DNA of 64,000 nucleotides from an uncultured Pedosphaera sp. (lineage in GTDB: Bacteria; Verrucomicrobiota; Verrucomicrobiia; Limisphaerales; Pedosphaeraceae). Every line of letters begins with the position of its first letter. Positions within the stretch are counted from its first letter, which is position 1. Below the pieces are notes generated by a model. The model worked only from the letters and a program-made list of their open reading frames with translations, ran no database searches and was not told the DNA's origin. Positions 1 to 64,000 of the stretch are shown piece after piece. Made by a program: the position numbers and the translations under genes. The stretch is taken from contig CAIXFN010000034.1 of the NCBI GenBank assembly GCA_903918755.1, forward strand, positions 62,001 through 126,000, read 5' to 3'.

Positions 1-140
1 TCGCTCTGGTCCTCGTGGCCCTGGCAGCGGTGGCCATCTATTTCAGCTGGCCAGCCAGCTCGCCGGATTCCAAAACGGACGCCCGTCCGGGAAGCGGTGC
101 CACGAATGCCGTGACGAACGCGGTTGCCCCCGCCAAGTAA
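1..140 (+). CDS. C-terminal end of a small membrane protein (partial)
   Basis: An open frame enters from the left edge (first full codon at base 3) and ends at TAA 138-140. It reads a hydrophobic stretch ALVLVALAAVAIYFSW, a likely membrane-spanning helix, followed by a polar Ser/Asp/Thr/Ala/Pro-rich tail ending NAVAPAK. A perfect hairpin terminator follows 20 bases later, which supports a real gene end. The N-terminal part lies outside the window, so the family cannot be named. Confidence 0.55.
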   Translation, partial: ALVLVALAAVAIYFSWPASSPDSKTDARPGSGATNAVTNAVAPAK

Positions 141-159
141 GCCCGTCGCAGAAAAAAGC

Positions 160-190
160 AACGGCCGGAAAGCAAAACTTTCCGGCCGTT
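160..190. terminator. Bidirectional intrinsic terminator
   Basis: A perfect 13-bp stem (AACGGCCGGAAAG, 160-172, pairs with 178-190) has a 5-base loop. An A-run (152-157) precedes it, giving a U-tract on the minus strand, and GTTGTTATTT follows on the plus strand. It sits between two converging genes and can serve both. Confidence 0.85.
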
Positions 191-228
191 GTTGTTATTT
201 ACTTACTTTCCGTGACGCGCGGCGCGGC

Positions 229-2745
229 TCAGCGCACGGCGCGATAGAACTTCTTGGCCGCCGCGGTGGCACTGACCGTCAGGGGCGAACTCGCGGCTAC
301 ATTGGTGTAGGGTCCGGAGACGTTGTCCGCCGATTGCAGGGTGCCGGTCCAGGTCACTGTGATGCCGCCGTTGGCACTGCGCACCGCGCTCACCACCGGC
401 GTATAGCCCGGGGGCGCCAGCGGGTGCTGGAAGTCCACATACACGAAGTTGAATTCGCCGTCACGCAGCGCTTCCACACCGTCCACGGTCCCGGTTAGAT
501 CGGGCTGGAGGAAGCGGGACTCGATGATGAACGCGTTCGCGGGGGTGTTGGTGCCGCCAAACTCATAGGAGAGCAGGCTGGTATCCACCACGTTGGTGTA
601 ACCGGCGGGTTGCTGCGCCAGGTAGCCGGTGTTCTGAATCAACAGCATGCCGGTGGCATCGCTCTTGCCGGGGATGGTAACGGCATAACGGCCTTTGGAC
701 AGGTGTTGAACCGTGAAGTTGCCCGCGCCCTTGATCGTCGCCCCGTTGGTGGCGATATGGCCGCCGATCAGGTTCTCGGAATTATAGGGCACATAGAGGA
801 ACGAGAAGCTGCGACCCGCATCACCACCGGAAGTGGCGTAAATCGTGGGGTCGTTTTTGCTCGTCTCGATGTCGCGCACCGCCACATACCAACCGGAGCC
901 GTCCGGCAGCGGGGCGTTGTTGGCGAACGGACCACGGATGCTGTTGTTTTCGTCGTTGCCGACGGTGAAGAGAATGCCGTCGGTAAGGGAATTCACGCCC
1001 GGCAGGCGGAACTGGGCCAAACCGGCGAAGGTGCCATCCTGGTACGGATCAAGCCACGTCAGGAGGAATTGGGGGGAATTGTACATCGACTGGCCTTGCT
1101 GGATGTGGCCGTTCGAGTCGTATGGGTAGGTGATGCCCGACAACGCCGCGCCGCTTTGGGTCCCATAGCCGTTGCCGAATTTCCATTGGGGCGAGCCATC
1201 GGCCGCGGGATTATCGAAGTAGCCGGCTTTCCAACCCATTTCGTAAGGAAAGTAGGCGATGGAAATGGGCAGGGCGGCGCGTTGCAGGCCGCCGGAGGCG
1301 GGGCCGCCCGGCAGAGTGGGACTGGTGGGGCTATCGCCGGTCACGAGTTTGGTGTGGCGGGTGTAGAAAAAGCCGGACCGGAAGTGACCGCCGATCATGT
1401 CGTAAGCCAGGGAGCTCGTGCCATTGTCCAGTTGCATGTAGGTCGCGGCATGGAAGGCCGGGCTGCCGTCATTCCAGGCGGCGCCGTTCTTGTGGACGGT
1501 GGACATGGCGAAACCATGGGTCGGGGTCGGCGCCCAGGCCTGGGAGCCAGCGACGTCCAGGCCACCGGAGCCGTAGCGTTCCCGGTTGGGGTTGCTGTAG
1601 GGCCCGAGGTTTTGGTTGGCCGCCACGGGATCACGGGGGCTCAGCTCAAAGTCGAACGCACCCAGTTGGTAGCGCGGCACGGAGAAACCCACCGCGGTTT
1701 CCTGCGTGACGAAGTCCACGATTTCATCGCGGGACACGCTGCCGAAGCCGCCGTTGTTCCAAACAATGGGCGAAGGGGAACCCTGGTCGGCTTGCCGGGT
1801 GTTGCCCGGGTAACCCAGACCGTCCGCCGGGAGGCTGACGTAGAAATTCACCGCGGCCACTTGTTTGTCGGGGAACGCGCCGGGAGCATTCGTGGGATCA
1901 ACCAGCACCCCGTTGGCGGAGGGTAGGCTGGCCAGGGCGGGCGTGGGACCATAGTCAGAGTAGGTCGCGCTGACCGTATGGGTCGTATCGGCGATATCGT
2001 TGTTGTGGGCGACGGTGGACAAGCCAACATAGACCGTGGAGCCGAAGTTGGTGCCGATGGGCATGATCACCAACAACTGCCAGCCGTTCGTGCTCAGGGG
2101 GCTGCTGCCGCTCGGGTAGTCGTTCTGGCTCGCGGTGGCGAAATAGCTCATGAGCTTGCTGCCCTGGCGCTGGACGCGCAACCACACGTCGGGGTAGGTG
2201 CAATAGCCGTCCACGGTGGTGTCACCGCCGTATTTCTGGCCGCGGCCAGGCAGGTCGTCGGTGTCATTTCCCAGCGCCACGCGGCCGATGCTCTCAATCT
2301 GGCCATGGCGGTTGGAGGGGTCCGCCGGCAAAGCGCTAATTTGGAAGTCCGGGCTGGCTGCGTCCAGACTGGCGCGCACCATGAGCGACCCTTTGGGGGA
2401 ATCCTGGCCGAAAGGATCCGTCGCCGTCACGTTCTGGATGCGCACGCGGATGTCGAAGTCGCCGGTCAACTGCTGGTAGGCATAGGTGAAGGAGTCCGGC
2501 GCGCCGTAAGTGTCGCCCCCGCCGGCGGTGATGGTGATGGAACCGGTGGTGGCATCCACGCCCAGCGGGCCGTTGCCATTGCCCGGCGCGTTGGTCACCA
2601 CGATGGGAGTGATGGGGTTGTTGATGTTCGCCAGTTGCAAGCCCCACTTGATGCTTTGGGCTTGGGTGTCCGCCAGGAATGCCAGCATTCCAGCGCAGGT
2701 CAACAGGGCCGCGAAGCCCCTCTGACCAGTTGGTTTTAGTTTCAT
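229..2745 (-). CDS. Large secreted Concanavalin-like (DUF1349-type) protein
   Basis: This is an 838-residue exported protein of unknown substrate. A Sec signal peptide (KLKPTGQRGFAALLTCAGMLAFLADTQAQS) covers about residues 1-30. Residues 60-240 look like a Concanavalin A-like/DUF1349 fold (DFDIRVRIQNV, KGSLMVRASL, YVGLSTVAHNN); the same kind of motif recurs in the 8318-12265 gene. The middle is rich in Gly, Asn and aromatic residues with no motif I recognise. The C-terminus resembles a fibronectin/Ig-like tail ending KKFYRAVR, a style of ending shared with the other two giant secreted proteins here. I prefer the ATG at 2745; an in-frame TTG lies two codons upstream at 2751. The stop faces the bidirectional terminator. 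It may bind or process extracellular polysaccharide, but that is inference from fold type only. Confidence 0.8.
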   Translation of the reverse strand: MKLKPTGQRGFAALLTCAGMLAFLADTQAQSIKWGLQLANINNPITPIVVTNAPGNGNGPLGVDATTGSITITAGGGDTYGAPDSFTYAYQQLTGDFDIRVRIQNVTATDPFGQDSPKGSLMVRASLDAASPDFQISALPADPSNRHGQIESIGRVALGNDTDDLPGRGQKYGGDTTVDGYCTYPDVWLRVQRQGSKLMSYFATASQNDYPSGSSPLSTNGWQLLVIMPIGTNFGSTVYVGLSTVAHNNDIADTTHTVSATYSDYGPTPALASLPSANGVLVDPTNAPGAFPDKQVAAVNFYVSLPADGLGYPGNTRQADQGSPSPIVWNNGGFGSVSRDEIVDFVTQETAVGFSVPRYQLGAFDFELSPRDPVAANQNLGPYSNPNRERYGSGGLDVAGSQAWAPTPTHGFAMSTVHKNGAAWNDGSPAFHAATYMQLDNGTSSLAYDMIGGHFRSGFFYTRHTKLVTGDSPTSPTLPGGPASGGLQRAALPISIAYFPYEMGWKAGYFDNPAADGSPQWKFGNGYGTQSGAALSGITYPYDSNGHIQQGQSMYNSPQFLLTWLDPYQDGTFAGLAQFRLPGVNSLTDGILFTVGNDENNSIRGPFANNAPLPDGSGWYVAVRDIETSKNDPTIYATSGGDAGRSFSFLYVPYNSENLIGGHIATNGATIKGAGNFTVQHLSKGRYAVTIPGKSDATGMLLIQNTGYLAQQPAGYTNVVDTSLLSYEFGGTNTPANAFIIESRFLQPDLTGTVDGVEALRDGEFNFVYVDFQHPLAPPGYTPVVSAVRSANGGITVTWTGTLQSADNVSGPYTNVAASSPLTVSATAAAKKFYRAVR

Positions 2746-3188
2746 AAACAATGCAGTTTCTCTTTGATTACTTTCTTTTATTCAAGGGGCTGGAGTTCCA
2801 GCCACCTTTCCTCCCGTCCGGGAGAAATCCCACCCAATGATTGTAACGGGTTGCATGGCATTCCTTTGTCCAAAAGGTGACAATCAGGCAAAATGTGTTC
2901 GGGGGAATGGAAGGGCGGGCCATTGGCGGGGCAAGCCTCCGGCTATGCCAGTGGATCGAGTTGGCAGATTTTGTCACGGAGGGTTGGGAGCCGGAGTAAC
3001 CTGGACTCCCGGAGGATTTCCCGACCTGCCCCCCCGGTATGTAGCATTCCCCTCGTCCCTAAACCCACCTCCTCAAGCGCTCCCTGATGCTCGCAGGCGG
3101 TTAAAGGATTCATCATCGGAGAATAAGCCACTTCCCCGAAAAAGCAAAATGGTTATTGCTCCTTCCGCGATCGCGCCACCCGCCCGGT
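2746..3188. other. Intergenic region, no convincing gene
   Basis: These 443 bases separate the end of the N-acetylglutamate synthase gene from the start of the secreted-protein gene, both on the minus strand. Short open frames on both strands have compositions typical of antisense shadows. A TACAAT box occurs on the minus strand (around 2840) with no matching -35 at normal spacing. It presumably holds the promoter of the secreted-protein gene, but I cannot place it. Confidence 0.4.
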
Positions 3189-4466
3189 TTACCGGACCAA
3201 TTTCTTCACCAACACCTTGGACTTACGCCCGCTCTGTTCGTATTTCTCCCGCCGCGCCGGCGGTAAATCATCCGGGGTGGCCTCGGCAAAGCCGGCCTTG
3301 GATTGGAAATAGGAAAACGCCTGCGTGGAAAGCGTGATCAGTTCCTGCAGCCCCATTTCCCGCGCCTTGTTCTCGACGAATTGCACCAGCTTTTTACCGA
3401 TGCCCTGGTTTTCATGAGCCTGGCTGACGTACAGACACGCCAATTCGCCCTTGCCGAATTCCGGATAGGTATGCAAGGCCACACAGGCCACTGGATTGCG
3501 GTCGATCTCGAAAATGTAGTAATCGCCCAACTGCTTCTCGATCATGCCCCGGGTCCGCCGCATCAATTCCGCCGCTTCCACGGATCCTTTGGTCAGCATT
3601 TGAATGCTGCGAATGTCCTTCTTCTTGGCGGCGCGCACCTGTTGGTATTCATTGGCATAAATGAGGGTGCCAATGCCTTCGTTGGAAAACACCTCCGCCA
3701 GCAACCCTTCATCCACCCGGCCATTGATGATGTGCACCCGCGGCACGCCGGCATGGCAGGCCGCCGCCGCCTGGCGGGCCTTCGACACCATTTCGGGCGA
3801 AAAGCCCGGCCGGCCCAGCAAGCCGATCAAATCCGCCACCAGCATCTGGCGGATGAGCTGACCCTGGTAAATGAGCCCATCCACCGTAGTGATGAAAATC
3901 AACTTGGTGGCCTTCAGGGCATCCGCCACCGCCACCGCCACATTGTCGGAATTGACCCGGTAGGTCTTGCCATCGCCATCAAATCCCAGCGGCGGAATCA
4001 CGGGCACAATCCCCTGCCCCAGCAGGGTTTGCAGCAGCTCCACATCCACCCGCTCCACTTTGCCGGTGAAGAGATGGTCCACTCCCTGCAGGATCCCCAG
4101 CGGATGCGCAATGATGGCATTCGTCACCGCCGCCCGCAAATCGTTCGCGGACAATCCCTCCAGGATTTCATGGGACAACCGGTTGGCCGCGGTCAGGGCC
4201 AGCTTCAGCGTTTCGGCATCCGTCACCCCGCTGCCGTCGAGGTCTGAGGGGACCACGTTTTGCTCGGAGCCGAGCAACTTGACCTGCGCCGCCGCGCCAT
4301 GCGCGAGCACCACGCGAATATTCAGCGACCGGAGCACGGCAATATCCAGGAGGATGTTGCCAAAATTCTCATCCGTCACCACCGCCCCGTCCACGCTGAT
4401 GATGAATATTTTCTCCCGGAAGCGGGGAATGTATTGCAGGATGCCCCGCAGATCTGTCGGTTTCAC
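3189..4466 (-). CDS. argA: N-acetylglutamate synthase (amino-acid N-acetyltransferase)
   Basis: This enzyme makes N-acetylglutamate from glutamate and acetyl-CoA, the first step of arginine synthesis, in the cytoplasm. Its 425 residues match the classic ArgA layout. An amino-acid-kinase-like domain fills about residues 1-290 (KIFIISVDGAVV, VLAHGAAAQV, RVNSDNVAVAVADAL, FITTVDGLI). A GNAT acetyltransferase domain follows at about 300-425, with the acetyl-CoA loop region LYVSQAHENQGIGKKLV and the FYFQSKAGF-like element YFQSKAGFAEA. The start is GTG at 4466. It is the last gene of the pta-ptaN-hisC-argA run, 68 bases after hisC. The presence of ArgA rather than only a bifunctional ArgJ suggests a linear or mixed arginine route. 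Confidence 0.93.
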   Translation of the reverse strand: MKPTDLRGILQYIPRFREKIFIISVDGAVVTDENFGNILLDIAVLRSLNIRVVLAHGAAAQVKLLGSEQNVVPSDLDGSGVTDAETLKLALTAANRLSHEILEGLSANDLRAAVTNAIIAHPLGILQGVDHLFTGKVERVDVELLQTLLGQGIVPVIPPLGFDGDGKTYRVNSDNVAVAVADALKATKLIFITTVDGLIYQGQLIRQMLVADLIGLLGRPGFSPEMVSKARQAAAACHAGVPRVHIINGRVDEGLLAEVFSNEGIGTLIYANEYQQVRAAKKKDIRSIQMLTKGSVEAAELMRRTRGMIEKQLGDYYIFEIDRNPVACVALHTYPEFGKGELACLYVSQAHENQGIGKKLVQFVENKAREMGLQELITLSTQAFSYFQSKAGFAEATPDDLPPARREKYEQSGRKSKVLVKKLVR

Positions 4467-4534
4467 TTTTGCTTACTCTTCAATTTGACTTCATCCTTAA
4501 GCCAAAGCGGTGCGCGGTGCAAGCGGCTTAAGCA

Positions 4535-5629
4535 TCACAATACGGCCAGCAAGGCCGCGGCGCAGCGCTCATTTTCCGCCGGGGTGCCGATCGAGATGCG
4601 GAGCCATTCCCCCAGGCCGTAGCCGCCCATTGGCCGCGTGATCACCCCGCGCTTTTGCAGTTCCTGCCACACCCGCTGGCCATCCCCCACCCGCACGAGC
4701 AGGAAATTCGCCGCCGAAGGGATAAACTCACAGCCCCGCCGGGTCAAAACCTCCGCGAAGAAGCGCAATCCTGCCGAATTGTTTTCCCGCGTGCGCCGCA
4801 AGTGTTCCTCATCGTCCAATGCCGCCAGCGCCCCGGCTTGCGCGATGGCATTGATGTTGAATGGCTGCCGCACTTTTTCCAGGGTGGCGATCACTTCCGG
4901 ATGGCCGATCCCATAACCCAGCCGCAGTCCCGCCAGGCCGAAAATCTTGGAAAACGTGCGCATCAACAGCAGGTTCGGCTTGCGGCCGGACCGGATGAGC
5001 GGCAGGAGATCCACGGGCTCGTCCAAAAACTCCAGGTACGCCTCATCCACCACCACGAGAACGTGGGGCGGCACCGCCTCAATCCAGCGCAGCAATTCGT
5101 CCCGCCCCACGAGGGTGCCGGTGGGATTGTTCGGATTGGCCACAAAGATCACGGTGGTGCGCGGGGTCACCGCCTGCGCCATCGCCGGCAAATCGTGCCC
5201 GTAGCGCACCGCCGGCACGGTCACCGGCGTCGCGCCAAAAATGTGCGTCACGATCGGATAGACCGCGAAACAGTATTGCGACATCACCACCTCGGCGCCC
5301 GGTTGCATGAAAGCATGGCCGGCAAATTCGATGATCTCGTTGGAGCCATTCCCCAGGATCAAATGGTCTACTGGCAGTCCCAGCTTTTCCGCCAGCCGCT
5401 CTTTGAGATAAAAAGCGTTTCCGTCCGGGTAGAGGTGCAATTGAGCCAGCACCCGCTGCATGGCGGCCAATCCGGCCGGAGATGGCCCCAGGGGATTTTC
5501 ATTGGAGGCCAGTTTGATGATGTCCCCGGCCGGCAGTCCGAGTTCGCGCGCCACCTCTTCGATGGGGCGGCCGGGCTTGTAAACGGGTACGTTGGCGAGG
5601 GCGGGATTGGTCTTTAGGCGGGCGGGCAT
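4535..5629 (-). CDS. hisC: Histidinol-phosphate aminotransferase
   Basis: This is a PLP-dependent class I/II aminotransferase that converts imidazole-acetol phosphate to histidinol phosphate. The 364-residue length is typical of HisC. Visible hallmarks are the N-terminal KLASNENPLGPSP, the NPNNPTG motif (residues 165-171), the Asp/Tyr pair in VVVDEAYLEF (D195, Y198), the Schiff-base lysine K228 in TFSKIFGLAGLRLGYG, and a conserved C-terminal arginine in EWLRISIG. Its ATG begins one base after the stop of the preceding Pta N-terminal gene, so the two are translationally coupled. HisC enzymes can also transaminate aromatic amino acids, and specificity cannot be read here. Confidence 0.93.
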   Translation of the reverse strand: MPARLKTNPALANVPVYKPGRPIEEVARELGLPAGDIIKLASNENPLGPSPAGLAAMQRVLAQLHLYPDGNAFYLKERLAEKLGLPVDHLILGNGSNEIIEFAGHAFMQPGAEVVMSQYCFAVYPIVTHIFGATPVTVPAVRYGHDLPAMAQAVTPRTTVIFVANPNNPTGTLVGRDELLRWIEAVPPHVLVVVDEAYLEFLDEPVDLLPLIRSGRKPNLLLMRTFSKIFGLAGLRLGYGIGHPEVIATLEKVRQPFNINAIAQAGALAALDDEEHLRRTRENNSAGLRFFAEVLTRRGCEFIPSAANFLLVRVGDGQRVWQELQKRGVITRPMGGYGLGEWLRISIGTPAENERCAAALLAVL

Positions 5630-5630
5630 G

Positions 5631-6725
5631 TCAAAGGCGCTTCAGGATTTTTTCAATGTCAACGTTCTGCGCGATCAGATCCCGGATCAGGGTAATCTTC
5701 TGCGCGTCGCCGGGCCGGGTCTTGACGGTGAGGTCATGAACCTTGGAGGCGAGTTCGTAAGTATCTTGCGGTGAATGCAACACGGGCACCGGCATCACGC
5801 GAATCAACGCCAGCGATTCCTCGCTCGGCCGGATATCCCCGGTCAGGATGATGCCCGCCATGGTGTCGCCTTTCCGCCCGGTCAGGCTGGCGGCGGCGGC
5901 CCGAATGATGTCTTCGCGGTCGGCCGGCGTGATCAGCAACACTCCCGGCTTGAAATAGTTGATCGCATTCGGCGCCCCCATGGCTCCCAGGGTCACCCCT
6001 TCCACCAGGTTATGCAGCCCGCCGGTCCGGTTCAACACCTCCGCCGCCAGTTCTTCCCGGATCAAATCCACGGTGGGATTGGACAACACGCTTTGGTGCG
6101 GGATCACCCCCAGCAAATCCAGTCCTTTCCGCTTCAAACCGCGCCGGGCAAATTCGGTGATGAATTCCATTTTCGCGCCGTGCACTTTGTTCAAGATCAC
6201 GCCGATGATCTCCACCCCCTCCTTCTCAAACAACGCCTGGTTCAACGCCACCTCGTCAATCGGCTTCCCAATCCCGCCCTGCGTCACGATGATGACCTTG
6301 GCGCCGAGAATCTTCGCCACCTGGGCGTTGGACAGATCGAACACCGAGCCTACCCCGGCGTGGCCCGAACCTTCGCAGAGCACAAAATCCTTTTCCCAGG
6401 CTACCCGGTCAAAGGCTTTCTGGATCTTCCGGACGAGCGCTTCGTTGTTGGAGGATTGCAGGTACTTGCGCGTGAAATCCGGTTCCACCGCGATCGGACT
6501 CATGTCCACCAGCGGGCAATTCAAGCGGAACACGCTGTCCATGAGGACCGTGTCCTCGTCGATCTTTTGCTCCTCGATTTCGACAAAGCGCTGGCCCACC
6601 GGTTTGATATAGCCGATGCGGGGATAATGCTCCTGCAACCCGGCGATCAAACCAAGGGAAGTGGTGGTCTTGCCGTCATTTTGGCGGGTCGCGGCAATAA
6701 ATACCCGGGGCGTGGTGGTGTTCAT
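5631..6725 (-). CDS. Stand-alone Pta N-terminal protein: BioD-like P-loop plus DRTGG domain
   Basis: The 364-residue protein matches the non-catalytic N-terminal half of long phosphotransacetylases. A dethiobiotin-synthetase-like P-loop NTPase domain covers about residues 1-215, with the nucleotide-binding RQNDGKTTTS near the start and CEGSGHAGVGS further on. A DRTGG domain follows at about 220-340, with NRTGGLHNLVEG. No PTA_PTB catalytic domain follows in frame; that domain is encoded by the gene just upstream. The start is ATG 6725, where the P-loop homology begins; the open frame extends further upstream but overlaps the catalytic gene and looks non-coding. It is probably an allosteric partner of the neighbouring Pta enzyme, which is inference from the known role of this domain in long Pta proteins. 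Confidence 0.85.
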   Translation of the reverse strand: MNTTTPRVFIAATRQNDGKTTTSLGLIAGLQEHYPRIGYIKPVGQRFVEIEEQKIDEDTVLMDSVFRLNCPLVDMSPIAVEPDFTRKYLQSSNNEALVRKIQKAFDRVAWEKDFVLCEGSGHAGVGSVFDLSNAQVAKILGAKVIIVTQGGIGKPIDEVALNQALFEKEGVEIIGVILNKVHGAKMEFITEFARRGLKRKGLDLLGVIPHQSVLSNPTVDLIREELAAEVLNRTGGLHNLVEGVTLGAMGAPNAINYFKPGVLLITPADREDIIRAAAASLTGRKGDTMAGIILTGDIRPSEESLALIRVMPVPVLHSPQDTYELASKVHDLTVKTRPGDAQKITLIRDLIAQNVDIEKILKRL

Positions 6726-6795
6726 TTTGAGCTTCGTGGCCGGGCCCATCCCGGAATCAGCCTCGGGAGGGAACCCTGGCGGGACCGGTGTGGAG

Positions 6796-7848
6796 TCACT
6801 CACCCGGCAAATTGGCGCCGGCGCCGGGATGAAGTTTATTGAATTCGATGGCTTGCAACCCCACGATGGCGGCCACGCCCAAAATATCATGCGCGTTCGA
6901 GCCGCGGGAAACATCCGCCGCCGGCCGGTCCAGGCCCAGCAAAATCTGCCCGTAAGCATTGGCCCGCGCGACATGCTGGATCAACTTGCTGGCGATGTTG
7001 CCGGAATTCAGGTCCGGAAAGATCAGTACCGTCGCGCGTCCGGCCACCTTGCTGTCCGGCAATTTGCGGGACGCAATTTCGGGCACCAGCGCGGCATCCA
7101 CCTGCAATTCCCCATCAAAATCCGCCTCCAATCCTTGGGCACGCGCCTTTTGTTCCGCCAGCGCCGTGGCCGCCTGCACCCGGCCAATCGATGGGTGCAT
7201 CGCGCTTCCCTTGGTCGAAAAAGACAACAAGGCCACTCGCGGGCGCGTTCCGACGATTTGGCGGGCGAGCCGCGCCGTCGAAACGGCGATGTCGGATAGT
7301 TGTTCCACGGTGGGCTCGGGAATGACGCCGCAGTCCCCCATGAACAGAATTCCGTTCTCCCCGAAGCGAGTGTCCTGCACCTCCATGACCATGCAACTTG
7401 AGGCGGTGCTGGTGGCGGGGGCTACTTTGATGATTTGGAACAGCGGCCGCAGCACACTGCCCGTGCTCTGATTCGTGCCTGAAACCATGCCATCCGCCTG
7501 GTGCATCGCCACCATCATGGCTCCGTAATAATTCGGCAGCAGCATGGCTTCGCGCGCCTCGTGCGCTTTCAGGCCTTTCGCCCGGCGCAACATCTCAAAC
7601 CGTTGCACAAAATTGTCCAAATCCTCGCTTTCCACCGGATTGATGATCCGCACGCCTTCCAGCGAAACATTGAGATTATGCGCCGCCTCCTTGATTTTCG
7701 TGCGGTTGCCCAACAAAATAGGCGCCCCCAGCCGCAGGGAATGGAACTGCCGCGCCGCTTGCAACACCCGCGGCTCGGTTCCTTCCGGGAACACAATCCG
7801 CTTGGGATGCCGCTGCAGCTTCTCAATGACACTGCCGATGAATCGCAT
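6796..7848 (-). CDS. pta: Phosphate acetyltransferase, catalytic domain only
   Basis: This enzyme interconverts acetyl-CoA plus phosphate with acetyl phosphate plus CoA. The 350-residue protein is the short PTA_PTB form. Family features are IVFPEGTEPRVLQAARQF at the N-terminus, ADGMVSGTNQSTGSVLRPLFQIIK around residue 130, FMGDCGVIPEP, SFSTKGSAMHPS, ELQVDAALVPEIA and the C-terminal IFPDLNSGNIASKLIQ. I chose ATG 7848 because homology to the family begins there; the 87 upstream codons in the open frame look like spurious sequence. It heads the run with the separate Pta N-terminal gene, hisC and argA. No ackA (acetate kinase) gene is in the window. Confidence 0.92.
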   Translation of the reverse strand: MRFIGSVIEKLQRHPKRIVFPEGTEPRVLQAARQFHSLRLGAPILLGNRTKIKEAAHNLNVSLEGVRIINPVESEDLDNFVQRFEMLRRAKGLKAHEAREAMLLPNYYGAMMVAMHQADGMVSGTNQSTGSVLRPLFQIIKVAPATSTASSCMVMEVQDTRFGENGILFMGDCGVIPEPTVEQLSDIAVSTARLARQIVGTRPRVALLSFSTKGSAMHPSIGRVQAATALAEQKARAQGLEADFDGELQVDAALVPEIASRKLPDSKVAGRATVLIFPDLNSGNIASKLIQHVARANAYGQILLGLDRPAADVSRGSNAHDILGVAAIVGLQAIEFNKLHPGAGANLPGE

Positions 7849-7957
7849 GCCAGTTAAGTAGTCCAGCCGGGACCAAACTGCAAATGCAAATGGCGACCGG
7901 GCAAGGGCGCGCGGCGGCCGTCCTCGGTGCTTCACCATGAGGTGGCGCCGGGATTCA

Positions 7958-8143
7958 TCAGTCTCGAAAATCAGGCACCCCCTGGGCCACGATGGCAATC
8001 TCCTCCAGTTGATCCCACTCTTTTCCCAAGCGTTCATAGGCCTGCTCAACCGTAATAGCCGGCCACAACTCAAAATTCGTGATTCGCCCCCTGATGAGAG
8101 AAACCACACTATCGTCGGAGCACCACATAAAGTTTATGGCCAA
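7958..8143 (-). CDS. Small hypothetical protein
   Basis: This is a 56-61 residue frame with a protein-like composition (for example FELWPAITVEQAYERLGKEWDQLEEIAIV) that reads unlike the shadow frames around it. The upstream-most start is TTG at 8143; an ATG at 8128 would give 56 residues. No clear ribosome site is visible and I recognise no family. It lies 109 bases upstream of pta on the same strand, so it could be a leader gene or a decayed remnant. Confidence 0.35.
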   Translation of the reverse strand: MAINFMWCSDDSVVSLIRGRITNFELWPAITVEQAYERLGKEWDQLEEIAIVAQGVPDFRD

Positions 8144-8252
8144 GGTTTGGAATCCGCATCCCAGCGCCAGCGGCGCGGCATGTGTATAGTAACCGTGACC
8201 TGAGAAACCGACAAGCCCCGGAGGGGCGCCATGGTTCTCAACGAAAAAAAGA

Positions 8253-8284
8253 CCGGGGCCGTGAGCTTGCGCTCACGGCCCCGG
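8253..8284 (-). terminator. Intrinsic terminator of the PA14/Ig secreted protein gene
   Basis: A perfect 14-bp GC-rich stem (CCGGGGCCGTGAGC at 253-266 of this kilobase pairs with 8271-8284) has a TTGC loop. An A-run (8244-8250) on the plus side gives a U-tract when read on the minus strand, just past the stop at 8318. Confidence 0.88.
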
Positions 8285-8317
8285 CGGTGAATTAACTATT
8301 CCGACTGGCGGTCAACC

Positions 8318-11300
8318 TTACGGATTGACCACGCGGAAGAACTGCGCCACTCCCGTGATGGGGATGGTCGCCGGATTGGCCGAGCCCACCGGAGTCCAGA
8401 CCGCACCCGGTGCCAGCGAGGTGCTGGAGAGCAACCGGCCGCCGGTCGGGCTCCAGGAAACCACGATGTTGTTGCCCGAGATCGCCACGCTAACCGTCGC
8501 GGGGTTCGCGGGAACCGGGATGTTCGCCGTATCCTGGAAGTCGGCGAAGATCGCCTGATTCAGGTACTGCGGTCCCACGGTGTTGTTGTGGGCGGTAACG
8601 GCGAGACCCACATAGGTCTGTGCCGGGAACGGTGTCGCGGCCCCGGTGTTGGTCGGGGATTCCTCGGAGATCAGATCCCAATTGACGCCATTGGTCGATT
8701 GATACGCGAGGAAGTTTTCGCCCACGCGCGCCAACCGGATCCATTGATTCGGATAGACAGGCACGTAGCTCGTGGAGGTGTTCGGCACGGTCGGGGAATC
8801 CGCCCAGGCCGCGGAGGAACCGGCTGAGGTATCGCGCCGATTGGTTTCCAGGCGATTGGCGCCCGTGCCGCTGTTGTCGTTGGACGGGACATTGTCCGCG
8901 CTGAGCGGGTCGCCCACATAGTTCCAGTTACGGCTGAAGCTCGTCAGATCCTCGCGGACCATCAAGCCGAACTTGCTGTAGTTGTCCACCTTGGTTTGGC
9001 TCACCAAGCGCACCGCCACGTCGAAGTCACCGGTCTTCTGCAGGTAGGAGAACCGGAAACCGTCGTTGCCGTTCCAGATGTCGCTGCCGCCCGCCGTGAC
9101 CACGAAACTGTTCGTGCTCAGGACGAAGAAGTCACCGGGTTGCGCCGGATCCGCGAAGACCGGATCGATGTCGATCGAGGTCAGCCCAGTGAAGAGCTTG
9201 GCCGAGATCGTGCTGTTGGCCGCAACGCTGTTGCCGGCCAGATCCTTGACGTTGCTCACCCGCACGTTAAACGGACTCGCGGGCAGGGCGCTCAGGACCA
9301 ATTCCACGGAGGTGCCGTTGATCAGGTTCACTTGAGTGACCGTCGCGCCGGTCACAGTGTAGTTGGCCGGGTTGGTAACACTGCCATCCAAGGTCTTGCT
9401 GAACACCAAGTCCACCAGGTTGTTACCATATTGGTCGGTGTTCGCATACGCGGTCACCAAGGTCGGCGGGGTGTGATCCGGATTGACGTGAATCACGGCC
9501 GGCACGCTGTTGCTGGTACCGAGGTAACCCAGGGCGCCCAATTGGCACACATAGGAATCACCGTCGTTCGCGGGCAGGATGGTCGGAACCGTGTAGGTCT
9601 GAGAATTGGCACCCACGATCGGCACGCCATTCGAGGTCCATTGATACGTGACCGTTGTGGTGGGGAAACCACCAGCCACGGTCGGATTCGCAGCGTTGCC
9701 GGGTTGGAAGAACGTCTGGGAATCCGAGACCCCCGCGACGGACAGCGGGAACACCGCGCCCACGTTGGTCGTGCCGCCCACCGGTTGGGTGGTGAATTGC
9801 ACGTAATTGGCCTTCGGCGCGTCAAACGCGACCACATTCCCCGTCAGGCGGGTCGCATCATTATCCGCCGGAATGCCACCGCTGTTTTCGGTCACCGTAG
9901 CGTAAGTCACTTCAACCCGTTCGCCACCACCACCCTGGTGCATGACGGACTCGATGTAGTATTTGGTACCCGCCGTGAGGGCAATACCCGAGGCGTACGG
10001 GGGAACCGTAGCCCCACCGGGGAGATACTGGTCGGAACGCTTCTGCGCCAGATTGCTGCCGCCGCTGCTGGTATTCCACTGACCCTGATTGCTCCAGCCG
10101 GTTTCCGCGGCGATCTGCCGTTTGTTCGCCGGGGTGCTGTCGGTGCTCAGGAACAAATCACTGTCATCATCGGACTCGATGAAGAAGATGTAATTGTCCG
10201 TGGTCGGCGGGATGAAGTAGCCGCTGATGCGCTGCGAGTAATTCACGGCGCCACCGTTGGCGGCGAAGAACAAGGGAATGCCGGCGGTGAAGTCAGGGAA
10301 ACCAGCCGTGCCGCCTTCCACATCAGTGCGAAGGGTCGTGTTGGTCACACCCCAGTATTCCTTCTTCAGGAAGTTCGTCACATAAACCGAGGCCTGCACG
10401 TTGAGCAAAGCCACCGTTGAAGTGGCGGTCAGCGAAGTGCCGGGAATCCGGGCGACCAATTTGTAAGTGTTGCCGCTCTGGGCCACGGTGGTGGCGCTCA
10501 GCGTCAGCGCAGTGCCGGTGGCACCGGCGAGGTTCGTGCCGTTCTGTTGCCATTGATAAGCCGGGGTGATTTCGGCGTCTGTCGCGGCCTTCGATGTGAA
10601 AACCGCGGTGGCACCGGCGAACACCGCTTGATTGGCGGGCTGCTTACTGATGGTCAGGGTGGTGGCCGGGCTCATCAGGAAGGACAGTTGGCTGGGGTCC
10701 ACATCCGTGGGCTGGCCATTCGTCGGCTGGGTGCCGGCCGTGGGGGCCACGGTGAAGCCGAATCCGGCTCCGCCGCCACCTTGATGATGGACCGCTTCAA
10801 TGTAATAGGGCGTGCCTGCGACCAGCGGGATGCCTGCGGCATAAGGGGTCGTTGTCCCACCATCCGGGCTCCAGGTCGGGGAACCCGCCTGTGTCGAGGC
10901 GAGCCACTGGAGGTTGTTGGCCCAAGTATCAATGTGGGCGATCAATTTCTTGTTGGAAGGATTGTTATCCGTGCTGAGGAACAGATCGGTGTCGTCGTCC
11001 GCGGCAATGTAGAAGTTGAAGTTCGCGGAGTTGGTCGGGGTATAGAAACCGCTGTAGCGTTCCACGTAATTTCCCGCCTGATTGACATTCGGGTCCTGCG
11101 CCGCGGGCACGAAGAAAACCGAGGTCGGGCCGGAAACATTTCCCAAATCGGTGGCCCCGGGACCGGTGGTCTGACCGACTTCCAACATGGAGCGGCTGGC
11201 GCCGCCGATCGCGCTTTCGTCAAAGAACTCCTTCTTCAGGCCGTTCTGGACGAGCGTGCTGGAGGCATCCGGCCGCACCGTGAGGGTGGCGACGATGCTG

Positions 11301-12265
11301 GTGCCCTTCCGGGTGATGTCCGGCAACAGGGCGGAATCCGTGTTGGTGAAGCCCACCACCACATAGACCGCCGATCCGTTGTCGCTGGAGCCAGGATGCA
11401 CCGTCAAAACATTGTTGTTGGCCCCGGGAATGCTAACGAAAGTCCCCGCCGTGAACTGGTTGCTGCCGTACCATTGGTAGGTCGCCGGGTAGGGTGTTTC
11501 ATCCGTGGCAATTTTGATGCCAAATTGCGTGCTCCGTCCGGAATAAGCAATGGTGTTGGACAGGCCACTCAGGGTCAGGAAGCTCGGCGGGTGAACGAGG
11601 TAGCCGAAGTTCGGGGGATTGACCGTATCATTCGTGATCGCGGTCTTGTTGCCGGTGGGGGCGGGAGCACCGGAATAGGTGTAGGTCGCCCACACGTTTT
11701 CACCGCCACCGCCCTGATGCATATAAACATCAAAGTAGTAGTTGCTGCCCTGCACCAAATGAATACCCGCGGCGTTCGGCGGGAAGGTCGCCCCAGCCGG
11801 GACAAATTGGTCGGACCGCTTTGCCTTCAAGCTGCTCCCACCGCTGCTGCTCGTCCACTGGCCGGAATTGCTCCAGCCGGTTTCCTGGGCGATGAGGCGC
11901 TTGTTGAAGGGCGTCGCGTCCGTGCTGAGATACAATTGAGAATCATCATCGGAAACGATCCAGAAGACGTAATTGGTCGTCACCGGAGCGATGAACACAC
12001 CGCTCATGTGGACCACGAAATTGTTCACGCCGGTGTTAAACGGAATCCGGGCCGCCTGGGGCTGATCCACGCTATCCGCGTAGGTGTAACCGCCCGAAGT
12101 CGGCGTAATGCTGCCGTTAACGACTCCCGCGATGCTGGGACTGGTGCCGTTATTGTCCCAGCGCTCGTTGCGAAGGAAGCCTGGGATGAAGAAGTCCTGC
12201 GCCTGGATCGTCCCGGCGAGGAGCAACATCGAAGCTGCGTATCCTAGTTTTTTGTTTAGTCTCAT
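8318..12265 (-). CDS. Giant secreted protein with three PA14-like, three Ig-like and one Concanavalin-like domain
   Basis: The protein has 1315 residues and is exported. Its signal peptide MRLNKKLGYAASMLLLAG is followed by TIQAQ. Three PA14-like modules recur, each with an SDDDSQLYLSTD or ADDDTDLFLSTD strand and a YMHQGGGGE-type loop, near DNA 12160-11640, 11260-10740 and 10390-9880. They alternate with Ig-like domains showing YQW...G..V motifs. A Big-type segment (PPTLVTAYANTDQYGNNLVDLVFSKTL, about 9450-9190) and a DUF1349/Concanavalin-like domain (GDFDVAVRLVSQTKVDNYSKFGLMVRED) follow, then a C-terminal strand domain ending FFRVVNP. I chose the ATG at 12265 because the signal peptide begins there; the frame is open for 68 codons upstream. 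PA14 domains commonly bind carbohydrate, so surface glycan binding is a reasonable guess. No catalytic motif is seen. Confidence 0.85.
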   Translation of the reverse strand: MRLNKKLGYAASMLLLAGTIQAQDFFIPGFLRNERWDNNGTSPSIAGVVNGSITPTSGGYTYADSVDQPQAARIPFNTGVNNFVVHMSGVFIAPVTTNYVFWIVSDDDSQLYLSTDATPFNKRLIAQETGWSNSGQWTSSSGGSSLKAKRSDQFVPAGATFPPNAAGIHLVQGSNYYFDVYMHQGGGGENVWATYTYSGAPAPTGNKTAITNDTVNPPNFGYLVHPPSFLTLSGLSNTIAYSGRSTQFGIKIATDETPYPATYQWYGSNQFTAGTFVSIPGANNNVLTVHPGSSDNGSAVYVVVGFTNTDSALLPDITRKGTSIVATLTVRPDASSTLVQNGLKKEFFDESAIGGASRSMLEVGQTTGPGATDLGNVSGPTSVFFVPAAQDPNVNQAGNYVERYSGFYTPTNSANFNFYIAADDDTDLFLSTDNNPSNKKLIAHIDTWANNLQWLASTQAGSPTWSPDGGTTTPYAAGIPLVAGTPYYIEAVHHQGGGGAGFGFTVAPTAGTQPTNGQPTDVDPSQLSFLMSPATTLTISKQPANQAVFAGATAVFTSKAATDAEITPAYQWQQNGTNLAGATGTALTLSATTVAQSGNTYKLVARIPGTSLTATSTVALLNVQASVYVTNFLKKEYWGVTNTTLRTDVEGGTAGFPDFTAGIPLFFAANGGAVNYSQRISGYFIPPTTDNYIFFIESDDDSDLFLSTDSTPANKRQIAAETGWSNQGQWNTSSGGSNLAQKRSDQYLPGGATVPPYASGIALTAGTKYYIESVMHQGGGGERVEVTYATVTENSGGIPADNDATRLTGNVVAFDAPKANYVQFTTQPVGGTTNVGAVFPLSVAGVSDSQTFFQPGNAANPTVAGGFPTTTVTYQWTSNGVPIVGANSQTYTVPTILPANDGDSYVCQLGALGYLGTSNSVPAVIHVNPDHTPPTLVTAYANTDQYGNNLVDLVFSKTLDGSVTNPANYTVTGATVTQVNLINGTSVELVLSALPASPFNVRVSNVKDLAGNSVAANSTISAKLFTGLTSIDIDPVFADPAQPGDFFVLSTNSFVVTAGGSDIWNGNDGFRFSYLQKTGDFDVAVRLVSQTKVDNYSKFGLMVREDLTSFSRNWNYVGDPLSADNVPSNDNSGTGANRLETNRRDTSAGSSAAWADSPTVPNTSTSYVPVYPNQWIRLARVGENFLAYQSTNGVNWDLISEESPTNTGAATPFPAQTYVGLAVTAHNNTVGPQYLNQAIFADFQDTANIPVPANPATVSVAISGNNIVVSWSPTGGRLLSSTSLAPGAVWTPVGSANPATIPITGVAQFFRVVNP

Positions 12266-12873
12266 GGTTGCTTGATTTAACTGATTTCTCTGCGCGGTCG
12301 TTGTTTTTGGTCGTCTGGGGACGACGATTCTGCGTGTCGTTTGTGCAACATTTTTAAATGCTACGTCTGGGGTCAGCGCCATTTGTGACACAATTGGCAC
12401 CTGAAAGTCAATAATTTTTTGAATTTTTTTGATCAAATGAGCGTCTGCCCAACGCATTTTGCCCCTCATTGACCAAACTCCACCCCGCTAAACCCGCTTT
12501 TCGCCCCTCCCCCATCCGCGTTAACCGCGTGTTCCGATGGCAATGGGCCGATCCTTAGGACGTTTTCCGGGTAACCGAGGGTTAACGATAATCTAAAAAC
12601 TTCAGCGGGATACTCCGATTAGCGAACGGCGGCCGTTTAGCCTTCCGCGTCGAACTCGAACGCCCCCTCACCCTCACCCTCACCCTCACCTGCCCATTCC
12701 CGAAATATTTTTTCCGAATCGCGCTTGCCCTCTGGTCGGGGGATCTGCTAATCAATAATGTATTCCTTGGATCTAGTCGCGGCGCGAACTGCTTAGGGTT
12801 CTTGCGTCACGAATTTCATTTGGAATCATCGGGTGGTTGCCTCGGCGCCCCCCACTAACAGAAAGCCCGCTTT
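12266..12873. other. Divergent intergenic region
   Basis: This 608-base region lies between two divergently transcribed genes for secreted proteins and should hold both promoters. The minus-strand side is AT-rich (around 12395-12440), with TTGATC and TTGACT boxes on the minus strand that I cannot pair confidently with -10 boxes. A short tandem CCCTCA repeat lies in the middle. I see no gene. The frame open upstream of 12265 appears to be non-coding. Confidence 0.5.
12665..12688. repeat. (CCCTCA)4 hexamer repeat with G-quadruplex potential on the minus strand
   Basis: Four exact CCCTCA units stand in tandem at 12665-12688, followed by CC. The complementary strand reads GGGTGA-type repeats, giving four G-tracts of three with 3-base loops, the standard intramolecular quadruplex pattern. 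It is in the divergent promoter region between 12265 and 12874. Confidence 0.8.
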
Positions 12874-14637
12874 TTGTCGTACCGTCGGAGTCGTGCCCGT
12901 CGAGTTCCGGCCTGTTTCAGGCTGGTGCTGGATTTCTGCCGCTTGGCGTTCCTGTTTTCAGTGGCGCTGCTCTCCGGCGGTTGGGTCGCGTCGCCCTGGC
13001 CGGTTGAGGCGGCCATCACTTTCGACCACGACATCGCCCCGGTGGTATTTCAAAACTGCTCCGGCTGCCACCGTCCAGGCCAACCCGCACCGTTTTCCCT
13101 GCTGAATTATCAGGACGTCCGCCAACACGCCCGCCAGATCGCCGAGGTCACCGAGAAAAGGTTCATGCCGCCCTGGCTTCCCGAGGACGGTCCTTTCCCT
13201 TTTCAACATGAGCGGCATCTCACCCCGGACCAGATCCAGTTGTTTCGCCGTTGGCTGGAAGCCGGCACGCCCGAAGGCGAGGCGGCTGACCTGCCGCCCC
13301 TCCCCCACTTCGTGGATGGCTGGCAACTGGGGCCGCCTGATGTCATCGCGCGGATGTCCGGACACTTTACCGTCCCGGCCGCCGGGTATGACGTTTACCG
13401 GAATTTCGTCCTGCCCGTTGACCTCACCACCCGGAAGTATGTTCGCGCGGCGGAATTCCGGCCCGGCCCCGGTGGGGCCGTGCACCATGCCTTCATCCGC
13501 GTGGATCGGCGCGGGGGCGCTCGGAAACTCGATGGGCGCGACGGGCAGGCGGGCTTCGCCGGTATGCAATTGCCGGAGGGGGTGGAGACGCCCGGGGGCT
13601 ACTTCCTCAGTTGGCAGCCTGGAAAAATGCCCTCGGCCGAGGCCCCGGGATATGGCTGGACGCTGGAACCCGGGCAGGCGCTCACCGTCGAGGCTCATCT
13701 CAAACCCGCCGGCAAACCCGTGGACTTGCAATTGGAGGTCGGTTTGTATTTCACGGACATCGCCCCCACCAACTCGACCGTCATCATTTCCCTGGCCTCG
13801 CTCTGCCTGGCCATCCCCCCCGGGGAAACGAACTACGTGGTGGAAGATCAGTTTGTCCTGCCCATTCCGGTCGAGCTCATGAGTGTGCTCCCTCATGCCC
13901 ATTATCTTGGCCGCCAGTTGGAAGGTTTCGCTGTCCGCCCGGGGGGCGCCCCGGAAACCCTCATCCAGATCAACGATTGGGACTTCAACTGGCAGGGTGA
14001 TTATCGTTACGCGCAACCCGTGCGCCTCCCGGCGGGCACCGTGCTCCGGATGCATTATACCTATGACAACTCCGTCGCAAATCCCCGGAATCCCCATTCC
14101 CCTCCGCAGGAGATTGATTACGGTCCCCAATCCGCCGATGAGATGGCCGAACTCTGGTTCCAGGTCCGCGCCCAGGACAACGCCGCGGCTACGCAACTCA
14201 ACGAAGCGTATGCTGAAAAGCGGAGCAAAGTAATCGGCAAATATGCGCAATTCCGCTTGTCGCGGAATCCTCATGACGCCGAGGCCCGGACCGAATGGGG
14301 TTTTATCCAGATGCGTAGCCAGGATCAGGCCGGGGCCATGGCGTCCTTCCGCACCGCCATTCAAGACGACCCCAAAGCCGACCAACCCCATTATTTCCTC
14401 GGCGTCATCTATCGCACCCAACAGCAGCTTGCCGAAGCCCGCGCCGAATTTGAAACCGCCATCCGGTTGAATCCCCAAAATGCCAAGGCGCACGGCAACC
14501 TCGGCATCATTTTTATGGAACAGGGCAATTTACGTCGCGCCGAACGCAGCCTCCGCGATGCCCTGCGTCTCAATCCTGCCGACGAACTCGCCCGCGATTC
14601 CCTCGAAAAAGTCCGCCAGGCAATGGTGTCGCCGTAG
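12874..14637 (+). CDS. Secreted cytochrome c / copper monooxygenase-like / TPR fusion protein
   Basis: This exported 587-residue protein starts with a hydrophobic signal segment (about residues 17-45). Next is a c-type haem domain with CSGCH at residues 62-66. The core resembles copper type II ascorbate-dependent monooxygenases: VHHAF (H204, H205), PHAHYLG (H341, H343) and DEMAELW (M424) correspond to the CuH pair and the His-X-His plus Met CuM ligands of that family. About residues 470-585 form three TPR units. No ATG start exists: an in-frame TAA lies at 12856 and the first candidate is TTG 12874. A later GTG inside the leader is also possible. It is likely a periplasmic redox enzyme, substrate unknown. 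Copper ligation is read from motif spacing only. Confidence 0.8.
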   Translation: MSYRRSRARRVPACFRLVLDFCRLAFLFSVALLSGGWVASPWPVEAAITFDHDIAPVVFQNCSGCHRPGQPAPFSLLNYQDVRQHARQIAEVTEKRFMPPWLPEDGPFPFQHERHLTPDQIQLFRRWLEAGTPEGEAADLPPLPHFVDGWQLGPPDVIARMSGHFTVPAAGYDVYRNFVLPVDLTTRKYVRAAEFRPGPGGAVHHAFIRVDRRGGARKLDGRDGQAGFAGMQLPEGVETPGGYFLSWQPGKMPSAEAPGYGWTLEPGQALTVEAHLKPAGKPVDLQLEVGLYFTDIAPTNSTVIISLASLCLAIPPGETNYVVEDQFVLPIPVELMSVLPHAHYLGRQLEGFAVRPGGAPETLIQINDWDFNWQGDYRYAQPVRLPAGTVLRMHYTYDNSVANPRNPHSPPQEIDYGPQSADEMAELWFQVRAQDNAAATQLNEAYAEKRSKVIGKYAQFRLSRNPHDAEARTEWGFIQMRSQDQAGAMASFRTAIQDDPKADQPHYFLGVIYRTQQQLAEARAEFETAIRLNPQNAKAHGNLGIIFMEQGNLRRAERSLRDALRLNPADELARDSLEKVRQAMVSP

Positions 14638-14661
14638 TCAGCCGCCCCCCCATCCAATAAC

Positions 14662-15246
14662 TTGTAGGAGTCGACGTGAGGAGACTCTGACTTCTTCTTT
14701 ATCCCCCTCCCGCCCGGAATGCTTGAGCCTCACGTCGGCTGCGACAAATTATCCTGAATCCCAGACGCCGCCACCCCCAACAAATTGTAGGAGTCGACGT
14801 CAGGAGACTCTGACTTCTTCTTTATCCCCCGCCCGCCCGGAATGCTCGATCCCCCTCACTTCGGCTGCGACAAATTATCCTGAATCCCAAACGCCGCCAC
14901 CCCCAACAAATTGTAGGAGTCAACGTCAGGAGACTCTGACTTCTTCTTTATCCCCCGCCCGCCCGGAATGCTCGATCCCCCTCGCGTCGGCTGCTGCAAA
15001 TTATCCTGAATCCCACACGCCGCCACCCCAACAACCATGAAATCATCCCACAAATTTACGCCCCCCATCCAACAAATTGTAGGAGTCGACGTCAGGAGAC
15101 TCTGACTCCATGCGGCACCCGCCCACCCCACCAAAGCGCTTGAGCCTCCTGACGTCGGCTCCTACAATCAATCCACAATCCCACACGCCGCCACCCCAAT
15201 AACCGCCAATCCGCCTCCAACAACTTGTAGGAGTCGACGTCAGGAG
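14662..15246. repeat. REP-like palindrome array, four and a half units
   Basis: An A-type arm, TTGTAGGAGTCGACGTCAGG, is repeated at 14662, 14785, 14911, 15077 and 15225. The first four are each followed by an inverted B-type arm (reverse complement of TTGTAGCAGCCGACGTGAGG) at 14727-14747, 14854-14873, 14980-14999 and 15144-15167. Between the arms, most units carry the same spacer beginning GACTCTGACTTCTTCTTTAT and then a C-rich run; the fourth keeps only GACTCTGACT. Each unit of about 90 bases could fold into a long hairpin. The fifth unit keeps only its A arm and runs into the 3' end of the transposase gene. Copies differ by a few substitutions. The array lies directly downstream of both flanking genes. 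Confidence 0.88.
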
Positions 15247-15294
15247 ACTCTGACTTCTTCTTTATCCCCCGCCCGCCCAGAATGCTTCAATCCT

Positions 15295-15909
15295 TTACCA
15301 CGAGGGGCGCTTGAGGTTTCCCGCGTCCGGCTGTCTCATTTTTTGGTAAATTTTCCAAAACTTCGGCCAGAAATCTTCCGCCAGCGGATTCAATGTCGGA
15401 TAACCAGGCACGATGCAACCGTTGCCAGGCCAGACCTCATTTTCTTTGACCAATTCCGCCCGAATCGGGTTGGCGGCGATGTAAGCGCACATCCGTGCGA
15501 AAGCGTCGTGGGTGCGTTCCTGCTCCCGCAGCACATTGTCTTGTGCCTGGTTTTGAAATCTTGCGGGCCGTAACCCGGGTTCAAGATGGGTCCTTAAGAA
15601 GGCCATGGCATTGATTTGGTCAGTTTCCTGGCGCAAGCCCATCCAGACCAGATGCAGATGGTCCGGCATCAGACAATAAATGGGGCAGACCAAGCTCTCA
15701 CGGGCTGCCGTGTGGAGCATCAGTTCCCGAAATTGTTGATGGAAGTCAGGTGTGAACCAACCTTGCTGGCGGTCGAAGATGGTCAGCGTCCAGTGAACCA
15801 CTGCGTCGGCTTGATAGTATTCGCGCGGTAGTCGCGGCAGGTAGAATGTCCGATCCTTGGGGCTAGTCCGCGGGCTTGGGCATGGGTTTGGGCCGGAGGC
15901 GGTATCCAT
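15295..15909 (-). CDS. REP-associated tyrosine (Y1, HUH) transposase, RAYT
   Basis: This 204-residue member of the Y1/HUH transposase superfamily is expected to nick and rejoin single-stranded DNA at REP hairpins. The HUH motif appears as MPDHLHLVW (H84, H86). The catalytic tyrosine is probably Y143 in CAYIAANPIRAELV, the Y-I-x-x-N-P-[IV] signature of RAYTs. The start is ATG 15909; upstream codons in the open frame run through REP sequence and are not believable. There is no Shine-Dalgarno, and a REP arm begins 8 bases before the ATG. REP-like palindromes flank the gene on both sides in mirrored orientation. Such genes are usually single-copy and domesticated. Confidence 0.9.
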   Translation of the reverse strand: MDTASGPNPCPSPRTSPKDRTFYLPRLPREYYQADAVVHWTLTIFDRQQGWFTPDFHQQFRELMLHTAARESLVCPIYCLMPDHLHLVWMGLRQETDQINAMAFLRTHLEPGLRPARFQNQAQDNVLREQERTHDAFARMCAYIAANPIRAELVKENEVWPGNGCIVPGYPTLNPLAEDFWPKFWKIYQKMRQPDAGNLKRPSW

Positions 15910-15916
15910 AAATATT

Positions 15917-16109
15917 TTGTAGCAGCCGACGTGAGGCTCAAGCATTTCGGGCGGGCGGGCAGGGAATACAGACGTAATCAGAGTCTCCTTACGTCGACTC
16001 CTACAAATGGTTGGGGAGGAGCGTTGTAAACTTCGAGGTTGATTTGACGGTAGTTGGGTTGACGACGCGTGGGATTCTCCACTTTTTGTAGCAGCCGACG
16101 TGAGGAGGC
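15917..16109. repeat. REP-like palindromes upstream of the RAYT gene
   Basis: A B-type arm (TTGTAGCAGCCGACGTGAGG) begins at 15917 and an inverted A-type arm ends at 16006. Together they are the reverse complement of the units on the other side of the transposase. Another solitary B-type arm lies at 16086-16109, about 50 bases before the end of the next gene. The region 16007-16085 shows nothing else recognisable. Confidence 0.85.
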
Positions 16110-16156
16110 CCTTCCAGCCCCTGGGAGGGCCCCCAGCATCCCCCCCGCCTCCCTCA

Positions 16157-17104
16157 TCAATTCCGCTGCTTCTGATGGCAGGCATTGCACGACTCACTCA
16201 GCCGCCGGAAGCCCGCCTCCGCCTTGGTCCGATCAACAACTGCAGGCTTCAGTTGCGCCTCCAGCACGCCACTCGCCTGCTCCGCCTGCTGCAGAAGTTC
16301 CCGGAATTCCTTACCGCGTTTTTCCGTGACCGGATTCCGGAGCAGTTCCTTGAATAGCTCCTCCAACTGCAACGCTTCGTTTCGCGGATCCAAATCAGGA
16401 GTCCCCGGTGGTGCCTTGAAATCCGCCTTCCGAATCAGCTTCAAGTGGTCGAATCGCTGATCGATTTGCACCATGACGTCGGCCAGCGGGGAAATCCGGG
16501 ACTGCTCGGGAAAATCCGCCGGCACCGTGCGCAATTCCGCCGGTGAGGGGGCGTGGAATTGCCGCACACTCGCATAAAGGCCGGCATAATTGGTCGCCGT
16601 TCCGGCGAGTTGCAACCAAGCCACCGCCTGGTCCGGGCTCCAGCCGTCGATTCCCTGGCAGATGACTGCTGCGCCGGCCGGTCCCCGATGTAAGCCATGG
16701 TGACAATGCACAAACACCGGCCCCGGCAGCGTTTCCGCCGCCTTCACCAGCCGCACCGCTTGATTCGAGGAAATCCCATCGTAACCAATCGGCAGGTGGA
16801 CGTAGCGCAGACCATACTTGCGCGCGGCCACCACATCCGGCGCCGCGCCATCCACCGTAATAATCGTCTTGATGCCCCGCGCCTGGAGGGCGGCGAACCC
16901 GGCGTCGCCCTCCGGCGCGGCGCCGGAGTAAACCCGATCGTTCAGTTGGTAAAAATTCTCAATCCCGCGGGCGGGGATCGCATGGACGCCCACGGCAACA
17001 GTCCCCGCAGGTCCGGCGGCCGCCGGCTTCACCTGCGCGGATGCCACCAAAGCCCACGAAGCCAGCGCCAGCGCGAGCCCGATTTTGGATAACGGAGTTG
17101 TCAG
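16157..17104 (-). CDS. Exported dual-specificity-type phosphatase with C-terminal cytochrome c'-like haem motif
   Basis: About 315 residues from CTG 17104. A signal peptide (LTTPLSKIGLALALASWALVASAQ) precedes a DSP/PTP-like domain, with GIENFYQLNDRVYSGAAPEG and the P-loop HCHHGLHRGPAG (C134, R140, matching CX5R). The C-terminal 100 residues are helical and end in FRRLSESCNACHQK, a CXXCH motif (C306, C309, H310) placed as in cytochrome c'. The start is unusual: after the stop of the previous gene (17111) no ATG, GTG or TTG precedes the signal peptide, so CTG 17104 is the best candidate, with a GGAAGG upstream; TTG 17050 would delete most of the signal. It is probably co-transcribed with the upstream cytochrome protein. 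A catalytic phosphatase joined to a haem domain suggests redox control, which is speculative. Confidence 0.75.
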   Translation of the reverse strand: MTTPLSKIGLALALASWALVASAQVKPAAAGPAGTVAVGVHAIPARGIENFYQLNDRVYSGAAPEGDAGFAALQARGIKTIITVDGAAPDVVAARKYGLRYVHLPIGYDGISSNQAVRLVKAAETLPGPVFVHCHHGLHRGPAGAAVICQGIDGWSPDQAVAWLQLAGTATNYAGLYASVRQFHAPSPAELRTVPADFPEQSRISPLADVMVQIDQRFDHLKLIRKADFKAPPGTPDLDPRNEALQLEELFKELLRNPVTEKRGKEFRELLQQAEQASGVLEAQLKPAVVDRTKAEAGFRRLSESCNACHQKQRN

Positions 17105-17110
17105 GTCTAC

Positions 17111-20100
17111 CTACTTTCCTTCCGGCAACTTCCGTTCCTGCGGCGGGTTGAGGATGAACAACATAAGATTGCGAAAATCCGCATCCGGCATCTGTTCCAG
17201 GCCCTCGGGCATCACTGAGTTCTCCGTGACGCGCAGCGATTCGATCTCGGACTTCGCCACCACTTCTTCTTTCGGTCCGGCGGAAAGCAACCGCACCCGC
17301 GTGTCCGTGTTCTCAATCATCCGCCCGCTCAGGCTCCGGCCGTCCTTGGTATCCACCGACACGTTCTCATAGCCCTTGCCGATCACCTGGTTGGGATCAA
17401 TGACATTGGCCAATAAGGCGTCCAGCGTCGAACGACCGACGCCGGTCAGGTCGGGTCCCACCTCGGCGCCTTCGCCATAAAACTTATGACAAATCAGGCA
17501 GGTCTTCTTGGCCAGTTCATGACCGGCCACTGCGTCCCCGGTTCCGCTGAGGATCATCTGCTTTTTGGCGGCGATGATTTTCAGTTTGTCAGCATCCGCC
17601 GCGCGGACTCGTCCGATATCCTTGGCGGCCCGCTCCCGCACCGCCGCGTCCCCCGACTGCGTCAGCGACCGAATCACACTGGCGGAAAGTTCATTCGCAA
17701 AAATCGCGCGCGCTTCCATCGCCGCGAGCAAATTCAACGCCCAGCGGGGCCGCGAAGCCAGCACATCGGCGGCCGCGCGCCGCGTTTCCGGGCTAAACGC
17801 CTTCCAACGCTCGATCAATGTTGTCCCCACGGCATCCCCACCCACCTCGCCCGCGCCCCGCACGGCTTCGAGCACCACCGGTTCCGGATTCTCCTGCCGC
17901 ACGGCCTGCAGCAGCGCTTCCCGCGCGGCGTCCGTCCGTAACTTGCGCACGGATTGGATCGCCTTGACGCGCGCCGCGACCGGCGCCGCGGAATTGTTCA
18001 CCTCGGTAACCATGCCTTGCACGGCCTGGGCATTGCCCCACAAGGCGCCCAACCGCTGGCCGCGCTCCCGCAATTCCGGATTTTCGGCGGCCAGCAACCC
18101 GGCGAACAGGGCGCTGGTATCGGAGGTCGGCGGGGTGGCTTTCCCCTGTTGCCCCTCCAGCAATCCGTCCAGGGCCGCAATGCCCATCGCGGGATCCTTT
18201 TGCGCCGCCGCCGTCAGGAATTCCACCGCCATGTCCAGCTTGGCGGGCTCCCGCGTATCGCACAGCCGCCGCATGGTCTTGCGGATGAGCTGGCCGGCGA
18301 GCGGCATGGCGTCCGACCCGTTGCGAACGAACCAACGCAAGGCCTGCTCGGGGTTGGTTGCGATTTTCGGTTCCGCCGCTTCCCAGATCATGAACGGAAG
18401 CAGCGGATCGCGCCCATCGGCCGAAGCCTTCACCAGCGGGGCCAAAATCCGACCGAGGTTTACGTCTTCCATTCCGGGCGCGGGCGGGGCATCCACCGTG
18501 AGGGCACCGGAGGCAATCTGCCGGGCCGCCGTCGCCACCGCCAGCCGGACTCCCGGATCGGGATCCGCCGCCAGTTCGGTCGCGCCTTCAAGGATATCCG
18601 GCGAGACATCATGCCGTTCCCCCACCAACCGTGCCACCCAGGCGCGGATGGCCGGTTCCCGATCCCGGTAAACCATTTCCAACACGGATTCATCCATTTG
18701 GCGCGCCGTGTGCAAAGTCCAGAGCGCGGCGAGCCGGGCATCGAGGGTCTTGCCGTTCATCAGCAATTCGCGCAGCGGTTCGGCGGAGGCGGAATCCCGG
18801 CGCTCGGACAACAGCCGCTGCGCCATCCGCCGTTGCCAGACATTCGGATGGGCCAGCAGCCCGACCAACTCGGTCGTGCTGAGCTTTCCCAAATTCATCC
18901 CGGCATCCGGTCGCGATGGCACTCTTGCGCCCGCCTGTTTGCCGGTGTAAACCACCCGCCAGATGCGCCCGCGCTCCCGGTCCACGCCCTCGGGATCGGC
19001 GTTGGCATTTTGATAGCAGGGATACCGGTCATACCAATCCATCACCCACAGCGCTCCGTCCGGCCCCACTTGTTCACTCACCGGACGGAACCAGCCGTCG
19101 CTGGTGGTCAGGAAATCCGGCGCGGACTTGGCTTTGAAACTGGAACCGTTCGGCGTCAGGTGATCATGATTGATCGCGCTCTGGTGAATGTTCCCCATGA
19201 ACACTTCGCCCAGCCATTCCGCGGGAAATTGGTTGCCCTGGTAAATTTGGATGCCGGCATAGGCCGCCATGTGGTGCTTATGATCCACGATGGAGGGCAG
19301 CATCTGATAGGCATACGGATTGGCCGGCACCCCACCCTGCCGATCGTAAATGCCGCCCGGCGCCATGTGGAACAAATGATCAATCACGCACGCGCTCACA
19401 AAGGCGTTCCCGGCCCGGTCAAAGTCCACCCCCCAGGGATTGCTCGTGCCATCCGCGAACACCTCGAATTTCTTGGTCAGCGGATGAAACCGCGCCACCG
19501 CCGCATTCACCTCCACCCCGGGCTCGCTGGCTTCCGGAATTTTAACCTTGGAATGGGTGAAGACGCCGTGGGTCATGTACAACCAACCGTCGGGTCCCCA
19601 GGTGAAGCCGTTCAGCAATTCATGCCGGTCATCCAGTCCGAATCCGGTCATGAGCACTGTGCGCTTGTCGGCCACATCCTTGTGCTGCGTGTCTTCCAGA
19701 AATAAAAGATCCGGTGCCTGACCGACAAAGACACCCCCGTAGCCCAATTGGATGGCCGTGGCCAGATTCAGCCCATCGGCAAACACTGTCACCTTGTCCG
19801 CCCGGCCGTCTCCATCCGTATCCTCCAGAATCTTGATGCGATCGCGCGGCTTGGTGCCGGCTTTCGCGCCCAGCGGATACTCGTAAAGCTCCACCACCCA
19901 CAAGCGGCCGCGATCGTCCCAGGTCATCGCCACGGGATTGATCACGTCCGGCTCGGCGGCAAACAGGCGCACCTCAAATCCTTCCGGCACCTGGAATCGT
20001 TTTTGCGCCTCCGCGGGTGAAAGTGGTTCCGTGGCCGCCGGCGCCCATTGCCCGGTCAATTGCCGTCCCTGCGCCCAACCCGCCGAAGGTGTCAAAAGAA

Positions 20101-20143
20101 GCAACGCCGCACCCAGGCCCGGTAGCAAAAAGGATTTTTTCAT
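17111..20143 (-). CDS. PVC-type membrane-bound dehydrogenase-like protein with HEAT repeats and c-type haem (TIGR02604/TIGR02603 type)
   Basis: The 1010-residue exported protein has signal peptide MKKSFLLPGLGAALLLLTPSAGWAQG. About residues 40-400 form a six-bladed propeller typical of the 'putative membrane-bound dehydrogenase' family of Planctomycetes and Verrucomicrobia (FEVRLFAAEPDVINPVAM, DTDGDGRADKVTVFADGL, NGFTWGPDGWLYMTHG, NPWGVDFDRAGNAFVSAC). A long HEAT-like helical region follows. The C-terminal haem-binding domain carries CLICHKFYGEG (C882, C885, H886) and GPDLTGVGR. I chose the ATG at 20143, where the signal peptide begins; the long frame upstream overlaps blaI antisense. Its role in the PVC group is thought to be periplasmic oxidation of sugars or related compounds, but the substrate is unknown. 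The promoter must lie in the 240-base divergent region shared with blaI. Confidence 0.88.
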   Translation of the reverse strand: MKKSFLLPGLGAALLLLTPSAGWAQGRQLTGQWAPAATEPLSPAEAQKRFQVPEGFEVRLFAAEPDVINPVAMTWDDRGRLWVVELYEYPLGAKAGTKPRDRIKILEDTDGDGRADKVTVFADGLNLATAIQLGYGGVFVGQAPDLLFLEDTQHKDVADKRTVLMTGFGLDDRHELLNGFTWGPDGWLYMTHGVFTHSKVKIPEASEPGVEVNAAVARFHPLTKKFEVFADGTSNPWGVDFDRAGNAFVSACVIDHLFHMAPGGIYDRQGGVPANPYAYQMLPSIVDHKHHMAAYAGIQIYQGNQFPAEWLGEVFMGNIHQSAINHDHLTPNGSSFKAKSAPDFLTTSDGWFRPVSEQVGPDGALWVMDWYDRYPCYQNANADPEGVDRERGRIWRVVYTGKQAGARVPSRPDAGMNLGKLSTTELVGLLAHPNVWQRRMAQRLLSERRDSASAEPLRELLMNGKTLDARLAALWTLHTARQMDESVLEMVYRDREPAIRAWVARLVGERHDVSPDILEGATELAADPDPGVRLAVATAARQIASGALTVDAPPAPGMEDVNLGRILAPLVKASADGRDPLLPFMIWEAAEPKIATNPEQALRWFVRNGSDAMPLAGQLIRKTMRRLCDTREPAKLDMAVEFLTAAAQKDPAMGIAALDGLLEGQQGKATPPTSDTSALFAGLLAAENPELRERGQRLGALWGNAQAVQGMVTEVNNSAAPVAARVKAIQSVRKLRTDAAREALLQAVRQENPEPVVLEAVRGAGEVGGDAVGTTLIERWKAFSPETRRAAADVLASRPRWALNLLAAMEARAIFANELSASVIRSLTQSGDAAVRERAAKDIGRVRAADADKLKIIAAKKQMILSGTGDAVAGHELAKKTCLICHKFYGEGAEVGPDLTGVGRSTLDALLANVIDPNQVIGKGYENVSVDTKDGRSLSGRMIENTDTRVRLLSAGPKEEVVAKSEIESLRVTENSVMPEGLEQMPDADFRNLMLFILNPPQERKLPEGK

Positions 20144-20319
20144 AGTGGAATCAAGGATCAGACTGACGGTTTCCGCGCAAAATTCAATCCGTTTCCGCAC
20201 TCCCCGCCCCATTGAAGTTTCCCGTCCCTTCTGTCCCAGGAATTCGGGCACACCCGGGCCCACGACCAGCGCTTTTACGGCCCGCCACCAAGGGACATTT
20301 AAAAATATTTCCGCAAAGT

Positions 20320-20357
20320 ACGAAGATGTTCGTTGACATCTACGAAAAAATTCGTAT
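20320..20357 (+). promoter_or_regulatory. Twin BlaI-type operators
   Basis: Two near-identical palindromes occur: TACGAAGATGTTCGTT (20320-20335) and TACGAAAAAATTCGTA (20342-20357). Their centres are 22 bases apart, two helical turns. The consensus TACGAA-N4-TTCGTW has the dyad form of BlaI/MecI operators, and both sites overlap the promoter of the blaI operon, implying autorepression. A further perfect repeat, AGATGT-N6-ACATCT (20325-20342), bridges the two. Confidence 0.75.
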
Positions 20358-20361
20358 GATG
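20334..20361 (+). promoter_or_regulatory. Sigma-70-type promoter of the blaI-M56-secretin operon
   Basis: A consensus -35 TTGACA (20334-20339) and near-consensus -10 TATGAT (20356-20361) stand 16 bases apart, 22 bases before the blaI ATG. The -35 overlaps the first operator and the -10 overlaps the end of the second, so repressor binding would block polymerase. Confidence 0.78.
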
Positions 20362-20383
20362 ACTCACATATCCAGCTAATGAC

Positions 20384-20767
20384 ATGAAAAAAACTCCGCC
20401 CAAACCCACCGACGCCGAGCTTTCCATTCTCCGCGTGCTCTGGCGGCTCGGCCCCGCCACGGTGCGCGCCATCCATGACGAACTGGCCCAGATCCAGGCG
20501 ACGGGCTACACCACCGCCTTGAAGATGTTGCAGATCATGACCGAAAAAGGTCTGGTCCGGCGGGATGAATCCGCCCGCTCGCACATTTATCAGGCCGTAA
20601 TGAGTGAGCAACAGGTGCAGCAACAACTGGTCGGTCATTTGCTGGAACGGGCCTTTGGCGGCTCGGCCCGCAAACTCGTCCTCCAGGCGCTCTCGGCCCG
20701 GAAAGCCACGCCGGCGGAGCTGGCGGAAATCCGCCAATTGATCGATGAACTGGAGGCCCGGCCATGA
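20384..20767 (+). CDS. blaI: BlaI/MecI/CopY family transcriptional repressor
   Basis: The 127-residue protein is a winged-helix repressor of the BlaI/MecI (penicillinase repressor) family. Family hallmarks are PTDAELSILRVLWRLGPATVRAIHDEL at the N-terminus, the recognition region YTTALKMLQIMTEKGLVRRDE, and a C-terminal dimerisation helix. In the known systems, a membrane M56 protease (BlaR1/MecR1) triggers cleavage of the repressor. Here the next gene encodes an M56 protein and overlaps blaI by four bases (ATGA), so the pair is translationally coupled. Two palindromic operators overlap its promoter. It probably represses the whole four-gene operon. A link to beta-lactams is not implied, as no beta-lactamase is nearby. 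Confidence 0.93.
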   Translation: MKKTPPKPTDAELSILRVLWRLGPATVRAIHDELAQIQATGYTTALKMLQIMTEKGLVRRDESARSHIYQAVMSEQQVQQQLVGHLLERAFGGSARKLVLQALSARKATPAELAEIRQLIDELEARP

Positions 20768-23700
20768 TGACCACCGCCTCCCAAGCCCTCCTGCAATGCC
20801 TTGGCTGGACCCTGGTCCATTTCCTCTGGCAGGGTCTGGCCATCGCTGTCTGGCTAGGGCTTTGCCTGCATGCCCTGCGCCGGAATCCGGCCAACCATCG
20901 CTATCTCGCCGGGTGCGCCGCCCTTCTCCTGATGGTGGCGTCCCCGTTGCTGACGTTTAATCGCTTGGTGGATCAACTGCCAGCCCCGCAGCCCAGATGG
21001 CAACGCGCCCCCGCCCCAATGATGGCCACTCGGCATGCCCTGCCCTTAACCATACCAATTATAGAACCCTCACCCCGGACGGTGAATTTGGTCCGAGGCC
21101 CGGCCAAACCATCGCCACTGAGTCTGCGCGAACGCTGGGAACTTGCGCTACCCTGGCTCGCGCTGCTCTGGGCAGCGGGAGTCGTGGCCTTTGGAATCCA
21201 ATTGCTGGCCGGTTGGTTTCACGTCCGCCGCAGCGCCCGGGACGCCGGCACGCTCCTGGAGGAACCGTGGGCGACCCGCCTCGCGGAATTGGCCGAGCGC
21301 CTCGGCCTGCGCCGCTCCGTGCGGCTCGTGCAATCCGCCTTGGTGGAAGTGCCCGCCACCATCGGCTGGTTGCGACCCGTGATCCTGTTGCCGGCCGGTT
21401 GCCTGACCGGCCTCAGTCCCAGCCAACTCGACGCCATTCTCGCCCACGAACTGGCCCACATCCGGCGGCACGACTATCTGGTCAATCTGCTGCAATGCGC
21501 GGTGGAAACCCTGCTGTTCTATCATCCCGCCGTCTGGTGGGCGTCCGGCCGCATCCGGGAAGCACGCGAATTTTGCTGTGATGATCTGGCCGTGGCCGCC
21601 TGCGGCAACCGGGTGGCTTATGCCCGCGCCTTGGCCACCCTGGAGGAATTGCGGCCCGCTTCCCTGGCCCTGGCAGCCTCAGGCGCCCCCCTGTTGCAGC
21701 GCATCCGCCGGCTCACCGCCCGCCCCCCGGTCACGACCGGCCCCGCCGGTTGGCTCGCCACCGGGGTGGTGACGCTGCTGGCGGTCACGGTTTTACTGGC
21801 CGCCCTGCCCGGCAACCGCGTTTGGGCCAGCGCCGGCGACGTCCTGCAACTCGCGCAAAACCTGACGCCCAGCCAGGCCTTCGCCCGGACCAACCGCAAT
21901 CTCGTCCATACTTCCAAGGGGCGACAAGCCATCATGGCCAAATTGGATGCCATTCCGGTGGATTACGCCCTCTGCGATGAAATGCCGCTGCGCCAGGTGG
22001 TGGAACAACTCAGTCGCCTCTCGCAAGCCCGCGATCCCGACCGCCAGGGAATCAACTTCATGCTCCTCCGGCAGTCACTCCCGCTGGGGGAAGTGGATCC
22101 CGTGACCGGCGCCATCGTGCCCGTCAACAATTCCGATCTTCCCGAAGTGGGCGCGGTGCTCATCACCATCAAGCCCGAAATGCGTGGCCTGCGCCTGCAT
22201 GATTTGCTCGAAATCATTGTCCGTAGCGCCAGCGCCCCCATCCGTTACACGGTTGAGGATTACGCGGTGGCCTTCCACCTGACCGCCGACCCGGCGGGGA
22301 TGTACACCCGAATCTTTCATGTGGATCCCAATACCTTCATCCAGGGCTTGGAAAATGTCACCGGGATCCAGTTCTCGGGTTCGCAAGCTGGCGGCAACGG
22401 TAGCACCGGCGGGGGTGGAGGTGGTGGCAACTCGGGTGGCGGCACCGGCGGGACGGGATCCGGCGTGATCATTCCGGGTGTCCAAATGGCTCCCGGCGGA
22501 GGCACCGGCGCGGGCGCGGGCGCCAACGGCGGCGGGACCGGGGGCGGGGCAACGGGCGGCGGGGTCAGCAACGTCACCCGCTCCACGCCGACCACGAACA
22601 CTCAGGCGGTGGTGCGTCAATTCTTTGGGGCGAACGGCGTTGACTTCAACCCCACCGGCCCCGGGGGCACCCAGAAACTCATCTTCCTGGACGAACGCAA
22701 CGGCACCCTCATGGTCCATGCCCCGCTGGAAGATTTGCAGAAAGTGGGCACCGCCTTGGAAAAGCTGAGCGCCACCAACGCCGCACCGATCACCAACGCG
22801 GTACCGGGGACCAACCAACCGGCGCCGCCGAAAAGGAAACCCGACGGGGCGAACGCCGCCCCCGCGGCCAACAAGGAGATCTTATTAGCCATGGCCGATA
22901 GCGGAGGAAACACCACCGACGAACGTCGGCTCATCGCGGAAGCCCGCGCCAACCGGCCCCCATCTGCCCCGGTCCCAGCGGCGACGGAACCGGGGGACGG
23001 ACTCCCCAACCACCCGCAGCCTTCCGGGGCGGGCTTGACTGATTTCGCCCTGGCGGATAGCCGTCTCCTGCTGGACAACGCCGCGCGCCGGCAATCGTTG
23101 CAACTGCAGTTGGAGGAAAATATAGTCGCCCTGCCCGTAGGCAAGGCGCTGCCGTTGGCCCTGGTCCTGGGCGAAATCAAGCAGCAATTGCCCCACCCGC
23201 TTGCGGCCAGCGAGGAAATTTTCTTTCGGTTCGCGCCGGAAAAAGAAAAAAGTCCGGCGAAAGCGAAAGAAAAATCGGATCCTGCGTCCCGCCAGCCCGA
23301 ATCATTGGCGGAGGTCAAAGTCACCCTCGCACCTGGACTGGGACAGCGTTCGCTCCGGCAGGCGCTGGAATTGATTTGTGCGGGAGCCAACCCACCCCTG
23401 ATGTTTGCCATTGCCGATGATGGCATCGTCCTGGCGCGGCGCGGCGCGGCGGATACCGGACTGCAAGCGCACACCTACCGCCTGACCACCGCCATTTTTC
23501 TGGCGGAGTTGGAGCGGGTCACAGCGCCTATTCCTTGGGCCCGCTTTGATCGCCAAAGCACCAACCACCTGCGGGCTCCCGTGGAGCAGTATCTCGCCAG
23601 CGTTGGGATTGATGCCTGGGAGACCAACCGGCTGGGACTTGTTCCCAAAATGGCGGACTTCAACCCGAATAACGGCGAGTTGTCCGTCCGGCTCCGATCC

Positions 23701-26016
23701 ACCGAAATCACCCGCCTGGGCGAGGTCCTGGACCGCTCCGGGTTGATCGCGCAAACGCCCGCGAAAAGAACCAAAACCAAGGGCCTGTCAACCATGATCT
23801 TCCGCGTCGAAGTGCCGGTGCTGCTCCAGGAAATGGAGCGGGTTTCCTCCCGGGATTCCGGTCTGGTCAAGGATCCGGATCCCACGGCCCGCACCCAACG
23901 TCTGCTGGACAATTATTTGGCCACGGTGGGCGTGAATTTGTCCGAACCAGGGGATGCGGCTGGCACCAAAAAGGCGGCCTTTTTCAGCGCGCTGAATGGC
24001 ACCTTGCTCGTCCGTGCCACGGCGGCGGATCTCGCACGCGTCGGCGAGATTGTAAAGCAAATGAACACCCGCGGCGCATCCGCCACCGGCTCAGGCCAGG
24101 CTTCCTATGGCGACCTGGCCCTCGCCAGCCGCGAAGCCTTGCACCGGCAGGCGGACGTGATTGAATTGCAACAAACGCTGACGGCCGCCCGCAAGGCGGA
24201 AAACCAGCAGGATTTCGCCACGGCGGCGCGGCTCTATGAGGCCGGTTACCTGCTGGCCCAACGCATCGGCACTCAGGCCGATAACGAGTCCCGGCAGATC
24301 ATCGCCGGGTTGGGTAGCGTCCAGTTCGAACTGGCGCGCCGCTTCCAGCAACAGCACGATTACACCAGCGCGGACGAACGCCTCCGTCGCCTGCTGGCGC
24401 TGGATCCCGAAAATGTCGCCGCCCGCGCGCTGTTCGAGGCCAACCAGGGTCTCCTCACCGCGCAAAACACCGGCCGGAGTCTCGCGCCCGCCACTGGCAC
24501 GAACACCCTGCAGGCGGCTGCGCTTGTGCAAAATGCCAAACGCCTCATCGGGCTCGGCCGTTTGGCGGAGGCCGGAGCGGAGTTGGAACAAGCCCTGAAA
24601 CTGGATCCCGAGGACGACGCCGCCGTCAACTTTCTCCGCATGGTTCGGGAGAGGATGCCTGCGGTGGTGCCCGTTGCACCCGCTCCGCCCACACCCGTAA
24701 CCAATAATCTGCCCGCACCCGCCGCCCCTGCAGCTTCGGCGGACAGTGACCAAACCAACCGGATGGCCACCGGCGAAATACCAACCGGTGAATCCATGAT
24801 CACCCGCACCTTCAAATTGGATTACGCACGCCTGCGAAATGGTCTTATCGCCGCCACGGGAAAATCACTCCCACCGGAAAACACCACGAATAAGGCGCCC
24901 GAGATAACGGCGGCCTTGCGCCAATATTTGACTGCGGCCGGAGTGGATTTCTCGACCAATTCCCCTGCGAATGTCGGCAAAGCCATCTTCTACAACCATC
25001 GCAAGGGCATGCTCTTTGTCCATGCCCCCCCGTCGGATCTGGAAGTGATCGCCGCAGCAGTCGAAGCCCTCGGGTATGTCCCGCCGCAGGTTAACCTGAA
25101 ACTCAAAGTCGCCGAAGTCGACCCGGATCGGGTTTCACCCGCCGCGCTGCAAGCACTTCTCGCAACCACCGGCGCCACCTTCAGCACCAACGAAACCGCC
25201 GCCATTCCGCTACCCAATTTTGCCGGTGCCACCAATATGTTTCACGATCCGGACCGGCCAATGACCAATGCCGCCCGGCAACAGTTCTTTGGCGAACTGA
25301 CGGAGCCGCAAACCCGGCAACTACAGGTAGCACTTTCCAACCTGCCCCCGGTCACGTGGTGGGAGGGACCGGAAATCACCACCGCAACCGGGCGGGATAG
25401 CCGACTGCAAAGGCTCGACGCCTTGAACGTGGCGACCGGAGTCACCGCAACCGGCCAAAAGGGCGGCACGGGCACCAATGCTCCCGGCGTAAATTACCAG
25501 ACCCAGGGCTTCGCCTGCGGACTCTCGGTGAATATTCATCCCACGGTAGCGGCGGACTCCTATACCATTCCCCTGTCGATCGGCCCCACTCTCACGGAGT
25601 TCGTCGGGTACGATGATCCTGCCAATTTTACCCCCATCGCCGCGTCGGTGAACGGCCACCCCATCACTTTATCCGACGTCGTCAGCGGGCCCCACGCCGT
25701 GGTCCCACTGCCCCGCTTCCGCGTCAGCCAGTTGGCGCTGGACCACCCGGGAATCTGGGACGGCCGGACCCTCCTGGCGGGCGGGCTGATCTCGGAAAGC
25801 GTCATTCATTTCAAAGACAAAGTACCCTACCTCGGGGATGTGCCCTTGATGGGCCAGCTTTTCACGAAAGAGTCCAGCAGCAAACAGCGCAAACTATTGC
25901 TGCTCTTCATCACCCCCACACTCATCAACCCCGACGGCTCGCGGTTTCATACCGATGGTGATATGCCGTGGGTTTCGCCGAATCGACGGCAACAACGCAA
26001 AGGAGAAAAACCATGA
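20764..26016 (+). CDS. M56 (BlaR1-like) membrane metalloprotease fused to repeated secretin-like modules
   Basis: A 1750-residue fusion. Residues 1-360 form an M56 peptidase: four likely membrane helices (about 10-35, 46-62, 135-155, 332-355), HELAH at 228-232 and EAREFCCDDLAVAACG around 266-281. Residues about 400-510 resemble a secretin N0/STN domain (IPVDYALCDEMPLRQVVEQLSRL; RLHDLLEIIVRSASAPIRYTV). A module with a T-x-x-[FY]-[HRK] strand, a QYL-A-GVD segment and a G-x-L-x-V-x-A-x-x-D-L end recurs about four times (516-672, 901-995, 1011-1100, 1345-1438), with a Gly-rich linker inside the first. TPR-like helices fill about 1140-1300. The C-terminal 300 residues resemble the secretin domain: NLKLKVAEVD opens it, and KVPYLGDVPLMGQLF plus LLLLFITPTLINPDGSRF close it. 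Known BlaR1 proteins instead end in a penicillin-binding sensor domain. Sensing of an envelope component is inferred. Confidence 0.85.
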   Translation: MMTTASQALLQCLGWTLVHFLWQGLAIAVWLGLCLHALRRNPANHRYLAGCAALLLMVASPLLTFNRLVDQLPAPQPRWQRAPAPMMATRHALPLTIPIIEPSPRTVNLVRGPAKPSPLSLRERWELALPWLALLWAAGVVAFGIQLLAGWFHVRRSARDAGTLLEEPWATRLAELAERLGLRRSVRLVQSALVEVPATIGWLRPVILLPAGCLTGLSPSQLDAILAHELAHIRRHDYLVNLLQCAVETLLFYHPAVWWASGRIREAREFCCDDLAVAACGNRVAYARALATLEELRPASLALAASGAPLLQRIRRLTARPPVTTGPAGWLATGVVTLLAVTVLLAALPGNRVWASAGDVLQLAQNLTPSQAFARTNRNLVHTSKGRQAIMAKLDAIPVDYALCDEMPLRQVVEQLSRLSQARDPDRQGINFMLLRQSLPLGEVDPVTGAIVPVNNSDLPEVGAVLITIKPEMRGLRLHDLLEIIVRSASAPIRYTVEDYAVAFHLTADPAGMYTRIFHVDPNTFIQGLENVTGIQFSGSQAGGNGSTGGGGGGGNSGGGTGGTGSGVIIPGVQMAPGGGTGAGAGANGGGTGGGATGGGVSNVTRSTPTTNTQAVVRQFFGANGVDFNPTGPGGTQKLIFLDERNGTLMVHAPLEDLQKVGTALEKLSATNAAPITNAVPGTNQPAPPKRKPDGANAAPAANKEILLAMADSGGNTTDERRLIAEARANRPPSAPVPAATEPGDGLPNHPQPSGAGLTDFALADSRLLLDNAARRQSLQLQLEENIVALPVGKALPLALVLGEIKQQLPHPLAASEEIFFRFAPEKEKSPAKAKEKSDPASRQPESLAEVKVTLAPGLGQRSLRQALELICAGANPPLMFAIADDGIVLARRGAADTGLQAHTYRLTTAIFLAELERVTAPIPWARFDRQSTNHLRAPVEQYLASVGIDAWETNRLGLVPKMADFNPNNGELSVRLRSTEITRLGEVLDRSGLIAQTPAKRTKTKGLSTMIFRVEVPVLLQEMERVSSRDSGLVKDPDPTARTQRLLDNYLATVGVNLSEPGDAAGTKKAAFFSALNGTLLVRATAADLARVGEIVKQMNTRGASATGSGQASYGDLALASREALHRQADVIELQQTLTAARKAENQQDFATAARLYEAGYLLAQRIGTQADNESRQIIAGLGSVQFELARRFQQQHDYTSADERLRRLLALDPENVAARALFEANQGLLTAQNTGRSLAPATGTNTLQAAALVQNAKRLIGLGRLAEAGAELEQALKLDPEDDAAVNFLRMVRERMPAVVPVAPAPPTPVTNNLPAPAAPAASADSDQTNRMATGEIPTGESMITRTFKLDYARLRNGLIAATGKSLPPENTTNKAPEITAALRQYLTAAGVDFSTNSPANVGKAIFYNHRKGMLFVHAPPSDLEVIAAAVEALGYVPPQVNLKLKVAEVDPDRVSPAALQALLATTGATFSTNETAAIPLPNFAGATNMFHDPDRPMTNAARQQFFGELTEPQTRQLQVALSNLPPVTWWEGPEITTATGRDSRLQRLDALNVATGVTATGQKGGTGTNAPGVNYQTQGFACGLSVNIHPTVAADSYTIPLSIGPTLTEFVGYDDPANFTPIAASVNGHPITLSDVVSGPHAVVPLPRFRVSQLALDHPGIWDGRTLLAGGLISESVIHFKDKVPYLGDVPLMGQLFTKESSSKQRKLLLLFITPTLINPDGSRFHTDGDMPWVSPNRRQQRKGEKP

Positions 26017-27029
26017 AACTTTGGTCCACGAAAATGCTGATGTGGGGAGTGTTCGAACTGGCGAGTCAGGCCGGGGCGCAGAATTTGCCCGCACCCATTC
26101 AGCCCCTGCCCACCCCGCCGCAAGTCAGCGTGAAAATTAAAGTGGCCGAAATCGACCCGGACCAGATTTCGCCGGCCGCTTTGGAAATACTGCTCGCCAC
26201 GACGGGCGCTGCCTTCTCGCTCAGTGTGGCGGACGCCATTCCCCGGCCCAATTCCACCGGTACTACGAACTTGTTCCAAGATCCGGACCAGTCGATGGCC
26301 AATGCCACCCGTCACCAATTCTTTGGCGAACTGACCGCGGCGCAGACCCGGCGACTGCAGGACAAACTGACCGCCCTAACCGCCGTCACCTGGTGGGAGA
26401 GCCCGGAGATCGCCGTCGAATCCGGCCGCGAAACTTCCGTCCAACGATTCAGCTCCCAAATGGTGATAACGGGAAAAACAAACTTGAGCCCCACTCCCGG
26501 CAGCAGGTCGAATTTGCCAGTTTTTAATTACGAAACGCAGGATTTTTTGCCGGGGCTTACCATCAACCTTCGCCCGGTCATCTTAACAAATCTCCTGGGA
26601 ATTTCGCTGCAGCTCACGCCCGCTACGACGGAATTCATCGGCCTTGATGAAGCGGGCAAATTCATTCCGACCAAGGCGGTAGTCCAGGGGAACCCGGTTC
26701 CGCTGACTTCGGTCTTGCCGCTTCCCCACTTCCGGGTACGCCAACTGGCCTTCGACTACCCGGTCGTCTTCGATGGACAAACCCTGTTGGTGGGCGGCAT
26801 CCAGTATCATGGCCCCGGCCACGTGTTGACGGGCGGAGTGGAACCCCTTGGCGCTTTCACGCCGGATCAAATCGCGGAAATAACCGCCGCCGCAAAAAAA
26901 CCAAATCAATTGCTGCTCTTCATCACTCCCACGCTTATCAACCCCGACGGCACGCGGTTTCATTCCGGGGATGAAATGCCCCTGGCGGCGCCGCGCGGAC
27001 CAGTCGAGCCCGGAGAACAAAAGAAATGA
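26013..27029 (+). CDS. Exported secretin-like domain protein, paralogue of the M56 fusion C-terminus
   Basis: The 338-residue protein has a short signal-like N-terminus (MKLWSTKMLMWGVFELASQAGAQN). The rest matches the C-terminal module of the preceding gene closely: VKIKVAEIDPDQISPAALEILLATTGAAF against LKLKVAEVDPDRVSPAALQALLATTG, RHQFFGELTAAQTRRLQ, WWESPEI, PLPHFRVRQLAFD, and LLLFITPTLINPDGTRFH. These are secretin C-terminal-type signatures, but the length is short and the KVPYLGDVP motif of its neighbour is replaced by a GPGHVLTGG stretch. The ATG overlaps the upstream stop (ATGA) and follows AAAGGAG, so it is coupled. Ring-forming ability cannot be judged from sequence. Confidence 0.8.
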   Translation: MKLWSTKMLMWGVFELASQAGAQNLPAPIQPLPTPPQVSVKIKVAEIDPDQISPAALEILLATTGAAFSLSVADAIPRPNSTGTTNLFQDPDQSMANATRHQFFGELTAAQTRRLQDKLTALTAVTWWESPEIAVESGRETSVQRFSSQMVITGKTNLSPTPGSRSNLPVFNYETQDFLPGLTINLRPVILTNLLGISLQLTPATTEFIGLDEAGKFIPTKAVVQGNPVPLTSVLPLPHFRVRQLAFDYPVVFDGQTLLVGGIQYHGPGHVLTGGVEPLGAFTPDQIAEITAAAKKPNQLLLFITPTLINPDGTRFHSGDEMPLAAPRGPVEPGEQKK

Positions 27030-28003
27030 GGAGGGTCGGGGCGCTATTAGTCTTGGCGGCGTGGCTGGGCACCGGAGGGCACGGCCAGGCGCAGGCAACG
27101 CCACAGTCGCACCAGAGTCGAAGCAACCGGGCGGAAGTGAACATCCAAGTGAAGGTTGCCGCCCTGGACGAGAACCGTGTTTCGCTTGGGGCGCTCCGGG
27201 ACTTGCTCGGAGTAACCGGAGCGCAGTGGGTGACCAATGAGACAGTGGCACTGCCGCGGCTGCCATATCGGAGTTTTACCAACGGCATGCCGCGTCCAGA
27301 CCGGGGATTCAGCAATTCCGTGGCGCGGCAATTCAGCGGCAGGTTGACCAGTTTGCAAGCCCAACAACTGGCGCAAAAATTGACGGGGATAAACGGGGTC
27401 ACCTGGCTGCCGGTGCCGGAGGTGACCACGATGTCCGGTCAGCGGGCACTGATCCAGAATGGCAACGTTCTTACGGTGGTTACCGGAGCGGTGCCGGCGA
27501 CGGGAACCAATACCTCCGGCATCAATTATCAAACGGAAAAAGTGTTGGTGGGACTGGAGGTGGGGTTGCAGACGCGCGAATCGCCTGATGGTTTCACGTT
27601 CGAACTGAGCGCCACTCCGGTCGCGACAGATTTCCTGGGTTACGATCATCCGGGGCAGACCGCGCCTGCGTCCAATGGCGTGCCGTCGGTTGTTGTGCCT
27701 TTACCACGATTCCGGGTTGGCCAATTGCAGGGGGATGCGAGGCTTTATGACGGTCAGACCTTGTTGCTCGGCGGCTTAACCCGGGAAACGGTCGTGACCT
27801 TGAAAGACAAGGCGCCCATGCTAGCGGATATCCCGCTGTTGGGGCGGGCGATCCAAGACCAAAGGCTGGGCAAGCGGCATGAGCGGTTGCTCATTTTCAT
27901 CAAGGTGCAAGCCATCCATCCGGATGGGTCGCGCATTTATTCGGATGATGAATTGCCGTTTGATCGGAACACCCTTCCGCCGCCGTCGGGGGAGAGGAAG
28001 TAG
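27026..28003 (+). CDS. Exported secretin-like domain protein, third paralogue
   Basis: The 325-residue protein has a clear signal peptide (RRVGALLVLAAWLGTGGHGQAQA). It repeats the same module: VNIQVKVAALDENRVSLGALRDLLGVTGAQW, ARQFSGRLTSLQAQQLAQKL, VTWLPVPEVTT, INYQTEKVLVGLEVGLQTR, PLPRFRVGQLQGD, a DGQTLLLGGL strand, KDKAPMLADIPLLGRAIQ and RLLIFIKVQAIHPDGSRI. The last two match secretin family ends. It overlaps the upstream gene by four bases (ATGA) and is the last gene of the operon. The next gene is convergent, starting its 3' end 12 bases later, with no obvious terminator between. Confidence 0.8.
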   Translation: MRRVGALLVLAAWLGTGGHGQAQATPQSHQSRSNRAEVNIQVKVAALDENRVSLGALRDLLGVTGAQWVTNETVALPRLPYRSFTNGMPRPDRGFSNSVARQFSGRLTSLQAQQLAQKLTGINGVTWLPVPEVTTMSGQRALIQNGNVLTVVTGAVPATGTNTSGINYQTEKVLVGLEVGLQTRESPDGFTFELSATPVATDFLGYDHPGQTAPASNGVPSVVVPLPRFRVGQLQGDARLYDGQTLLLGGLTRETVVTLKDKAPMLADIPLLGRAIQDQRLGKRHERLLIFIKVQAIHPDGSRIYSDDELPFDRNTLPPPSGERK

Positions 28004-28014
28004 CCGGTTCTTGC

Positions 28015-29175
28015 TCAAACCTCACCAATCCATTGCCGGTCATCCCACACGGCTTTCAATGAGGTGAGATTCCGGCGGTCAAATATGCTTTTGGCGGCGG
28101 CGATCACTTTGCCGCGCTTGAGATTCTGGTAGGCATCGCTGGCGCTGATCGCGACAAATTGCATGACGCTGGGGTCGCGGTAGCAATCGATCATGCAACG
28201 GGTGCAGCCGTCCCGGATCAGTTTCGACTGGTCGAACTCGTAGATGTTGCACATGGGCGTTTCCCACGCGTGGCACCGGTAGAGGTTGAGATTCCAATCG
28301 AGATAAAAATATTTGTGCCCGCCCAGGCAACCGAACTTTTCCGGTTCCTTGCGCAAATGCCGCTGCATCTCGGAGAGGGATTCGGCGGGATTGACCACGG
28401 GAAAGCCGCTGTGGACCTTCATCTGCTTGATCTTCTCGAAAACCTCGATCAGTTCCTCCGTGCGGTAATTCACGAGGCTGGAGTCGCTGAAGCTGAGGTA
28501 ACTGGAAGCCAGGGAGGTCAGCGGGTAGCTGAAAGTGCAACTGGTGAAACCCAGGGTCCGGAGGAAATCCGGCAACTTTTCATAATCATCGATCAGTTTG
28601 CTCGCCGTGACGCTCGCCGTGGTCTGGATGCCCAGTTTGGCAAAAACGGCGTTGGCCTGTTGGATTTTGCGGCAGACGTCCGGCAGGCCGCGATTTTTTT
28701 CGTGCTTGGCCACGTCATGCGAATCAATCGACATGATCACGCTGCTCAACCCGTCACTGGCCAGGTCGCGCATGATCTTCTCATTCCACAGCGAGCCGTT
28801 GGTGCAGATCATGGGATGAATCCCGGACTCGGCCGCGTAGCGGACCATTGCGCGCAGATCCTTGTGTACCAAGGGTTCCCCGCCCACGAACAACAGGTAG
28901 CCGATGTGATTCTTGACCGCGATGTCGATGACATCCCGGGCTTCCTTCAAGGTCACGCTCCGCCGCTGTTTGGGATCAAAGCGATCCACGGCAAAACCGC
29001 AAAAATCGCACTTGGCGTTGCAGATGTTGGTGATGGCAAACTGGAGATAACCGGGACCGCCATGATCCAAAACCTCCCCAAAGAGCTTCCAGGCGCTCTT
29101 GCGCGGTTTTTGAACGGGCTGGGACAAGTCCGGGGCGGTGGCGGGCACTGGTTCTTTTAAAAGGGCGTTACTCAT
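28015..29175 (-). CDS. Radical SAM protein with Cys-rich C-terminal (SPASM-like) region
   Basis: The 386-residue radical SAM enzyme carries the [4Fe-4S]/SAM motif CNAKCDFC (C52, C56, C59) and the GGEPLVH motif. The C-terminal part contains further cysteines (GCLGGHKYFYLDWNLNLYRCHAWETPMCN, then GCTRCMIDCYRDPSVM), like an auxiliary-cluster (SPASM or twitch) region. Substrate is unknown. It has no close partner: it is convergent with the secretin-like operon and divergent from the propeller protein gene. It resembles the HpnH-type enzymes at the N-terminus only in general layout. A role in lipid or cofactor modification is possible, but nothing here fixes it. Confidence 0.85.
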   Translation of the reverse strand: MSNALLKEPVPATAPDLSQPVQKPRKSAWKLFGEVLDHGGPGYLQFAITNICNAKCDFCGFAVDRFDPKQRRSVTLKEARDVIDIAVKNHIGYLLFVGGEPLVHKDLRAMVRYAAESGIHPMICTNGSLWNEKIMRDLASDGLSSVIMSIDSHDVAKHEKNRGLPDVCRKIQQANAVFAKLGIQTTASVTASKLIDDYEKLPDFLRTLGFTSCTFSYPLTSLASSYLSFSDSSLVNYRTEELIEVFEKIKQMKVHSGFPVVNPAESLSEMQRHLRKEPEKFGCLGGHKYFYLDWNLNLYRCHAWETPMCNIYEFDQSKLIRDGCTRCMIDCYRDPSVMQFVAISASDAYQNLKRGKVIAAAKSIFDRRNLTSLKAVWDDRQWIGEV

Positions 29176-29315
29176 GCAATAGGCGGGGGGATTGTGCGGC
29201 CAACCGGCCCGACAGGCAACCCTTTCTTGGCCTCGATTGGTCGGGCGCCGAATGCCCGGCCAAAACGCCGCTTGCCGGTTTCTCCTGGTTCCGCTTTGCT
29301 AAACCCAGATCGTCT

Positions 29316-30902
29316 ATGAAATACCTGATTGCCCCCGCACTCGCCCTGTTCACCGCCTGCCAGTTTGCCAGCGCGGCAGATCAACCGCAATGGGGCCAGG
29401 CCTGGTCGCGCAACATGGTTTCCGCCGAGACCAACCTGCCCGACACGTTCGATCCCAATACCGGGGCGAATGTCAAATGGATGGTGCCCCTGGGCACGCA
29501 GACGTACTCCACCCCGATCGTCGCGGACGGACGGGTGTACATTGGCACCAACAACGAGCAACCCCGGGATCCCAACCACACCGCCGACAGTGGTGTCCTG
29601 TTGTGCCTGGACGAAAAAACCGGCCGCCTCCTTTGGCAGCTCGTGGTGCCCAAACGGGAGGCAGACGATTACTTCGACTGGCCGAAGACCGGCATGCCGG
29701 CCCCGGTCACCGTGGAAAGCAATCGCGTTTATACCGTCAGCAACCGCGGGGAAGTTCTTTGCCTGGACGCCCTGGGAATGGCCAACGGCAATGACGGAAC
29801 TTTCCAGGACGAAGCAGTCCACATGATGCCCCTGACCACGAACACGCCGGCGGCCACTCCGCCTCCCGTCGGGCCGCAGGATGCCGACATCCTCTGGCTG
29901 TTCAATCTGACGAGCGGGGCCGGCATCTGGTCGCATGACGGCGCGCACAGTTCCATTTTGATCCTGGGGGATTACCTCTACGTCAATACCAGCACCGGCG
30001 TGGACCGCACCCACAAAGTCATCCGCACGCCGGATGCACCCAGCCTGGTGGTCATCGACAAACGCACGGGAAAATATGTGGCCCGGGATGACGAGCACAT
30101 CGCCCCCAACATCTTCCACAACACCTGGTGCTCCCCATCCCTCGGACAGGTGAACGGCCGGACGATGATTTTTTTCGGGGCGGGCAATGGCATTTTGTAC
30201 GCTTTCGAGCCCTATTCCCCCACCGACTCCAGCGCGCCCTCCGCGGCGGCGACCGGGACTCCCGACCCCACCCGGCCGGCGGGATTGCGGGCCCTGAAGA
30301 AGATCTGGCAACTGACGTTTGACACGACCGGTCCGACCGGTGATCCGCATCCTTACCTGAGCAATCGCAAGGAAAGTCCCAGCAATCTGTACGGCATGCC
30401 GGTGCTCGATCACGGGCGCCTCTACATTGCGGGCGGCGGCGACATCTGGTGGGGCAAAAACCAGGCCTGGCTCAAATGCATCGATCCCGCCACCGGAACC
30501 GGCGACCTCACCACCAACGGGGTCCTTTGGACCTACCCGCTGGAACGTCATGTCCTCGGCACCACCGCGGTGTACGACGGGATGGTGTTCCTGGCCGATT
30601 GCGGACGGAAAATGCACTGCGTCGATGCCGTGACCGGCAAACCATTCTGGACCCAGGAAATCAAAGGCGAGGTCTGGGGTTCCCCCATGGTGGCGGACGG
30701 CAAAGTTTATTTGGGGACTCGGGAGGGGGAATACTGGATCTTTGCCGCCACCCGCGAAAAACACGTCCTTTCCCAGGTGAAACTCAGCGGCCCCATCAAC
30801 GCCACGACCACGGTGGCGAATGAGACTCTGTTTATTGCGACCATGAACAAAATGTACGCCATCCGGAAGGGCGTGGTCCCGCCCCCGCCGCTTACGCCTT
30901 AA
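29316..30902 (+). CDS. Exported PQQ-type beta-propeller protein
   Basis: The 528-residue exported protein has signal peptide [21 protein letters not shown]. Repeated propeller blades follow the PQQ-like pattern: [67 protein letters not shown] and [24 protein letters not shown]. No haem motif or clear PQQ-ligand set is visible, so it is called a propeller protein rather than a dehydrogenase. The 140-base gap to the divergent radical SAM gene should hold its promoter. Its 3' end overlaps that of rnhA by 11 bases in the opposite orientation. Confidence 0.82.
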
Positions 30903-31464
30903 ACAGGGCCAGGAATTCGCGCAATTGGGCCTTGGTGTATTGCTGGCGCAACTTGGCCATCTCGGCTTGCGCCAGCACATCGCACCGCTCATTCTCCGCC
31001 TGCCCGGCGTGCCCCTTGACCCAATGCCACCGCACCTGATGCCGTTCCCGGGCGGCATCGAGTTGCTGCCATAGATCGACATTCTTCACGGGTTGCTTGT
31101 CCGTGGTGCGCCAGCCCCGGGCTTTCCAAGACTTGATCCAACTGCTGATGCCCTGGCGCAGATATTGGGAATCCGTATGCAAATTCACGACGCACGGCTC
31201 TTTCAAAGCCTGCAACGCCGCGATGGCCGCCATCAGTTCCATCCGGTTGTTGGTGGTGGCCGGCTCCCCGCCGGCGATCTCGCGGACCTTCTCCTCATAC
31301 CGCAGCACGGCGGCCCAACCGCCCGGTCCGGGATTTCCCTGGCAGCCCCCGTCCGTGTAAATCGTGACGGTCTTGCGGGGTGAAGGAGCGGAGTCGTCCG
31401 CCAATACCGGCGGTTCCGCCCGGGGGCGGTGGCGGGGAGGCAATGAGAGGGGCGTTTCGGCCAT
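30892..31464 (-). CDS. rnhA: Ribonuclease HI
   Basis: This cytoplasmic endonuclease degrades RNA in RNA-DNA hybrids. The catalytic DEDD residues are visible: D38 in [17 protein letters not shown]76 in [13 protein letters not shown]98 in HTDSQYL and D162 in NERCDVLA, together with the WHWVKGHAG signature. The total is 190 residues, longer than typical bacterial RNase HI (about 150) because of a 30-residue Pro/Arg-rich N-terminal extension. I chose ATG 31464; the open frame continues upstream but runs into the neighbouring terminator sequence. Its end overlaps the convergent propeller gene by 11 bases. Confidence 0.93.
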
Positions 31465-31520
31465 CGCCGGAAATTTTTCGCCGGCCCAGGGGAAAGTCAA
31501 GCCTTCCGCGGCCGAAAAAA

Positions 31521-31551
31521 AACCGGCGCTGGATTTCATCCAGCGCCGGTT
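31521..31551 (-). terminator. Intrinsic terminator downstream of the hpnJ remnant
   Basis: A perfect 13-bp stem (AACCGGCGCTGGA, 31521-31533, pairs with 31539-31551) has a 5-base loop. An A-run on the plus side (31515-31522) makes a U-tract for minus-strand transcripts. It stands 40 bases past the stop of the hpnJ-like pseudogene, the same arrangement seen downstream of the intact hpnJ copy. Confidence 0.82.
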
Positions 31552-31590
31552 ATTGCAAAGTGGGGAAATGAATTCGTCCCCCAGCCCTGA

Positions 31591-31881
31591 TCAGGCCGCA
31601 GCCGCTTTCGAGGCGGCGAGGTCGTCCCGGCGTTGGGACATGGTCGTGAAGAACTCGTAGCCTTCCCGGAGGCGGCGCACGCAGACTTCCTTGTCCTGCA
31701 GCATCGTCTTGATGATCCGGAGGATCGGCTTGGGCCGCAGATTATAACGGCGATAGAATTTCTCCACGGACTAAAAGATTTCCTCCTTGCACCGGCCGGG
31801 AGATTTGAGCGTGAATTGTTGCAGACCGTCGCCCTCTACGAGGTCGGTCCTGGCCTCGTTCGCGAACCAACTTTTCTGGCG
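31591..31881 (-). pseudogene. Truncated, decayed copy of the 3' end of the hpnJ-like gene
   Basis: These 291 bases align without gaps to 44316-44606, the last 97 codons of the intact HpnJ-like gene. The reading frame is preserved, but a GAG codon has become TAG (near 31772-31774), so the translated pieces read TDLVEGDGLQQFTL...KEEIF, stop, SVEKF. Homology ends abruptly at TTCTGGCG (about 31881); no start codon, B12-binding or Fe-S part is present. It ends in TGA at 31591-31593 and is followed by its own terminator. Many third-position changes indicate an old duplication or a relic from a rearranged second hpnJ. Confidence 0.9.
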
Positions 31882-32125
31882 TTTACGGCCACCACGCAAC
31901 GGGAATTGCGTCAACCAGCCGTGCTTCTTTTCTGCGCGATCTCCACCAACTCTGGCTCGTCCAAGATTCCGCATTCCTAAATTATCCCTTGCCCTCGGTG
32001 CCCCGTAAACGAGATGGAAGAATGACTGTTGGGGCGGAAAAATGACTTGCAAATCCGGGGAGCCGGAAGAAAATCTGAAAAAATCTCCCGGGCTGGTGTG
32101 GGGGCAATAATCCCCAAGCGAAAAT

Positions 32126-33196
32126 ATGACGAAGAGTCAATCAATCGTTCCCGACCACCCCGGAAAAAGGTTCACCATGCGCGTTTTGCACAACCGTCAG
32201 TTGGGGCGGCCGGAGTTGGAAACCGAAAGCTGGAGGCAGTATTTCAATTGCATTCGCAGGGTCGCCTGGACCTTCCTGCTGCTCTTGCCCTTGGTGCTGG
32301 CCACCGGGGCAGCGGCAGACCCGCCACCGCCGGGTGTCATGGCCTACATCTACAATGGACCCGAGTCTCCGGAGGACCACCGCTACAGTTATCATTGGCT
32401 CGTTTTACATGAAGCCCTGGAAAAAACCCTGGCAAAATATGGCCCCTACCGGATGGAGTCAGCCAGTTATATGAACGAAGACCGTCAAGCTTTTGAACTC
32501 CAAAATCAAGGCGGCAAGCTCACCGTCCTGATCCGGGGCGACACCATGGATTACGAGAGTAAATTCGAGGCGGTCTGGCATCCCATCGACAAGGGACTGC
32601 TGGGCTACCGGGTCTTTCTTATTCGCCGGGAGGACCAGCCACATTTCACCAGCGCCACAACCTTGAACGATCTCCGCCGTTTCAGCATTGGTCAGGGAAG
32701 CGGTTGGAAGGATATCGAAATACTGCGGACCAATGGACTGAAAGTCGTGGCCGGTGGCGATTATGCCGGCTTGTTCCCCATGCTGGCTAATCACCGATTT
32801 GACTTGTTTTCCCGGGCGGTGGAGGAGGTCACGGACGAGTATTCGCAACAAAAAGACCAATTTCCCAACCTCGCCATTGAACAGAACTTGCTGCTCTACT
32901 ACCCCATCGCCCGGTACTTCTGGTTTGCCAAATCCGCTGAAGGACGGCGGCTGGCGGAACGGGTTCGCGAAGGAATGAGCCTGATGGTGGCGGACGGCAC
33001 CCTCGATCGGCTGTTCGCGGCTTCCCATGAGAAACTGTTCGCGGAGTTGCACCTCGCGACGAGGAAGCTATTTGTCCTCCAGAATCCCTTTGCCGGATCG
33101 CAAGTTCCGCTTGCCGACAAAAGACTTTGGTATTCTCCTTTGACCGGGAAGGAAGCCCCATCCGCAGCCAGTTTTCCGCCCGCCAAATCTCCTTGA
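32126..33196 (+). CDS. Periplasmic solute-binding-like protein, partner of the following sensor kinase
   Basis: The 356-residue protein has a signal/anchor segment at about residues 46-63 (AWTFLLLLPLVLATGAAA). The rest resembles family 3 extracellular solute-binding proteins (DTMDYESKFEAVWHPIDKGLLGYRVFLIRRED, LNDLRRFSIGQGSGWKDIEILRTNGLKVV, LFPMLANHRFDLFSRAVEEV, RYFWFAKSAEGRRLAERVREG). No transporter genes are nearby. The stop is three bases before the ATG of the hybrid kinase, so the two are almost certainly co-translated, and the protein probably feeds a ligand signal to that kinase. The start is uncertain: ATG 32126, or ATG 32177 seventeen codons later. Confidence 0.78.
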   Translation: MTKSQSIVPDHPGKRFTMRVLHNRQLGRPELETESWRQYFNCIRRVAWTFLLLLPLVLATGAAADPPPPGVMAYIYNGPESPEDHRYSYHWLVLHEALEKTLAKYGPYRMESASYMNEDRQAFELQNQGGKLTVLIRGDTMDYESKFEAVWHPIDKGLLGYRVFLIRREDQPHFTSATTLNDLRRFSIGQGSGWKDIEILRTNGLKVVAGGDYAGLFPMLANHRFDLFSRAVEEVTDEYSQQKDQFPNLAIEQNLLLYYPIARYFWFAKSAEGRRLAERVREGMSLMVADGTLDRLFAASHEKLFAELHLATRKLFVLQNPFAGSQVPLADKRLWYSPLTGKEAPSAASFPPAKSP

Positions 33197-33199
33197 ATC

Positions 33200-36100
33200 A
33201 TGTCTTCCCCCAACAAATCGATTGCGCGCCGCCTGGCCTTCAGCCTCGTCGCCGTAATCAGCCTCGTGTTGGTGATCGTGGGAGCGGTGGTGTTCTGGTC
33301 CCTCCGGGGCCAGCGCCTGCACCAGCTTTCGGCGCGCACCGGCACCACCGCCAATCAGTTGTCCGCGGCGCTTTCCCTCCCGCTTTGGAATTTCCAATCC
33401 GAGATGGTCAACCGCATTCTGGATAGCGCCATGGAGGCGGAAGACACGGCTGGCATCGTGGTGCGTCAGGCGAACGTGGCCGCGCCCGGCGGCGCGAACG
33501 TGTTTGTCCGGAAGCGCGATAGGCAGTGGCACCCGCTGAAAGAATCACCCGCTTTAATTGCCGGCGCGCTCATCGAAAAACGCAACATCGTTTATGAGGA
33601 TAAAATGATCGGCTCCTTGGAACTGATGGTGGATCCGCGCCTGGTCAACGCGGCGTTCCGTTCCGGCCTCGTCATTTTCGTCGGGATCATCCTGCTGATG
33701 GACGTCGTTTTGGTGGCCGGTCTCTACGCGCTGTTGCACCGGGAAATAATCACGCCGCTCCAGATCATCGAAGCGTTTGCCCGCCGGGTCACCGCGGGCG
33801 GCGGAGATTTAGTCGAAACGCCCCGGCGGCGCTTTCACGGTGAGCTGGACGGGTTGCGGTCCTCCATCGAAACCATGGTGACCCTGCTCCAGAGCCGGTA
33901 CGTGGCCTTGAAGGAAAGCGAGCAATTGTTCCGCATCTCCTTTGAAAACGCCACCGTGGGCGTTTGCCTGGTGACCATGCAGGGAAGATTTCTCAATGTG
34001 AACCGGACCTTTTGCGAAATGCTCGGCTACACCAGGGACGAGCTGCACCAACTGGGGTTTAATGATGTCACCCACCCTGACGACAGGGAAATCGGCACCA
34101 CCTTCATCACGCAGGCCCTGGCGGGCGGGCCGAAGCAACTCCAGATTGAAAAGCGCTATCTCCATAAGCAGGGGCAGACCGTCTGGGCCCTCCTTTCCAC
34201 CGCCCTCATCGAACCGTCGCGAGAACATGACGGTTACCTGATTTCCTATGTTCGCGACGTCACGGAACGCAAGCGGGCGGTGGAACAACTCGAGATGCTC
34301 AAGATTTCCGTGGACAAGCATTTTGACGCCGCCTACTGGATGGATACCAACAACCACTTTGTTTACGTTAATGACACTGCGTGCAAGGTCTTGGGCTACA
34401 CCCGGGAAGAACTGCTCGGCCAACCGGTGACGCTGGTCTCCCCCGGGGCCACGCCCCCCCATCTCGCGCAAGTATGGAACGATTTGCGGTCCACCGGATT
34501 CTTCAGCCGGGAGGGCGTTCACCGTCGCAAAGACGGCAGCCAGTTCCCGGTTGAAATCGTCGCCTCGTATGTGCGTTATGAGGGCAAAGAGTTCAACTGT
34601 GGGTTCGCGCGCGACATCACCGAACGCAAACGTGGGGAACAGGCTTTGCAGGCAAGTGAAGCGGCGCTCAAAGAAGCCCAGAAGATGGCTCATATTGGCA
34701 GTTCTATGTGGGACGCGCGGACTGATAAGACCGAGTGGTCGGATGAACTCTACCGGATTGTCGGATGGGATCCCGCCTTGCCGCCGCCCCGGCACGAGGA
34801 ACGCGCCAACATTTACACACCCGAAAGCATTGCCCTCCTTGACCGTGCGGCGAAGCGGGCCCTGGCCACCGGCGAAAGCTACGACCTCCACCTGGAAATT
34901 GTCCGGCCCGATGGCGAGCGCCGCGACGTCCATGCGCGCGGGACCTGCATGCGCGACGCCAGCGGCGGCATCATCGGATTGCATGGCACCTTGCAAGACA
35001 CCACCGAACTCAAACAGTTGGAACAAAAACAGGCCGAACTCGCCGCCATCGTTTCCTCTTCCGACGACGCCATCATCGGCAAATCGCTCACCGGCATTAT
35101 CACCAGCTGGAACCGGGGCGCGGAGAAAATTTTCGGCTATTCCCCCGCGGAAGCCATTGGCCAGCCGCTCTTGATGCTGATTCCCGTGGACCGCCAGCAT
35201 GAGGAACGGGACAATCTCGAAAAGATCGGGCGGGGCGAAACGGTGGAACATTTTGAAACGGTGCGCATCCGCAAGGACGGGCGGCAGATTTACATCGCCG
35301 CCACCATTTCTCCGCTCAAGAATGGGCTCGGCAAAGTGGTGGGCGCCTCCAAGATCGCGCGCGATATCACCGAACAAAAGCGGGCGCAAACCGAATTGGT
35401 TTACAAAACCGCGTTTCTCGAAGCGGAACTGGAGTCCACCATGGACGGCATCCTGGTGGTGGATGTGCAGGGGCGGAGAATCCTGCAAAACCACCGGTTG
35501 CTGGAATTATTCCAGGTGCCGGATGACATCGCCCGCGATGAAGACGACGCCCGGTTGTTGCAGCATGCCACCAGCCAGATCAAGCACCCGCAACCATTTC
35601 GGGAGCGGGTGCAATATCTTTATGCGCATCCCGATGAGATCAGCTGCGACGAAATCGAACTGGCCGATGGACGCACTTTTGACCGCTATTCATCCCCGGT
35701 CCGGGACAAGACGGGAAGGCATTATGGCAGAATCTGGACGTTTCGCGACATCACTGAGCGACGGCGCACCGAAGATCAGTTGCGCGCGAGCACCGAGGCC
35801 CTCCGCGAATCGGAGCAACGCCTGCGCCTCGCGCTCGATGCTGGCAAGATTGGGGTGTGGCATCAGGACAATCCCGGCGGCGCATTCACCACGGACGACC
35901 GGTTGTTTAGTCTGTTTGGCATCGCCTTGACCGAGGATCGCACCATCGCCCTGGAAACCGAGCTGGACCACATCCAACCGAATGATCGCACCATTGTTCT
36001 CGCCAAACTGGGTGCGCTCTGGGAAGGCGCGCCCAACGCCCGGGCGGAGTTTCGCACTCATCGGCCGGACGGGGCGGTCCGGCAAGTCGTGTGGAATGCC

Positions 36101-38047
36101 GTGTCCGTCAAAGACGATTTGGGGAAGGTCAAGCGCGTGGTGGGCATTACCGTGGACATCACGGAAAGGCGGCAAGCCGAACGGGAACGCGAAGCTTTGG
36201 TGCAGGAACTCGGCGGCCGGGTGAAGGAAATGCGCCTGCTGCACCAGACGGCTCGCCTGCTCCAACGGGAGCATCCCAACATCCAGGATCTATTCAACGA
36301 GTGGGTTTCCTTGTTTCCCGCGGCCTGGCAATATTCCGACGATTGCGAGGCGCGCATTGTTTACTGCGGATTCGAGGCCCGGACGGCCGGCTGGCGGGAA
36401 TCGCCCTGGAAGCAGTCAATTCCTTTCAAGACCACCGATGGCGTTGGCACCATTGAGGTGGTCTATCTGGAGGAGCATGCCGCGGCTTCGGAAGGCCCTT
36501 TTCTTGCCGAAGAGCGAAGCACGCTGGTTTCCCTCGCCGAAATGTTGGTGGGCTATCTGGAGTTGCGCAAGTACCAGCAGAATCTCGAATCCTTGGTTGC
36601 CAGCCGCACCAAGGACTTGAGCTTTGCCAAGGAGGAAGCGGAACGAGCCAACCGCGCCAAAGGGCATTTCCTGGCCAACATTTCCCACGAGATTCGCACC
36701 CCCATGAATGCCATCCTCGGCTACGCCCAGTTGCTGGAGAACGACCCCCAACTCGCGGAAGGTCCGCGCAAAAAGGCCGCCACCATTCGCTCCAGCGGCG
36801 ACCACCTGCTGCAAATCGTCAACGACGTGCTGGAAATGTCGCGCATCGATGCCGGGCGGGTGCAATTGGTCCCGGATTCATTTGATCTCCGCAGCATGTT
36901 GGAGGAGACCCGGCAGATGTTTTTGCCGTTGGCGGCCGCCCAACAGAATTCTTTGGTTTTCGCAACCGCGGCCTCGCTGCCCGCGGCCCTTCATGGTGAT
37001 GTGGGCAAGATCCGGCAAGTCTTGATCAATTTATTGAGCAACGCGGTGAAATTTACCAATGGCGGAAACATCCAGGTCAACACCCGGGCTCAGCTGGCTC
37101 CCTCCGGTGGCTTTACGATTGCCATTGAGGTGGTGGACGATGGGCCGGGGATAGCATCTTCCGATCTGGCCCGGATTTTTAAAGGTTTTGAACAGACAGA
37201 ATCTGGCCTGCGCGCCGGAGGAACGGGACTTGGTCTGGCCATCAGCCGGGCCTTCGCCCGCATGCTGCAGGGGGACCTTACGGTAGCCAGCGAGTTGGGT
37301 AAGGGCAGCGCGTTCACTTTTACGTTCGCGGCGCCGACGGCCGATTCCATCAGTGCTGTCGCCGCGAAGACTCTGCCCTCGTCGCAACTACGCCTGGAGG
37401 ATCGCTCGCTCGGAGGCAAAGTGCTGGTCGTGGATGACGTTGCCACCAACCGGGAAGTCCTGGCCGAATTGCTGACCCGGACGGGATTCGCGGTCCGCAT
37501 GGCGGCGGATGGACCCGAGGGCATCAGGATTCACTCCGACTGGGTTCCCCAACTCGTGCTGCTGGACATCCGGATGCCGGGGATGGACGGTTTTGAGGTC
37601 ATCCGCCAGCTCCGGCAAAGCGGTTCCGAATCCATCATCGTGGCCCTCACGGCGAGCGTCACCACCGGATTGGCGGAGGAAGTGCTCCAAGCAGGTGGCA
37701 ACGCCCTCCTGCTCAAACCCTACCGGGAGGTTGAGCTCTTGAGCGTCCTCGGCAAATTACTGGCCGTCAATTACGCGGACATGGGCGCGTTGCGCTGCGC
37801 CGACCTGGCGAGTGGCTTCGCCCCCACCGGATCTCCGTCGCTGGGAGATCTTTTCTCGCGCGTTCCCAGAGGGTTGCTCACATCGTTGCGCGATGCCGTG
37901 ATCGCCGCGCGCGTTGAACAGATCGAACAACTCGCCGTACGAATTGCCGACTACTCACCGCCTGCCACCGACCGGATCCGCACCCTCATGTCCCATTTTC
38001 AATATGACGCAATACTGGAATCCCTGGCCATAACGCTCCAACCATGA
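33200..38047 (+). CDS. Membrane hybrid sensor histidine kinase with six PAS domains
   Basis: The 1615-residue kinase has two membrane helices (about 12-34 and 154-180) enclosing a 115-residue periplasmic domain, then a HAMP-like linker. Six PAS-type domains follow between about 240 and 1000 (for example [69 protein letters not shown]). About 1002-1130 is a sensor-like segment without a recognised name, shared with the 39345-43982 kinase. HisKA ([11 protein letters not shown], H1163), HATPase ([24 protein letters not shown]) and a receiver domain ([14 protein letters not shown], D1456) complete it. A short C-terminal HPt-like helical tail lacks a clear phosphoacceptor histidine. The stop overlaps the next ATG (ATGA). 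Confidence 0.9.
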   Translation: [1615 protein letters not shown]

Positions 38048-39156
38048 ATCCCGAAAAGGCCCCCATTGGAAATATTCTGATCGTGGATGACACGGCGGAA
38101 AATCTGCGCTTGCTGGCCGGAATGCTGGCCGCTGCCGGTTACGAAGTGCGGCCCGTCACCAATGGGCGACAGGCATTGCAAGCCGCGGCTCATTCCGCTC
38201 CTGACCTCGTTCTGCTGGACATTAATATGCCCGGAATGGACGGGTATGAGGTTTGTCGCCGGCTCAAGGAAATCCCGCTGGTGCGGGATGTTCCGGTGAT
38301 CTTCCTGACCGCCCTCACCGACACCTCGGATAAACTCAAAGGCTTTGGGGTTGGCGGAGTTGACTATATCGCCAAACCTTTTCAAATTGAAGAAGTTCAG
38401 GCGCGGGTCAACGTCCACATTTCCCTGCGCCGGACACAACAGGAACTCGCCCGCAATTTTGAACGTCTGCGCGATTTGGAAAAGCTGCGGGACGATCTGG
38501 TCCACATGATCGTCCACGACATGCGCTCGCCCCTGATGGTGATCATGGGCCACCTTGACCTGCTTAAGGCAATGCTGGAGGAAAGGGTCTCCCCCGACGT
38601 CGCCAGCAGTCTTGCCGAGGCGGCTTCGGGAATCCGGCGTTTGACCGTCATGGCGAATGATCTCCTGGATGTCAGCAAGATGGAGGAGGGCCGACTGACG
38701 CTGAATTGCCAAACCTGTGACTTGCTGGCACTGGCGCGGGAAGTGGCCACTGAAATCAGCACACTGGATCGATCCCGGGAGATCATCGTTGTGGCGGGAG
38801 CCCCGGCCTGGGTCTCCTGCGACGTGGGAATTATGCGCCGAACCCTCCAAAATCTGCTCGACAACGCCATCAAGCACACCCCCAGCGGATCCGCGGTCCG
38901 GGTTTCGGTGATCGAATCGGGCAACCAGGTGCGCCTCTCGGTGATCGACCGCGGCCCCGGCGTGCCGGTGGAGTCACGCGAGAAGATATTTGACCGCTTT
39001 GGTAGCGTGCAAACGCGCGCGGACATGCAATATCATTCGGTCGGGCTGGGACTGGCCTTTTGTAAACTTGCCGCCCAGGCGCACGCCGGCACCATCGGCG
39101 TGGACAAAGCCGATGGGGTTGGCAGTGTTTTTTGGGTGCAGTTGGCCCGCTTATGA
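38044..39156 (+). CDS. Receiver-histidine kinase (REC-HisKA-HATPase), cytoplasmic
   Basis: The 370-residue protein has an N-terminal receiver (ILIVDDTAENLRLLAGMLA, LLDINMPGMDGYEV with D59, FLTAL, YIAKPFQ). A HisKA domain follows with VHDMRSPLMVIMGHLDLL (H158), then a HATPase domain (NLLDNAIKHTPSGSAV, RGPGVPVESREKIFDRF, SVGLGLAFCKLAA). No membrane segment or DNA-binding domain is present, so it is an intermediate phosphorelay partner. It overlaps the upstream hybrid kinase by four bases, so the three-gene set binding protein/kinase/relay kinase forms one operon. No output regulator is encoded here. Confidence 0.92.
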   Translation: MNPEKAPIGNILIVDDTAENLRLLAGMLAAAGYEVRPVTNGRQALQAAAHSAPDLVLLDINMPGMDGYEVCRRLKEIPLVRDVPVIFLTALTDTSDKLKGFGVGGVDYIAKPFQIEEVQARVNVHISLRRTQQELARNFERLRDLEKLRDDLVHMIVHDMRSPLMVIMGHLDLLKAMLEERVSPDVASSLAEAASGIRRLTVMANDLLDVSKMEEGRLTLNCQTCDLLALAREVATEISTLDRSREIIVVAGAPAWVSCDVGIMRRTLQNLLDNAIKHTPSGSAVRVSVIESGNQVRLSVIDRGPGVPVESREKIFDRFGSVQTRADMQYHSVGLGLAFCKLAAQAHAGTIGVDKADGVGSVFWVQLARL

Positions 39157-39344
39157 ATGAATCCAGGACATTTGGCACCATTGGCGACTGGGCCCTGATG
39201 TTCGGCGCGCGGCGCTAATCGTCATGTGCCTGTGGCACAAAGCGTGCCGCAGGTGCCGGGCAAAACCAGCTGATCCCTTGGTCCGGGATTGCCGTTTGCC
39301 AGAGGGGCGGTTCTATCGTTAGGGATGCGGCGGCATTGCCTCCT

Positions 39345-42300
39345 TCATTGGATTTCGGGCAGCTTGGCCAGGGCCGCCAGGATTTCTTCGTATTGAAAGT
39401 TGCGTGAAAGACCGAGGAGATGTTCTTCCGCCGCTGGGGATTGTTTACCCAACTGGGCCGCCAGCTTTTCCACCTGGTCGATGCGAGCCGCCAGCGCCGC
39501 TTTGTGCAATTCGGTTACGAATTCCCGGGGGACATTCCGCAGCGTTTCCACGAAAGCCGCTTCCCGGAGAGCATCCGGGACCGCCTCCTGTTTTTGAATA
39601 ACAGCGGGGGCACCGTAGGTAACGCCAAGGATTTCCCCAATCGCACTGAGCAGCTCCCCCTCGCGATAGGGCTTCATCAGTAAACCGTGTCCGCCGGCCT
39701 TGAGAACGTCGCCGTGGGTTTCGGGCAGCCCACTCGCGGTCAGCGCGACAATGATCGCTCGCGCATCGTTCGTCTTCATCCGGCGAATGGCCTCGACGCC
39801 GCCCATGCCGGGCATGCGAATGTCCATCAACACCAGTCTGGGTTTCCAATCGGTTTGCCGGCGAAGCCCTTCTTCCCCATTTGCCGCGAGTCGCACTTCG
39901 AATCCCGTCCGCATCAAGAGGTCGGCCAGCACGTCCCGGTTGCTCGAAACGTCGTCCACCACGAGCACCTTGCAGCCAAGGTACTGACTATCCAGGCGCA
40001 GATCATGACGCGGCGGGATGGTGGGAATGGGCGCGGTGGCCCCTGCGGGGAAGGAAAATGAAAAGGAACTGCCTTGCCCAAGGCGACTCGCCGCCGTCAA
40101 ATCCCCCTTCATCATTCGGGCAAACGTGCGGCTGATGGTAAGTCCTAGGCCGGCTCCGCCCGCGAGCACTCCCGAGTCGGTTTGTTCAAAGGCCTGGAAG
40201 ATGCGCTCGAGGTCTTCCTCGGGTATTCCCGGGCCGGTATCCGCCACTTCGATCGTGATTTGAAACCTCGCCACATCCAGTGGGCGCGCGGAAGTTTTGA
40301 CCGTGACGCTGCCCGAGCCGGTGAATTTTACCGCGTTACCCAGGAGATTGATCAGGACCTGCCGCACTTTCTGGGCGTCGCCCAGAATAAATCCGGGAAC
40401 CGTGGCATCCCTCGAAAAAATCAGCCGTAACCCTTTGCGCGCCGCCAGGGGCACGAACATCCGCTCGACCTGCTGCAGCAGCCCTCCCAGATCGAATGGC
40501 TCATTCACCACTGAGGTGCGCCCGGTTTCAATGCGGGACATCTCCAGCACGTCATTGACGACCTGCAGCAGGTGATCGCCACTGGATCGGATCACGGAGA
40601 TTTTTCGTTTTTGCGCCTCGGAAATCCCCGCGTCGTTCTCGAGCAATTGGGCGTAACCGAGGATCGCATTGAGCGGTGTCCGAATCTCATGAGAGATGTT
40701 GGCCAGGAACAGGCTTTTCGCACGATTGCCTTTTTCGGCGCCTTCTTTGGCGATAATTAAATCCTTGGTTCGACTCACGACGAGTAATTCCAAGCCCTCC
40801 CGGTACTTGCGCAACTCCAGGTAGCTGATGAGCATTTCGGTCAACGAATTCAGCAGCGTTCTTTCTTCCGCGAGGAACGGCCCTTCCTGGGCTGTGGGAA
40901 GCTGCTGGAGATAAACGACCTCAATGAAACCGACGCCATCGGAAATGGAAAAAGGCGCGCATTGCTTCCAGGCCGAATCGCGCCACCCCCCGGTTGTTAC
41001 CTGGATCTCGCCGAAGACAATTCGCGCTTCGCAGCATTCCGAAAACCGCCAGGCCGCCGGCAGTAGAACAATCCATTCGCCGAGCAGCGCCTCCAAACTT
41101 GAATGCTCGCGTTGCAACAATTGCGCCGTCTGGTGGAGCAGGCGCAACTCCTTGATCCGATCCCGCAAATCCCCCAGCAGTAGTTCACGCTCCTGCTGCG
41201 CCTGTTTTTGCGTGCTGACATCGCGGCAGACCGTGGAATAAAAATCGACCCCGCCAGCCTCCGTTTGGTGGGCGATGATGACTTGAGAAACGGGAATCTC
41301 GCGCCCATCGGCGGCCAGCAGCGAGGTTTCCCCCACCCACAAACCGCGGCGGCGGGCCTCTGGCAGGCTTTCCTCGAAAACGCGCTGAATCGCCCATGGA
41401 GGATGGATTTCCCGGATGTTGAGCGAAGCGACGATGTGGTCTTCCGGCAGCCCAATCATTCTCCGACCGGCCTTGTTGACGTAAAGGACCGCCCCGTGCG
41501 GATCCGCAAAAGCCACAAAATCGCTGGTGGCTTCCATCACCGAAGCGAGCCGGGCCTTCTCATTGGCCAAAACTCGTTGCTGTTCGAGACGCTGGAGCTG
41601 GCGTTGCCACCTCTGGCGATCGGCATACCACGCAGCCAGGCCAATCACGGCGACCGTGCCGCCCAGCAACCCGATTCGGAACCAGAGCCGCTGCCAAAAA
41701 AATGGCGTGACGAAAAGTTCGAGCGAGATGCCGCGCTCGTTCCAGACACCATCATTGTTCGCCGCTTTAATCCGAAACTTGATGGGACCGGGCGCGGAAA
41801 CCGGAAACACAATACTGCGTTGGCCGTCCGCATCCACCCATTGCCCGGAGTCATTGAGCATGTATTTGAACCGGACTTTTTCCGCCGCTGCAAAACTGAG
41901 GGCGTTGTAGTAGATTCCAAGCTCACGCGTGCCCGCGGGCGCCGCCGTGCTCGCTTGCTCGGACCATTCCAACTCACCCAATTTGCCGGTGGCATCGCGG
42001 TAAGTGAGTTTATCAATGACGACGACCGGCACATTCGTGTTCAAGTGGAGGTTTTTCGGATCCACCATGGCGACTCCGCGAAGCGTCGTGAACCAGAGGC
42101 GTCCGGCGCTGTCTTTGATGGCGTTGTTTTGAAAAGCGAACGAGCAACTGGAACTCCCCAGTCCATCGGCGCTATCAAACACCTGAAACTCCAGATCGTT
42201 TGAATTGGCATCCATGGCTGACTCAACGGCTGCTTTGGCAACGCGAACGACGCCCCGGTTGGAGGGCAGCCAGAAATAGCCGGCCCCATCAGCCACAAAA

Positions 42301-43982
42301 GCGCCGAGTCGCGGCGGAAGCCCCTGTTTCACGCCCACTTCAGCCAGCCGCCCATCCTTAAACCGGGCGAGCTTCGCGGCCTTGATAACCAACCAGATCG
42401 CTTCCGGTGTTGCAGCGATATGGAGCGCGCCTTTGATGGGAGATCCATCGCCCGTTCGGACCTCCTGCCATCGCACCTCATCCCAACGGAACACCCCGCG
42501 CATGCCCGCCGCCCAAATCGACCCGTCACTGGCATTTTCCGCAATGGATTGGATCGTGCCGAAGCCAGCCTGACCGGGCGGTTGCTGCAGAATCCACTCG
42601 TTGTCCTGCCGTTTCCAGAAGCCCTGCTCGCTGCCAATCCAAACCCTCCCTTTGGAATCTTCCAACAAAGCGTGAACGTTCAGGCGCTCATCGGCCTTGC
42701 GGAGAACCAGCCTGATCCGGTTTTCGTTTACCCTGGCAAGTCCGCTGGCGGTTCCCAGCCAAACGTTCCCGGTCCGATCTTTGAGGATCGTTTCCACGAA
42801 ATCTGCGGCCGGTTCGGTGCGGTCAAACCGCTGCAGCGGTTGGCCACTTTCGAGGGCAAACAATCCCTTGCCAAACGTTCCCACCAGCAATCTTCCCGGC
42901 GCAATCTCGGCCAGTGACGACAGCGTGCGATCGGGCAGGCCTTGGTCGCGCCCAAAGTTCCGAAAGTTTCGGTGCTTAAACCTGAGCAAACCGCCGGCTG
43001 ATCCGACCCAGATGTTTTCTTCCTTGTCTTCAAACACAACTCGAACGCCATCGTGAGGGAGGCCGTTCTGAGAAGTCCAATGCTTCACCCCTCCCGCCGG
43101 GGACACGCGATAAAGTCCCAATCCCGTGGTCGTGATCCAGATGTTGCTCTTCGTGTCTTCATATAGAGCCCAAGCCCCTGCGAGGGTATTGAAGCTTGGC
43201 GGAAGGCCAATTTCCGATTGAATCTGCTCGCCCTGGAGTCGGCGCAGCTTTGCGCCCGTTACCGTAATGATGTCACCCTGCCGTCCTTGACCGAGCAATT
43301 GAAAGAGGTTCGTCACCGCCCCGGATAATCGCGAGCTTTCCCATTGGTTATCATTCCAGAATCCGAAGAACCCCTGTTGTCCTACCCAAATGCGCCCGAA
43401 TGAATCCACCGCTCCCAGATAGCCGAAACCAACTTTCCCCGGAGGGGCGGGCAATTGCTCGCATTTTCCCTTGCGCGCCCGGTAAACCCTGCCGTCAAAA
43501 GTGGTCAGGCAAATGACGCCCTTTCGTTCGGAAAATGAACGCGCGTAACTTCCCATGGCCACCTCCGGCTGGGGCGTCCATTTCCTTCCCTCGTTAACCA
43601 CCAGGCCTTCCGTGGTGCTGAACCAAAGTCGGCCGTTGGCTTCCTGATGCATGGCCACGATCGCCGCACCGGGCAAGGCGGGGGTGTTGGCGGGATTCAG
43701 GGTCGTGAATTTGACCCCGTCGTAATTGACGAGGCCGCCGAACGTACTAAACCAGAGCCCGCCCTGCGGTGTCTGGTAGATTGACGTCACCGTTTCATCC
43801 GGGAGGCCCTGCTCGGTCCCCCAATTATCGATGATGAATTCCTCGTCATCCGGGTTTGCGGCCGCGGCCGCGGGACCTGCCTCCAGCCAGAGCAAAAGCA
43901 GCCCGACACAAAGGACAAAGCTTTTCCTCACGCTCGCAAAAAGCGGCACGGCAGTGTCCCGGCGATGGTGGTCCCTGGTCAC
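39345..43982 (-). CDS. Propeller-type hybrid sensor histidine kinase (Reg_prop, Y_Y_Y, PAS, HisKA, HATPase, REC)
   Basis: The 1545-residue protein has an N-terminal signal/anchor ([25 protein letters not shown]). About residues 45-660 form a two-component-regulator propeller built of repeats such as [31 protein letters not shown] and [28 protein letters not shown]_Y domain and a membrane helix (about 768-790) follow. The cytoplasmic part holds one PAS domain ([29 protein letters not shown]), an unnamed segment shared with the 33200-38047 kinase, HisKA ([11 protein letters not shown], H1098), HATPase ([18 protein letters not shown]) and a receiver ([16 protein letters not shown], D1387). Extracytoplasmic propellers of this kind are known to sense glycans in Bacteroidetes. 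It converges on the preceding operon. Confidence 0.9.
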   Translation of the reverse strand: [1545 protein letters not shown]

Positions 43983-44315
43983 TCCTTCTGTTTACACATT
44001 TGGAGTCTAAAACGCACGCTCATTTAGCCCCCGGGTTTGGTTGCCCCACCGTTGCCTGCCGGGTTTGGCCCATCGCCTGCGATTGCCGGTTGGAGGGACA
44101 ATTCTCTCGCGCGCACCAATCGCGGGACACCTCGTGCACGTCCCAAAAGGTCCCGCAAGAGAGCCACCGGCAGCCGGCTCCCGGCGAATCATGCCCGCCG
44201 AACCGAGCGGGCTTTGCCCCCCCCTGGCAAAGCAAAAAGCCCGCTGCCAGGGAAAGCAGCGGGCTCCAAGTTGGTGGGGTTTAGCACGAGCCAACCCCAT
44301 CAGCGGAAATGTGAT
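43983..44315. other. Intergenic region between two minus-strand genes
   Basis: This 333-base stretch precedes the propeller-kinase start and follows the hpnJ stop. Apart from the hpnJ terminator at 44238-44265, I see no gene or clear promoter. It is rich in short CCGG-containing inverted repeats. Confidence 0.45.
44238..44265 (-). terminator. Intrinsic terminator of the lipoprotein-hpnH-hpnJ operon
   Basis: A 10-bp stem (AGCCCGCTGC, 44238-44247, pairs with 44256-44265) has an 8-base loop. AAAAA on the plus side (44234-44238) makes a U-tract on the minus strand. It stands 50 bases past the hpnJ stop. Confidence 0.82.
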
Positions 44316-45767
44316 TTAGGCCGCAGCCGCTTTCGAGGCGGCGAGGTCGTCGCGCCGTTGGGACATCGTGGTGAAGAACTCGTAGCCTTCGCGGAGGCGA
44401 CGCACGCAGACATCCTTGTCCTGCAGCATCGTCTTGATGATCCGGAGGATCGGCTTGGGCCGCAGGTAATAACGGCGGTAGAATTTCTCCACAGACTCGA
44501 AAATCTCCTCTTTGGACAGGCCGGGATATTCGAGCGTGGATTGTTGCAAACCGTCGCCTTCCACGAGGTCGGTCTTGTCCTTCTTCGCAAACCAGCCGTT
44601 CTGGCGGGCCATGTCGTAGAGTTCCGTGCCGGGATAGGGGGCGGCGAGGGAAACCTGGATGCTGAACACGTCGAGTTCCATCGCGTAACGGATGGTTTCC
44701 TCGATGGTTTCGCGCGTTTCCACCGGCAGCCCGAGAATGAAAGTGCCGTGGATGATCACGCCCACATCCTTACAGGCTTTGGTGAAGCGTTTCGCCTCCT
44801 CAATGTTGATGCCCTTCTTGATGCGGTCCAAAATCGCCTGGTTGCCGGATTCGTAGCCGACCAGGAACAGGCGCAGGCCGCAATCCTTCATCAGCTTGAT
44901 GGTGTCATAATTGACGTTCGCACGGCTGTTGCACGACCACGTCAACCCCAAAGGCTTGAGCTTTTGCGCGATTTCCCGGGCGCGGGGCAGGTTGGCGGTG
45001 AAAGTGTCGTCATCAAAGAAGAACTCCTCGACCTGCGGGAAGAGTTTCTTGGCGTGGGCCATTTCCGCCGCCACGTTTTCGGGCGAACGAACGCGGTATT
45101 TATGCCCGCCGATGGTCTGCGGCCACAGGCAGAACGTGCACTGCGCCGGGCAGCCGCGGCCCGTATATAGGGATACATACGGATCGTTCAGATAACCGAT
45201 GGAGTACTTCTCAATCTGGAGATCGCGTTTGTAAACATCCGTCACCCAGGGGAGGGAATCCATGTCATGGATCAGCTCGCGCTCGGGGTTGTGGACCACT
45301 TTGCCGTCCTTGCGGTAGGAGAGCCCGTTCACTTCGGCCAAAGGCCGGCCTTCGGCCACTTCCTTGCAGGTGAAATCAAATTCCTTGCGGCCGACCCAGT
45401 CAATGGCCGGGGACGCCTTCAAGGTTTCCGTGGGCAGCACCGCGGCGTGCGCGCCGACGAAGCCGATCATGGTCCCGGGTTTCTGGGATTTGATGGCCTC
45501 GGCCACCTTCGCATCATTGCGGAGGGAGGGCGTGGAGGTGTGGATGATCACGTGGTCATACTGCTTGGCCTCCGCCAGGCAGGTCGCCACATCAATGTCA
45601 TGCGGTGGGCAATCCATCAACTTGCTGCCCGGAACGAGGGCGGCGGGTTGCGCCAACCAGGTGGGATACCAGAACGAGCGGATTTCGCGCTTGGCCTGAT
45701 ACCGCGCTCCGGCACCGCCGTCAAAGCCGTCGAAGGACGGCGGGGAAAGGAACAGGGTCTTGCTCAT
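44316..45767 (-). CDS. hpnJ: HpnJ-like B12-binding-type radical SAM enzyme (bacteriohopanepolyol side chain)
   Basis: The 483-residue protein matches the hopanoid radical SAM family HpnJ along its length as I remember it: LFLSPPSFDGFDGGAGARYQAKREIRSFWYPTWLAQPAALVPG at the N-terminus, a B12-binding-like fold to about residue 160, CPAQCTFC (C206, C210, C213) with LWPQTIGGHKYRVRS, and FFFDDDTFTANLPRA. HpnJ is linked to forming the cyclitol ether of bacteriohopanetetrol. It lies 87 bases after the HpnH-like gene, which supports the assignment. The window has no squalene-hopene cyclase, so hopanoid production rests on genes elsewhere. A short relic of the same 3' end lies at 31591-31881. Confidence 0.88.
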   Translation of the reverse strand: MSKTLFLSPPSFDGFDGGAGARYQAKREIRSFWYPTWLAQPAALVPGSKLMDCPPHDIDVATCLAEAKQYDHVIIHTSTPSLRNDAKVAEAIKSQKPGTMIGFVGAHAAVLPTETLKASPAIDWVGRKEFDFTCKEVAEGRPLAEVNGLSYRKDGKVVHNPERELIHDMDSLPWVTDVYKRDLQIEKYSIGYLNDPYVSLYTGRGCPAQCTFCLWPQTIGGHKYRVRSPENVAAEMAHAKKLFPQVEEFFFDDDTFTANLPRAREIAQKLKPLGLTWSCNSRANVNYDTIKLMKDCGLRLFLVGYESGNQAILDRIKKGINIEEAKRFTKACKDVGVIIHGTFILGLPVETRETIEETIRYAMELDVFSIQVSLAAPYPGTELYDMARQNGWFAKKDKTDLVEGDGLQQSTLEYPGLSKEEIFESVEKFYRRYYLRPKPILRIIKTMLQDKDVCVRRLREGYEFFTTMSQRRDDLAASKAAAA

Positions 45768-45854
45768 AAATTATAGATAAGATTAGAATTTTAGGGGTGC
45801 TCCGGGTACAATAAAGCGGCAGGCAGTTCCTTCCGCCCCGGTGACCACCTGCAC

Positions 45855-47270
45855 TTAGGTGTTTTTCTTGGCCGCCGCGATCTTCGCGAGCAAATCATCC
45901 CGCTGCGTCGAATCGCCCGTGCCGCAACTCTCCCCTTCGGCGTGCGAATGCGTTTCTTCCTTGCGGCTGAACGCGGCCTGCGCCCCATTCATCGCCGCGC
46001 GCGGCGAATTGATCGCGGCCTTGGCCTCGGCCAGATGGCCCTTGCCAATGGAAACTCCGTTGAAAGCTTTGACCTGCAAACCCGCGTAATAAGGCTTGGG
46101 TTTTGCCCCAAAATTATAGCGGATGTTTTTCCAGGTGTCCCCGGACTGGTAATTGGTCCCCAGCGCACCGCTCGGGTCGTAACCGCAATGGACCATGCAG
46201 TTCTCGCACCGGGCATCGCGGGCCACCCCATTGACGACGCCATATTTCTCCCATTGGACCTTTTCCAGCATCTCGTGGTAATGCGGATAATGGCCGTCCG
46301 TCATCAAATAACAAGGAGCCTTCCAACCGCGAATATTGCGGGTGGGAATCGCCCACGCGGTGCAGGTCAGATCGCGTTTGCCCGCGAGAAATTCCTGGTA
46401 AACGGTGGTCCCAAAAATGGTAAAGCGCTGGCCCCATTCCTCGATCCGGGCAAATTTCTTCTTGGTGGCGGCCCGGGTGAGGAAGAAATCCTCGGGCTGT
46501 TTGCCCAGTCGGGAAACCATGTCTTTCTTGGCCGCGTCGTATTCGTAACCAGGCGAGATCGTGTGGCCGTCCACCTCCAGGGCCGAGAAATACTCGAACA
46601 TCTGTTCGATTTCGGCCATATCGGTCTCCTTGTACACGGTGGTGTTCGTGGCCACTTGGTAACCGAGAAGTTTGGCCATTTTGACCGCCTCGACGCATTC
46701 CTTGAACACGCCTTCGCGCTCCACGATCAAATCATGGGTATATTCCAAGCCGTCCACATGGACATTCCAATACATCCATTTGCTGGGCTTGATCGTGGGC
46801 CGGCCATCCGTCTTGCCCTTGCGGATGGATTCCGCCTCTTTGTCGGTGATGAGCTTCCGGGACAACAATTCGACAAGGGTGGGCTCCTGGGCGGCCGAAT
46901 ACGTTGCGGCCAGGTAATCGCGCATTTTTTTCCGCATGAACACGCCGTTCGTGCAGATGTAAATAATCCGGCCTTGGGCCTCCAAACCGGCGACCAACTC
47001 CTCAATTTTCGGATAGATGAGCGGTTCACCACCGCAAATGGACACCATGGGGGCATCGCATTCCGCGGCGGACGCCAGACAATCCTCCAAGGGCATCATG
47101 TCCTTGAGATTGGTGGAATACTCGCGAATGCGGCCGCACCCGGTACAGGTGAGGTTGCAGGTGTGCAACGGTTCCAACTGCAAAACCAGGGCGAACTTGG
47201 GTGTTCGCCGCAACTTGTGCTTGATGATGTGCCGGGCGATTTTGACCGTCAGGGCAAGAGGAAAACGCAT
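45855..47270 (-). CDS. hpnH: HpnH-like radical SAM enzyme (adenosylhopane formation)
   Basis: The 471-residue protein matches HpnH, which adds adenosine to diploptene to begin bacteriohopanepolyol side-chain synthesis. Key parts: VLQLEPLHTCNLTCTGCGRIREY (C38, C42, C45), APMVSICGGEPLIYP, YICTNGVFMRKKM, HVDGLEYTHD, VDGHTISPGYEYDAA and the C-terminal CENCMVHCGYDPSGAL, which fits the DUF3463-type end of the family. It is about 90 residues longer than the usual form: an insert of about 40 residues follows RDYLAAT, and a 60-residue polar tail ends the protein. It is preceded six bases upstream by a small lipoprotein gene and followed by the HpnJ-like gene. Confidence 0.87.
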   Translation of the reverse strand: MRFPLALTVKIARHIIKHKLRRTPKFALVLQLEPLHTCNLTCTGCGRIREYSTNLKDMMPLEDCLASAAECDAPMVSICGGEPLIYPKIEELVAGLEAQGRIIYICTNGVFMRKKMRDYLAATYSAAQEPTLVELLSRKLITDKEAESIRKGKTDGRPTIKPSKWMYWNVHVDGLEYTHDLIVEREGVFKECVEAVKMAKLLGYQVATNTTVYKETDMAEIEQMFEYFSALEVDGHTISPGYEYDAAKKDMVSRLGKQPEDFFLTRAATKKKFARIEEWGQRFTIFGTTVYQEFLAGKRDLTCTAWAIPTRNIRGWKAPCYLMTDGHYPHYHEMLEKVQWEKYGVVNGVARDARCENCMVHCGYDPSGALGTNYQSGDTWKNIRYNFGAKPKPYYAGLQVKAFNGVSIGKGHLAEAKAAINSPRAAMNGAQAAFSRKEETHSHAEGESCGTGDSTQRDDLLAKIAAAKKNT

Positions 47271-47276
47271 ATTAAG

Positions 47277-47492
47277 TTATTGGGCCTGAATTGCTTGCAA
47301 ATCCGCTGGTGGTTCGGAAACAGGGCTTTCTGGAAAGGTTGGAACAGCCTGGGGCTGGGCTTTGAGCAGCCCCGGCAGAAAGAAGCCGGCGGGCGAGACG
47401 CTCTTCGTCCCGCTAAAACCACCGCATCCGGTCACGCCCGTGAGCGTCACCACTGCCAACATCTGCTGAATCCAACGACAATTCAATTTCAT
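47277..47492 (-). CDS. Small lipoprotein upstream of hpnH
   Basis: The 71-residue protein has a type II signal peptide: KLNCRWIQQMLAVVTLTGVTGC gives a hydrophobic stretch and a plausible lipobox cysteine at residue 23. The mature part is Pro/Ala-rich with no known domain. The ATG at 47492 follows GAAAGG at suitable spacing. The stop is six bases before the HpnH-like ATG, so the two are probably co-transcribed. It may help place hopanoid enzymes or lipids at the membrane, which is a guess from position only. Confidence 0.7.
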   Translation of the reverse strand: MKLNCRWIQQMLAVVTLTGVTGCGGFSGTKSVSPAGFFLPGLLKAQPQAVPTFPESPVSEPPADLQAIQAQ

Positions 47493-47525
47493 AACTAGAC
47501 CTTTCAGTATAAAGTTACGGAGGTC

Positions 47526-48389
47526 ATGTTGGCAACATCTATTTCCGCTCGAACCGGCCCCGCTCGCCCCGCTAAATCGGGTCTCAAAGGCGCGATCCTT
47601 AAACGAATCGCCCTGGCCCCACTTTGCGGCTTGCTGCTGCTGGGTGCTGAAAAACTTCTGGCGGTTGACGATCCGGCGGTCCCCAGCCAGGCCAATATGA
47701 CAAAATATGGTGAGCGAATGCACGACATTTTTCTCACCGCGCAGACCAGACTCAAAGAACACCCCGACGATCCGGCGGCGGCCTGGCAATTTGCCCGCGC
47801 TTGTTTTGACTGGGCGGACCTGGCGGAAACGAAGGCACAGCGCGTGAGCATCGCCGAACAAGGGGTCGCGGCCTGCCGTGCCAATCTGGCGCGCGAATCC
47901 AATTCCGCCCCCAGCCACTACTACCTGGGGATGAATCTCGGGCAGATTGCCCAAACCAAGCGTTTGAGCGCGCTCGACTTGGTGGCTCAAATGGAAACCG
48001 AATTTGTGCTCGTGAAGACCCTGGACCCCAAATTCGATTTCGCCGGCCCCGACCGCAACCTTGGTTTGCTTTATCGTGACGCCCCCGGTTGGCCTCTCAG
48101 CATTGGCAATAAAGCCAAAGCCCGGCAACACCTCGACCAGTGCGTTACCCTGGCCCCGGAATACCCCGAAAACTGGCTGAACCGGATCGAAGCGGAAGTT
48201 CAGTGGGGGGAGAATTCGCGCGCGCGCGATGATTTGAAATCCCTGGATGGAATCTGGTCCCACGCCCGGCTGCAATTTACCGGGCTGGAATGGCATTCCA
48301 GTTGGGCGGATTGGAACCAGCGCCGGGCAAAATTGGCCACCCAGGCGGCGGAATCATCCAAGTCCAGGAATGGATCGCGCCGACCATGA
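47526..48389 (+). CDS. Exported helical-repeat (TPR-like) protein
   Basis: The 287-residue protein has a basic N-terminus and a hydrophobic signal segment (about residues 28-44, ALAPLCGLLLLGAEKLL). The rest is helical and repeat-like (RLKEHPDDPAAAWQFARACFDWADLAETKAQRVSIAEQGVAACRANL, SAPSHYYLGMNLGQIAQTKRLSALDLVAQMETEF, KARQHLDQCVTLAPEYPENWLNRIEAEVQWG), suggesting TPR-like repeats. The ATG follows GGAGG very closely, and only 33 bases separate it from the divergent lipoprotein ATG, so either the two promoters lie inside the genes or the true start is downstream. No specific function is recognised. Confidence 0.65.
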   Translation: MLATSISARTGPARPAKSGLKGAILKRIALAPLCGLLLLGAEKLLAVDDPAVPSQANMTKYGERMHDIFLTAQTRLKEHPDDPAAAWQFARACFDWADLAETKAQRVSIAEQGVAACRANLARESNSAPSHYYLGMNLGQIAQTKRLSALDLVAQMETEFVLVKTLDPKFDFAGPDRNLGLLYRDAPGWPLSIGNKAKARQHLDQCVTLAPEYPENWLNRIEAEVQWGENSRARDDLKSLDGIWSHARLQFTGLEWHSSWADWNQRRAKLATQAAESSKSRNGSRRP

Positions 48390-48476
48390 TCCCGGAAACT
48401 TTCATTGACCGGGCTCCGGGCGCCACAGTGCGCTAACCAACAAAACGGGAACCCGCCACCCGCGAGTGATCAGCGG

Positions 48477-49289
48477 CTATTTCCCATAGCCCGGCAGCGG
48501 CTGCCCCTGATCATCCAACCGGCCACAAGCCCAGAGGAGTCCCCGCGTCACCAAATCGAGGTAAACCGGGTTGCTCACCGTGTCATTGCTGTGACCGAGT
48601 GTGGTGCCAAAAACCCGCGCCTTGCCATAAGTATTCACCCAGATGCAGACGTGCTTGCCCGTGGTCCCCTCCCCCTGCCCCAGGGGCACACAGTCGGGCC
48701 AAAGCTTCTTGATCTCGTACATTTCGTCCGGGGCATCGTCCCACCGGGCGGGAAACCCCTTCATGACGGGGTGTTCCGGCCGGAGATTGACCACGCTGAA
48801 GGCGCGGAGTTTTTCATGCTGATACGAGCTGACACCCAAAAGCTTCCGCCATTCGTCGGTCGCAGTCATGCGGTAGCTATGCGTGGAGCAATGCAGGGTG
48901 ACCGCCGGAACTCCGTTGGAATGCGCCCGGGTGATTCCCTCCACAAAAGTAATGTTGGTCACGTAACCATAGCACTCGTCGTGCACAATGACATTGTAGC
49001 CCCGCGCCCAATCCGCATTGGTGTAAACCGGCAGCATGTGCTCCCGCGTGTCATTCGGATCAAAAATGATCGTCCACGTGACGTTTGCCCGGGCGCTGAC
49101 ACCCGTCGCAATCAAATCCTTCTGGTGTGCAAAATCATGGCAACATCCGCCGGTGATGAGCAGCGCGCGCAGGGGTTCGGCCGCGGGAGCGGCCGGGGTT
49201 GCAAAAAGCGCGGCCGCAAACAGCACGGCAAACCTACCGGAATGAAAAAGTCGGGCTAGTTTCGCCAGATGTGGGACTGCGGGGTTCAT
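48477..49289 (-). CDS. Exported ThuA-like domain protein
   Basis: The 270-residue exported protein has signal peptide NPAVPHLAKLARLFHSGRFAVLFAAALFATPAAPAA. The remainder matches the ThuA (trehalose-utilisation) class I glutamine amidotransferase-like fold: LRALLITGGCCHDFAHQKDL, NADWARGYNVIVHDECYGYV, GVPAVTLHCSTHSYR, RPEHPVMKGFPARW and GKARVFGTTLGHSNDTVSNPVYLDLVTRGLLWACGRL. ThuA-like domains are common in secreted Planctomycete and Verrucomicrobial proteins. The start is ATG 49289 with a weak AGG upstream. It is downstream of rsmD on the same strand (76-base gap). The reaction is unknown. Confidence 0.85.
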   Translation of the reverse strand: MNPAVPHLAKLARLFHSGRFAVLFAAALFATPAAPAAEPLRALLITGGCCHDFAHQKDLIATGVSARANVTWTIIFDPNDTREHMLPVYTNADWARGYNVIVHDECYGYVTNITFVEGITRAHSNGVPAVTLHCSTHSYRMTATDEWRKLLGVSSYQHEKLRAFSVVNLRPEHPVMKGFPARWDDAPDEMYEIKKLWPDCVPLGQGEGTTGKHVCIWVNTYGKARVFGTTLGHSNDTVSNPVYLDLVTRGLLWACGRLDDQGQPLPGYGK

Positions 49290-49365
49290 AAAATCAGCCT
49301 GCCGGGAAGCGGTCCCGCTGGCAAGCTTCCAATGCGTCTGCCGGTGGGCGCATGCTTCCCGCAAC

Positions 49366-49989
49366 TCAAGCCGGCGGTCCACCGGCCGGAGCCTGAGCGG
49401 GAGCCGGAGCAGTCGGGTTGGCCCCGAGGATTTTCATCACGCTGTCTCCATGCTTCAGCACTTTGTTTTCCACCCAGGCCGCCGTCACCTCCAGCGTGTC
49501 GCGCTTGGTATGGCCCAGCACGAAGACCCCGCCGGGCGCGAGCACCCGGGGCAATTGGGGATCATCCAAAAGCTTTTGCGCCAGGGAATGGGAACGATGC
49601 CCAACATTTTTGTCCCCATAGGGCGGGTCCGCAAGGATGACATCGAAGAGCCGCCCGCCGGCGGCCAGTTGGGTCAGGGCGACAAAAACGTCCTGCACCC
49701 GGACCTCGAGCGACCCGGGGGCCGCGCCCGTGGCGGCCAGATTGCGGCGAATCGCCTGGGCGTGCCGCTCCGCCTTTTCCACACAGACGCCGTGCTTGGC
49801 GCCGCGGCTGAGACATTCCAGGCTCAAGGCCCCGGTCCCCGCGAAGAGTTCCAGCACCCGGGCGCCCACGATGCGATCTCCGAGGCTGTTGAAGATGGCT
49901 TGCTTGACCCGGTCGGGCGTGGGACGCACGTCCAAGCCCTTGGGAACTGTCAAAATCCGCCCGGTCGATTGGCCGCCAGTAATACGCAT
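49366..49989 (-). CDS. rsmD: 16S rRNA (guanine-N2)-methyltransferase RsmD
   Basis: RsmD methylates G966 of 16S rRNA in the small ribosomal subunit. The 207-residue protein begins MRITGGQSTGRIL, the family's typical start, then RPTPDRVKQAIFNSLG, the SAM-binding VLELFAGTGALSLECLSRGA (residues 46-65), and the catalytic ILADPPYGDK (D121-Y124, a DPPY motif). A Pro/Ala-rich tail is appended. I chose ATG 49989; the open frame upstream lacks homology. It is probably co-transcribed with the ThuA-like gene. Confidence 0.92.
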   Translation of the reverse strand: MRITGGQSTGRILTVPKGLDVRPTPDRVKQAIFNSLGDRIVGARVLELFAGTGALSLECLSRGAKHGVCVEKAERHAQAIRRNLAATGAAPGSLEVRVQDVFVALTQLAAGGRLFDVILADPPYGDKNVGHRSHSLAQKLLDDPQLPRVLAPGGVFVLGHTKRDTLEVTAAWVENKVLKHGDSVMKILGANPTAPAPAQAPAGGPPA

Positions 49990-50034
49990 GGCCTTGATTA
50001 AGCCACCAAACCCGGCGCGGTGTAAGCACGAACT

Positions 50035-50064
50035 GCGCGGTTGGCGGTCTGCCGCCAACCGCGC
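50035..50064 (-). terminator. Hairpin between the giant autotransporter-strand gene and rsmD
   Basis: A perfect 13-bp stem (GCGCGGTTGGCGG, 50035-50047, pairs with 50052-50064) has a TCTG loop. It lies 13 bases past the stop of the minus-strand gene. There is no strong U-tract, so terminator function is probable rather than certain. Confidence 0.6.
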
Positions 50065-50076
50065 CTGAACGAGGAA

Positions 50077-53000
50077 TTACGGATACACCAGGCGGTAGAA
50101 CACCGTCGGGTTGGCGGTCACGATGGGAATCGCGATGGAGTTGGTCGTCGCCGCGCCCGGCACATCGTACCAGATGGGGCCGATGCCGGTGGCATTCGTC
50201 TGCCCCTGCAGGCGCCAACCGGTATGGTCAACCGGCCAATCCAACTGCAATTGACTGCCCGTCACCGTGGTCCCCAGGGAGACGGGCGAGGTCGAGACGG
50301 GACTGACCACCGTGATCGTTCCGTCCACGGTCAATCGGGAGGCATCAACGACCGCCGCGCCTGGAATCACGATGCGGTCGAAGGCCCCGGAATAACCGCC
50401 CCCGGAACTGAACAGGGACAGCACCTGGCCATTCGTGTAGGCCGTGGACCCGAGGTTGGTCACCACCAACGTGCCGCCGTAGGTGATTGCGCCCGCCACC
50501 AAACTGTCGCTGGTGGCGGTTTGATTGTTGACCTCAAACCAGGCGGTGCCGCCGCTCTGCAAGGTCACCGGACCGAGCACCGTCAGCGTGCCGATGAAGA
50601 GTCCGGGCGCCAGGGTGCCACCCGCCGCATTGGTGACACTGCCATCGATGGTGCCCGTGCCCCCGAGCAAGCCGGTCCCCGAAACGGTTACCGCCGTATT
50701 CCCCAGTTCGCCGGTTATGAACAAACGACCGCCTCCCACCGTGGTGGGACCCGTGTAGGTGCTGATGGCGGAGAGCGTGAGGGATCCCGCTGTGACATTC
50801 AGGCCCATGGTCTTGCCGCCATTAAAGTCCAGATCATCCTGGATGACCGCCGACCAGGAGTTCACGCCCGTGCCGGCATAGGTGAGAATGGAATCCGCCA
50901 CCGGGCTGCTATTGCCGATCTGGAAGTCGTTGATATACCCAAAATTGGCGGTGATGCTGCTCACGGTTTGGTTGTAACCACCCAAATCGAGGATGAACGT
51001 GCGATCATCAAAGCCGGCAATCAGCGAGCCGGCAAAGATCGGCGCCAACGGTGGCAGGGCATTGTTGGTGCGGATGTTGATGCGCGCGCGGGCCGCGGTC
51101 ATGTTGGTCCAATAATTCTGCGCGTCCAGCGTCAGGATGGGCCGATGCAGGGTGCCGGCGCTCAGACCGCTCTGATACGTGATGTTCACCGTGCCCGGGA
51201 AGCTCAGGGCGGTCCCAAGTTCGATTCCGTCCACGTCCATGGTCAGCGTGCCGCCAGCCCCGGTGGTGTCGATCGGGCCCCGGAGGATCAGGCCATTCGT
51301 GCTGCCGTTCAACGTGAACGCGTTGCCCGTGAGTTGGATCGGACCCGTCCAAGAGCCGTCACCGGTCAAGGCGGTGCCCGAAAGCAGATGCAGGCTCGTA
51401 TCAGGCGCCGTGGTGATGCTGTTTTCCAGCGACACCGTGCTGAACGTGTTGCTGAGGGTAACCAGGGAAGCCGCCGGCAAGGCATTGGAATTGCCCAGCA
51501 CCAGCGTGCCACCGGCCACCGTGGTAAATGGCTGGTAACTGTTCGTTCCGGTGAGTTCCACGCGTCCGCTGCCGGTTACCAGCAGGGCGCCCGGCCCTTG
51601 CAGGGGTCCCGCCAGCGTCACGGTCCCGCCGGAATCCGCCACCACCTTGGAGTTGACTTCCAGGGTAACCGGCCCGCTGAGGAGACTGTTTCCGCTCACC
51701 GCCTCCAGAGCGCCGCCATTAAGCAGATGGATGGGCTTCAGGCCGCCATCCACGCCCCAAGTCACGCCGTTGGCCTGTTGTTGGTAAGGGAAGCCGCCGC
51801 CGAGCCCGAGCGTGCCGGAATTGCTCACGGTGATGGTGTTCGCCGCGTAGCCGAGGGTGGGCGTGAGATTGTTCTGCCAGCTCGGATTCTCGATCACCAA
51901 CCGTCCGGCGCCGATATTGACATCCGCCAGGAACGTCTCGCCGCTCGCGTGGATGTAAACATCCCCCGGTCCGACCTTGGTGAGGGTATTGCTTTGCGCA
52001 TTGAAGTACGAGCCCGCGGCAACCCAGGCGGGCTGGGAGGCGCTGCTGGCGGGATCCGGCAACCACCGTCCGATATCCCACCGGTTCGAGGACGCGCCCA
52101 GGGTGGCGGACCCGGCCAGGACCAGGCTGGCCAAAGCATGGTTGGTGAGCAGAATTCCGCCGGTATTGTCCAGCGCGCCGGTGCCATTCACCCCGGCGCC
52201 GGTGATGAAGGTGTTGTCGGCCACGGCCTGCCCGTTCAAATCCAACGTGGCGCCGGCGGCCACGACGGCGGTGGCATTGGTCCCGCCTAAAGCACCCGGA
52301 CTGCCGGGACGCAGCGTTCCCGCCAGCACCAGGTTGGTGCCGGTAAAGCTGCTCTCGCTGCTGCCGACCACCGCGAGAATGTTGCTCCCCTGCTTGGTAA
52401 ACGTGCCGCTCCCGATCAGGGCGCTGGCCAGGAGCGTGTTGGTCGGTTGGTTCATCGTCAGCACCGTTCCCGGATCGAGCGTGATGCCTGCCCCGATCAG
52501 GACGTTGCTCGTGCTATTGGCGATGGTGAGCCCGCCCACGGAGGAGGCGTCCAGGGCCAGGGTGCCCGCCCGCAATCCGCCCGTGCCCCGGAACGTATAG
52601 GCGGAGGCATTGTTGCTGACGGTAATGGCCGCCGGCGCCAGGGTGCCCACGAGGTCCACCCCGTTGGTCAACCCGGCGTCATTGAAGACCACCGTATCCC
52701 CATCGAAATAGACCCCCGCCACGCCGCCATTAAGCCAGTTCAAAGCCCCGGCCACATTCCAAGTGGAAGGACCTGCCGCGGCCAAACCGCGCCAGACATC
52801 CACGGTACTGCCCAGGGAAGTGACCTGCACCTGGATCGAACCGGGCGTGGTCGCCGGGTCCACAATCGCAAAGGAATAGCGCGGGTTGGCGCTGACCACC
52901 GACAGATTGGCGGCCGCCCCCGAGAGTGCTCCGGAGTAGGTGATCAGCGTATAGGGCGTGCCCGGCGTGGTGACCAGGGCCCCGATGGGACTGAGGGAAA

Positions 53001-56000
53001 TGGTGCTGACGCCGGTGAGGGTCAGGTTGCTGCACTGCACCAAATCGTTGTTGCCGCCGCCGGGAGTCGTCACGGCGCCGATTTGGAAAGGCAGACTGGC
53101 GCCGTTAAGCGTCAGGTTGGAAAGCACGCCCAGGGTGCCGGCCGAGGCCAGCGGACCGGGAGAAAGAATGCCGCCTGCATTGACGGTCACATTGCCGCGA
53201 TTGGTGCCATTGCCAAACACGGTGGCGCCGGACGGAACCACCAGGTTGCCGAGCACCGCGTTGGTCGCGTTCAGGTTCAGGGACTGTCCCGCTGCCAGGG
53301 TGAAACCGTTGGCGGTCACATCCAGCACGCCGGGGTTGTTGACGATGATGTTCGTCGAAACCAGGCTGCCGCTGTTGGTGAGCACGATCCGCCCGGCATT
53401 GATCGTGGTGGGCCCGCTGTAATTGTTGGCCACCGTGAACACCAGGTTGCTGTTGCCTGCTTTGGTGAGACTGCCGGCCCCGCTGATGGCCCCGGTCAGG
53501 CGGACCACCATCGCATTGGAAACCAGCAATGACCCGCCGAGGTTGATGGGCGAATTGATCAGGAACGTGGGCGTCGAGGCGCTGGCATTGTTCGGGGCTA
53601 CGATCGCCGCGCTGGCGCCCGCCGCGAGATTGATGCTGTCCTTGTAAACCTGGTTCGTCACACTGCCGCTGGCGCAGGAAAGGATTGTAGCGTTGGAGAG
53701 GTTCAGCACGCCCGCGCCACCCAGCAGGGCGTGGTTCAAACGGAGTTCACCGCCGGCCAGATTGATATTGCCGGAATTGGTCACACTGTTTTGCTGGAAA
53801 ACCAAGGCGCTGGCACCGCTCTTCGTCAGCGTAAACCCGCCGAGGTCCACCCACCCCGCGTAAGAGACGGTTCGCAACGGATTCTGAATCGTCATCGGCG
53901 CGGTATTCAACGCGAAGGTCGAGTCCCCCGCCAACCGGAAGTACCAGGGCACCGTAGGGCTGCCGCTGGTATTGCTGTTGGTGACCGCGCCCTGACCGTT
54001 GAAGCCATTCCCGGAAACCGTGTTGGTCTTGCCGTAGGAGATGACCCCCACACCGGCAAGATCCAGCGTCGCGCCGTTCGCCACCGTGATGGGTCCGTTG
54101 GACGTCCCGAGCACGAGCGCCCCGCCGCTGGTGAAGGTGGGGTCAAACAACTTGAACACCCCGTTATTGATGTTGATCGATCCCGTGAAGGAATTGGTGG
54201 TGCCCCACGTTACCGTGTTCGGACCATTCTTGGTAATCCCGGTGGTGCCCCCGATCGAGCCGGCAGGCGTGGTCCCGTAGCGGTTGGTCACGGAAATATC
54301 CTTGGTGTTGCCGTTGAAGGTAATGCTCGCCGGATTCAACAGCCCGCTGGGCCAGATGACCGGGTTGACCAGGGAATCGTCGAACACCACGTTGTCATAC
54401 TGCCGAAACGCATCCGCGCTGCCACCGAACGACCAGTTGGAATTCAACAAACTGGTGTCCCACACGCTGCCCAACTGCCCCACCCAGTTCACCGTGCCAG
54501 GGTTGGTGTTGGCGTTCACCACCATGACCACACCCGTGGCGGTCAGTTGCACGGGCGCATACCGGGGAGATTCGGCATTGACGGAACCGGTCACCGACGT
54601 CGCGTTTGGACAGTCGATCAAGGTATAAGTCGCCCCCGGGATCAACGGCCCGCTCAAGGTCAGGTAAAGGCGCGGATTATTGAATTGCGCCGCGGCGCCG
54701 GTCACACCCAGGTAATCGCTGCCGCCGGCCACGCCCGGAGTGTTGTTCGTGCCGACATTGAAATAGATGATCGCGTTGGTATCGAAGGTGGTATTGCCGC
54801 CGAGGACGATCGCTCCGGGGGTAGTGAGCGTGCCCGGAATGTTGGTGCCGTTGATCCGGATCGTGTTCGCATTGGTGATCGCGCCAAACCCACTCAGGGC
54901 CTTGACCGCCACACTGCCAGGGGCAGCCGACCAGGTTGGTTGCATGTTAATGGTACCGCCTGCCAGGTTGATGACCGTGTAGCCGCCACCGTCCACAATA
55001 TTGCCGCCCACATTCAGCACCGCGTTGTTACTCAGGTTCAAGGTGCCGATCGTGGAGTTGAAGGTCATCCCGTTCGTGGTGTTCAGAAACGCCAGGGTGA
55101 GGTTGTTGCGCACGTTGAGGACGGCATTGCTCCGCGCCGTGACAGTTCCCTGCGCCCAGGATTGTGCGGCGCTCGCCTGATAATACCCCACGCTCAAATT
55201 GGTGGCATCGATCACCCCATTCTCAAACAGCAGGCTGGCCGAGACGCCGCCGCGGTTGTTCGCCGGATCCCCGCCGTCGAGGCCCGAACGGGCCACATAC
55301 AGGCTGTCCGCCAGGATGTCCACCGTGCCGCCCGAAAAATCGGCCAGGGCATTCAAAGTGCTGAATTGGGCCGGGGCGGCGGAGTACCCGTTCTCGGTCG
55401 CGGAAACATCGCCCACGGAAAAGACCGCCGTGGCCCCGCCCAGGCTGCCGCGCATCGTAAACAAATTGCTGCTCGTCCCGGGGATAAAGGTCAACTGGTT
55501 GAGGGGGCTGAAACTGGTGGCGCGATTGCCGCCGACCACGAGACCGTCGGTATTAAACGTGGTCTGGCGTCCCAGCGTCATCTGGCCGTAACCGCTGTTC
55601 GTGGCGTTCCGCCCGATCAGGATCCCCGCCGCCGCCGGGTTGGGCGCCGTGGTGATGGTGTTGGTCTGGGCCAGGAACAGGGCGCCGGAGGGACCCGAGG
55701 CAATTCCCGGATCAAATGCCACCGCCACCCACAGGTTGCTGACATTGGCACTGAAATTCGTCAACGCCGCCAGGTTTAGATTCGCCCGGCCGACCTGCCG
55801 GACCTCGATGCGTCCCACCGGATTACTGACCACCAGGGAACCGGGCCCGGCCACGGTCGCAAAGTTGGTCCGCGTGCCCGTCTGAAAGTAACTCGCCCCC
55901 GCCAACAGGGTGGGTTCCGAGGCGGAACCACCCAGTACCAGGGAGTTGCCGGACGAAATCAGCGTCGTGTAAAAGTGGGTATTCGTGGTCGTGTAACTCA

Positions 56001-56259
56001 GCGAACCGACCGTGAGCGAGGCGTCCACAATGTTATTCACCACCCCGGCGGCATTCGTGTAGCCGGTGGTAAATTGCTGGTCCTCGAAGAGTACTGCATC
56101 GGTGAAACCGGGCACGGCGCCCGCTCCCCAATTGAGAGCATCCGTCCAGTTGAGGCTGCCCGCCCGGTTGGTCCAGATGTTTTGGCCCTGGGCGGCCACG
56201 GCGCCGAGGCAGGCGAGTGTGGCGCCTGTAAGGAATCGATTTAATTTGTTTGTGATCAT
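50077..56259 (-). CDS. Giant secreted protein with autotransporter-associated beta-strand repeats
   Basis: The 2060-residue exported protein has signal peptide MITNKLNRFLTGATLACLGAVAAQG. It is built of many strand repeats of the PATR/autotransporter-associated type, for example SLTKAGNSNLVFTVANNYSGPTTINAGRIVL, ITKNGPNTVTWGTTNSFTGSININNGVFKL and AGSLTLSAISTYTGPTTVGGGRLFITG, probably forming a right-handed helix. Despite the name, no beta-barrel autotransporter domain follows. It ends in a strand-rich tail (LQLDWPVDHTGWRLQGQTNATG, TVFYRLVYP) like those of the other giant secreted proteins. It has a 225-base upstream gap and lies downstream of a kinase/LuxR-regulator pair, which may control it. 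Adhesion or polymer binding is inferred. Confidence 0.85.
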   Translation of the reverse strand: MITNKLNRFLTGATLACLGAVAAQGQNIWTNRAGSLNWTDALNWGAGAVPGFTDAVLFEDQQFTTGYTNAAGVVNNIVDASLTVGSLSYTTTNTHFYTTLISSGNSLVLGGSASEPTLLAGASYFQTGTRTNFATVAGPGSLVVSNPVGRIEVRQVGRANLNLAALTNFSANVSNLWVAVAFDPGIASGPSGALFLAQTNTITTAPNPAAAGILIGRNATNSGYGQMTLGRQTTFNTDGLVVGGNRATSFSPLNQLTFIPGTSSNLFTMRGSLGGATAVFSVGDVSATENGYSAAPAQFSTLNALADFSGGTVDILADSLYVARSGLDGGDPANNRGGVSASLLFENGVIDATNLSVGYYQASAAQSWAQGTVTARSNAVLNVRNNLTLAFLNTTNGMTFNSTIGTLNLSNNAVLNVGGNIVDGGGYTVINLAGGTINMQPTWSAAPGSVAVKALSGFGAITNANTIRINGTNIPGTLTTPGAIVLGGNTTFDTNAIIYFNVGTNNTPGVAGGSDYLGVTGAAAQFNNPRLYLTLSGPLIPGATYTLIDCPNATSVTGSVNAESPRYAPVQLTATGVVMVVNANTNPGTVNWVGQLGSVWDTSLLNSNWSFGGSADAFRQYDNVVFDDSLVNPVIWPSGLLNPASITFNGNTKDISVTNRYGTTPAGSIGGTTGITKNGPNTVTWGTTNSFTGSININNGVFKLFDPTFTSGGALVLGTSNGPITVANGATLDLAGVGVISYGKTNTVSGNGFNGQGAVTNSNTSGSPTVPWYFRLAGDSTFALNTAPMTIQNPLRTVSYAGWVDLGGFTLTKSGASALVFQQNSVTNSGNINLAGGELRLNHALLGGAGVLNLSNATILSCASGSVTNQVYKDSINLAAGASAAIVAPNNASASTPTFLINSPINLGGSLLVSNAMVVRLTGAISGAGSLTKAGNSNLVFTVANNYSGPTTINAGRIVLTNSGSLVSTNIIVNNPGVLDVTANGFTLAAGQSLNLNATNAVLGNLVVPSGATVFGNGTNRGNVTVNAGGILSPGPLASAGTLGVLSNLTLNGASLPFQIGAVTTPGGGNNDLVQCSNLTLTGVSTISLSPIGALVTTPGTPYTLITYSGALSGAAANLSVVSANPRYSFAIVDPATTPGSIQVQVTSLGSTVDVWRGLAAAGPSTWNVAGALNWLNGGVAGVYFDGDTVVFNDAGLTNGVDLVGTLAPAAITVSNNASAYTFRGTGGLRAGTLALDASSVGGLTIANSTSNVLIGAGITLDPGTVLTMNQPTNTLLASALIGSGTFTKQGSNILAVVGSSESSFTGTNLVLAGTLRPGSPGALGGTNATAVVAAGATLDLNGQAVADNTFITGAGVNGTGALDNTGGILLTNHALASLVLAGSATLGASSNRWDIGRWLPDPASSASQPAWVAAGSYFNAQSNTLTKVGPGDVYIHASGETFLADVNIGAGRLVIENPSWQNNLTPTLGYAANTITVSNSGTLGLGGGFPYQQQANGVTWGVDGGLKPIHLLNGGALEAVSGNSLLSGPVTLEVNSKVVADSGGTVTLAGPLQGPGALLVTGSGRVELTGTNSYQPFTTVAGGTLVLGNSNALPAASLVTLSNTFSTVSLENSITTAPDTSLHLLSGTALTGDGSWTGPIQLTGNAFTLNGSTNGLILRGPIDTTGAGGTLTMDVDGIELGTALSFPGTVNITYQSGLSAGTLHRPILTLDAQNYWTNMTAARARINIRTNNALPPLAPIFAGSLIAGFDDRTFILDLGGYNQTVSSITANFGYINDFQIGNSSPVADSILTYAGTGVNSWSAVIQDDLDFNGGKTMGLNVTAGSLTLSAISTYTGPTTVGGGRLFITGELGNTAVTVSGTGLLGGTGTIDGSVTNAAGGTLAPGLFIGTLTVLGPVTLQSGGTAWFEVNNQTATSDSLVAGAITYGGTLVVTNLGSTAYTNGQVLSLFSSGGGYSGAFDRIVIPGAAVVDASRLTVDGTITVVSPVSTSPVSLGTTVTGSQLQLDWPVDHTGWRLQGQTNATGIGPIWYDVPGAATTNSIAIPIVTANPTVFYRLVYP

Positions 56260-56463
56260 GAGTGTTTGGTCAGGTTATCTATCTTACCGGACAGCCGGCC
56301 AGGCACGCCGGTGGTCGAATCCAGCGAAAATGCGGTGTCACGCGGCTATTCCGGTGAGTTGGCTCGAACAACGGGAAGCTAACGACATCCCGCGATGCCA
56401 GAGCGGGACCGGGATGCCGCATGCGGGCAGGGTCCCATGCCCGGCTGGCCACCGTCTATTACT

Positions 56464-56477
56464 CAAATGGGTAATGG
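56464..56477. promoter_or_regulatory. Putative regulator site, copy 1
   Basis: CAAATGGGTAATGG is one base different from the copy at 57223-57236. It is embedded in a near-palindrome ATTACTCAAATGGGTAAT (56459-56476). It lies between the response regulator stop and the upstream region of the autotransporter-strand gene (205 bases before its ATG). Confidence 0.45.
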
Positions 56478-56484
56478 AACCGGA

Positions 56485-57183
56485 TCAAAAACGGGAACCC
56501 GCAGCCGGGGCGCGGCGCAAGTAGCGGGCTACGGCTTCGGTGCGCGAACGCACGTGCAATTTTTCGTAAGTGTGCTTCAAATGAGCCCGCACGGTGTCAT
56601 AAGTGATCTGGAGGCGGTCGGCAATTTCCTTGTTCGCATACCCCTGGGAAAGCAAATCCAGCACCTCCGCCTCCCGTGCGCTGAGTTGGACCGTGGGCGC
56701 CATGGGAGCGGTCGGCTGATGAAAAGCCGCGATGACTTTCCGCGCCACTTCACCCGTCATCGGCACCCCGCCCCGCACGACGTCCTGAATGGCGGCCAGC
56801 AATTCCGCCGGCGGAGTGGTTTTGAGCAGGTAACCGCTCGCGCCCGCCTTCAACGCTTCGAAGATCCGCTCCGCATCCTCGTAAACTGTCACCATCAGGA
56901 ACTGGGTCGCCGGCAGCAGCGGCTTCAACCGGGTGGTGCATTCAATGCCCGTCATGGCCGGCAGTTGGATGTCCATCAACACCACCTGCGGCGCGACTTG
57001 CGGGAGGGTCAGCAGGGCGTCCTCCCCGGAGGCACAGGTGGCGACACAGGCCAGTCCGGGCGTGCCGTTCAACAACCGCGCCCACGACTGGCGAACCCCG
57101 GTCTGGTCTTCGACAATCGCCACTTTGAGCGTGGGTGTCTCCCGGCCGGTGCCATTTGCTTCCATGGATTGACCAACCATCAT
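56485..57183 (-). CDS. LuxR/NarL-type response regulator
   Basis: The 232-residue regulator has an N-terminal receiver (KVAIVEDQTGVRQSWARLL, VVLMDIQLPAMTGIECT with D71, MVTVYEDAERIFEALKAGASGYLLKTTPP) and a C-terminal LuxR helix-turn-helix (VQLSAREAEVLDLLSQGYANKEIADRLQITYDTVRAHLKHTYEKLHVRSRTEAVARYL). It follows the HisKA_3-type kinase by 68 bases and is its natural partner. It could also bind the 14-bp motif found on both sides of its own gene. Two Met codons start the frame (57183, 57180); either is acceptable. Confidence 0.92.
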   Translation of the reverse strand: MMVGQSMEANGTGRETPTLKVAIVEDQTGVRQSWARLLNGTPGLACVATCASGEDALLTLPQVAPQVVLMDIQLPAMTGIECTTRLKPLLPATQFLMVTVYEDAERIFEALKAGASGYLLKTTPPAELLAAIQDVVRGGVPMTGEVARKVIAAFHQPTAPMAPTVQLSAREAEVLDLLSQGYANKEIADRLQITYDTVRAHLKHTYEKLHVRSRTEAVARYLRRAPAAGSRF

Positions 57184-57222
57184 TGGTTACCTTGCAACAC
57201 CCCCGAACTGAAAGCCAGTCCC

Positions 57223-57236
57223 CAAAGGGGTAATGG
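57223..57236. promoter_or_regulatory. Putative regulator site, copy 2
   Basis: CAAAGGGGTAATGG lies 40 bases upstream of the response regulator start, in the gap after the kinase stop. It differs from copy 1 (56464-56477) by one base and sits beside a CCCCAAAGGGG dyad. Confidence 0.45.
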
Positions 57237-57251
57237 CCGGGCCTTTAACTT

Positions 57252-60200
57252 TCATTCCAACCGCTCCTCCGCCGGCAGCGGCAGATTGAAACTCACCCGG
57301 GTCCCCTTTCCCGGCCGACTGCTGATCGTGGTGCGCCCCCCCACCGCCGCCAGGCGTTGCCGTAGATTTCCCAGGCCGTCGCCCCCGCCCACCGGTGATT
57401 CCGGCTCAAATCCCCGGCCGTTATCTTCCACCGCGAGGGTGAAAATCTCCCCGGCCCACGCCAACCGCAGCCAGACCTCCTCGGCCCCGGAATGCTTGGC
57501 GACATTATGGAGCGCCTCCTTGACCGCCAGAAACAAATGATGCCGCACAGCCGCCGCGAGCGGCCGGTCCGGCAGGTCCGGCGGGATCTCCAGCCGGCAG
57601 CGAATTCCCGTGGGCAGGAAAAACTTGCGGGCATATTCGGCCACATAGGACGCCAGATTCGGCAACGAATCGTTCCGGGGATTCACCGTCCACACGATTT
57701 CATCCATGGCGGCCACCAGTTGGCGCGTTTTTTGGGTCATGTCCGCCACATGTTCCCGCACTTCTTCCACGGGCAGGGAATCCCGGCGCGTCATTTCCCC
57801 CAGCCACACCACCTCCGCGAGACCCGCGCCCAAATCATCATGCAAATCGCGGGCAATGCGCTGGCGCTCCGCCTCCATGGCCTGCCGGGCTTCGCTCTGC
57901 CGCAACCGGCGCCGCAGCCGGAGCCGCACCACCAGTCCCGCCACCCCGGCCGCGACCGCCAAGCCGCCGAGACCGGCCAGCACCCGGACCTCCCAGCGTT
58001 CCTGAAACCGCGGCACGATCTGCACCGCAATGGCGCGGGTTGCTTCCTGCCAGGCTCCCCCCACCCCTCCCGCCATGACGCGGAATTGGTAATGCCCCGG
58101 GGGCAGGCGGGTGTATTGCGCGGCCCGGCGGTCTCCGTCCTCCACCCAGTCCTCGTCCCAACCTTCCAACCGGTGCCGGAAGCGCACCCGCTCGGGAGTG
58201 GTCAGGCTGGGGGATGTAAAGCGGAATTCCAGGCGCCGGAAACCGGCGGGAAAGCGCCAATGCTCCCGCTCCGCCGCGGCGATGGTTTCTCCTTCCAGCA
58301 GGACCTCCTCCACCAGCACCGGCCAGACGCGCGGCGCGGGCGGCAGTTGCGCGGGATCAAAGACCGCCAGGGACCGCCGGTTGGGAAACCACAGCCGGCC
58401 ATCCGCGGTGCGGGCCGCCACCGGCTGTCCCACTCCGGAACCGGACTTGGACTCCAACCCTTCCGCCGTCGCCAGTCGCCGAACACTCAACGGCTGATCC
58501 CCTAGCGGCGACGCCGCCATCAACGCGGCGCGGGAGCACCCGAAAATGCCCCGCTCGGAACTGAACCAAAGCCCCCCTTGCCCGTCCTCGATCACGGTCT
58601 GCAGGGCATCGTCCGGCAACCCCTCGGTGGTGCTCCAGTGCCGGAAGCGTTCCTGCTGGAAGCGGTATAACCCGCGCCCCAGCGTGGCGATCCACAAGAC
58701 ACCATCCCGGTCCGCTTGCAGTGCCCGGATCAATTCCGCTCCCTTCCACCGATCACGGCCAAAAAATTCAAAATGGTCCCCCTTGAGGCGATACAGGCCG
58801 CGATCCATCACGGCCACGCAGATCCGGCCCGCCGTGTCCTCGGCCAGCCCGCGAATGTAAAAATGGTCCAGGCCCGATTCCGGACCGTACCGCCGCACCC
58901 TCCCGTCCGCGGCCCGCCGCAACAACGCCGTCGGGGTGCTCAGCCACAAACCTTTTTGGGAATCCTCGAACAGTGAGAGCACGAATTCGCGGTCGGCCAG
59001 ATCCTCGGAACTTCCCCAAACATCGCCCCTTTGCCAGCGCTGCAAACCGTGTAAACTGCCCACCCACAAATTGCTTTGGCTGTCTTCCAGCAGGGCATTG
59101 ACATGCAAACTGGCCAGCCCGTTGGTCAATTGTTCAAAACCCCCGTCGTGGTAACGGAACACCCCCGCGCCATCGGTCCCCACCCACACGCTGCCGTCCC
59201 GGGTGGCCGTGGCACTGTTCACGATGCACTCCTCCGCTTCCGACGGCAGGCGCAAGTTGCTTACAAACTGTTCCGCCACCCGGAACAATTCCGTCCGCCG
59301 GCTGACGAGCCACAGCAAACCTTCCGAATCCTCATTCATGGCGGTCAGTTCCGGCTGCGCCAGGGGACCTTCCGCTCCTACCCGCCGCCATCCCACTCCC
59401 CGGGTCCAGACAAAAGTTCCCGCCCCCCGGTTGCCGACCCATACCCGTCCCCGGGCATCCTCCAGGACGCTGACGATCCGGCTGCGCAACGAATCATCCG
59501 GCCAGGGATACGGGCCCAACTCCTCCACCGGCTGTCCGTCGGCAAATCGAAAGACCCGCCCGCCGCGGTTGCGCAACGGATTCTCCGATGCCATCCCCAC
59601 CCAGAGAGAACCATCCCCGGCGGCGGCCAGGGCATAAAACGGCATGGTGGGATCCTGATCCCCGGGGGCCCCGTGCCATCGTCCTCCCTCGATCCAGCCC
59701 AGCCGTTGGTGGACCAACGCCCAGAGTTTGCCCGCACGATCCAACATCAGCGCGCCCACATCATTGCCGGGCAATCCGTCCGCCACGGTCAAGGCGGCCA
59801 CATGCCCCTTCTCCCAACGATATAAACCGCCTGCCGCCGTTCCCATCCAGGCCACGTCCCCCGCCCCGACTACCAGCGCCGTGGCCGGACCCGCCGTGCG
59901 GGGCAATTCCGCATTCAGCGCCGCAAATTCCCCGCCCCGTCGCCGGATCAACCCGCCATTGGTCTCCACCAGCCAAAGCTCCCCGCTCGGTGACCGGGCG
60001 AGCGCTGCAACATTGCCGGTGTCCATTCCCGGAATTTGCGCCTTGGTAAAACGGACAAACCGCGCGCCATCGAAGCGCGCCAGACCTGAGGACATGCCCA
60101 GCCAGAGATAGCCATCCGGGGTGCGGACCACGGCGTTCAGCTCCCCCGGCGGCAAACCGGCATCCATATCCCACCCGCGCACGGACACTTCGAGGGGACC

Positions 60201-60314
60201 TCGGAATTCCGCTCGCGCCGGGGCTACCGCCAGGCAGACGACGATCCCCCCGGGCAGGGCGTAACCCCGCCACCGTAAACCAACCCACCGCCATATGAAC
60301 GCCGCGAGCCGCAT
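57252..60314 (-). CDS. Propeller-type sensor histidine kinase (Reg_prop, Y_Y_Y, HisKA_3, HATPase)
   Basis: The 1020-residue kinase has a signal/anchor (WRGYALPGGIVVCLAVAPARAE). About residues 45-640 form a propeller of repeats like WDMDAGLPPGELNAVVRTPDGYLWLGMSSGL and NALLEDSQSNLWVGSLHGLQRW. A Y_Y_Y domain and a membrane helix (about 775-798, VLAGLGGLAVAAGVAGLVV) follow. The cytoplasmic part is NarX-like: RIARDLHDDLGAGLAEV (H825) and a HATPase domain (KEALHNVAKHSGAEEVWL, GDGLGNLRQRLAAVGG). It has no receiver domain, which fits a classical pair with the LuxR-type regulator gene just downstream (57183). The propeller probably senses an extracellular polymer. Confidence 0.9.
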   Translation of the reverse strand: MRLAAFIWRWVGLRWRGYALPGGIVVCLAVAPARAEFRGPLEVSVRGWDMDAGLPPGELNAVVRTPDGYLWLGMSSGLARFDGARFVRFTKAQIPGMDTGNVAALARSPSGELWLVETNGGLIRRRGGEFAALNAELPRTAGPATALVVGAGDVAWMGTAAGGLYRWEKGHVAALTVADGLPGNDVGALMLDRAGKLWALVHQRLGWIEGGRWHGAPGDQDPTMPFYALAAAGDGSLWVGMASENPLRNRGGRVFRFADGQPVEELGPYPWPDDSLRSRIVSVLEDARGRVWVGNRGAGTFVWTRGVGWRRVGAEGPLAQPELTAMNEDSEGLLWLVSRRTELFRVAEQFVSNLRLPSEAEECIVNSATATRDGSVWVGTDGAGVFRYHDGGFEQLTNGLASLHVNALLEDSQSNLWVGSLHGLQRWQRGDVWGSSEDLADREFVLSLFEDSQKGLWLSTPTALLRRAADGRVRRYGPESGLDHFYIRGLAEDTAGRICVAVMDRGLYRLKGDHFEFFGRDRWKGAELIRALQADRDGVLWIATLGRGLYRFQQERFRHWSTTEGLPDDALQTVIEDGQGGLWFSSERGIFGCSRAALMAASPLGDQPLSVRRLATAEGLESKSGSGVGQPVAARTADGRLWFPNRRSLAVFDPAQLPPAPRVWPVLVEEVLLEGETIAAAEREHWRFPAGFRRLEFRFTSPSLTTPERVRFRHRLEGWDEDWVEDGDRRAAQYTRLPPGHYQFRVMAGGVGGAWQEATRAIAVQIVPRFQERWEVRVLAGLGGLAVAAGVAGLVVRLRLRRRLRQSEARQAMEAERQRIARDLHDDLGAGLAEVVWLGEMTRRDSLPVEEVREHVADMTQKTRQLVAAMDEIVWTVNPRNDSLPNLASYVAEYARKFFLPTGIRCRLEIPPDLPDRPLAAAVRHHLFLAVKEALHNVAKHSGAEEVWLRLAWAGEIFTLAVEDNGRGFEPESPVGGGDGLGNLRQRLAAVGGRTTISSRPGKGTRVSFNLPLPAEERLE

Positions 60315-60375
60315 GCCGCCAGTCCCGCAATGGTATTCCCGCGCGCCTCCCGCGGCAAGCCGCGCCCCGTCCCCG

Positions 60376-61011
60376 TCACGCCGCCCGCATCGCCGGCAGA
60401 TCCACCACCCGGGGCTCCCCGGCCCCGTTCGCGGCGGAAACGCGCAAGCTCACGGTGTGAACGGTATAAGGCAGGCTCGAATACAAATCGAACTCACTGG
60501 CCGCCCGCACCCCCGCAATCGCAATCTCCTGCGCCGTCGCCGTGGACTCATACGCCTGCCACATCGCCCCCAGTGCATATTCACTGCCGGAACCGGTGGC
60601 CCAGAACTTCTCCACTTCCATCACATGCCGATCCGGGGAAACACTGAAAATCCCGTGCGGATTGGCCAGGACAATGTTCATCTGGCTCGATTCGTAAGCA
60701 CCGGAATCATCATCCTCCTTGGGATTTACGTAAAACTTCTCCTTCAGGATGGGATGGAGCGCGAGAAATGTCTCAAAAATGTGCCGCTGGCTGCGGAAAC
60801 TGAGCTCGCCGGGATGCTTCTCCATCACACTCTGAAACACACTTTGATGAACGCTGTAACCGACAAACCCAAGATAAGTATCCTGGAATCGCAGGATCTT
60901 CTCTTTCCGGGTTTTCAGCCCGGCGAAAATCTTGGTCCCGCCGGACGTGGTTTGCGTGTCGGCGGCAATCGCCGCTTCCCCGCCTTTTTTGACAATGACA
61001 ATCGTGGACAT
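60376..61011 (-). CDS. HslV/proteasome-like Ntn hydrolase with N-terminal Ser
   Basis: The 211-residue protein begins MSTIVIVKKGGEAAIAADTQTTSGG, which matches the start of HslV (TTIVSVRRNG..IAGDGQAT) residue by residue. After removal of Met, Ser occupies the nucleophile position normally held by Thr; the equivalent of the catalytic Asp (D17 of the mature form) is present, and a lysine cluster (about mature residues 32-37) covers the usual Lys33. Later parts diverge strongly from HslV. No hslU (ATPase partner) gene is nearby. I chose ATG 61011; the frame is open further upstream but unconvincing. It is a probable protease or amidohydrolase of the Ntn superfamily, substrate unknown. Confidence 0.8.
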   Translation of the reverse strand: MSTIVIVKKGGEAAIAADTQTTSGGTKIFAGLKTRKEKILRFQDTYLGFVGYSVHQSVFQSVMEKHPGELSFRSQRHIFETFLALHPILKEKFYVNPKEDDDSGAYESSQMNIVLANPHGIFSVSPDRHVMEVEKFWATGSGSEYALGAMWQAYESTATAQEIAIAGVRAASEFDLYSSLPYTVHTVSLRVSAANGAGEPRVVDLPAMRAA

Positions 61012-61337
61012 AAAACCATGCAACAAACCAAATTGGAAAATGACGAACCGGGCAACGCCGGTCATGCCGACCGGACCCCGGCAGGAAAAGGCCTTGGCCG
61101 ACCACCGGAAAGTCGGCAGTCAGTTCAGGGTTGGCAAAAACTCTCCCGCGACGCTGGATGCGTCGTTCGCCATTAACCTCGGCAGGATCCGAATTGGGCG
61201 TTAACAATGGTCATAAGAACGCCTCCAATAAAGCCGCAAACGACAAACTTGTCAACCTTTGGATCGCACCACAAATTGCTGGCACCCCGGAACGGGCGCG
61301 AACATGCTCCTTCCGTATCCTAAGACCAAAGCACTCT
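61012..61337. other. Divergent intergenic region
   Basis: This 326-base region lies between the Ntn hydrolase (minus) and a small membrane protein (plus) and should contain both promoters. A TTGTCA box (around 61252) is present on the plus strand without a convincing -10. I see no gene. Confidence 0.4.
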
Positions 61338-61568
61338 ATGACCGCAATTCTCGCCGACTTCGACCCCGGCACGCTCACCGGCTTCTACGCCCTGTTGTTG
61401 TCCGGGCTTGGCGTCGTGTTCTGCTTGGCTTTGGCCGGAATGCTTGCGCTCGGCAAAAATAAAGGTGCGGCACGCCGCTCTTTGCTTGCCGCCGGAGCCG
61501 TGGCGATTGCGGGTGTGCTGCTCGCTTGGCTCGCCGTCGCACTTGGCCAGCGCCTTCATTTGCTCTGA
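61338..61568 (+). CDS. Small two-helix membrane protein
   Basis: The 76-residue protein has two hydrophobic helices (LTGFYALLLSGLGVVFCLALAGMLAL and LLAAGAVAIAGVLLAWLAVALG) joined by a short basic loop (GKNKGAARRS). I chose ATG 61338, where the compact membrane protein begins; the open frame extends 69 codons upstream with shadow-like composition. No family is recognised and there is no strong Shine-Dalgarno. Confidence 0.6.
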   Translation: MTAILADFDPGTLTGFYALLLSGLGVVFCLALAGMLALGKNKGAARRSLLAAGAVAIAGVLLAWLAVALGQRLHLL

Positions 61569-61712
61569 AAAGCTCCCGCCATCGAGCCACCTATCTCAAA
61601 CGACAATAGCTGGAATTCAGGCAATCTCCAGCAAACTATTGGTTCATCGGGAAAGCGGGATTTATGCGGGAATACCCGAACATATGCGAACATAGGCGAA
61701 TTTTCATGACTC

Positions 61713-62417
61713 TCAGTTTGCATTTCCATTGGAGGCTGCTGAGGCGGTTTTTGACCGTTGGTCTCCGGGTTGGTCCCGGCGGCCGCGCAGGATAAATGAC
61801 ATCAGATCCGCGGGAACTTCCCCGTTGGCCGCTTTGGGCATGTCCTCCAGCATGGAGCCGAGAACCCTGGTCAATAGCATTCGCGAGACGGGATTGCTTT
61901 CCAGTTTGCGCTTTTCCTTGGCGATTTCATCCTGCCACCGTTCCTCGGCCAGTCGCAACCAGCGCGCCTCCTGGTCCCCCCGCCGCAGTTTGGCCAGTTC
62001 CTGGCACAACGACTGCAATTGCTGGCACTGTTGCTCGCTCCCATCCCATTGGGCGGACAGCTCACGGAGCCAGCGGCCCACCTGCACCGCGGCGAGCACG
62101 GACAACCGGTCGGTGAACGAGGCGTTGCCCGATCCGGCCCCCAGTTCATCTGCTTCCTCGCTAACACTGCGAACCCACGCCAAAGCCTCCTGTTGTTTGA
62201 CCCAATCCTCATACCCGCCGAGTCGCCAGTCACTCAAATTCTGTTCGCGGATGGGCTGGCCGGCAAATTCCTGCGCCAACATGACGGAAACCTCCGGCAA
62301 ACCGTTCAGCCACCCGACCAGCCTGGCCCCGGATTCCCCATCGGCCAACCGCCGGTTGAGTTGCTCCCGAATGCCCTTGGGCAGCCGGGCGATTTTTCCG
62401 CGACGCTTCGTATTCAT
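61713..62417 (-). CDS. Mu gp27-like (DUF3486-type) protein
   Basis: The 234-residue protein begins RRGKIARLPKGIREQLNRRLADGESGARLVGWLNGLPEV, which resembles the start of the DUF3486/phage Mu gp27 family (RxSKIdxLPxxvRxxLdxxLxxG). A WRLGGYEDW segment, long helices and a basic C-terminal region follow. In Mu-like phages this family is found in the packaging/morphogenesis region; isolated copies are common in chromosomes. It is probably part of a short accessory cassette with the next genes. I am moderately sure of the family and unsure of a phage role. Confidence 0.6.
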   Translation of the reverse strand: MNTKRRGKIARLPKGIREQLNRRLADGESGARLVGWLNGLPEVSVMLAQEFAGQPIREQNLSDWRLGGYEDWVKQQEALAWVRSVSEEADELGAGSGNASFTDRLSVLAAVQVGRWLRELSAQWDGSEQQCQQLQSLCQELAKLRRGDQEARWLRLAEERWQDEIAKEKRKLESNPVSRMLLTRVLGSMLEDMPKAANGEVPADLMSFILRGRRDQPGDQRSKTASAASNGNAN

Positions 62418-62511
62418 GATTCAAAGGCCGGATTAACCCGGATTAAGCCGGAGAAGCCTGGATTTCCAGCCTTCATTAGGCTTAAAAAGGCTTCATTCAG
62501 TTGGGTTGAGT

Positions 62512-63351
62512 TCATTCCAGATTCTGGTGGCCTTGGCGCAGCCCGTTGGCGATTTGCTTAAGAATCGCGGTTTGCTGGGCCACCAGCATTGTCAGGGCGG
62601 CCAGGGACTTGTTGGTGTCCGCCATGGCCCGGGCGAGGTGGTTGCCGTTCTCGCTTTGGCCCCCGCTGTTGCCCATGGCCAGTTTGAACTTTTCGAGACT
62701 GGAATCAGGGAAGGAAGGAAATTGATGCGCATTGAAATAACCGGCCGGCTGCTTCTCCGCGTGAGCCTGCTCGCCGGGGGATACCGGGCCGGAGTTGTGC
62801 GGGAGCTTCCCGGCACTCTGGCTGCCCATTCCCAGCGATTGGCGCAGGATGGGTGCCAACGGGCCCTCCATTGCGGCCATCACCGCTTCGGAAACAACGC
62901 GCCCCGGATCGGGCATGACGGAACCAAAATCGCAGGCAACTGGCCGCCCCGAACTGTCCGCCGGCGCCCCGGATTTGGGCGGCTCTTGGCTGGCGGACCC
63001 ACCCGGCCCAGCTTTTCCCGGCAACTTCATGGCCATCGGTTGGGCTGGAAGCTGGGCAACTGCGGATGCGACCAAGTCAGTCAGATTTGGGCGAAGTTCA
63101 ATCCGAATGCCCCGCTCGGCCAGAACCTTGAGTTGCCCCCCGAGCATCTCAGCCAGATCGACACCGAAACCGGCAAACTTTCCCTTCATGCCACTCAGGG
63201 CACCGTTTACCTTCGCGAAATCGGCCAGCATCCCGCCGGACATTGCGCTGGCGTGGGCCGTGAGCGCGGCCATTGCCTTTTGTGCCTGCTCGGTGGATTT
63301 GAGCAACCCAGAGGGATCAGCCGTAATGGAAAAACTCAGGACGCCGCTCAT
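62512..63351 (-). CDS. Hypothetical protein, possibly tape-measure-like
   Basis: The 279-residue protein starts SGVLSFSITADPSGLLKSTEQAQKAMAALTAHASAMSGGMLADFAKVNGALSGMKGKF, an amphipathic Ala/Gly/Met-rich pattern like the N-terminus of phage tape-measure proteins. A Pro/Gly-rich low-complexity middle and a helical C-terminus (MADTNKSLAALTMLVAQQTAILKQIANGL) follow. The length is far below a normal tape measure. It overlaps the upstream small gene by four bases. I do not recognise a firm family. Confidence 0.5.
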   Translation of the reverse strand: MSGVLSFSITADPSGLLKSTEQAQKAMAALTAHASAMSGGMLADFAKVNGALSGMKGKFAGFGVDLAEMLGGQLKVLAERGIRIELRPNLTDLVASAVAQLPAQPMAMKLPGKAGPGGSASQEPPKSGAPADSSGRPVACDFGSVMPDPGRVVSEAVMAAMEGPLAPILRQSLGMGSQSAGKLPHNSGPVSPGEQAHAEKQPAGYFNAHQFPSFPDSSLEKFKLAMGNSGGQSENGNHLARAMADTNKSLAALTMLVAQQTAILKQIANGLRQGHQNLE

Positions 63352-63443
63352 CGGGTTTGTCCTCCGCTAAGATGGCTCTCCGCGTGGCTCTGAAGGGCCT
63401 TGTGGTAATTTTCCAACTTTTCCTCCGGCAATTGCTTTTGCAT
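63348..63443 (-). CDS. 31-residue small protein overlapping the next gene
   Basis: This frame reads MQKQLPEEKLENYHKALQSH and then AESHLSGGQTR, with its stop overlapping the ATG of the downstream gene (ATGA), the same coupling style seen elsewhere in the window. Composition is protein-like and amphipathic. The frame continues 14 codons upstream of the ATG to a TAA without another good start. No ribosome site is obvious. Confidence 0.45.
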   Translation of the reverse strand: MQKQLPEEKLENYHKALQSHAESHLSGGQTR

Positions 63444-63735
63444 GGTTTTTGATAATTCGGTCGGTTTTCGGTTTTGTCGTTATGAATTCGCGAATACCCG
63501 ACCAACGTAGCAAACGGACTTTGCTCAAATGCTCAGTTTTGTAACTAATTCCATATAATCGCTTTATGCAATAACCACAACTTCTGGCATTCTTCCGCCG
63601 CGCCTCGGCGGGGGTGCCGCCGACCTGCCGCGAGCGTGCCGCGCCGAAATTGGCCAAAAAACGGAGTCAAGTGCTATTTTTAAGAAATTGCAGAAAACTT
63701 CAAAAAAATGGGAGGTCAGTGCCCCTCGCAAGCTC

Positions 63736-63984
63736 CTATTTCCGTTTTCGACGGTGCCCTACCTCCTCCCGCAACCGTTTCCACTGTTTGCACGAGAGCG
63801 CCCAGCGTCCGGGGGTGCGCCGATACCGGTGCTCTTCGCTGGGATCATCCGCAATCAGCTCCCGGATGGCCCGGATCACCAGGGAAGGATGACAATTCAA
63901 CAACCGGCCGATCTCGGGCGGCGAAAGGGTCGGCTTTTTCTTCGGCCAGGGAAAATCGACCGATCTCAGTTTCGCATAGGGCAT
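63736..63984 (-). CDS. Small helix-turn-helix-like protein (possibly partial)
   Basis: The 82-residue basic protein contains LSPPEIGRLLNCHPSLVIRAIRELIADD, a helix-turn-helix-like segment. It may begin at ATG 63984, but the frame is open to the right edge (KKGRP upstream), so it could be the end of a longer gene. The 292 bases between it and the small gene at 63443 are AT-rich and hold possible minus-strand promoter boxes (TTGTGG and TATATG, 17 apart). Confidence 0.45.
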   Translation of the reverse strand: MPYAKLRSVDFPWPKKKPTLSPPEIGRLLNCHPSLVIRAIRELIADDPSEEHRYRRTPGRWALSCKQWKRLREEVGHRRKRK

Positions 63985-64000
63985 TGGCCGACCCTTTTTC

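Follow-up and report, generated by a model that had tools for sequence, protein, structure and literature searches.

A locus in the window (the whole stretch of 64,000 nucleotides analysed here), in which a RAYT gene lies among palindromes, bears on how a RAYT tells its own REP from other hairpins. The initial annotation had placed this gene inside its own REP-like palindrome cluster at 14662–16109, and the repeats were found exactly there. Twelve GTAG-tagged REP units make up the locus, arranged as tandem BIMEs 3′ of the RAYT gene and as mirrored units 5′ of it (Table 1). The A arms lie at 14662, 14785, 14911, 15077 and 15225 on the forward strand, with an inverted second arm after units 1–4; on the 5′ side there is a B arm at 15917 (+), an inverted A arm at 15981–16008 (−) and a lone extra B-type arm at 16086. 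A covariance model run over the 64-kb window returned 12 matches, all inside 14660–16123 (E 3e-10 to 2e-6), these 12 REPs being part of the model's own training set.

Several details of the array refine its first description. The two sides, thought to be exact mirror images, are reverse complements of one another but not exact ones (83–92% identity over 37–65 nt), and in the arms of about 20 bases the functional unit is the 24-nt GTAG hairpin rather than the 20-nt arm itself. The fifth unit does lack its B arm: its spacer ends at about 15287 (...AATGCTT), and the RAYT stop codon occupies 15295–15297. Unlike the other units, unit 4 has an almost perfect inverted A arm (15142–15168) in place of the B arm and forms a long hairpin in which 15079–15102 pairs with that inverted arm (−25.9 kcal/mol, z −6.65); the segment 15079–15168 thus holds two A arms as a near-perfect 22-bp inverted pair. 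Units 2 and 3 repeat with a 126-nt period and are 98% identical, linker included, which shows that the array grew via tandem duplication. The neighbouring genes encode PVC-type domains (TIGR02604 and TIGR02603), which makes a host from the Planctomycetes–Verrucomicrobia group probable.

Table 1. Features of the RAYT locus, in window coordinates.
Feature	Position	Strand	Evidence
RAYT / TnpAREP-like HUH-Y1 transposase	15295..15909	-	translation, NF047646, orthologue profile vs 4er8
REP, A arm of unit 1, GTAG hairpin	14664..14687	+	repeat comparison, covariance model
REP, B arm of unit 1, degenerate tag GTCG, shortened 3′ part	14722..14745	-	repeat comparison, covariance model
REP, A arm of unit 2	14787..14810	+	repeat comparison, covariance model
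REP, B arm of unit 2, degenerate	14848..14871	-	repeat comparison, covariance model
REP, A arm of unit 3	14913..14936	+	repeat comparison, covariance model
REP, B arm of unit 3, degenerate tag GCAG	14974..14997	-	repeat comparison, covariance model
REP, A arm of unit 4	15079..15102	+	repeat comparison, covariance model
Inverted A-type REP of unit 4, stem GAGCC/GGCTC	15142..15165	-	repeats, folding, covariance model
REP, A arm of truncated unit 5, beside RAYT stop codon	15227..15250	+	repeats, covariance model
REP, B arm of mirrored unit, just upstream of RAYT start	15919..15942	+	repeats, covariance model
REP, A arm of mirrored unit	15981..16004	-	repeat comparison, covariance model
Lone further B-type REP	16088..16111	+	repeat comparison, covariance model
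Tandem BIME array (REP, C-rich spacer, inverted REP, linker), 123–126-nt period	14662..15063	+	repeat families

The RAYT protein (P0001, 204 aa, from an open reading frame) contains the HUH motif H84-L-H86 (DHLH) and the tyrosine motif YIAANP, in which Y143 is the probable catalytic residue. Its sole family match was to NCBIfam NF047646 (REP-associated tyrosine transposase; E 2.3e-12), at 47 bits against a curated cut-off of 80; Pfam and PHROGs searches gave nothing significant, Y1_Tnp included in the former. All 13 aligned orthologues (P0001 among them) match NF047646 and share H84, H86, Y143, N147 and P148 without exception, and a profile of P0001 with 12 orthologues matches the E. coli TnpAREP structure (PDB 4er8, E 4.2e-7). 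A single-sequence AlphaFold prediction was unusable (pLDDT 37). The gene is present once in its own 7.19 Mb, 118-contig assembly, where the next relative is 25% identical, and when contigs were scanned for relatives a single match of 24 residues, in Kiloniella, came up.

We then considered the hairpin that this enzyme would have to recognise. The GTAG tag is unpaired, conserved and placed beside the stem, and the 5-bp stem was paired in 86.4% of cells in a first alignment of 28 copies, against at most 46.9% in slid controls. Fold prediction shows this stem alone, topped by a 10-nt 'loop'. The loop variants are patterned (GACGTCAGGA, GAGGTGACGA and GAAGTGATGA) and their positions 3 and 8 covary, so that we read the tip as GA opposite GA, a Watson–Crick pair and a GTNA loop. 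The complete plan is therefore the GTAG tag and a 5-bp stem, above which come two G·A mismatches in tandem, a single base pair that covaries and the GTNA loop. Sheared G·A pairing is the form taken by tandem GA/GA in DNA and by GNNA loops. The 'long loop' of a REP can in this way conceal a conserved structured tip.

This tip was tested in 89 distinct REP copies from 46 loci, taken from the 500-nt flanks of RAYT genes and located only by GTAG plus the fixed letters of the core, with no pairing required. The inner pair was Watson–Crick in 83 of the 89, compared with a mean of 47.2 and a maximum of 62 in 2000 shuffles; outer pairs 1–4 exceeded every one of 500 shuffles, relatedness being left uncorrected in both comparisons, and outer pair 5 is an almost invariant C-G. 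When GA was not required, the search yielded 132 distinct hairpins that carry the tag and are paired in both the stem and the inner position, 73 with GA/GA and 46 with two Watson–Crick pairs instead. The two kinds can differ by as little as two letters (compare GTAGCAGCCGACGTGAGGAGGCT and GTAGCAGCCGACGTGAGTCGGCT) and are the same hairpin. At one locus (L196), the flanks hold tandem-G·A REPs with a three-base GTA loop instead of GTNA, beside a RAYT with Thr at residue 107.

Elsewhere in the genome, the covariance model (R2, built from 28 REP copies which match by construction) returned 55 REPs with E≤1 and, under the stricter E≤0.01, 45, the 12 at the locus among them. At least 43 REP-like matches (E≤1) are therefore scattered outside the RAYT locus, and all of these counts are lower bounds because 150 of 1509 first-look candidates were scored. 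A simple REP pattern matched 38 times genome-wide and 4 times when read backwards. The looser GTAG...GA pattern matched 24 times in the window against 7–18 in 20 Markov controls and is weak alone, so the counts given here were based on the covariance model or on tests of pairing. The expectation that the arms would recur in the genome, in intergenic positions and linked to a single RAYT, was borne out on each point. Besides the one RAYT copy, the assembly encodes five other Y1 transposases (PF01797), and neither the covariance model nor the core pattern found a REP in their 1.5-kb flanks. Forty-two of the 43 scattered copies lie outside called genes, against a coding background of 77% at the same loci further away (binomial 4e-26), a count in which several REP sites share one intergenic region and in which genes come from our own simple codon-usage caller, which misses some, the RAYT among them.

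Away from the locus, most copies stand alone or form same-strand doublets: in nine groups of neighbours, eight are same-strand and one (on contig C16) is mixed. Inverted pairs with the C-rich spacer, which is present in the array units as first described, consequently belong to the RAYT locus and are not a general feature, and inverted REP doublets in this genome are essentially confined to it. Most scattered copies also diverge from those in the array, and only one of the 43 (C90:79010) has an A arm identical to that of the array. The present RAYT may for these reasons not have made most of them, but its dispersal of some, such as C90:79010, is likely from their sequence.

Among relatives, a threshold of E≤1e-20 gave RAYT homologues in 73 of the 320 genomes from the order and in 22 of 387 sampled across the phylum, whereas a sample across the class, searched at E≤1e-25, had them in 41 of 384; the three sets overlap and each includes the genome studied here. 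Orthologous RAYTs across the order are 50–69% identical and are flanked by REPs of the tandem-G·A plan, while sister RAYTs have fully paired REPs. The 111 matches in loci gave 97 distinct proteins, of which the 96 of at least 150 aa (dropping L132, 105 aa) were placed in a tree. Automatic labels assigned tandem-G·A REPs to 44 of them, paired REPs with a GTNA-like loop to 24, paired REPs with another loop to 5 and none to 23. REP type clusters on this tree (18 changes compared with 44.7 when shuffled; 7 for tandem G·A alone). The tree is discordant with host families, and several genomes (e.g. G017, G031 and G222) hold both kinds. A RAYT from the same genus (L075, in G001) lies far from the window RAYT, whose nearest relatives are in other families, a placement that suggests either horizontal transfer or loss in some lineages.

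REPs and RAYTs also go together across genomes. In a sample of 37 relatives chosen out of 57 (leaving out G024, which has a RAYT fragment only), four or more REP matches at E≤0.01 were present in all nine genomes with a RAYT and in 7 of 28 without (Fisher 9e-5); the latter imply either that REP persistence needs no enzyme or that the assemblies miss the gene. RAYT-less relatives with 5–35 REP matches (G002, G004, G006, G009, G012, G015 and G054) would hold orphan REP populations or have assembly gaps.

Both sides of the RAYT gene carry GTAG REPs that recur elsewhere in the genome, as expected of a REPtron, and the locus is very probably one: a chromosomal, single-copy and probably domesticated RAYT with its own flanking REP/BIME array. 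A credible, if less favoured, alternative is a relic REPtron, whose RAYT formerly spread REPs and is now inactive, the array persisting and growing by recombination and the REPs being neutral or RNA- or terminator-like hairpins. The diverged scattered copies with their one exact A arm, the truncated unit 5, the degenerate GTCG and GCAG tags of the B arms, the duplication in place of units 2 and 3 and the persistence of REPs in genomes without a detected RAYT all agree with such decay, but it sits less easily with an open RAYT frame, intact invariant motifs and the retention in many species of orthologues with tidy REPs.

The intergenic position of the scattered repeats would also suit RNA hairpins or transcription terminators that have no connection with the RAYT, the cluster being a coincidence. 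We consider this very unlikely, given that the tag, core and covarying stem are common to orthologous RAYT flanks in many species, that REP type changes with RAYT lineage and that the conserved tag is unpaired. The slimmest chance belongs to an IS200/IS605-like insertion sequence with subterminal hairpins repeated by chance: despite its HUH-Y1 family and the palindromes on both sides, the gene is single-copy and far outnumbered by REPs, and its YIAANP motif departs from the Y---Q that Table 1 of PMC6006769 lists as the IS200 signature. For the preferred REPtron reading, analogy with E. coli TnpAREP as described in PMC8266576 suggests that the RAYT would bind GTAG and the hairpin strand when single-stranded, reading both tag and hairpin, and that the HUH motif and catalytic tyrosine would nick next to the hairpin and then join strands. 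REPs or REP pairs might occasionally be copied elsewhere as by-products, with the RAYT gene staying in its array, and the local array would enlarge by tandem duplication.

Which part of the enzyme might follow the REP type was sought in the alignment. Among 194 aligned positions, residue 107 is the best discriminator of REP type, followed by 110 and 103, and the spacing of the three fits one helix face. Thr occupies this position in 43 of the 44 tandem-G·A rows (Gln in the other), and the 24 paired rows have Glu, Ala, Arg or Lys at 107, never Thr; the five 'paired, other loop' rows (Lys in four, Arg in one) fall outside both sets. In a tree built without this helix, there are six independent pairs of rows with contrasting REP types, and residue 107 follows in 6/6, compared with 5.75 for residue 110, 5.0 for residue 103 and 0.99 for the median column, with Gln scored as tandem type on the basis of the same rows. 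Only three of the six pairs lie on well-supported branches, which puts statistical significance out of reach.

Six of the 23 unlabelled rows were read by hand: four fit the Thr107 rule (L093, L193, L196 and L205) and two break it, L192 having Ala with tandem G·A and L194 Thr with a paired stem. Nine held-out RAYTs had readable REPs (loci L247–L249 had none). The eight non-Thr rows have paired REPs as predicted, one of them (L246) with only a 6-bp paired REP, but the REPs of L234, the sole row with Thr, are also fully paired, contrary to prediction. The proposal that Thr107 decides REP type thus failed at the informative held-out case. With L144, L192, L194 and L234 as exceptions, Thr107 is present in 44 of 46 tandem rows and 2 of 37 paired rows overall; it appears from these alignments to be close to necessary for a tandem-G·A REP and not sufficient. 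Given its exceptions, two among the rows read by hand and one among those held out, we regard the rule as a correlate and not a code.

Residue 107 aligns with K82 of 4er8, which lies on helix α3 of E. coli TnpAREP and is reported to contact the mismatched C27 of the REP (PMC8266576). We infer that RAYTs of this clade recognise the tandem G·A via the helix that holds the equivalent of K82. More tentatively, and with the odds somewhat against it, the clade may switch its REP substrate between a paired and an obligatory tandem-G·A form (a two-base TC to GA change in the 3′ arm), the enzyme following via the 103/107/110 helix face, in about six independent enzyme–substrate switches. If true, this series could be read for the rule by which HUH transposases recognise mismatched single-stranded hairpins.

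The E. coli enzyme (group 2, subclass 2.2) also offers a parallel for an imperfect stem. Two consecutive stem mismatches in its REP are reported to be required for activity, and restoring the stem to be harmful (PMC8266576). The two systems share an HUH-Y1 enzyme, a GTAG tag and the two consecutive mismatches, but these are AA-GC in E. coli and GA-GA near a GTNA loop here, the tyrosine motif is YIHYNP rather than YIAANP, and the K82-aligned position is Thr in the window RAYT. The perfect short REPs described for group 3 / subclass 2.5 enzymes of Stenotrophomonas and Marinomonas (PMC8266576; PMC6006769, its Table 1) offer a second comparison. The DHLH and YIAANP motifs nearly fit that subclass (DH[LF]H, YI[VI]ANP), the REPs are likewise short and those of sister RAYTs fully paired, whereas the window RAYT, at 204 aa, exceeds the median of 151 aa and has an imperfect REP stem. 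In the 2021 study, the mismatch-type and paired-type models under comparison belonged to different RAYT groups (PMC8266576). In the present case both substrates occur within a single recognisable RAYT clade, which allows the difference to be traced to a small number of residues.

The REPtron concept had been brought to this locus as one from gammaproteobacteria. It fits, but is not gammaproteobacterial only: REPtrons and GTAG REPs are already known from Verrucomicrobia, having been reported in Opitutus terrae, whose families are GTAG-17, 19 and 20 (Di Nocera et al. 2013, PMC3733652). The families described there resemble ours in their GTAG tag, 5–13 bp stem, 2–20 nt loop, opposite-orientation dimers and REP-flanked RAYT, and include a REP-rich verrucomicrobium; the difference is that the 10-nt 'loop' here is structured, with tandem G·A, covarying pair and GTNA. 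The comparison with these 24 families is by description, not consensus sequence, and the window REP may equal one of them. Our literature search, whose scope left the figure consensus sequences of PMC3733652 outside, found no description of a tandem-G·A REP. What appears new in the literature searched is the tandem G·A and GTNA tip, its order-wide conservation and its link to RAYT lineages, and the unusual paired G·A mismatch shared by these hairpins may shed light on target recognition by enzymes of this kind. REPINs, inverted REP doublets presumed to be the mobile unit (Bertels and Rainey 2011, PMC3116915), have a likeness in the close opposite-strand REP matches of relatives such as G017 and G031, in contrast to the confinement of inverted doublets to the RAYT locus in the present genome.

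A second palindromic repeat of about 33 nt (CCTG plus CCCTGCGWAGCNNNNAGCGAAGCANGGG) is present in 23 copies in the same genome, against none for the reversed pattern (L207–L229, e.g. G000:C41:5042–5069, C110:490–517 and C118:92987–93014). By eye, 7 of the 23 lie within the tip of a REP of the family described here, always in the same orientation, and about eight more lie inside another palindrome (TTCGCGA...TCGCGAA). This repeat seems to be a hairpin that inserts into the tips of other hairpins.

Follow-up and report, generated by a model that had tools for sequence, protein, structure and literature searches.

In an uncultured Pedosphaera sp., a rearranged copy of PilQ, the verrucomicrobial type IV pilus secretin (Amuc_1098 family), takes the place of the sensing half of an M56 protease. 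The gene for this fused protein lies in the analysed stretch of 64,000 nucleotides (GCA_903918755.1, CAIXFN010000034.1:62001-126000; the window) and is the second gene of a four-gene operon (20384-28003) that runs from blaI through the M56 gene to the genes for P0003 and P0004. ORF calls and sequence confirm the operon as it had been outlined in a first-pass annotation, namely blaI, a 1750-residue M56 gene and two exported-type genes, each exactly at its annotated place and with an ATGA overlap at all three gene joints. The flanking genes on either side lie on the opposite strand, and the operon is therefore bounded. Its features, in window coordinates, are as follows.

20319-20334, plus strand: upstream BlaI-type operator TACGAA-gatg-TTCGTT, one mismatch to the dyad TACGAAN4TTCGTA; the same pair is found in relatives
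20333-20338, plus strand: -35 box TTGACA, located between both operators, read from the sequence; 16-base spacer to TATGAT
20341-20356, plus strand: downstream BlaI-type operator TACGAA-aaaa-TTCGTA, a perfect dyad that fills the -35/-10 spacer
20355-20360, plus strand: -10 box TATGAT, read from the sequence
20384-20767, plus strand: blaI, BlaI/MecI-family repressor of 127 aa (PF03965, 9.1e-28)
20764-26016, plus strand: M56 protease (P0002) fused to rearranged PilQ, 1750 aa in one open frame (PF05569, 6.4e-35; PF00263, 5.7e-18)
20764-21813, plus strand: M56 part, residues 1-350, four membrane helices and gluzincin domain (AlphaFold model, helix positions)
21445-21582, plus strand: active site H228-E-L-A-H232, D237, E269xxxD273, invariant in 42 M56 sequences
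21880-22788, plus strand: PilQ-derived STN/N0-N1 region with Gly-rich loop, residues 373-675 (43% identity, 4e-44, to native PilQ 254-567)
23041-24093, plus strand: middle region, residues 760-1110, with weak matches to native PilQ (N1-like unit 1042-1101, 2e-6; weak STN-like 848-912, 0.006)
24097-24654, plus strand: PilQ-derived TPR region, residues 1112-1297 (40% identity, 8e-37, to native PilQ 24-215)
24886-25971, plus strand: PilQ-derived N1-N3-beta (secretin) region, residues 1375-1736 (39% identity, 4e-73, to native PilQ 501-885)
25822-25863, plus strand: secretin signature motif VPYLGDVPLMGQLF, kept in the fused copy (alignment)
26013-27029, plus strand: P0003, N3-beta paralogue of 338 aa with signal-peptide-like N-terminus, signature motif lost (49% identity to the fused secretin domain)
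27026-28003, plus strand: P0004, N3-beta paralogue of 325 aa with signal-peptide-like N-terminus, motif altered to PMLADIPLLGRAI (PF00263, 7.6e-19; NF042912, 1.8e-17)

The sequence 5' of blaI reads TACGAAgatgTTCGT-TGACATC-TACGAAaaaaTTCGTA. Even with up to 3 mismatches the double operator is unique to this operon in the genome of the window. Among 320 genomes of the order it is present in 16 (2 mismatches allowed), once per genome and always directly 5' of a blaI-M56 pair (the case in G128 was checked separately), while a reversed-control motif gave zero matches in the same scan. Planctomycetota relatives carry the same double site ahead of blaI. A wider BlaI regulon was considered and discarded, as the two lone operator-like sites in the genome fall within coding frames and are no more than expected by chance. 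Since the double operator occurs once in the genome and always ahead of blaI-M56, the regulatory loop appears to be closed, with the operon's own products as its predicted output; BlaI may also control other genes through a site that is weaker or of another kind. The fusions of clade C (L143, L144, L176-L187) have a different double operator, CTCTACA-N2-TGTAGAG, in the same promoter layout.

The product of blaI belongs to the BlaI/MecI family (Penicillinase_R domain, 97.4 bits against a cut-off of 22.6). P0002 is likewise a clear M56 protein (121.2 bits vs 31; Peptidase_M56 match at residues 124-299), with the HExxH motif and the downstream glutamate present (H228/E229/H232/E269/D273); the HELAH of the first-pass annotation corresponds to residues 228-232. 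Spacing of these residues is that of S. aureus BlaR1, where the catalytic residues are H201ExxH, D210 and E242xxxD246 (PMC9834060), and at the level of sequence a BlaR1-type active site is intact. A PDB sequence search with the M56 part gave no match, but the AlphaFold model of residues 1-700 did, and its top six PDB matches are all S. aureus BlaR1. Hydrophobic helices at residues 17-35, 47-65, 127-145 and 330-348 would place everything past residue 350 in the periplasm, like in BlaR1.

The pair is thus similar to BlaI-BlaR1 and MecI-MecR1 of S. aureus (PMC9834060, PMC7593790) in its BlaI-family repressor and in an M56 gluzincin whose catalytic residues and their spacing are identical, and four membrane helices followed by a C-terminal extracytoplasmic domain are common to P0002 and BlaR1. 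The ectodomain of BlaR1 resembles class D beta-lactamases, relatives of the signal-binding proteins (PMC9834060, PMC7593790). In contrast to BlaR1 and MecR1, the ectodomain of P0002 is derived from PilQ, a resistance gene is absent and its own operon is the sole target found. No penicillin-binding/transpeptidase or class D beta-lactamase-like domain was detected in P0002 by Pfam or NCBIfam, in agreement with the earlier remark that the usual sensor domain is lacking. Although BlaI and M56 come from the families used in beta-lactam (BlaR1-like) and copper (CopY-like) responses, an ordinary response of either kind is extremely unlikely here: besides the missing penicillin-binding domain, neither a beta-lactamase nor a transporter gene is present in the operon or under operator control, and scores fall far below the cut-offs for the BlaR1 sensor model NF000326 (82.8 vs 400 bits) and for CopY (48.5 vs 122).

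Residue mapping by BLAST against the genome's own PilQ revealed that the entire PilQ is present after residue 370 of P0002, in the order N0/N1, TPR and N1-N3-beta, with extra N1-like sequence in between. In the same 1750-residue frame Pfam identifies Secretin (PF00263, residues 1535-1721, 65.5 bits vs 27.5), Secretin_N (3.5e-6) and TPR_2 (5e-4). The native PilQ (L146, 899 aa) is encoded downstream of a pilM-like gene and two small pilus genes, as we read the identities of these genes, and has NF042912 (Amuc_1098 type IV pilus secretin) as its best NCBIfam match (2.3e-96). The same model is the best NCBIfam match of P0002 (5.8e-48) and of P0004, and its cut-off of 750 bits is missed by the fused (163.5) and the native protein (323.6) alike. 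P0003 has no Pfam match, yet it is a clear paralogue of the secretin domain of P0002. In Akkermansia, Amuc_1098 is the PilQ of the outer membrane (PMC4960237). The TPR, N0/STN, N1, N3 and beta domains of Amuc_1098/PilQ (PMC4960237; NF042912) are all present and homologous in the window copy; unlike Amuc_1098/PilQ, this copy is shuffled, contains extra N1-like units, stands behind an inner-membrane protease and outside the pil locus, and evolves faster, and in its fused relatives the signature motif is often lost. A frameshift or assembly artefact could be dismissed as the cause of the fusion because the same fusion is open from end to end in other genomes. The STN/N0-like domain, the TPR and the secretin-type C-terminus recognised in the first-pass annotation are borne out by homology, and its view that secretin modules had replaced the sensor part stands in a refined form: the source is the lineage's own PilQ, in shuffled order.

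The C-terminal 378 residues were modelled (pLDDT 66), and the 38 significant PDB matches of the model are all secretins, consistent with the secretin-related folds proposed past residue 360. The beta domain is complete in the model, and GspD, PilQ, InvG and pIV are matched over nearly the whole length, with low TM-scores of about 0.3 which we attribute to the flexibility of a single chain taken from a ring and to moderate model quality. The moderate pLDDT (66-67) is in turn due to the shallower alignment, which was made of window and related-locus sequences without native PilQs.

A complete beta domain would suit a working secretin, in which the fused protein multimerises and its beta domain enters the outer membrane to form a trans-envelope channel that M56 anchors in the inner membrane; P0003 and P0004 would contribute further subunits to the barrel, and BlaI/M56 would set the dose only. 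The exported appearance of P0003 and P0004 and the retention of the signature motif in P0002, in the fusion of the same-family genome G004 and in the fusions of family f52 are in line with such a channel. Of the 30 native PilQs, 29 retain the signature PxLGDIPxxG, whereas it is altered in P0004, replaced in P0003 and absent from the fusion of the same-genus relative G001, the second copy of G007 (same family), nearly all clade C and several Planctomycetota copies. Structural papers describe the most conserved secretin loop, located beside the lip, as amphipathic and probably required for touching the outer membrane (PMC6532946, PMC7545093), and published structures treat it as the membrane-insertion element (PMC6532946); equating the motif with this loop by position is our own reading. 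Loss of the motif in many fused copies makes a trans-envelope channel less likely, and its repeated loss among related fusions would argue against a pore as the common function.

Comparison of the window copy with G001 gave dN/dS values of 0.12-0.66, below 1 in all parts, with synonymous sites near saturation; by this measure all parts are under purifying selection. Between the two species the fused STN/N0 is 69% identical as compared to 74% for native PilQ, while the fused beta domain is 50% identical as compared to 89% (z = 4.96) and evolves approximately six times faster than that of native PilQ (dN 0.54 vs 0.09). Stronger constraint on N0 than on the beta domain is not a rule for all fusions, as it is true for the window-G001 pair only and other pairs differ. 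Taken together, the motif loss and the conservation contrast would favour, with moderate confidence, a sensor acting on PilQ contacts over a pore, and the working secretin seems improbable to us.

Approximately 28 distinct M56 genes with a secretin domain, nearly always behind blaI, were found in Verrucomicrobiota and Planctomycetota among loci picked by their likeness to the window M56, so that these counts are not a share of all M56 proteins. The 126-row M56 tree holds 27 secretin-fused genes besides that of the window and needs 10 state changes, a rough count as some of the unfused rows are truncated contigs. Fusions are present in G001 (1400 aa), G004 (873 aa, M56-N0-beta) and G007 (1633 aa, M56-beta-TPR-N0-N1-beta), as well as in other families of the order, and those of Planctomycetota range from 1219 to 2577 aa with up to three secretin domains; two of these Planctomycetota proteins (L043, 1954-9126; L055, 12486-19163) exceed 2200 aa and have up to three secretin domains per chain. 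In the nearest relatives the operon seemingly consists of blaI-M56 alone. The blaI-M56-secretin order thus recurs in both phyla, and our literature search found no published description of it, as the first-pass annotation had supposed; one candidate, PMC12578637, was set aside because its matches were reagent numbers and an unrelated reference.

All verrucomicrobial fused secretins fall inside the PilQ clade (100*), even though five further secretins are encoded in the genome of the window. Fusions from the window's family lie, in the secretin trees, within the PilQ clade of that family (100*), those of f52 adjoin an f52 PilQ (91) and two clade C fusions group with another PilQ (99*); the verrucomicrobial copies are placed between native PilQs and for the most part follow lineage. 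Planctomycetota fused secretins are set apart (100*), with no close counterpart among the native secretins sampled. One origin for all verrucomicrobial fusions was rejected (AU p = 0.027), while holding families A and B together was not (p = 0.25). These placements and the AU test imply that capture took place at least twice in Verrucomicrobiota and once more in Planctomycetota. The exchange in G007 is recent, as its fused STN/N0 is 88% identical to that of its own PilQ (130/148).

Pfam domains on 73 unfused M56 ectodomains include CarboxypepD_reg (15), HEAT (7), TonB_C (5), SecDF_P1_head (4), GNVR (3), AhpC (2) and others; the M56 module thus exchanges its ectodomains freely, several of them being drawn from envelope machines. 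M56-TonB_C proteins (5/73) also belong to the BlaI-M56 type and likewise take their periplasmic domain from a different envelope system; they differ in that TonB is an energy transducer and PilQ a many-fold outer membrane ring. We found no study of either the M56-TonB_C or the M56-PilQ kind in the literature search. In G058 the M56 gene carries FliF (PF01514, 4.3e-34) instead of a secretin, 66% identical to that genome's own flagellar FliF as compared to 55% to others; the flagellar gene stands in a fliE-fliF-fliG-like run, its neighbours being named by us from sequence. After this M56-FliF (L139, G058:C230, 3937-8760) comes an ORF, joined to it by ATGA, that combines another FliF-like part with TPR and STN, and then a secretin with LysM. 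Two loci of the same M56/operator clade (L158 and L164, in G125 and G117) have a Wzz/GNVR-like coiled-coil ectodomain instead of a secretin. Tandem blaI-M56 pairs are seen at L042, L049, L052, L055 and L072, where the second pair, just upstream, is of a different M56 clade, has a different upstream repeat and, at L042, carries an AhpC/TSA domain. The genome of the window (G000) has another M56 protein with a DUF1573 and cytochrome c ectodomain (L151, C5) and an open frame of about 3980 residues with a secretin domain at its end (L205, C49, 48000-67000).

Such variety bears on whether a link to the pilus exists at all. The secretin modules may be a generic oligomerisation or ligand-binding ectodomain, ring proteins being handy for clustering, and some other envelope stress may be sensed. 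The presence of TonB_C, SecDF_P1, GNVR/Wzz, FliF, HEAT and AhpC in surveyed M56 proteins, non-secretin proteins of such kinds within the same operator clade, and Planctomycetota copies that are not PilQ all fit this explanation. Nevertheless, every verrucomicrobial fusion sampled traces back to PilQ and not one to any other secretin of the genome, and the copies of G007 and G058 are closest to their own machine proteins; we consider it unlikely.

In G058 blaI is cut short, its DNA-binding half being lost and its C-terminal half left, and no operator was seen at the M56-FliF locus, so this locus may be decaying. Together with an internal stop in the G061 locus (L129) and the fast evolution of the beta domain, this might indicate a drifting relic, a chance fusion retained without function. 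Against it stand the 5.2 kb open frame, intact catalytic residues and operators, dN/dS below 1 everywhere and a layout maintained across several genera, which make a relic very unlikely.

The best explanation, in our view, is an envelope sensor that regulates its own operon and monitors the PilQ/type IV pilus machine by means of homotypic contacts, although we hold it tentatively and at somewhat less than an even chance. Bound to both operators at the promoter, BlaI would repress its own operon. Tethered to the inner membrane, the PilQ-like ectodomain would touch its presumed ligand, native PilQ or its inner-membrane partners, through N0 and TPR contacts and so read out the assembly state of the pilus machine. 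An altered contact would activate the cytoplasmic protease, and cleavage of BlaI would then lead, if the response runs in the direction that we infer, to more sensor and more of the two exported PilQ-beta paralogues. What P0003 and P0004 do is a guess: they may serve as co-assembling, buffering or decoy subunits. This sensor is favoured by the intact M56 fold and catalytic residues, NF042912 as the best match, the nesting in the PilQ clade, the unique double operator, purifying selection throughout with an STN almost as well conserved as the native one (G001 pair), and the G007 and G058 copies being closest to their own PilQ and own FliF. Weighing against it, the STN-versus-beta contrast is limited to one species pair, a closed loop without another target gives no evident benefit and the nearest relatives have blaI-M56 alone, the many unrelated M56 ectodomains (HEAT, CarboxypepD_reg, TonB_C, SecDF) suggest that capture may be promiscuous, and the Planctomycetota copies are not near any sampled native secretin.

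The origin from PilQ, the double-operator promoter and the recurrence go beyond the first-pass annotation; the fusions show a ready exchange of ectodomains among M56 sensors. A wider reading, possible but on the doubtful side, is that BlaI-M56 is a surveillance kit for trans-envelope machines that works via captured ring subunits (several times PilQ, in one case FliF and perhaps also Wzz/GNVR and TonB), in which case the protease would sense the assembly or occupancy of a machine and feed back on transcription. To our knowledge, how bacteria sense the correct assembly of secretin, pilus or flagellar rings is a largely open question, and a self-regulating protease that carries a duplicate of the pore of its own cell's pilus would offer a direct, testable entry to it. 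BlaR1-type signalling is known mainly from beta-lactam resistance; if the proposed role is true, it would extend to monitoring the cell's own envelope machines.
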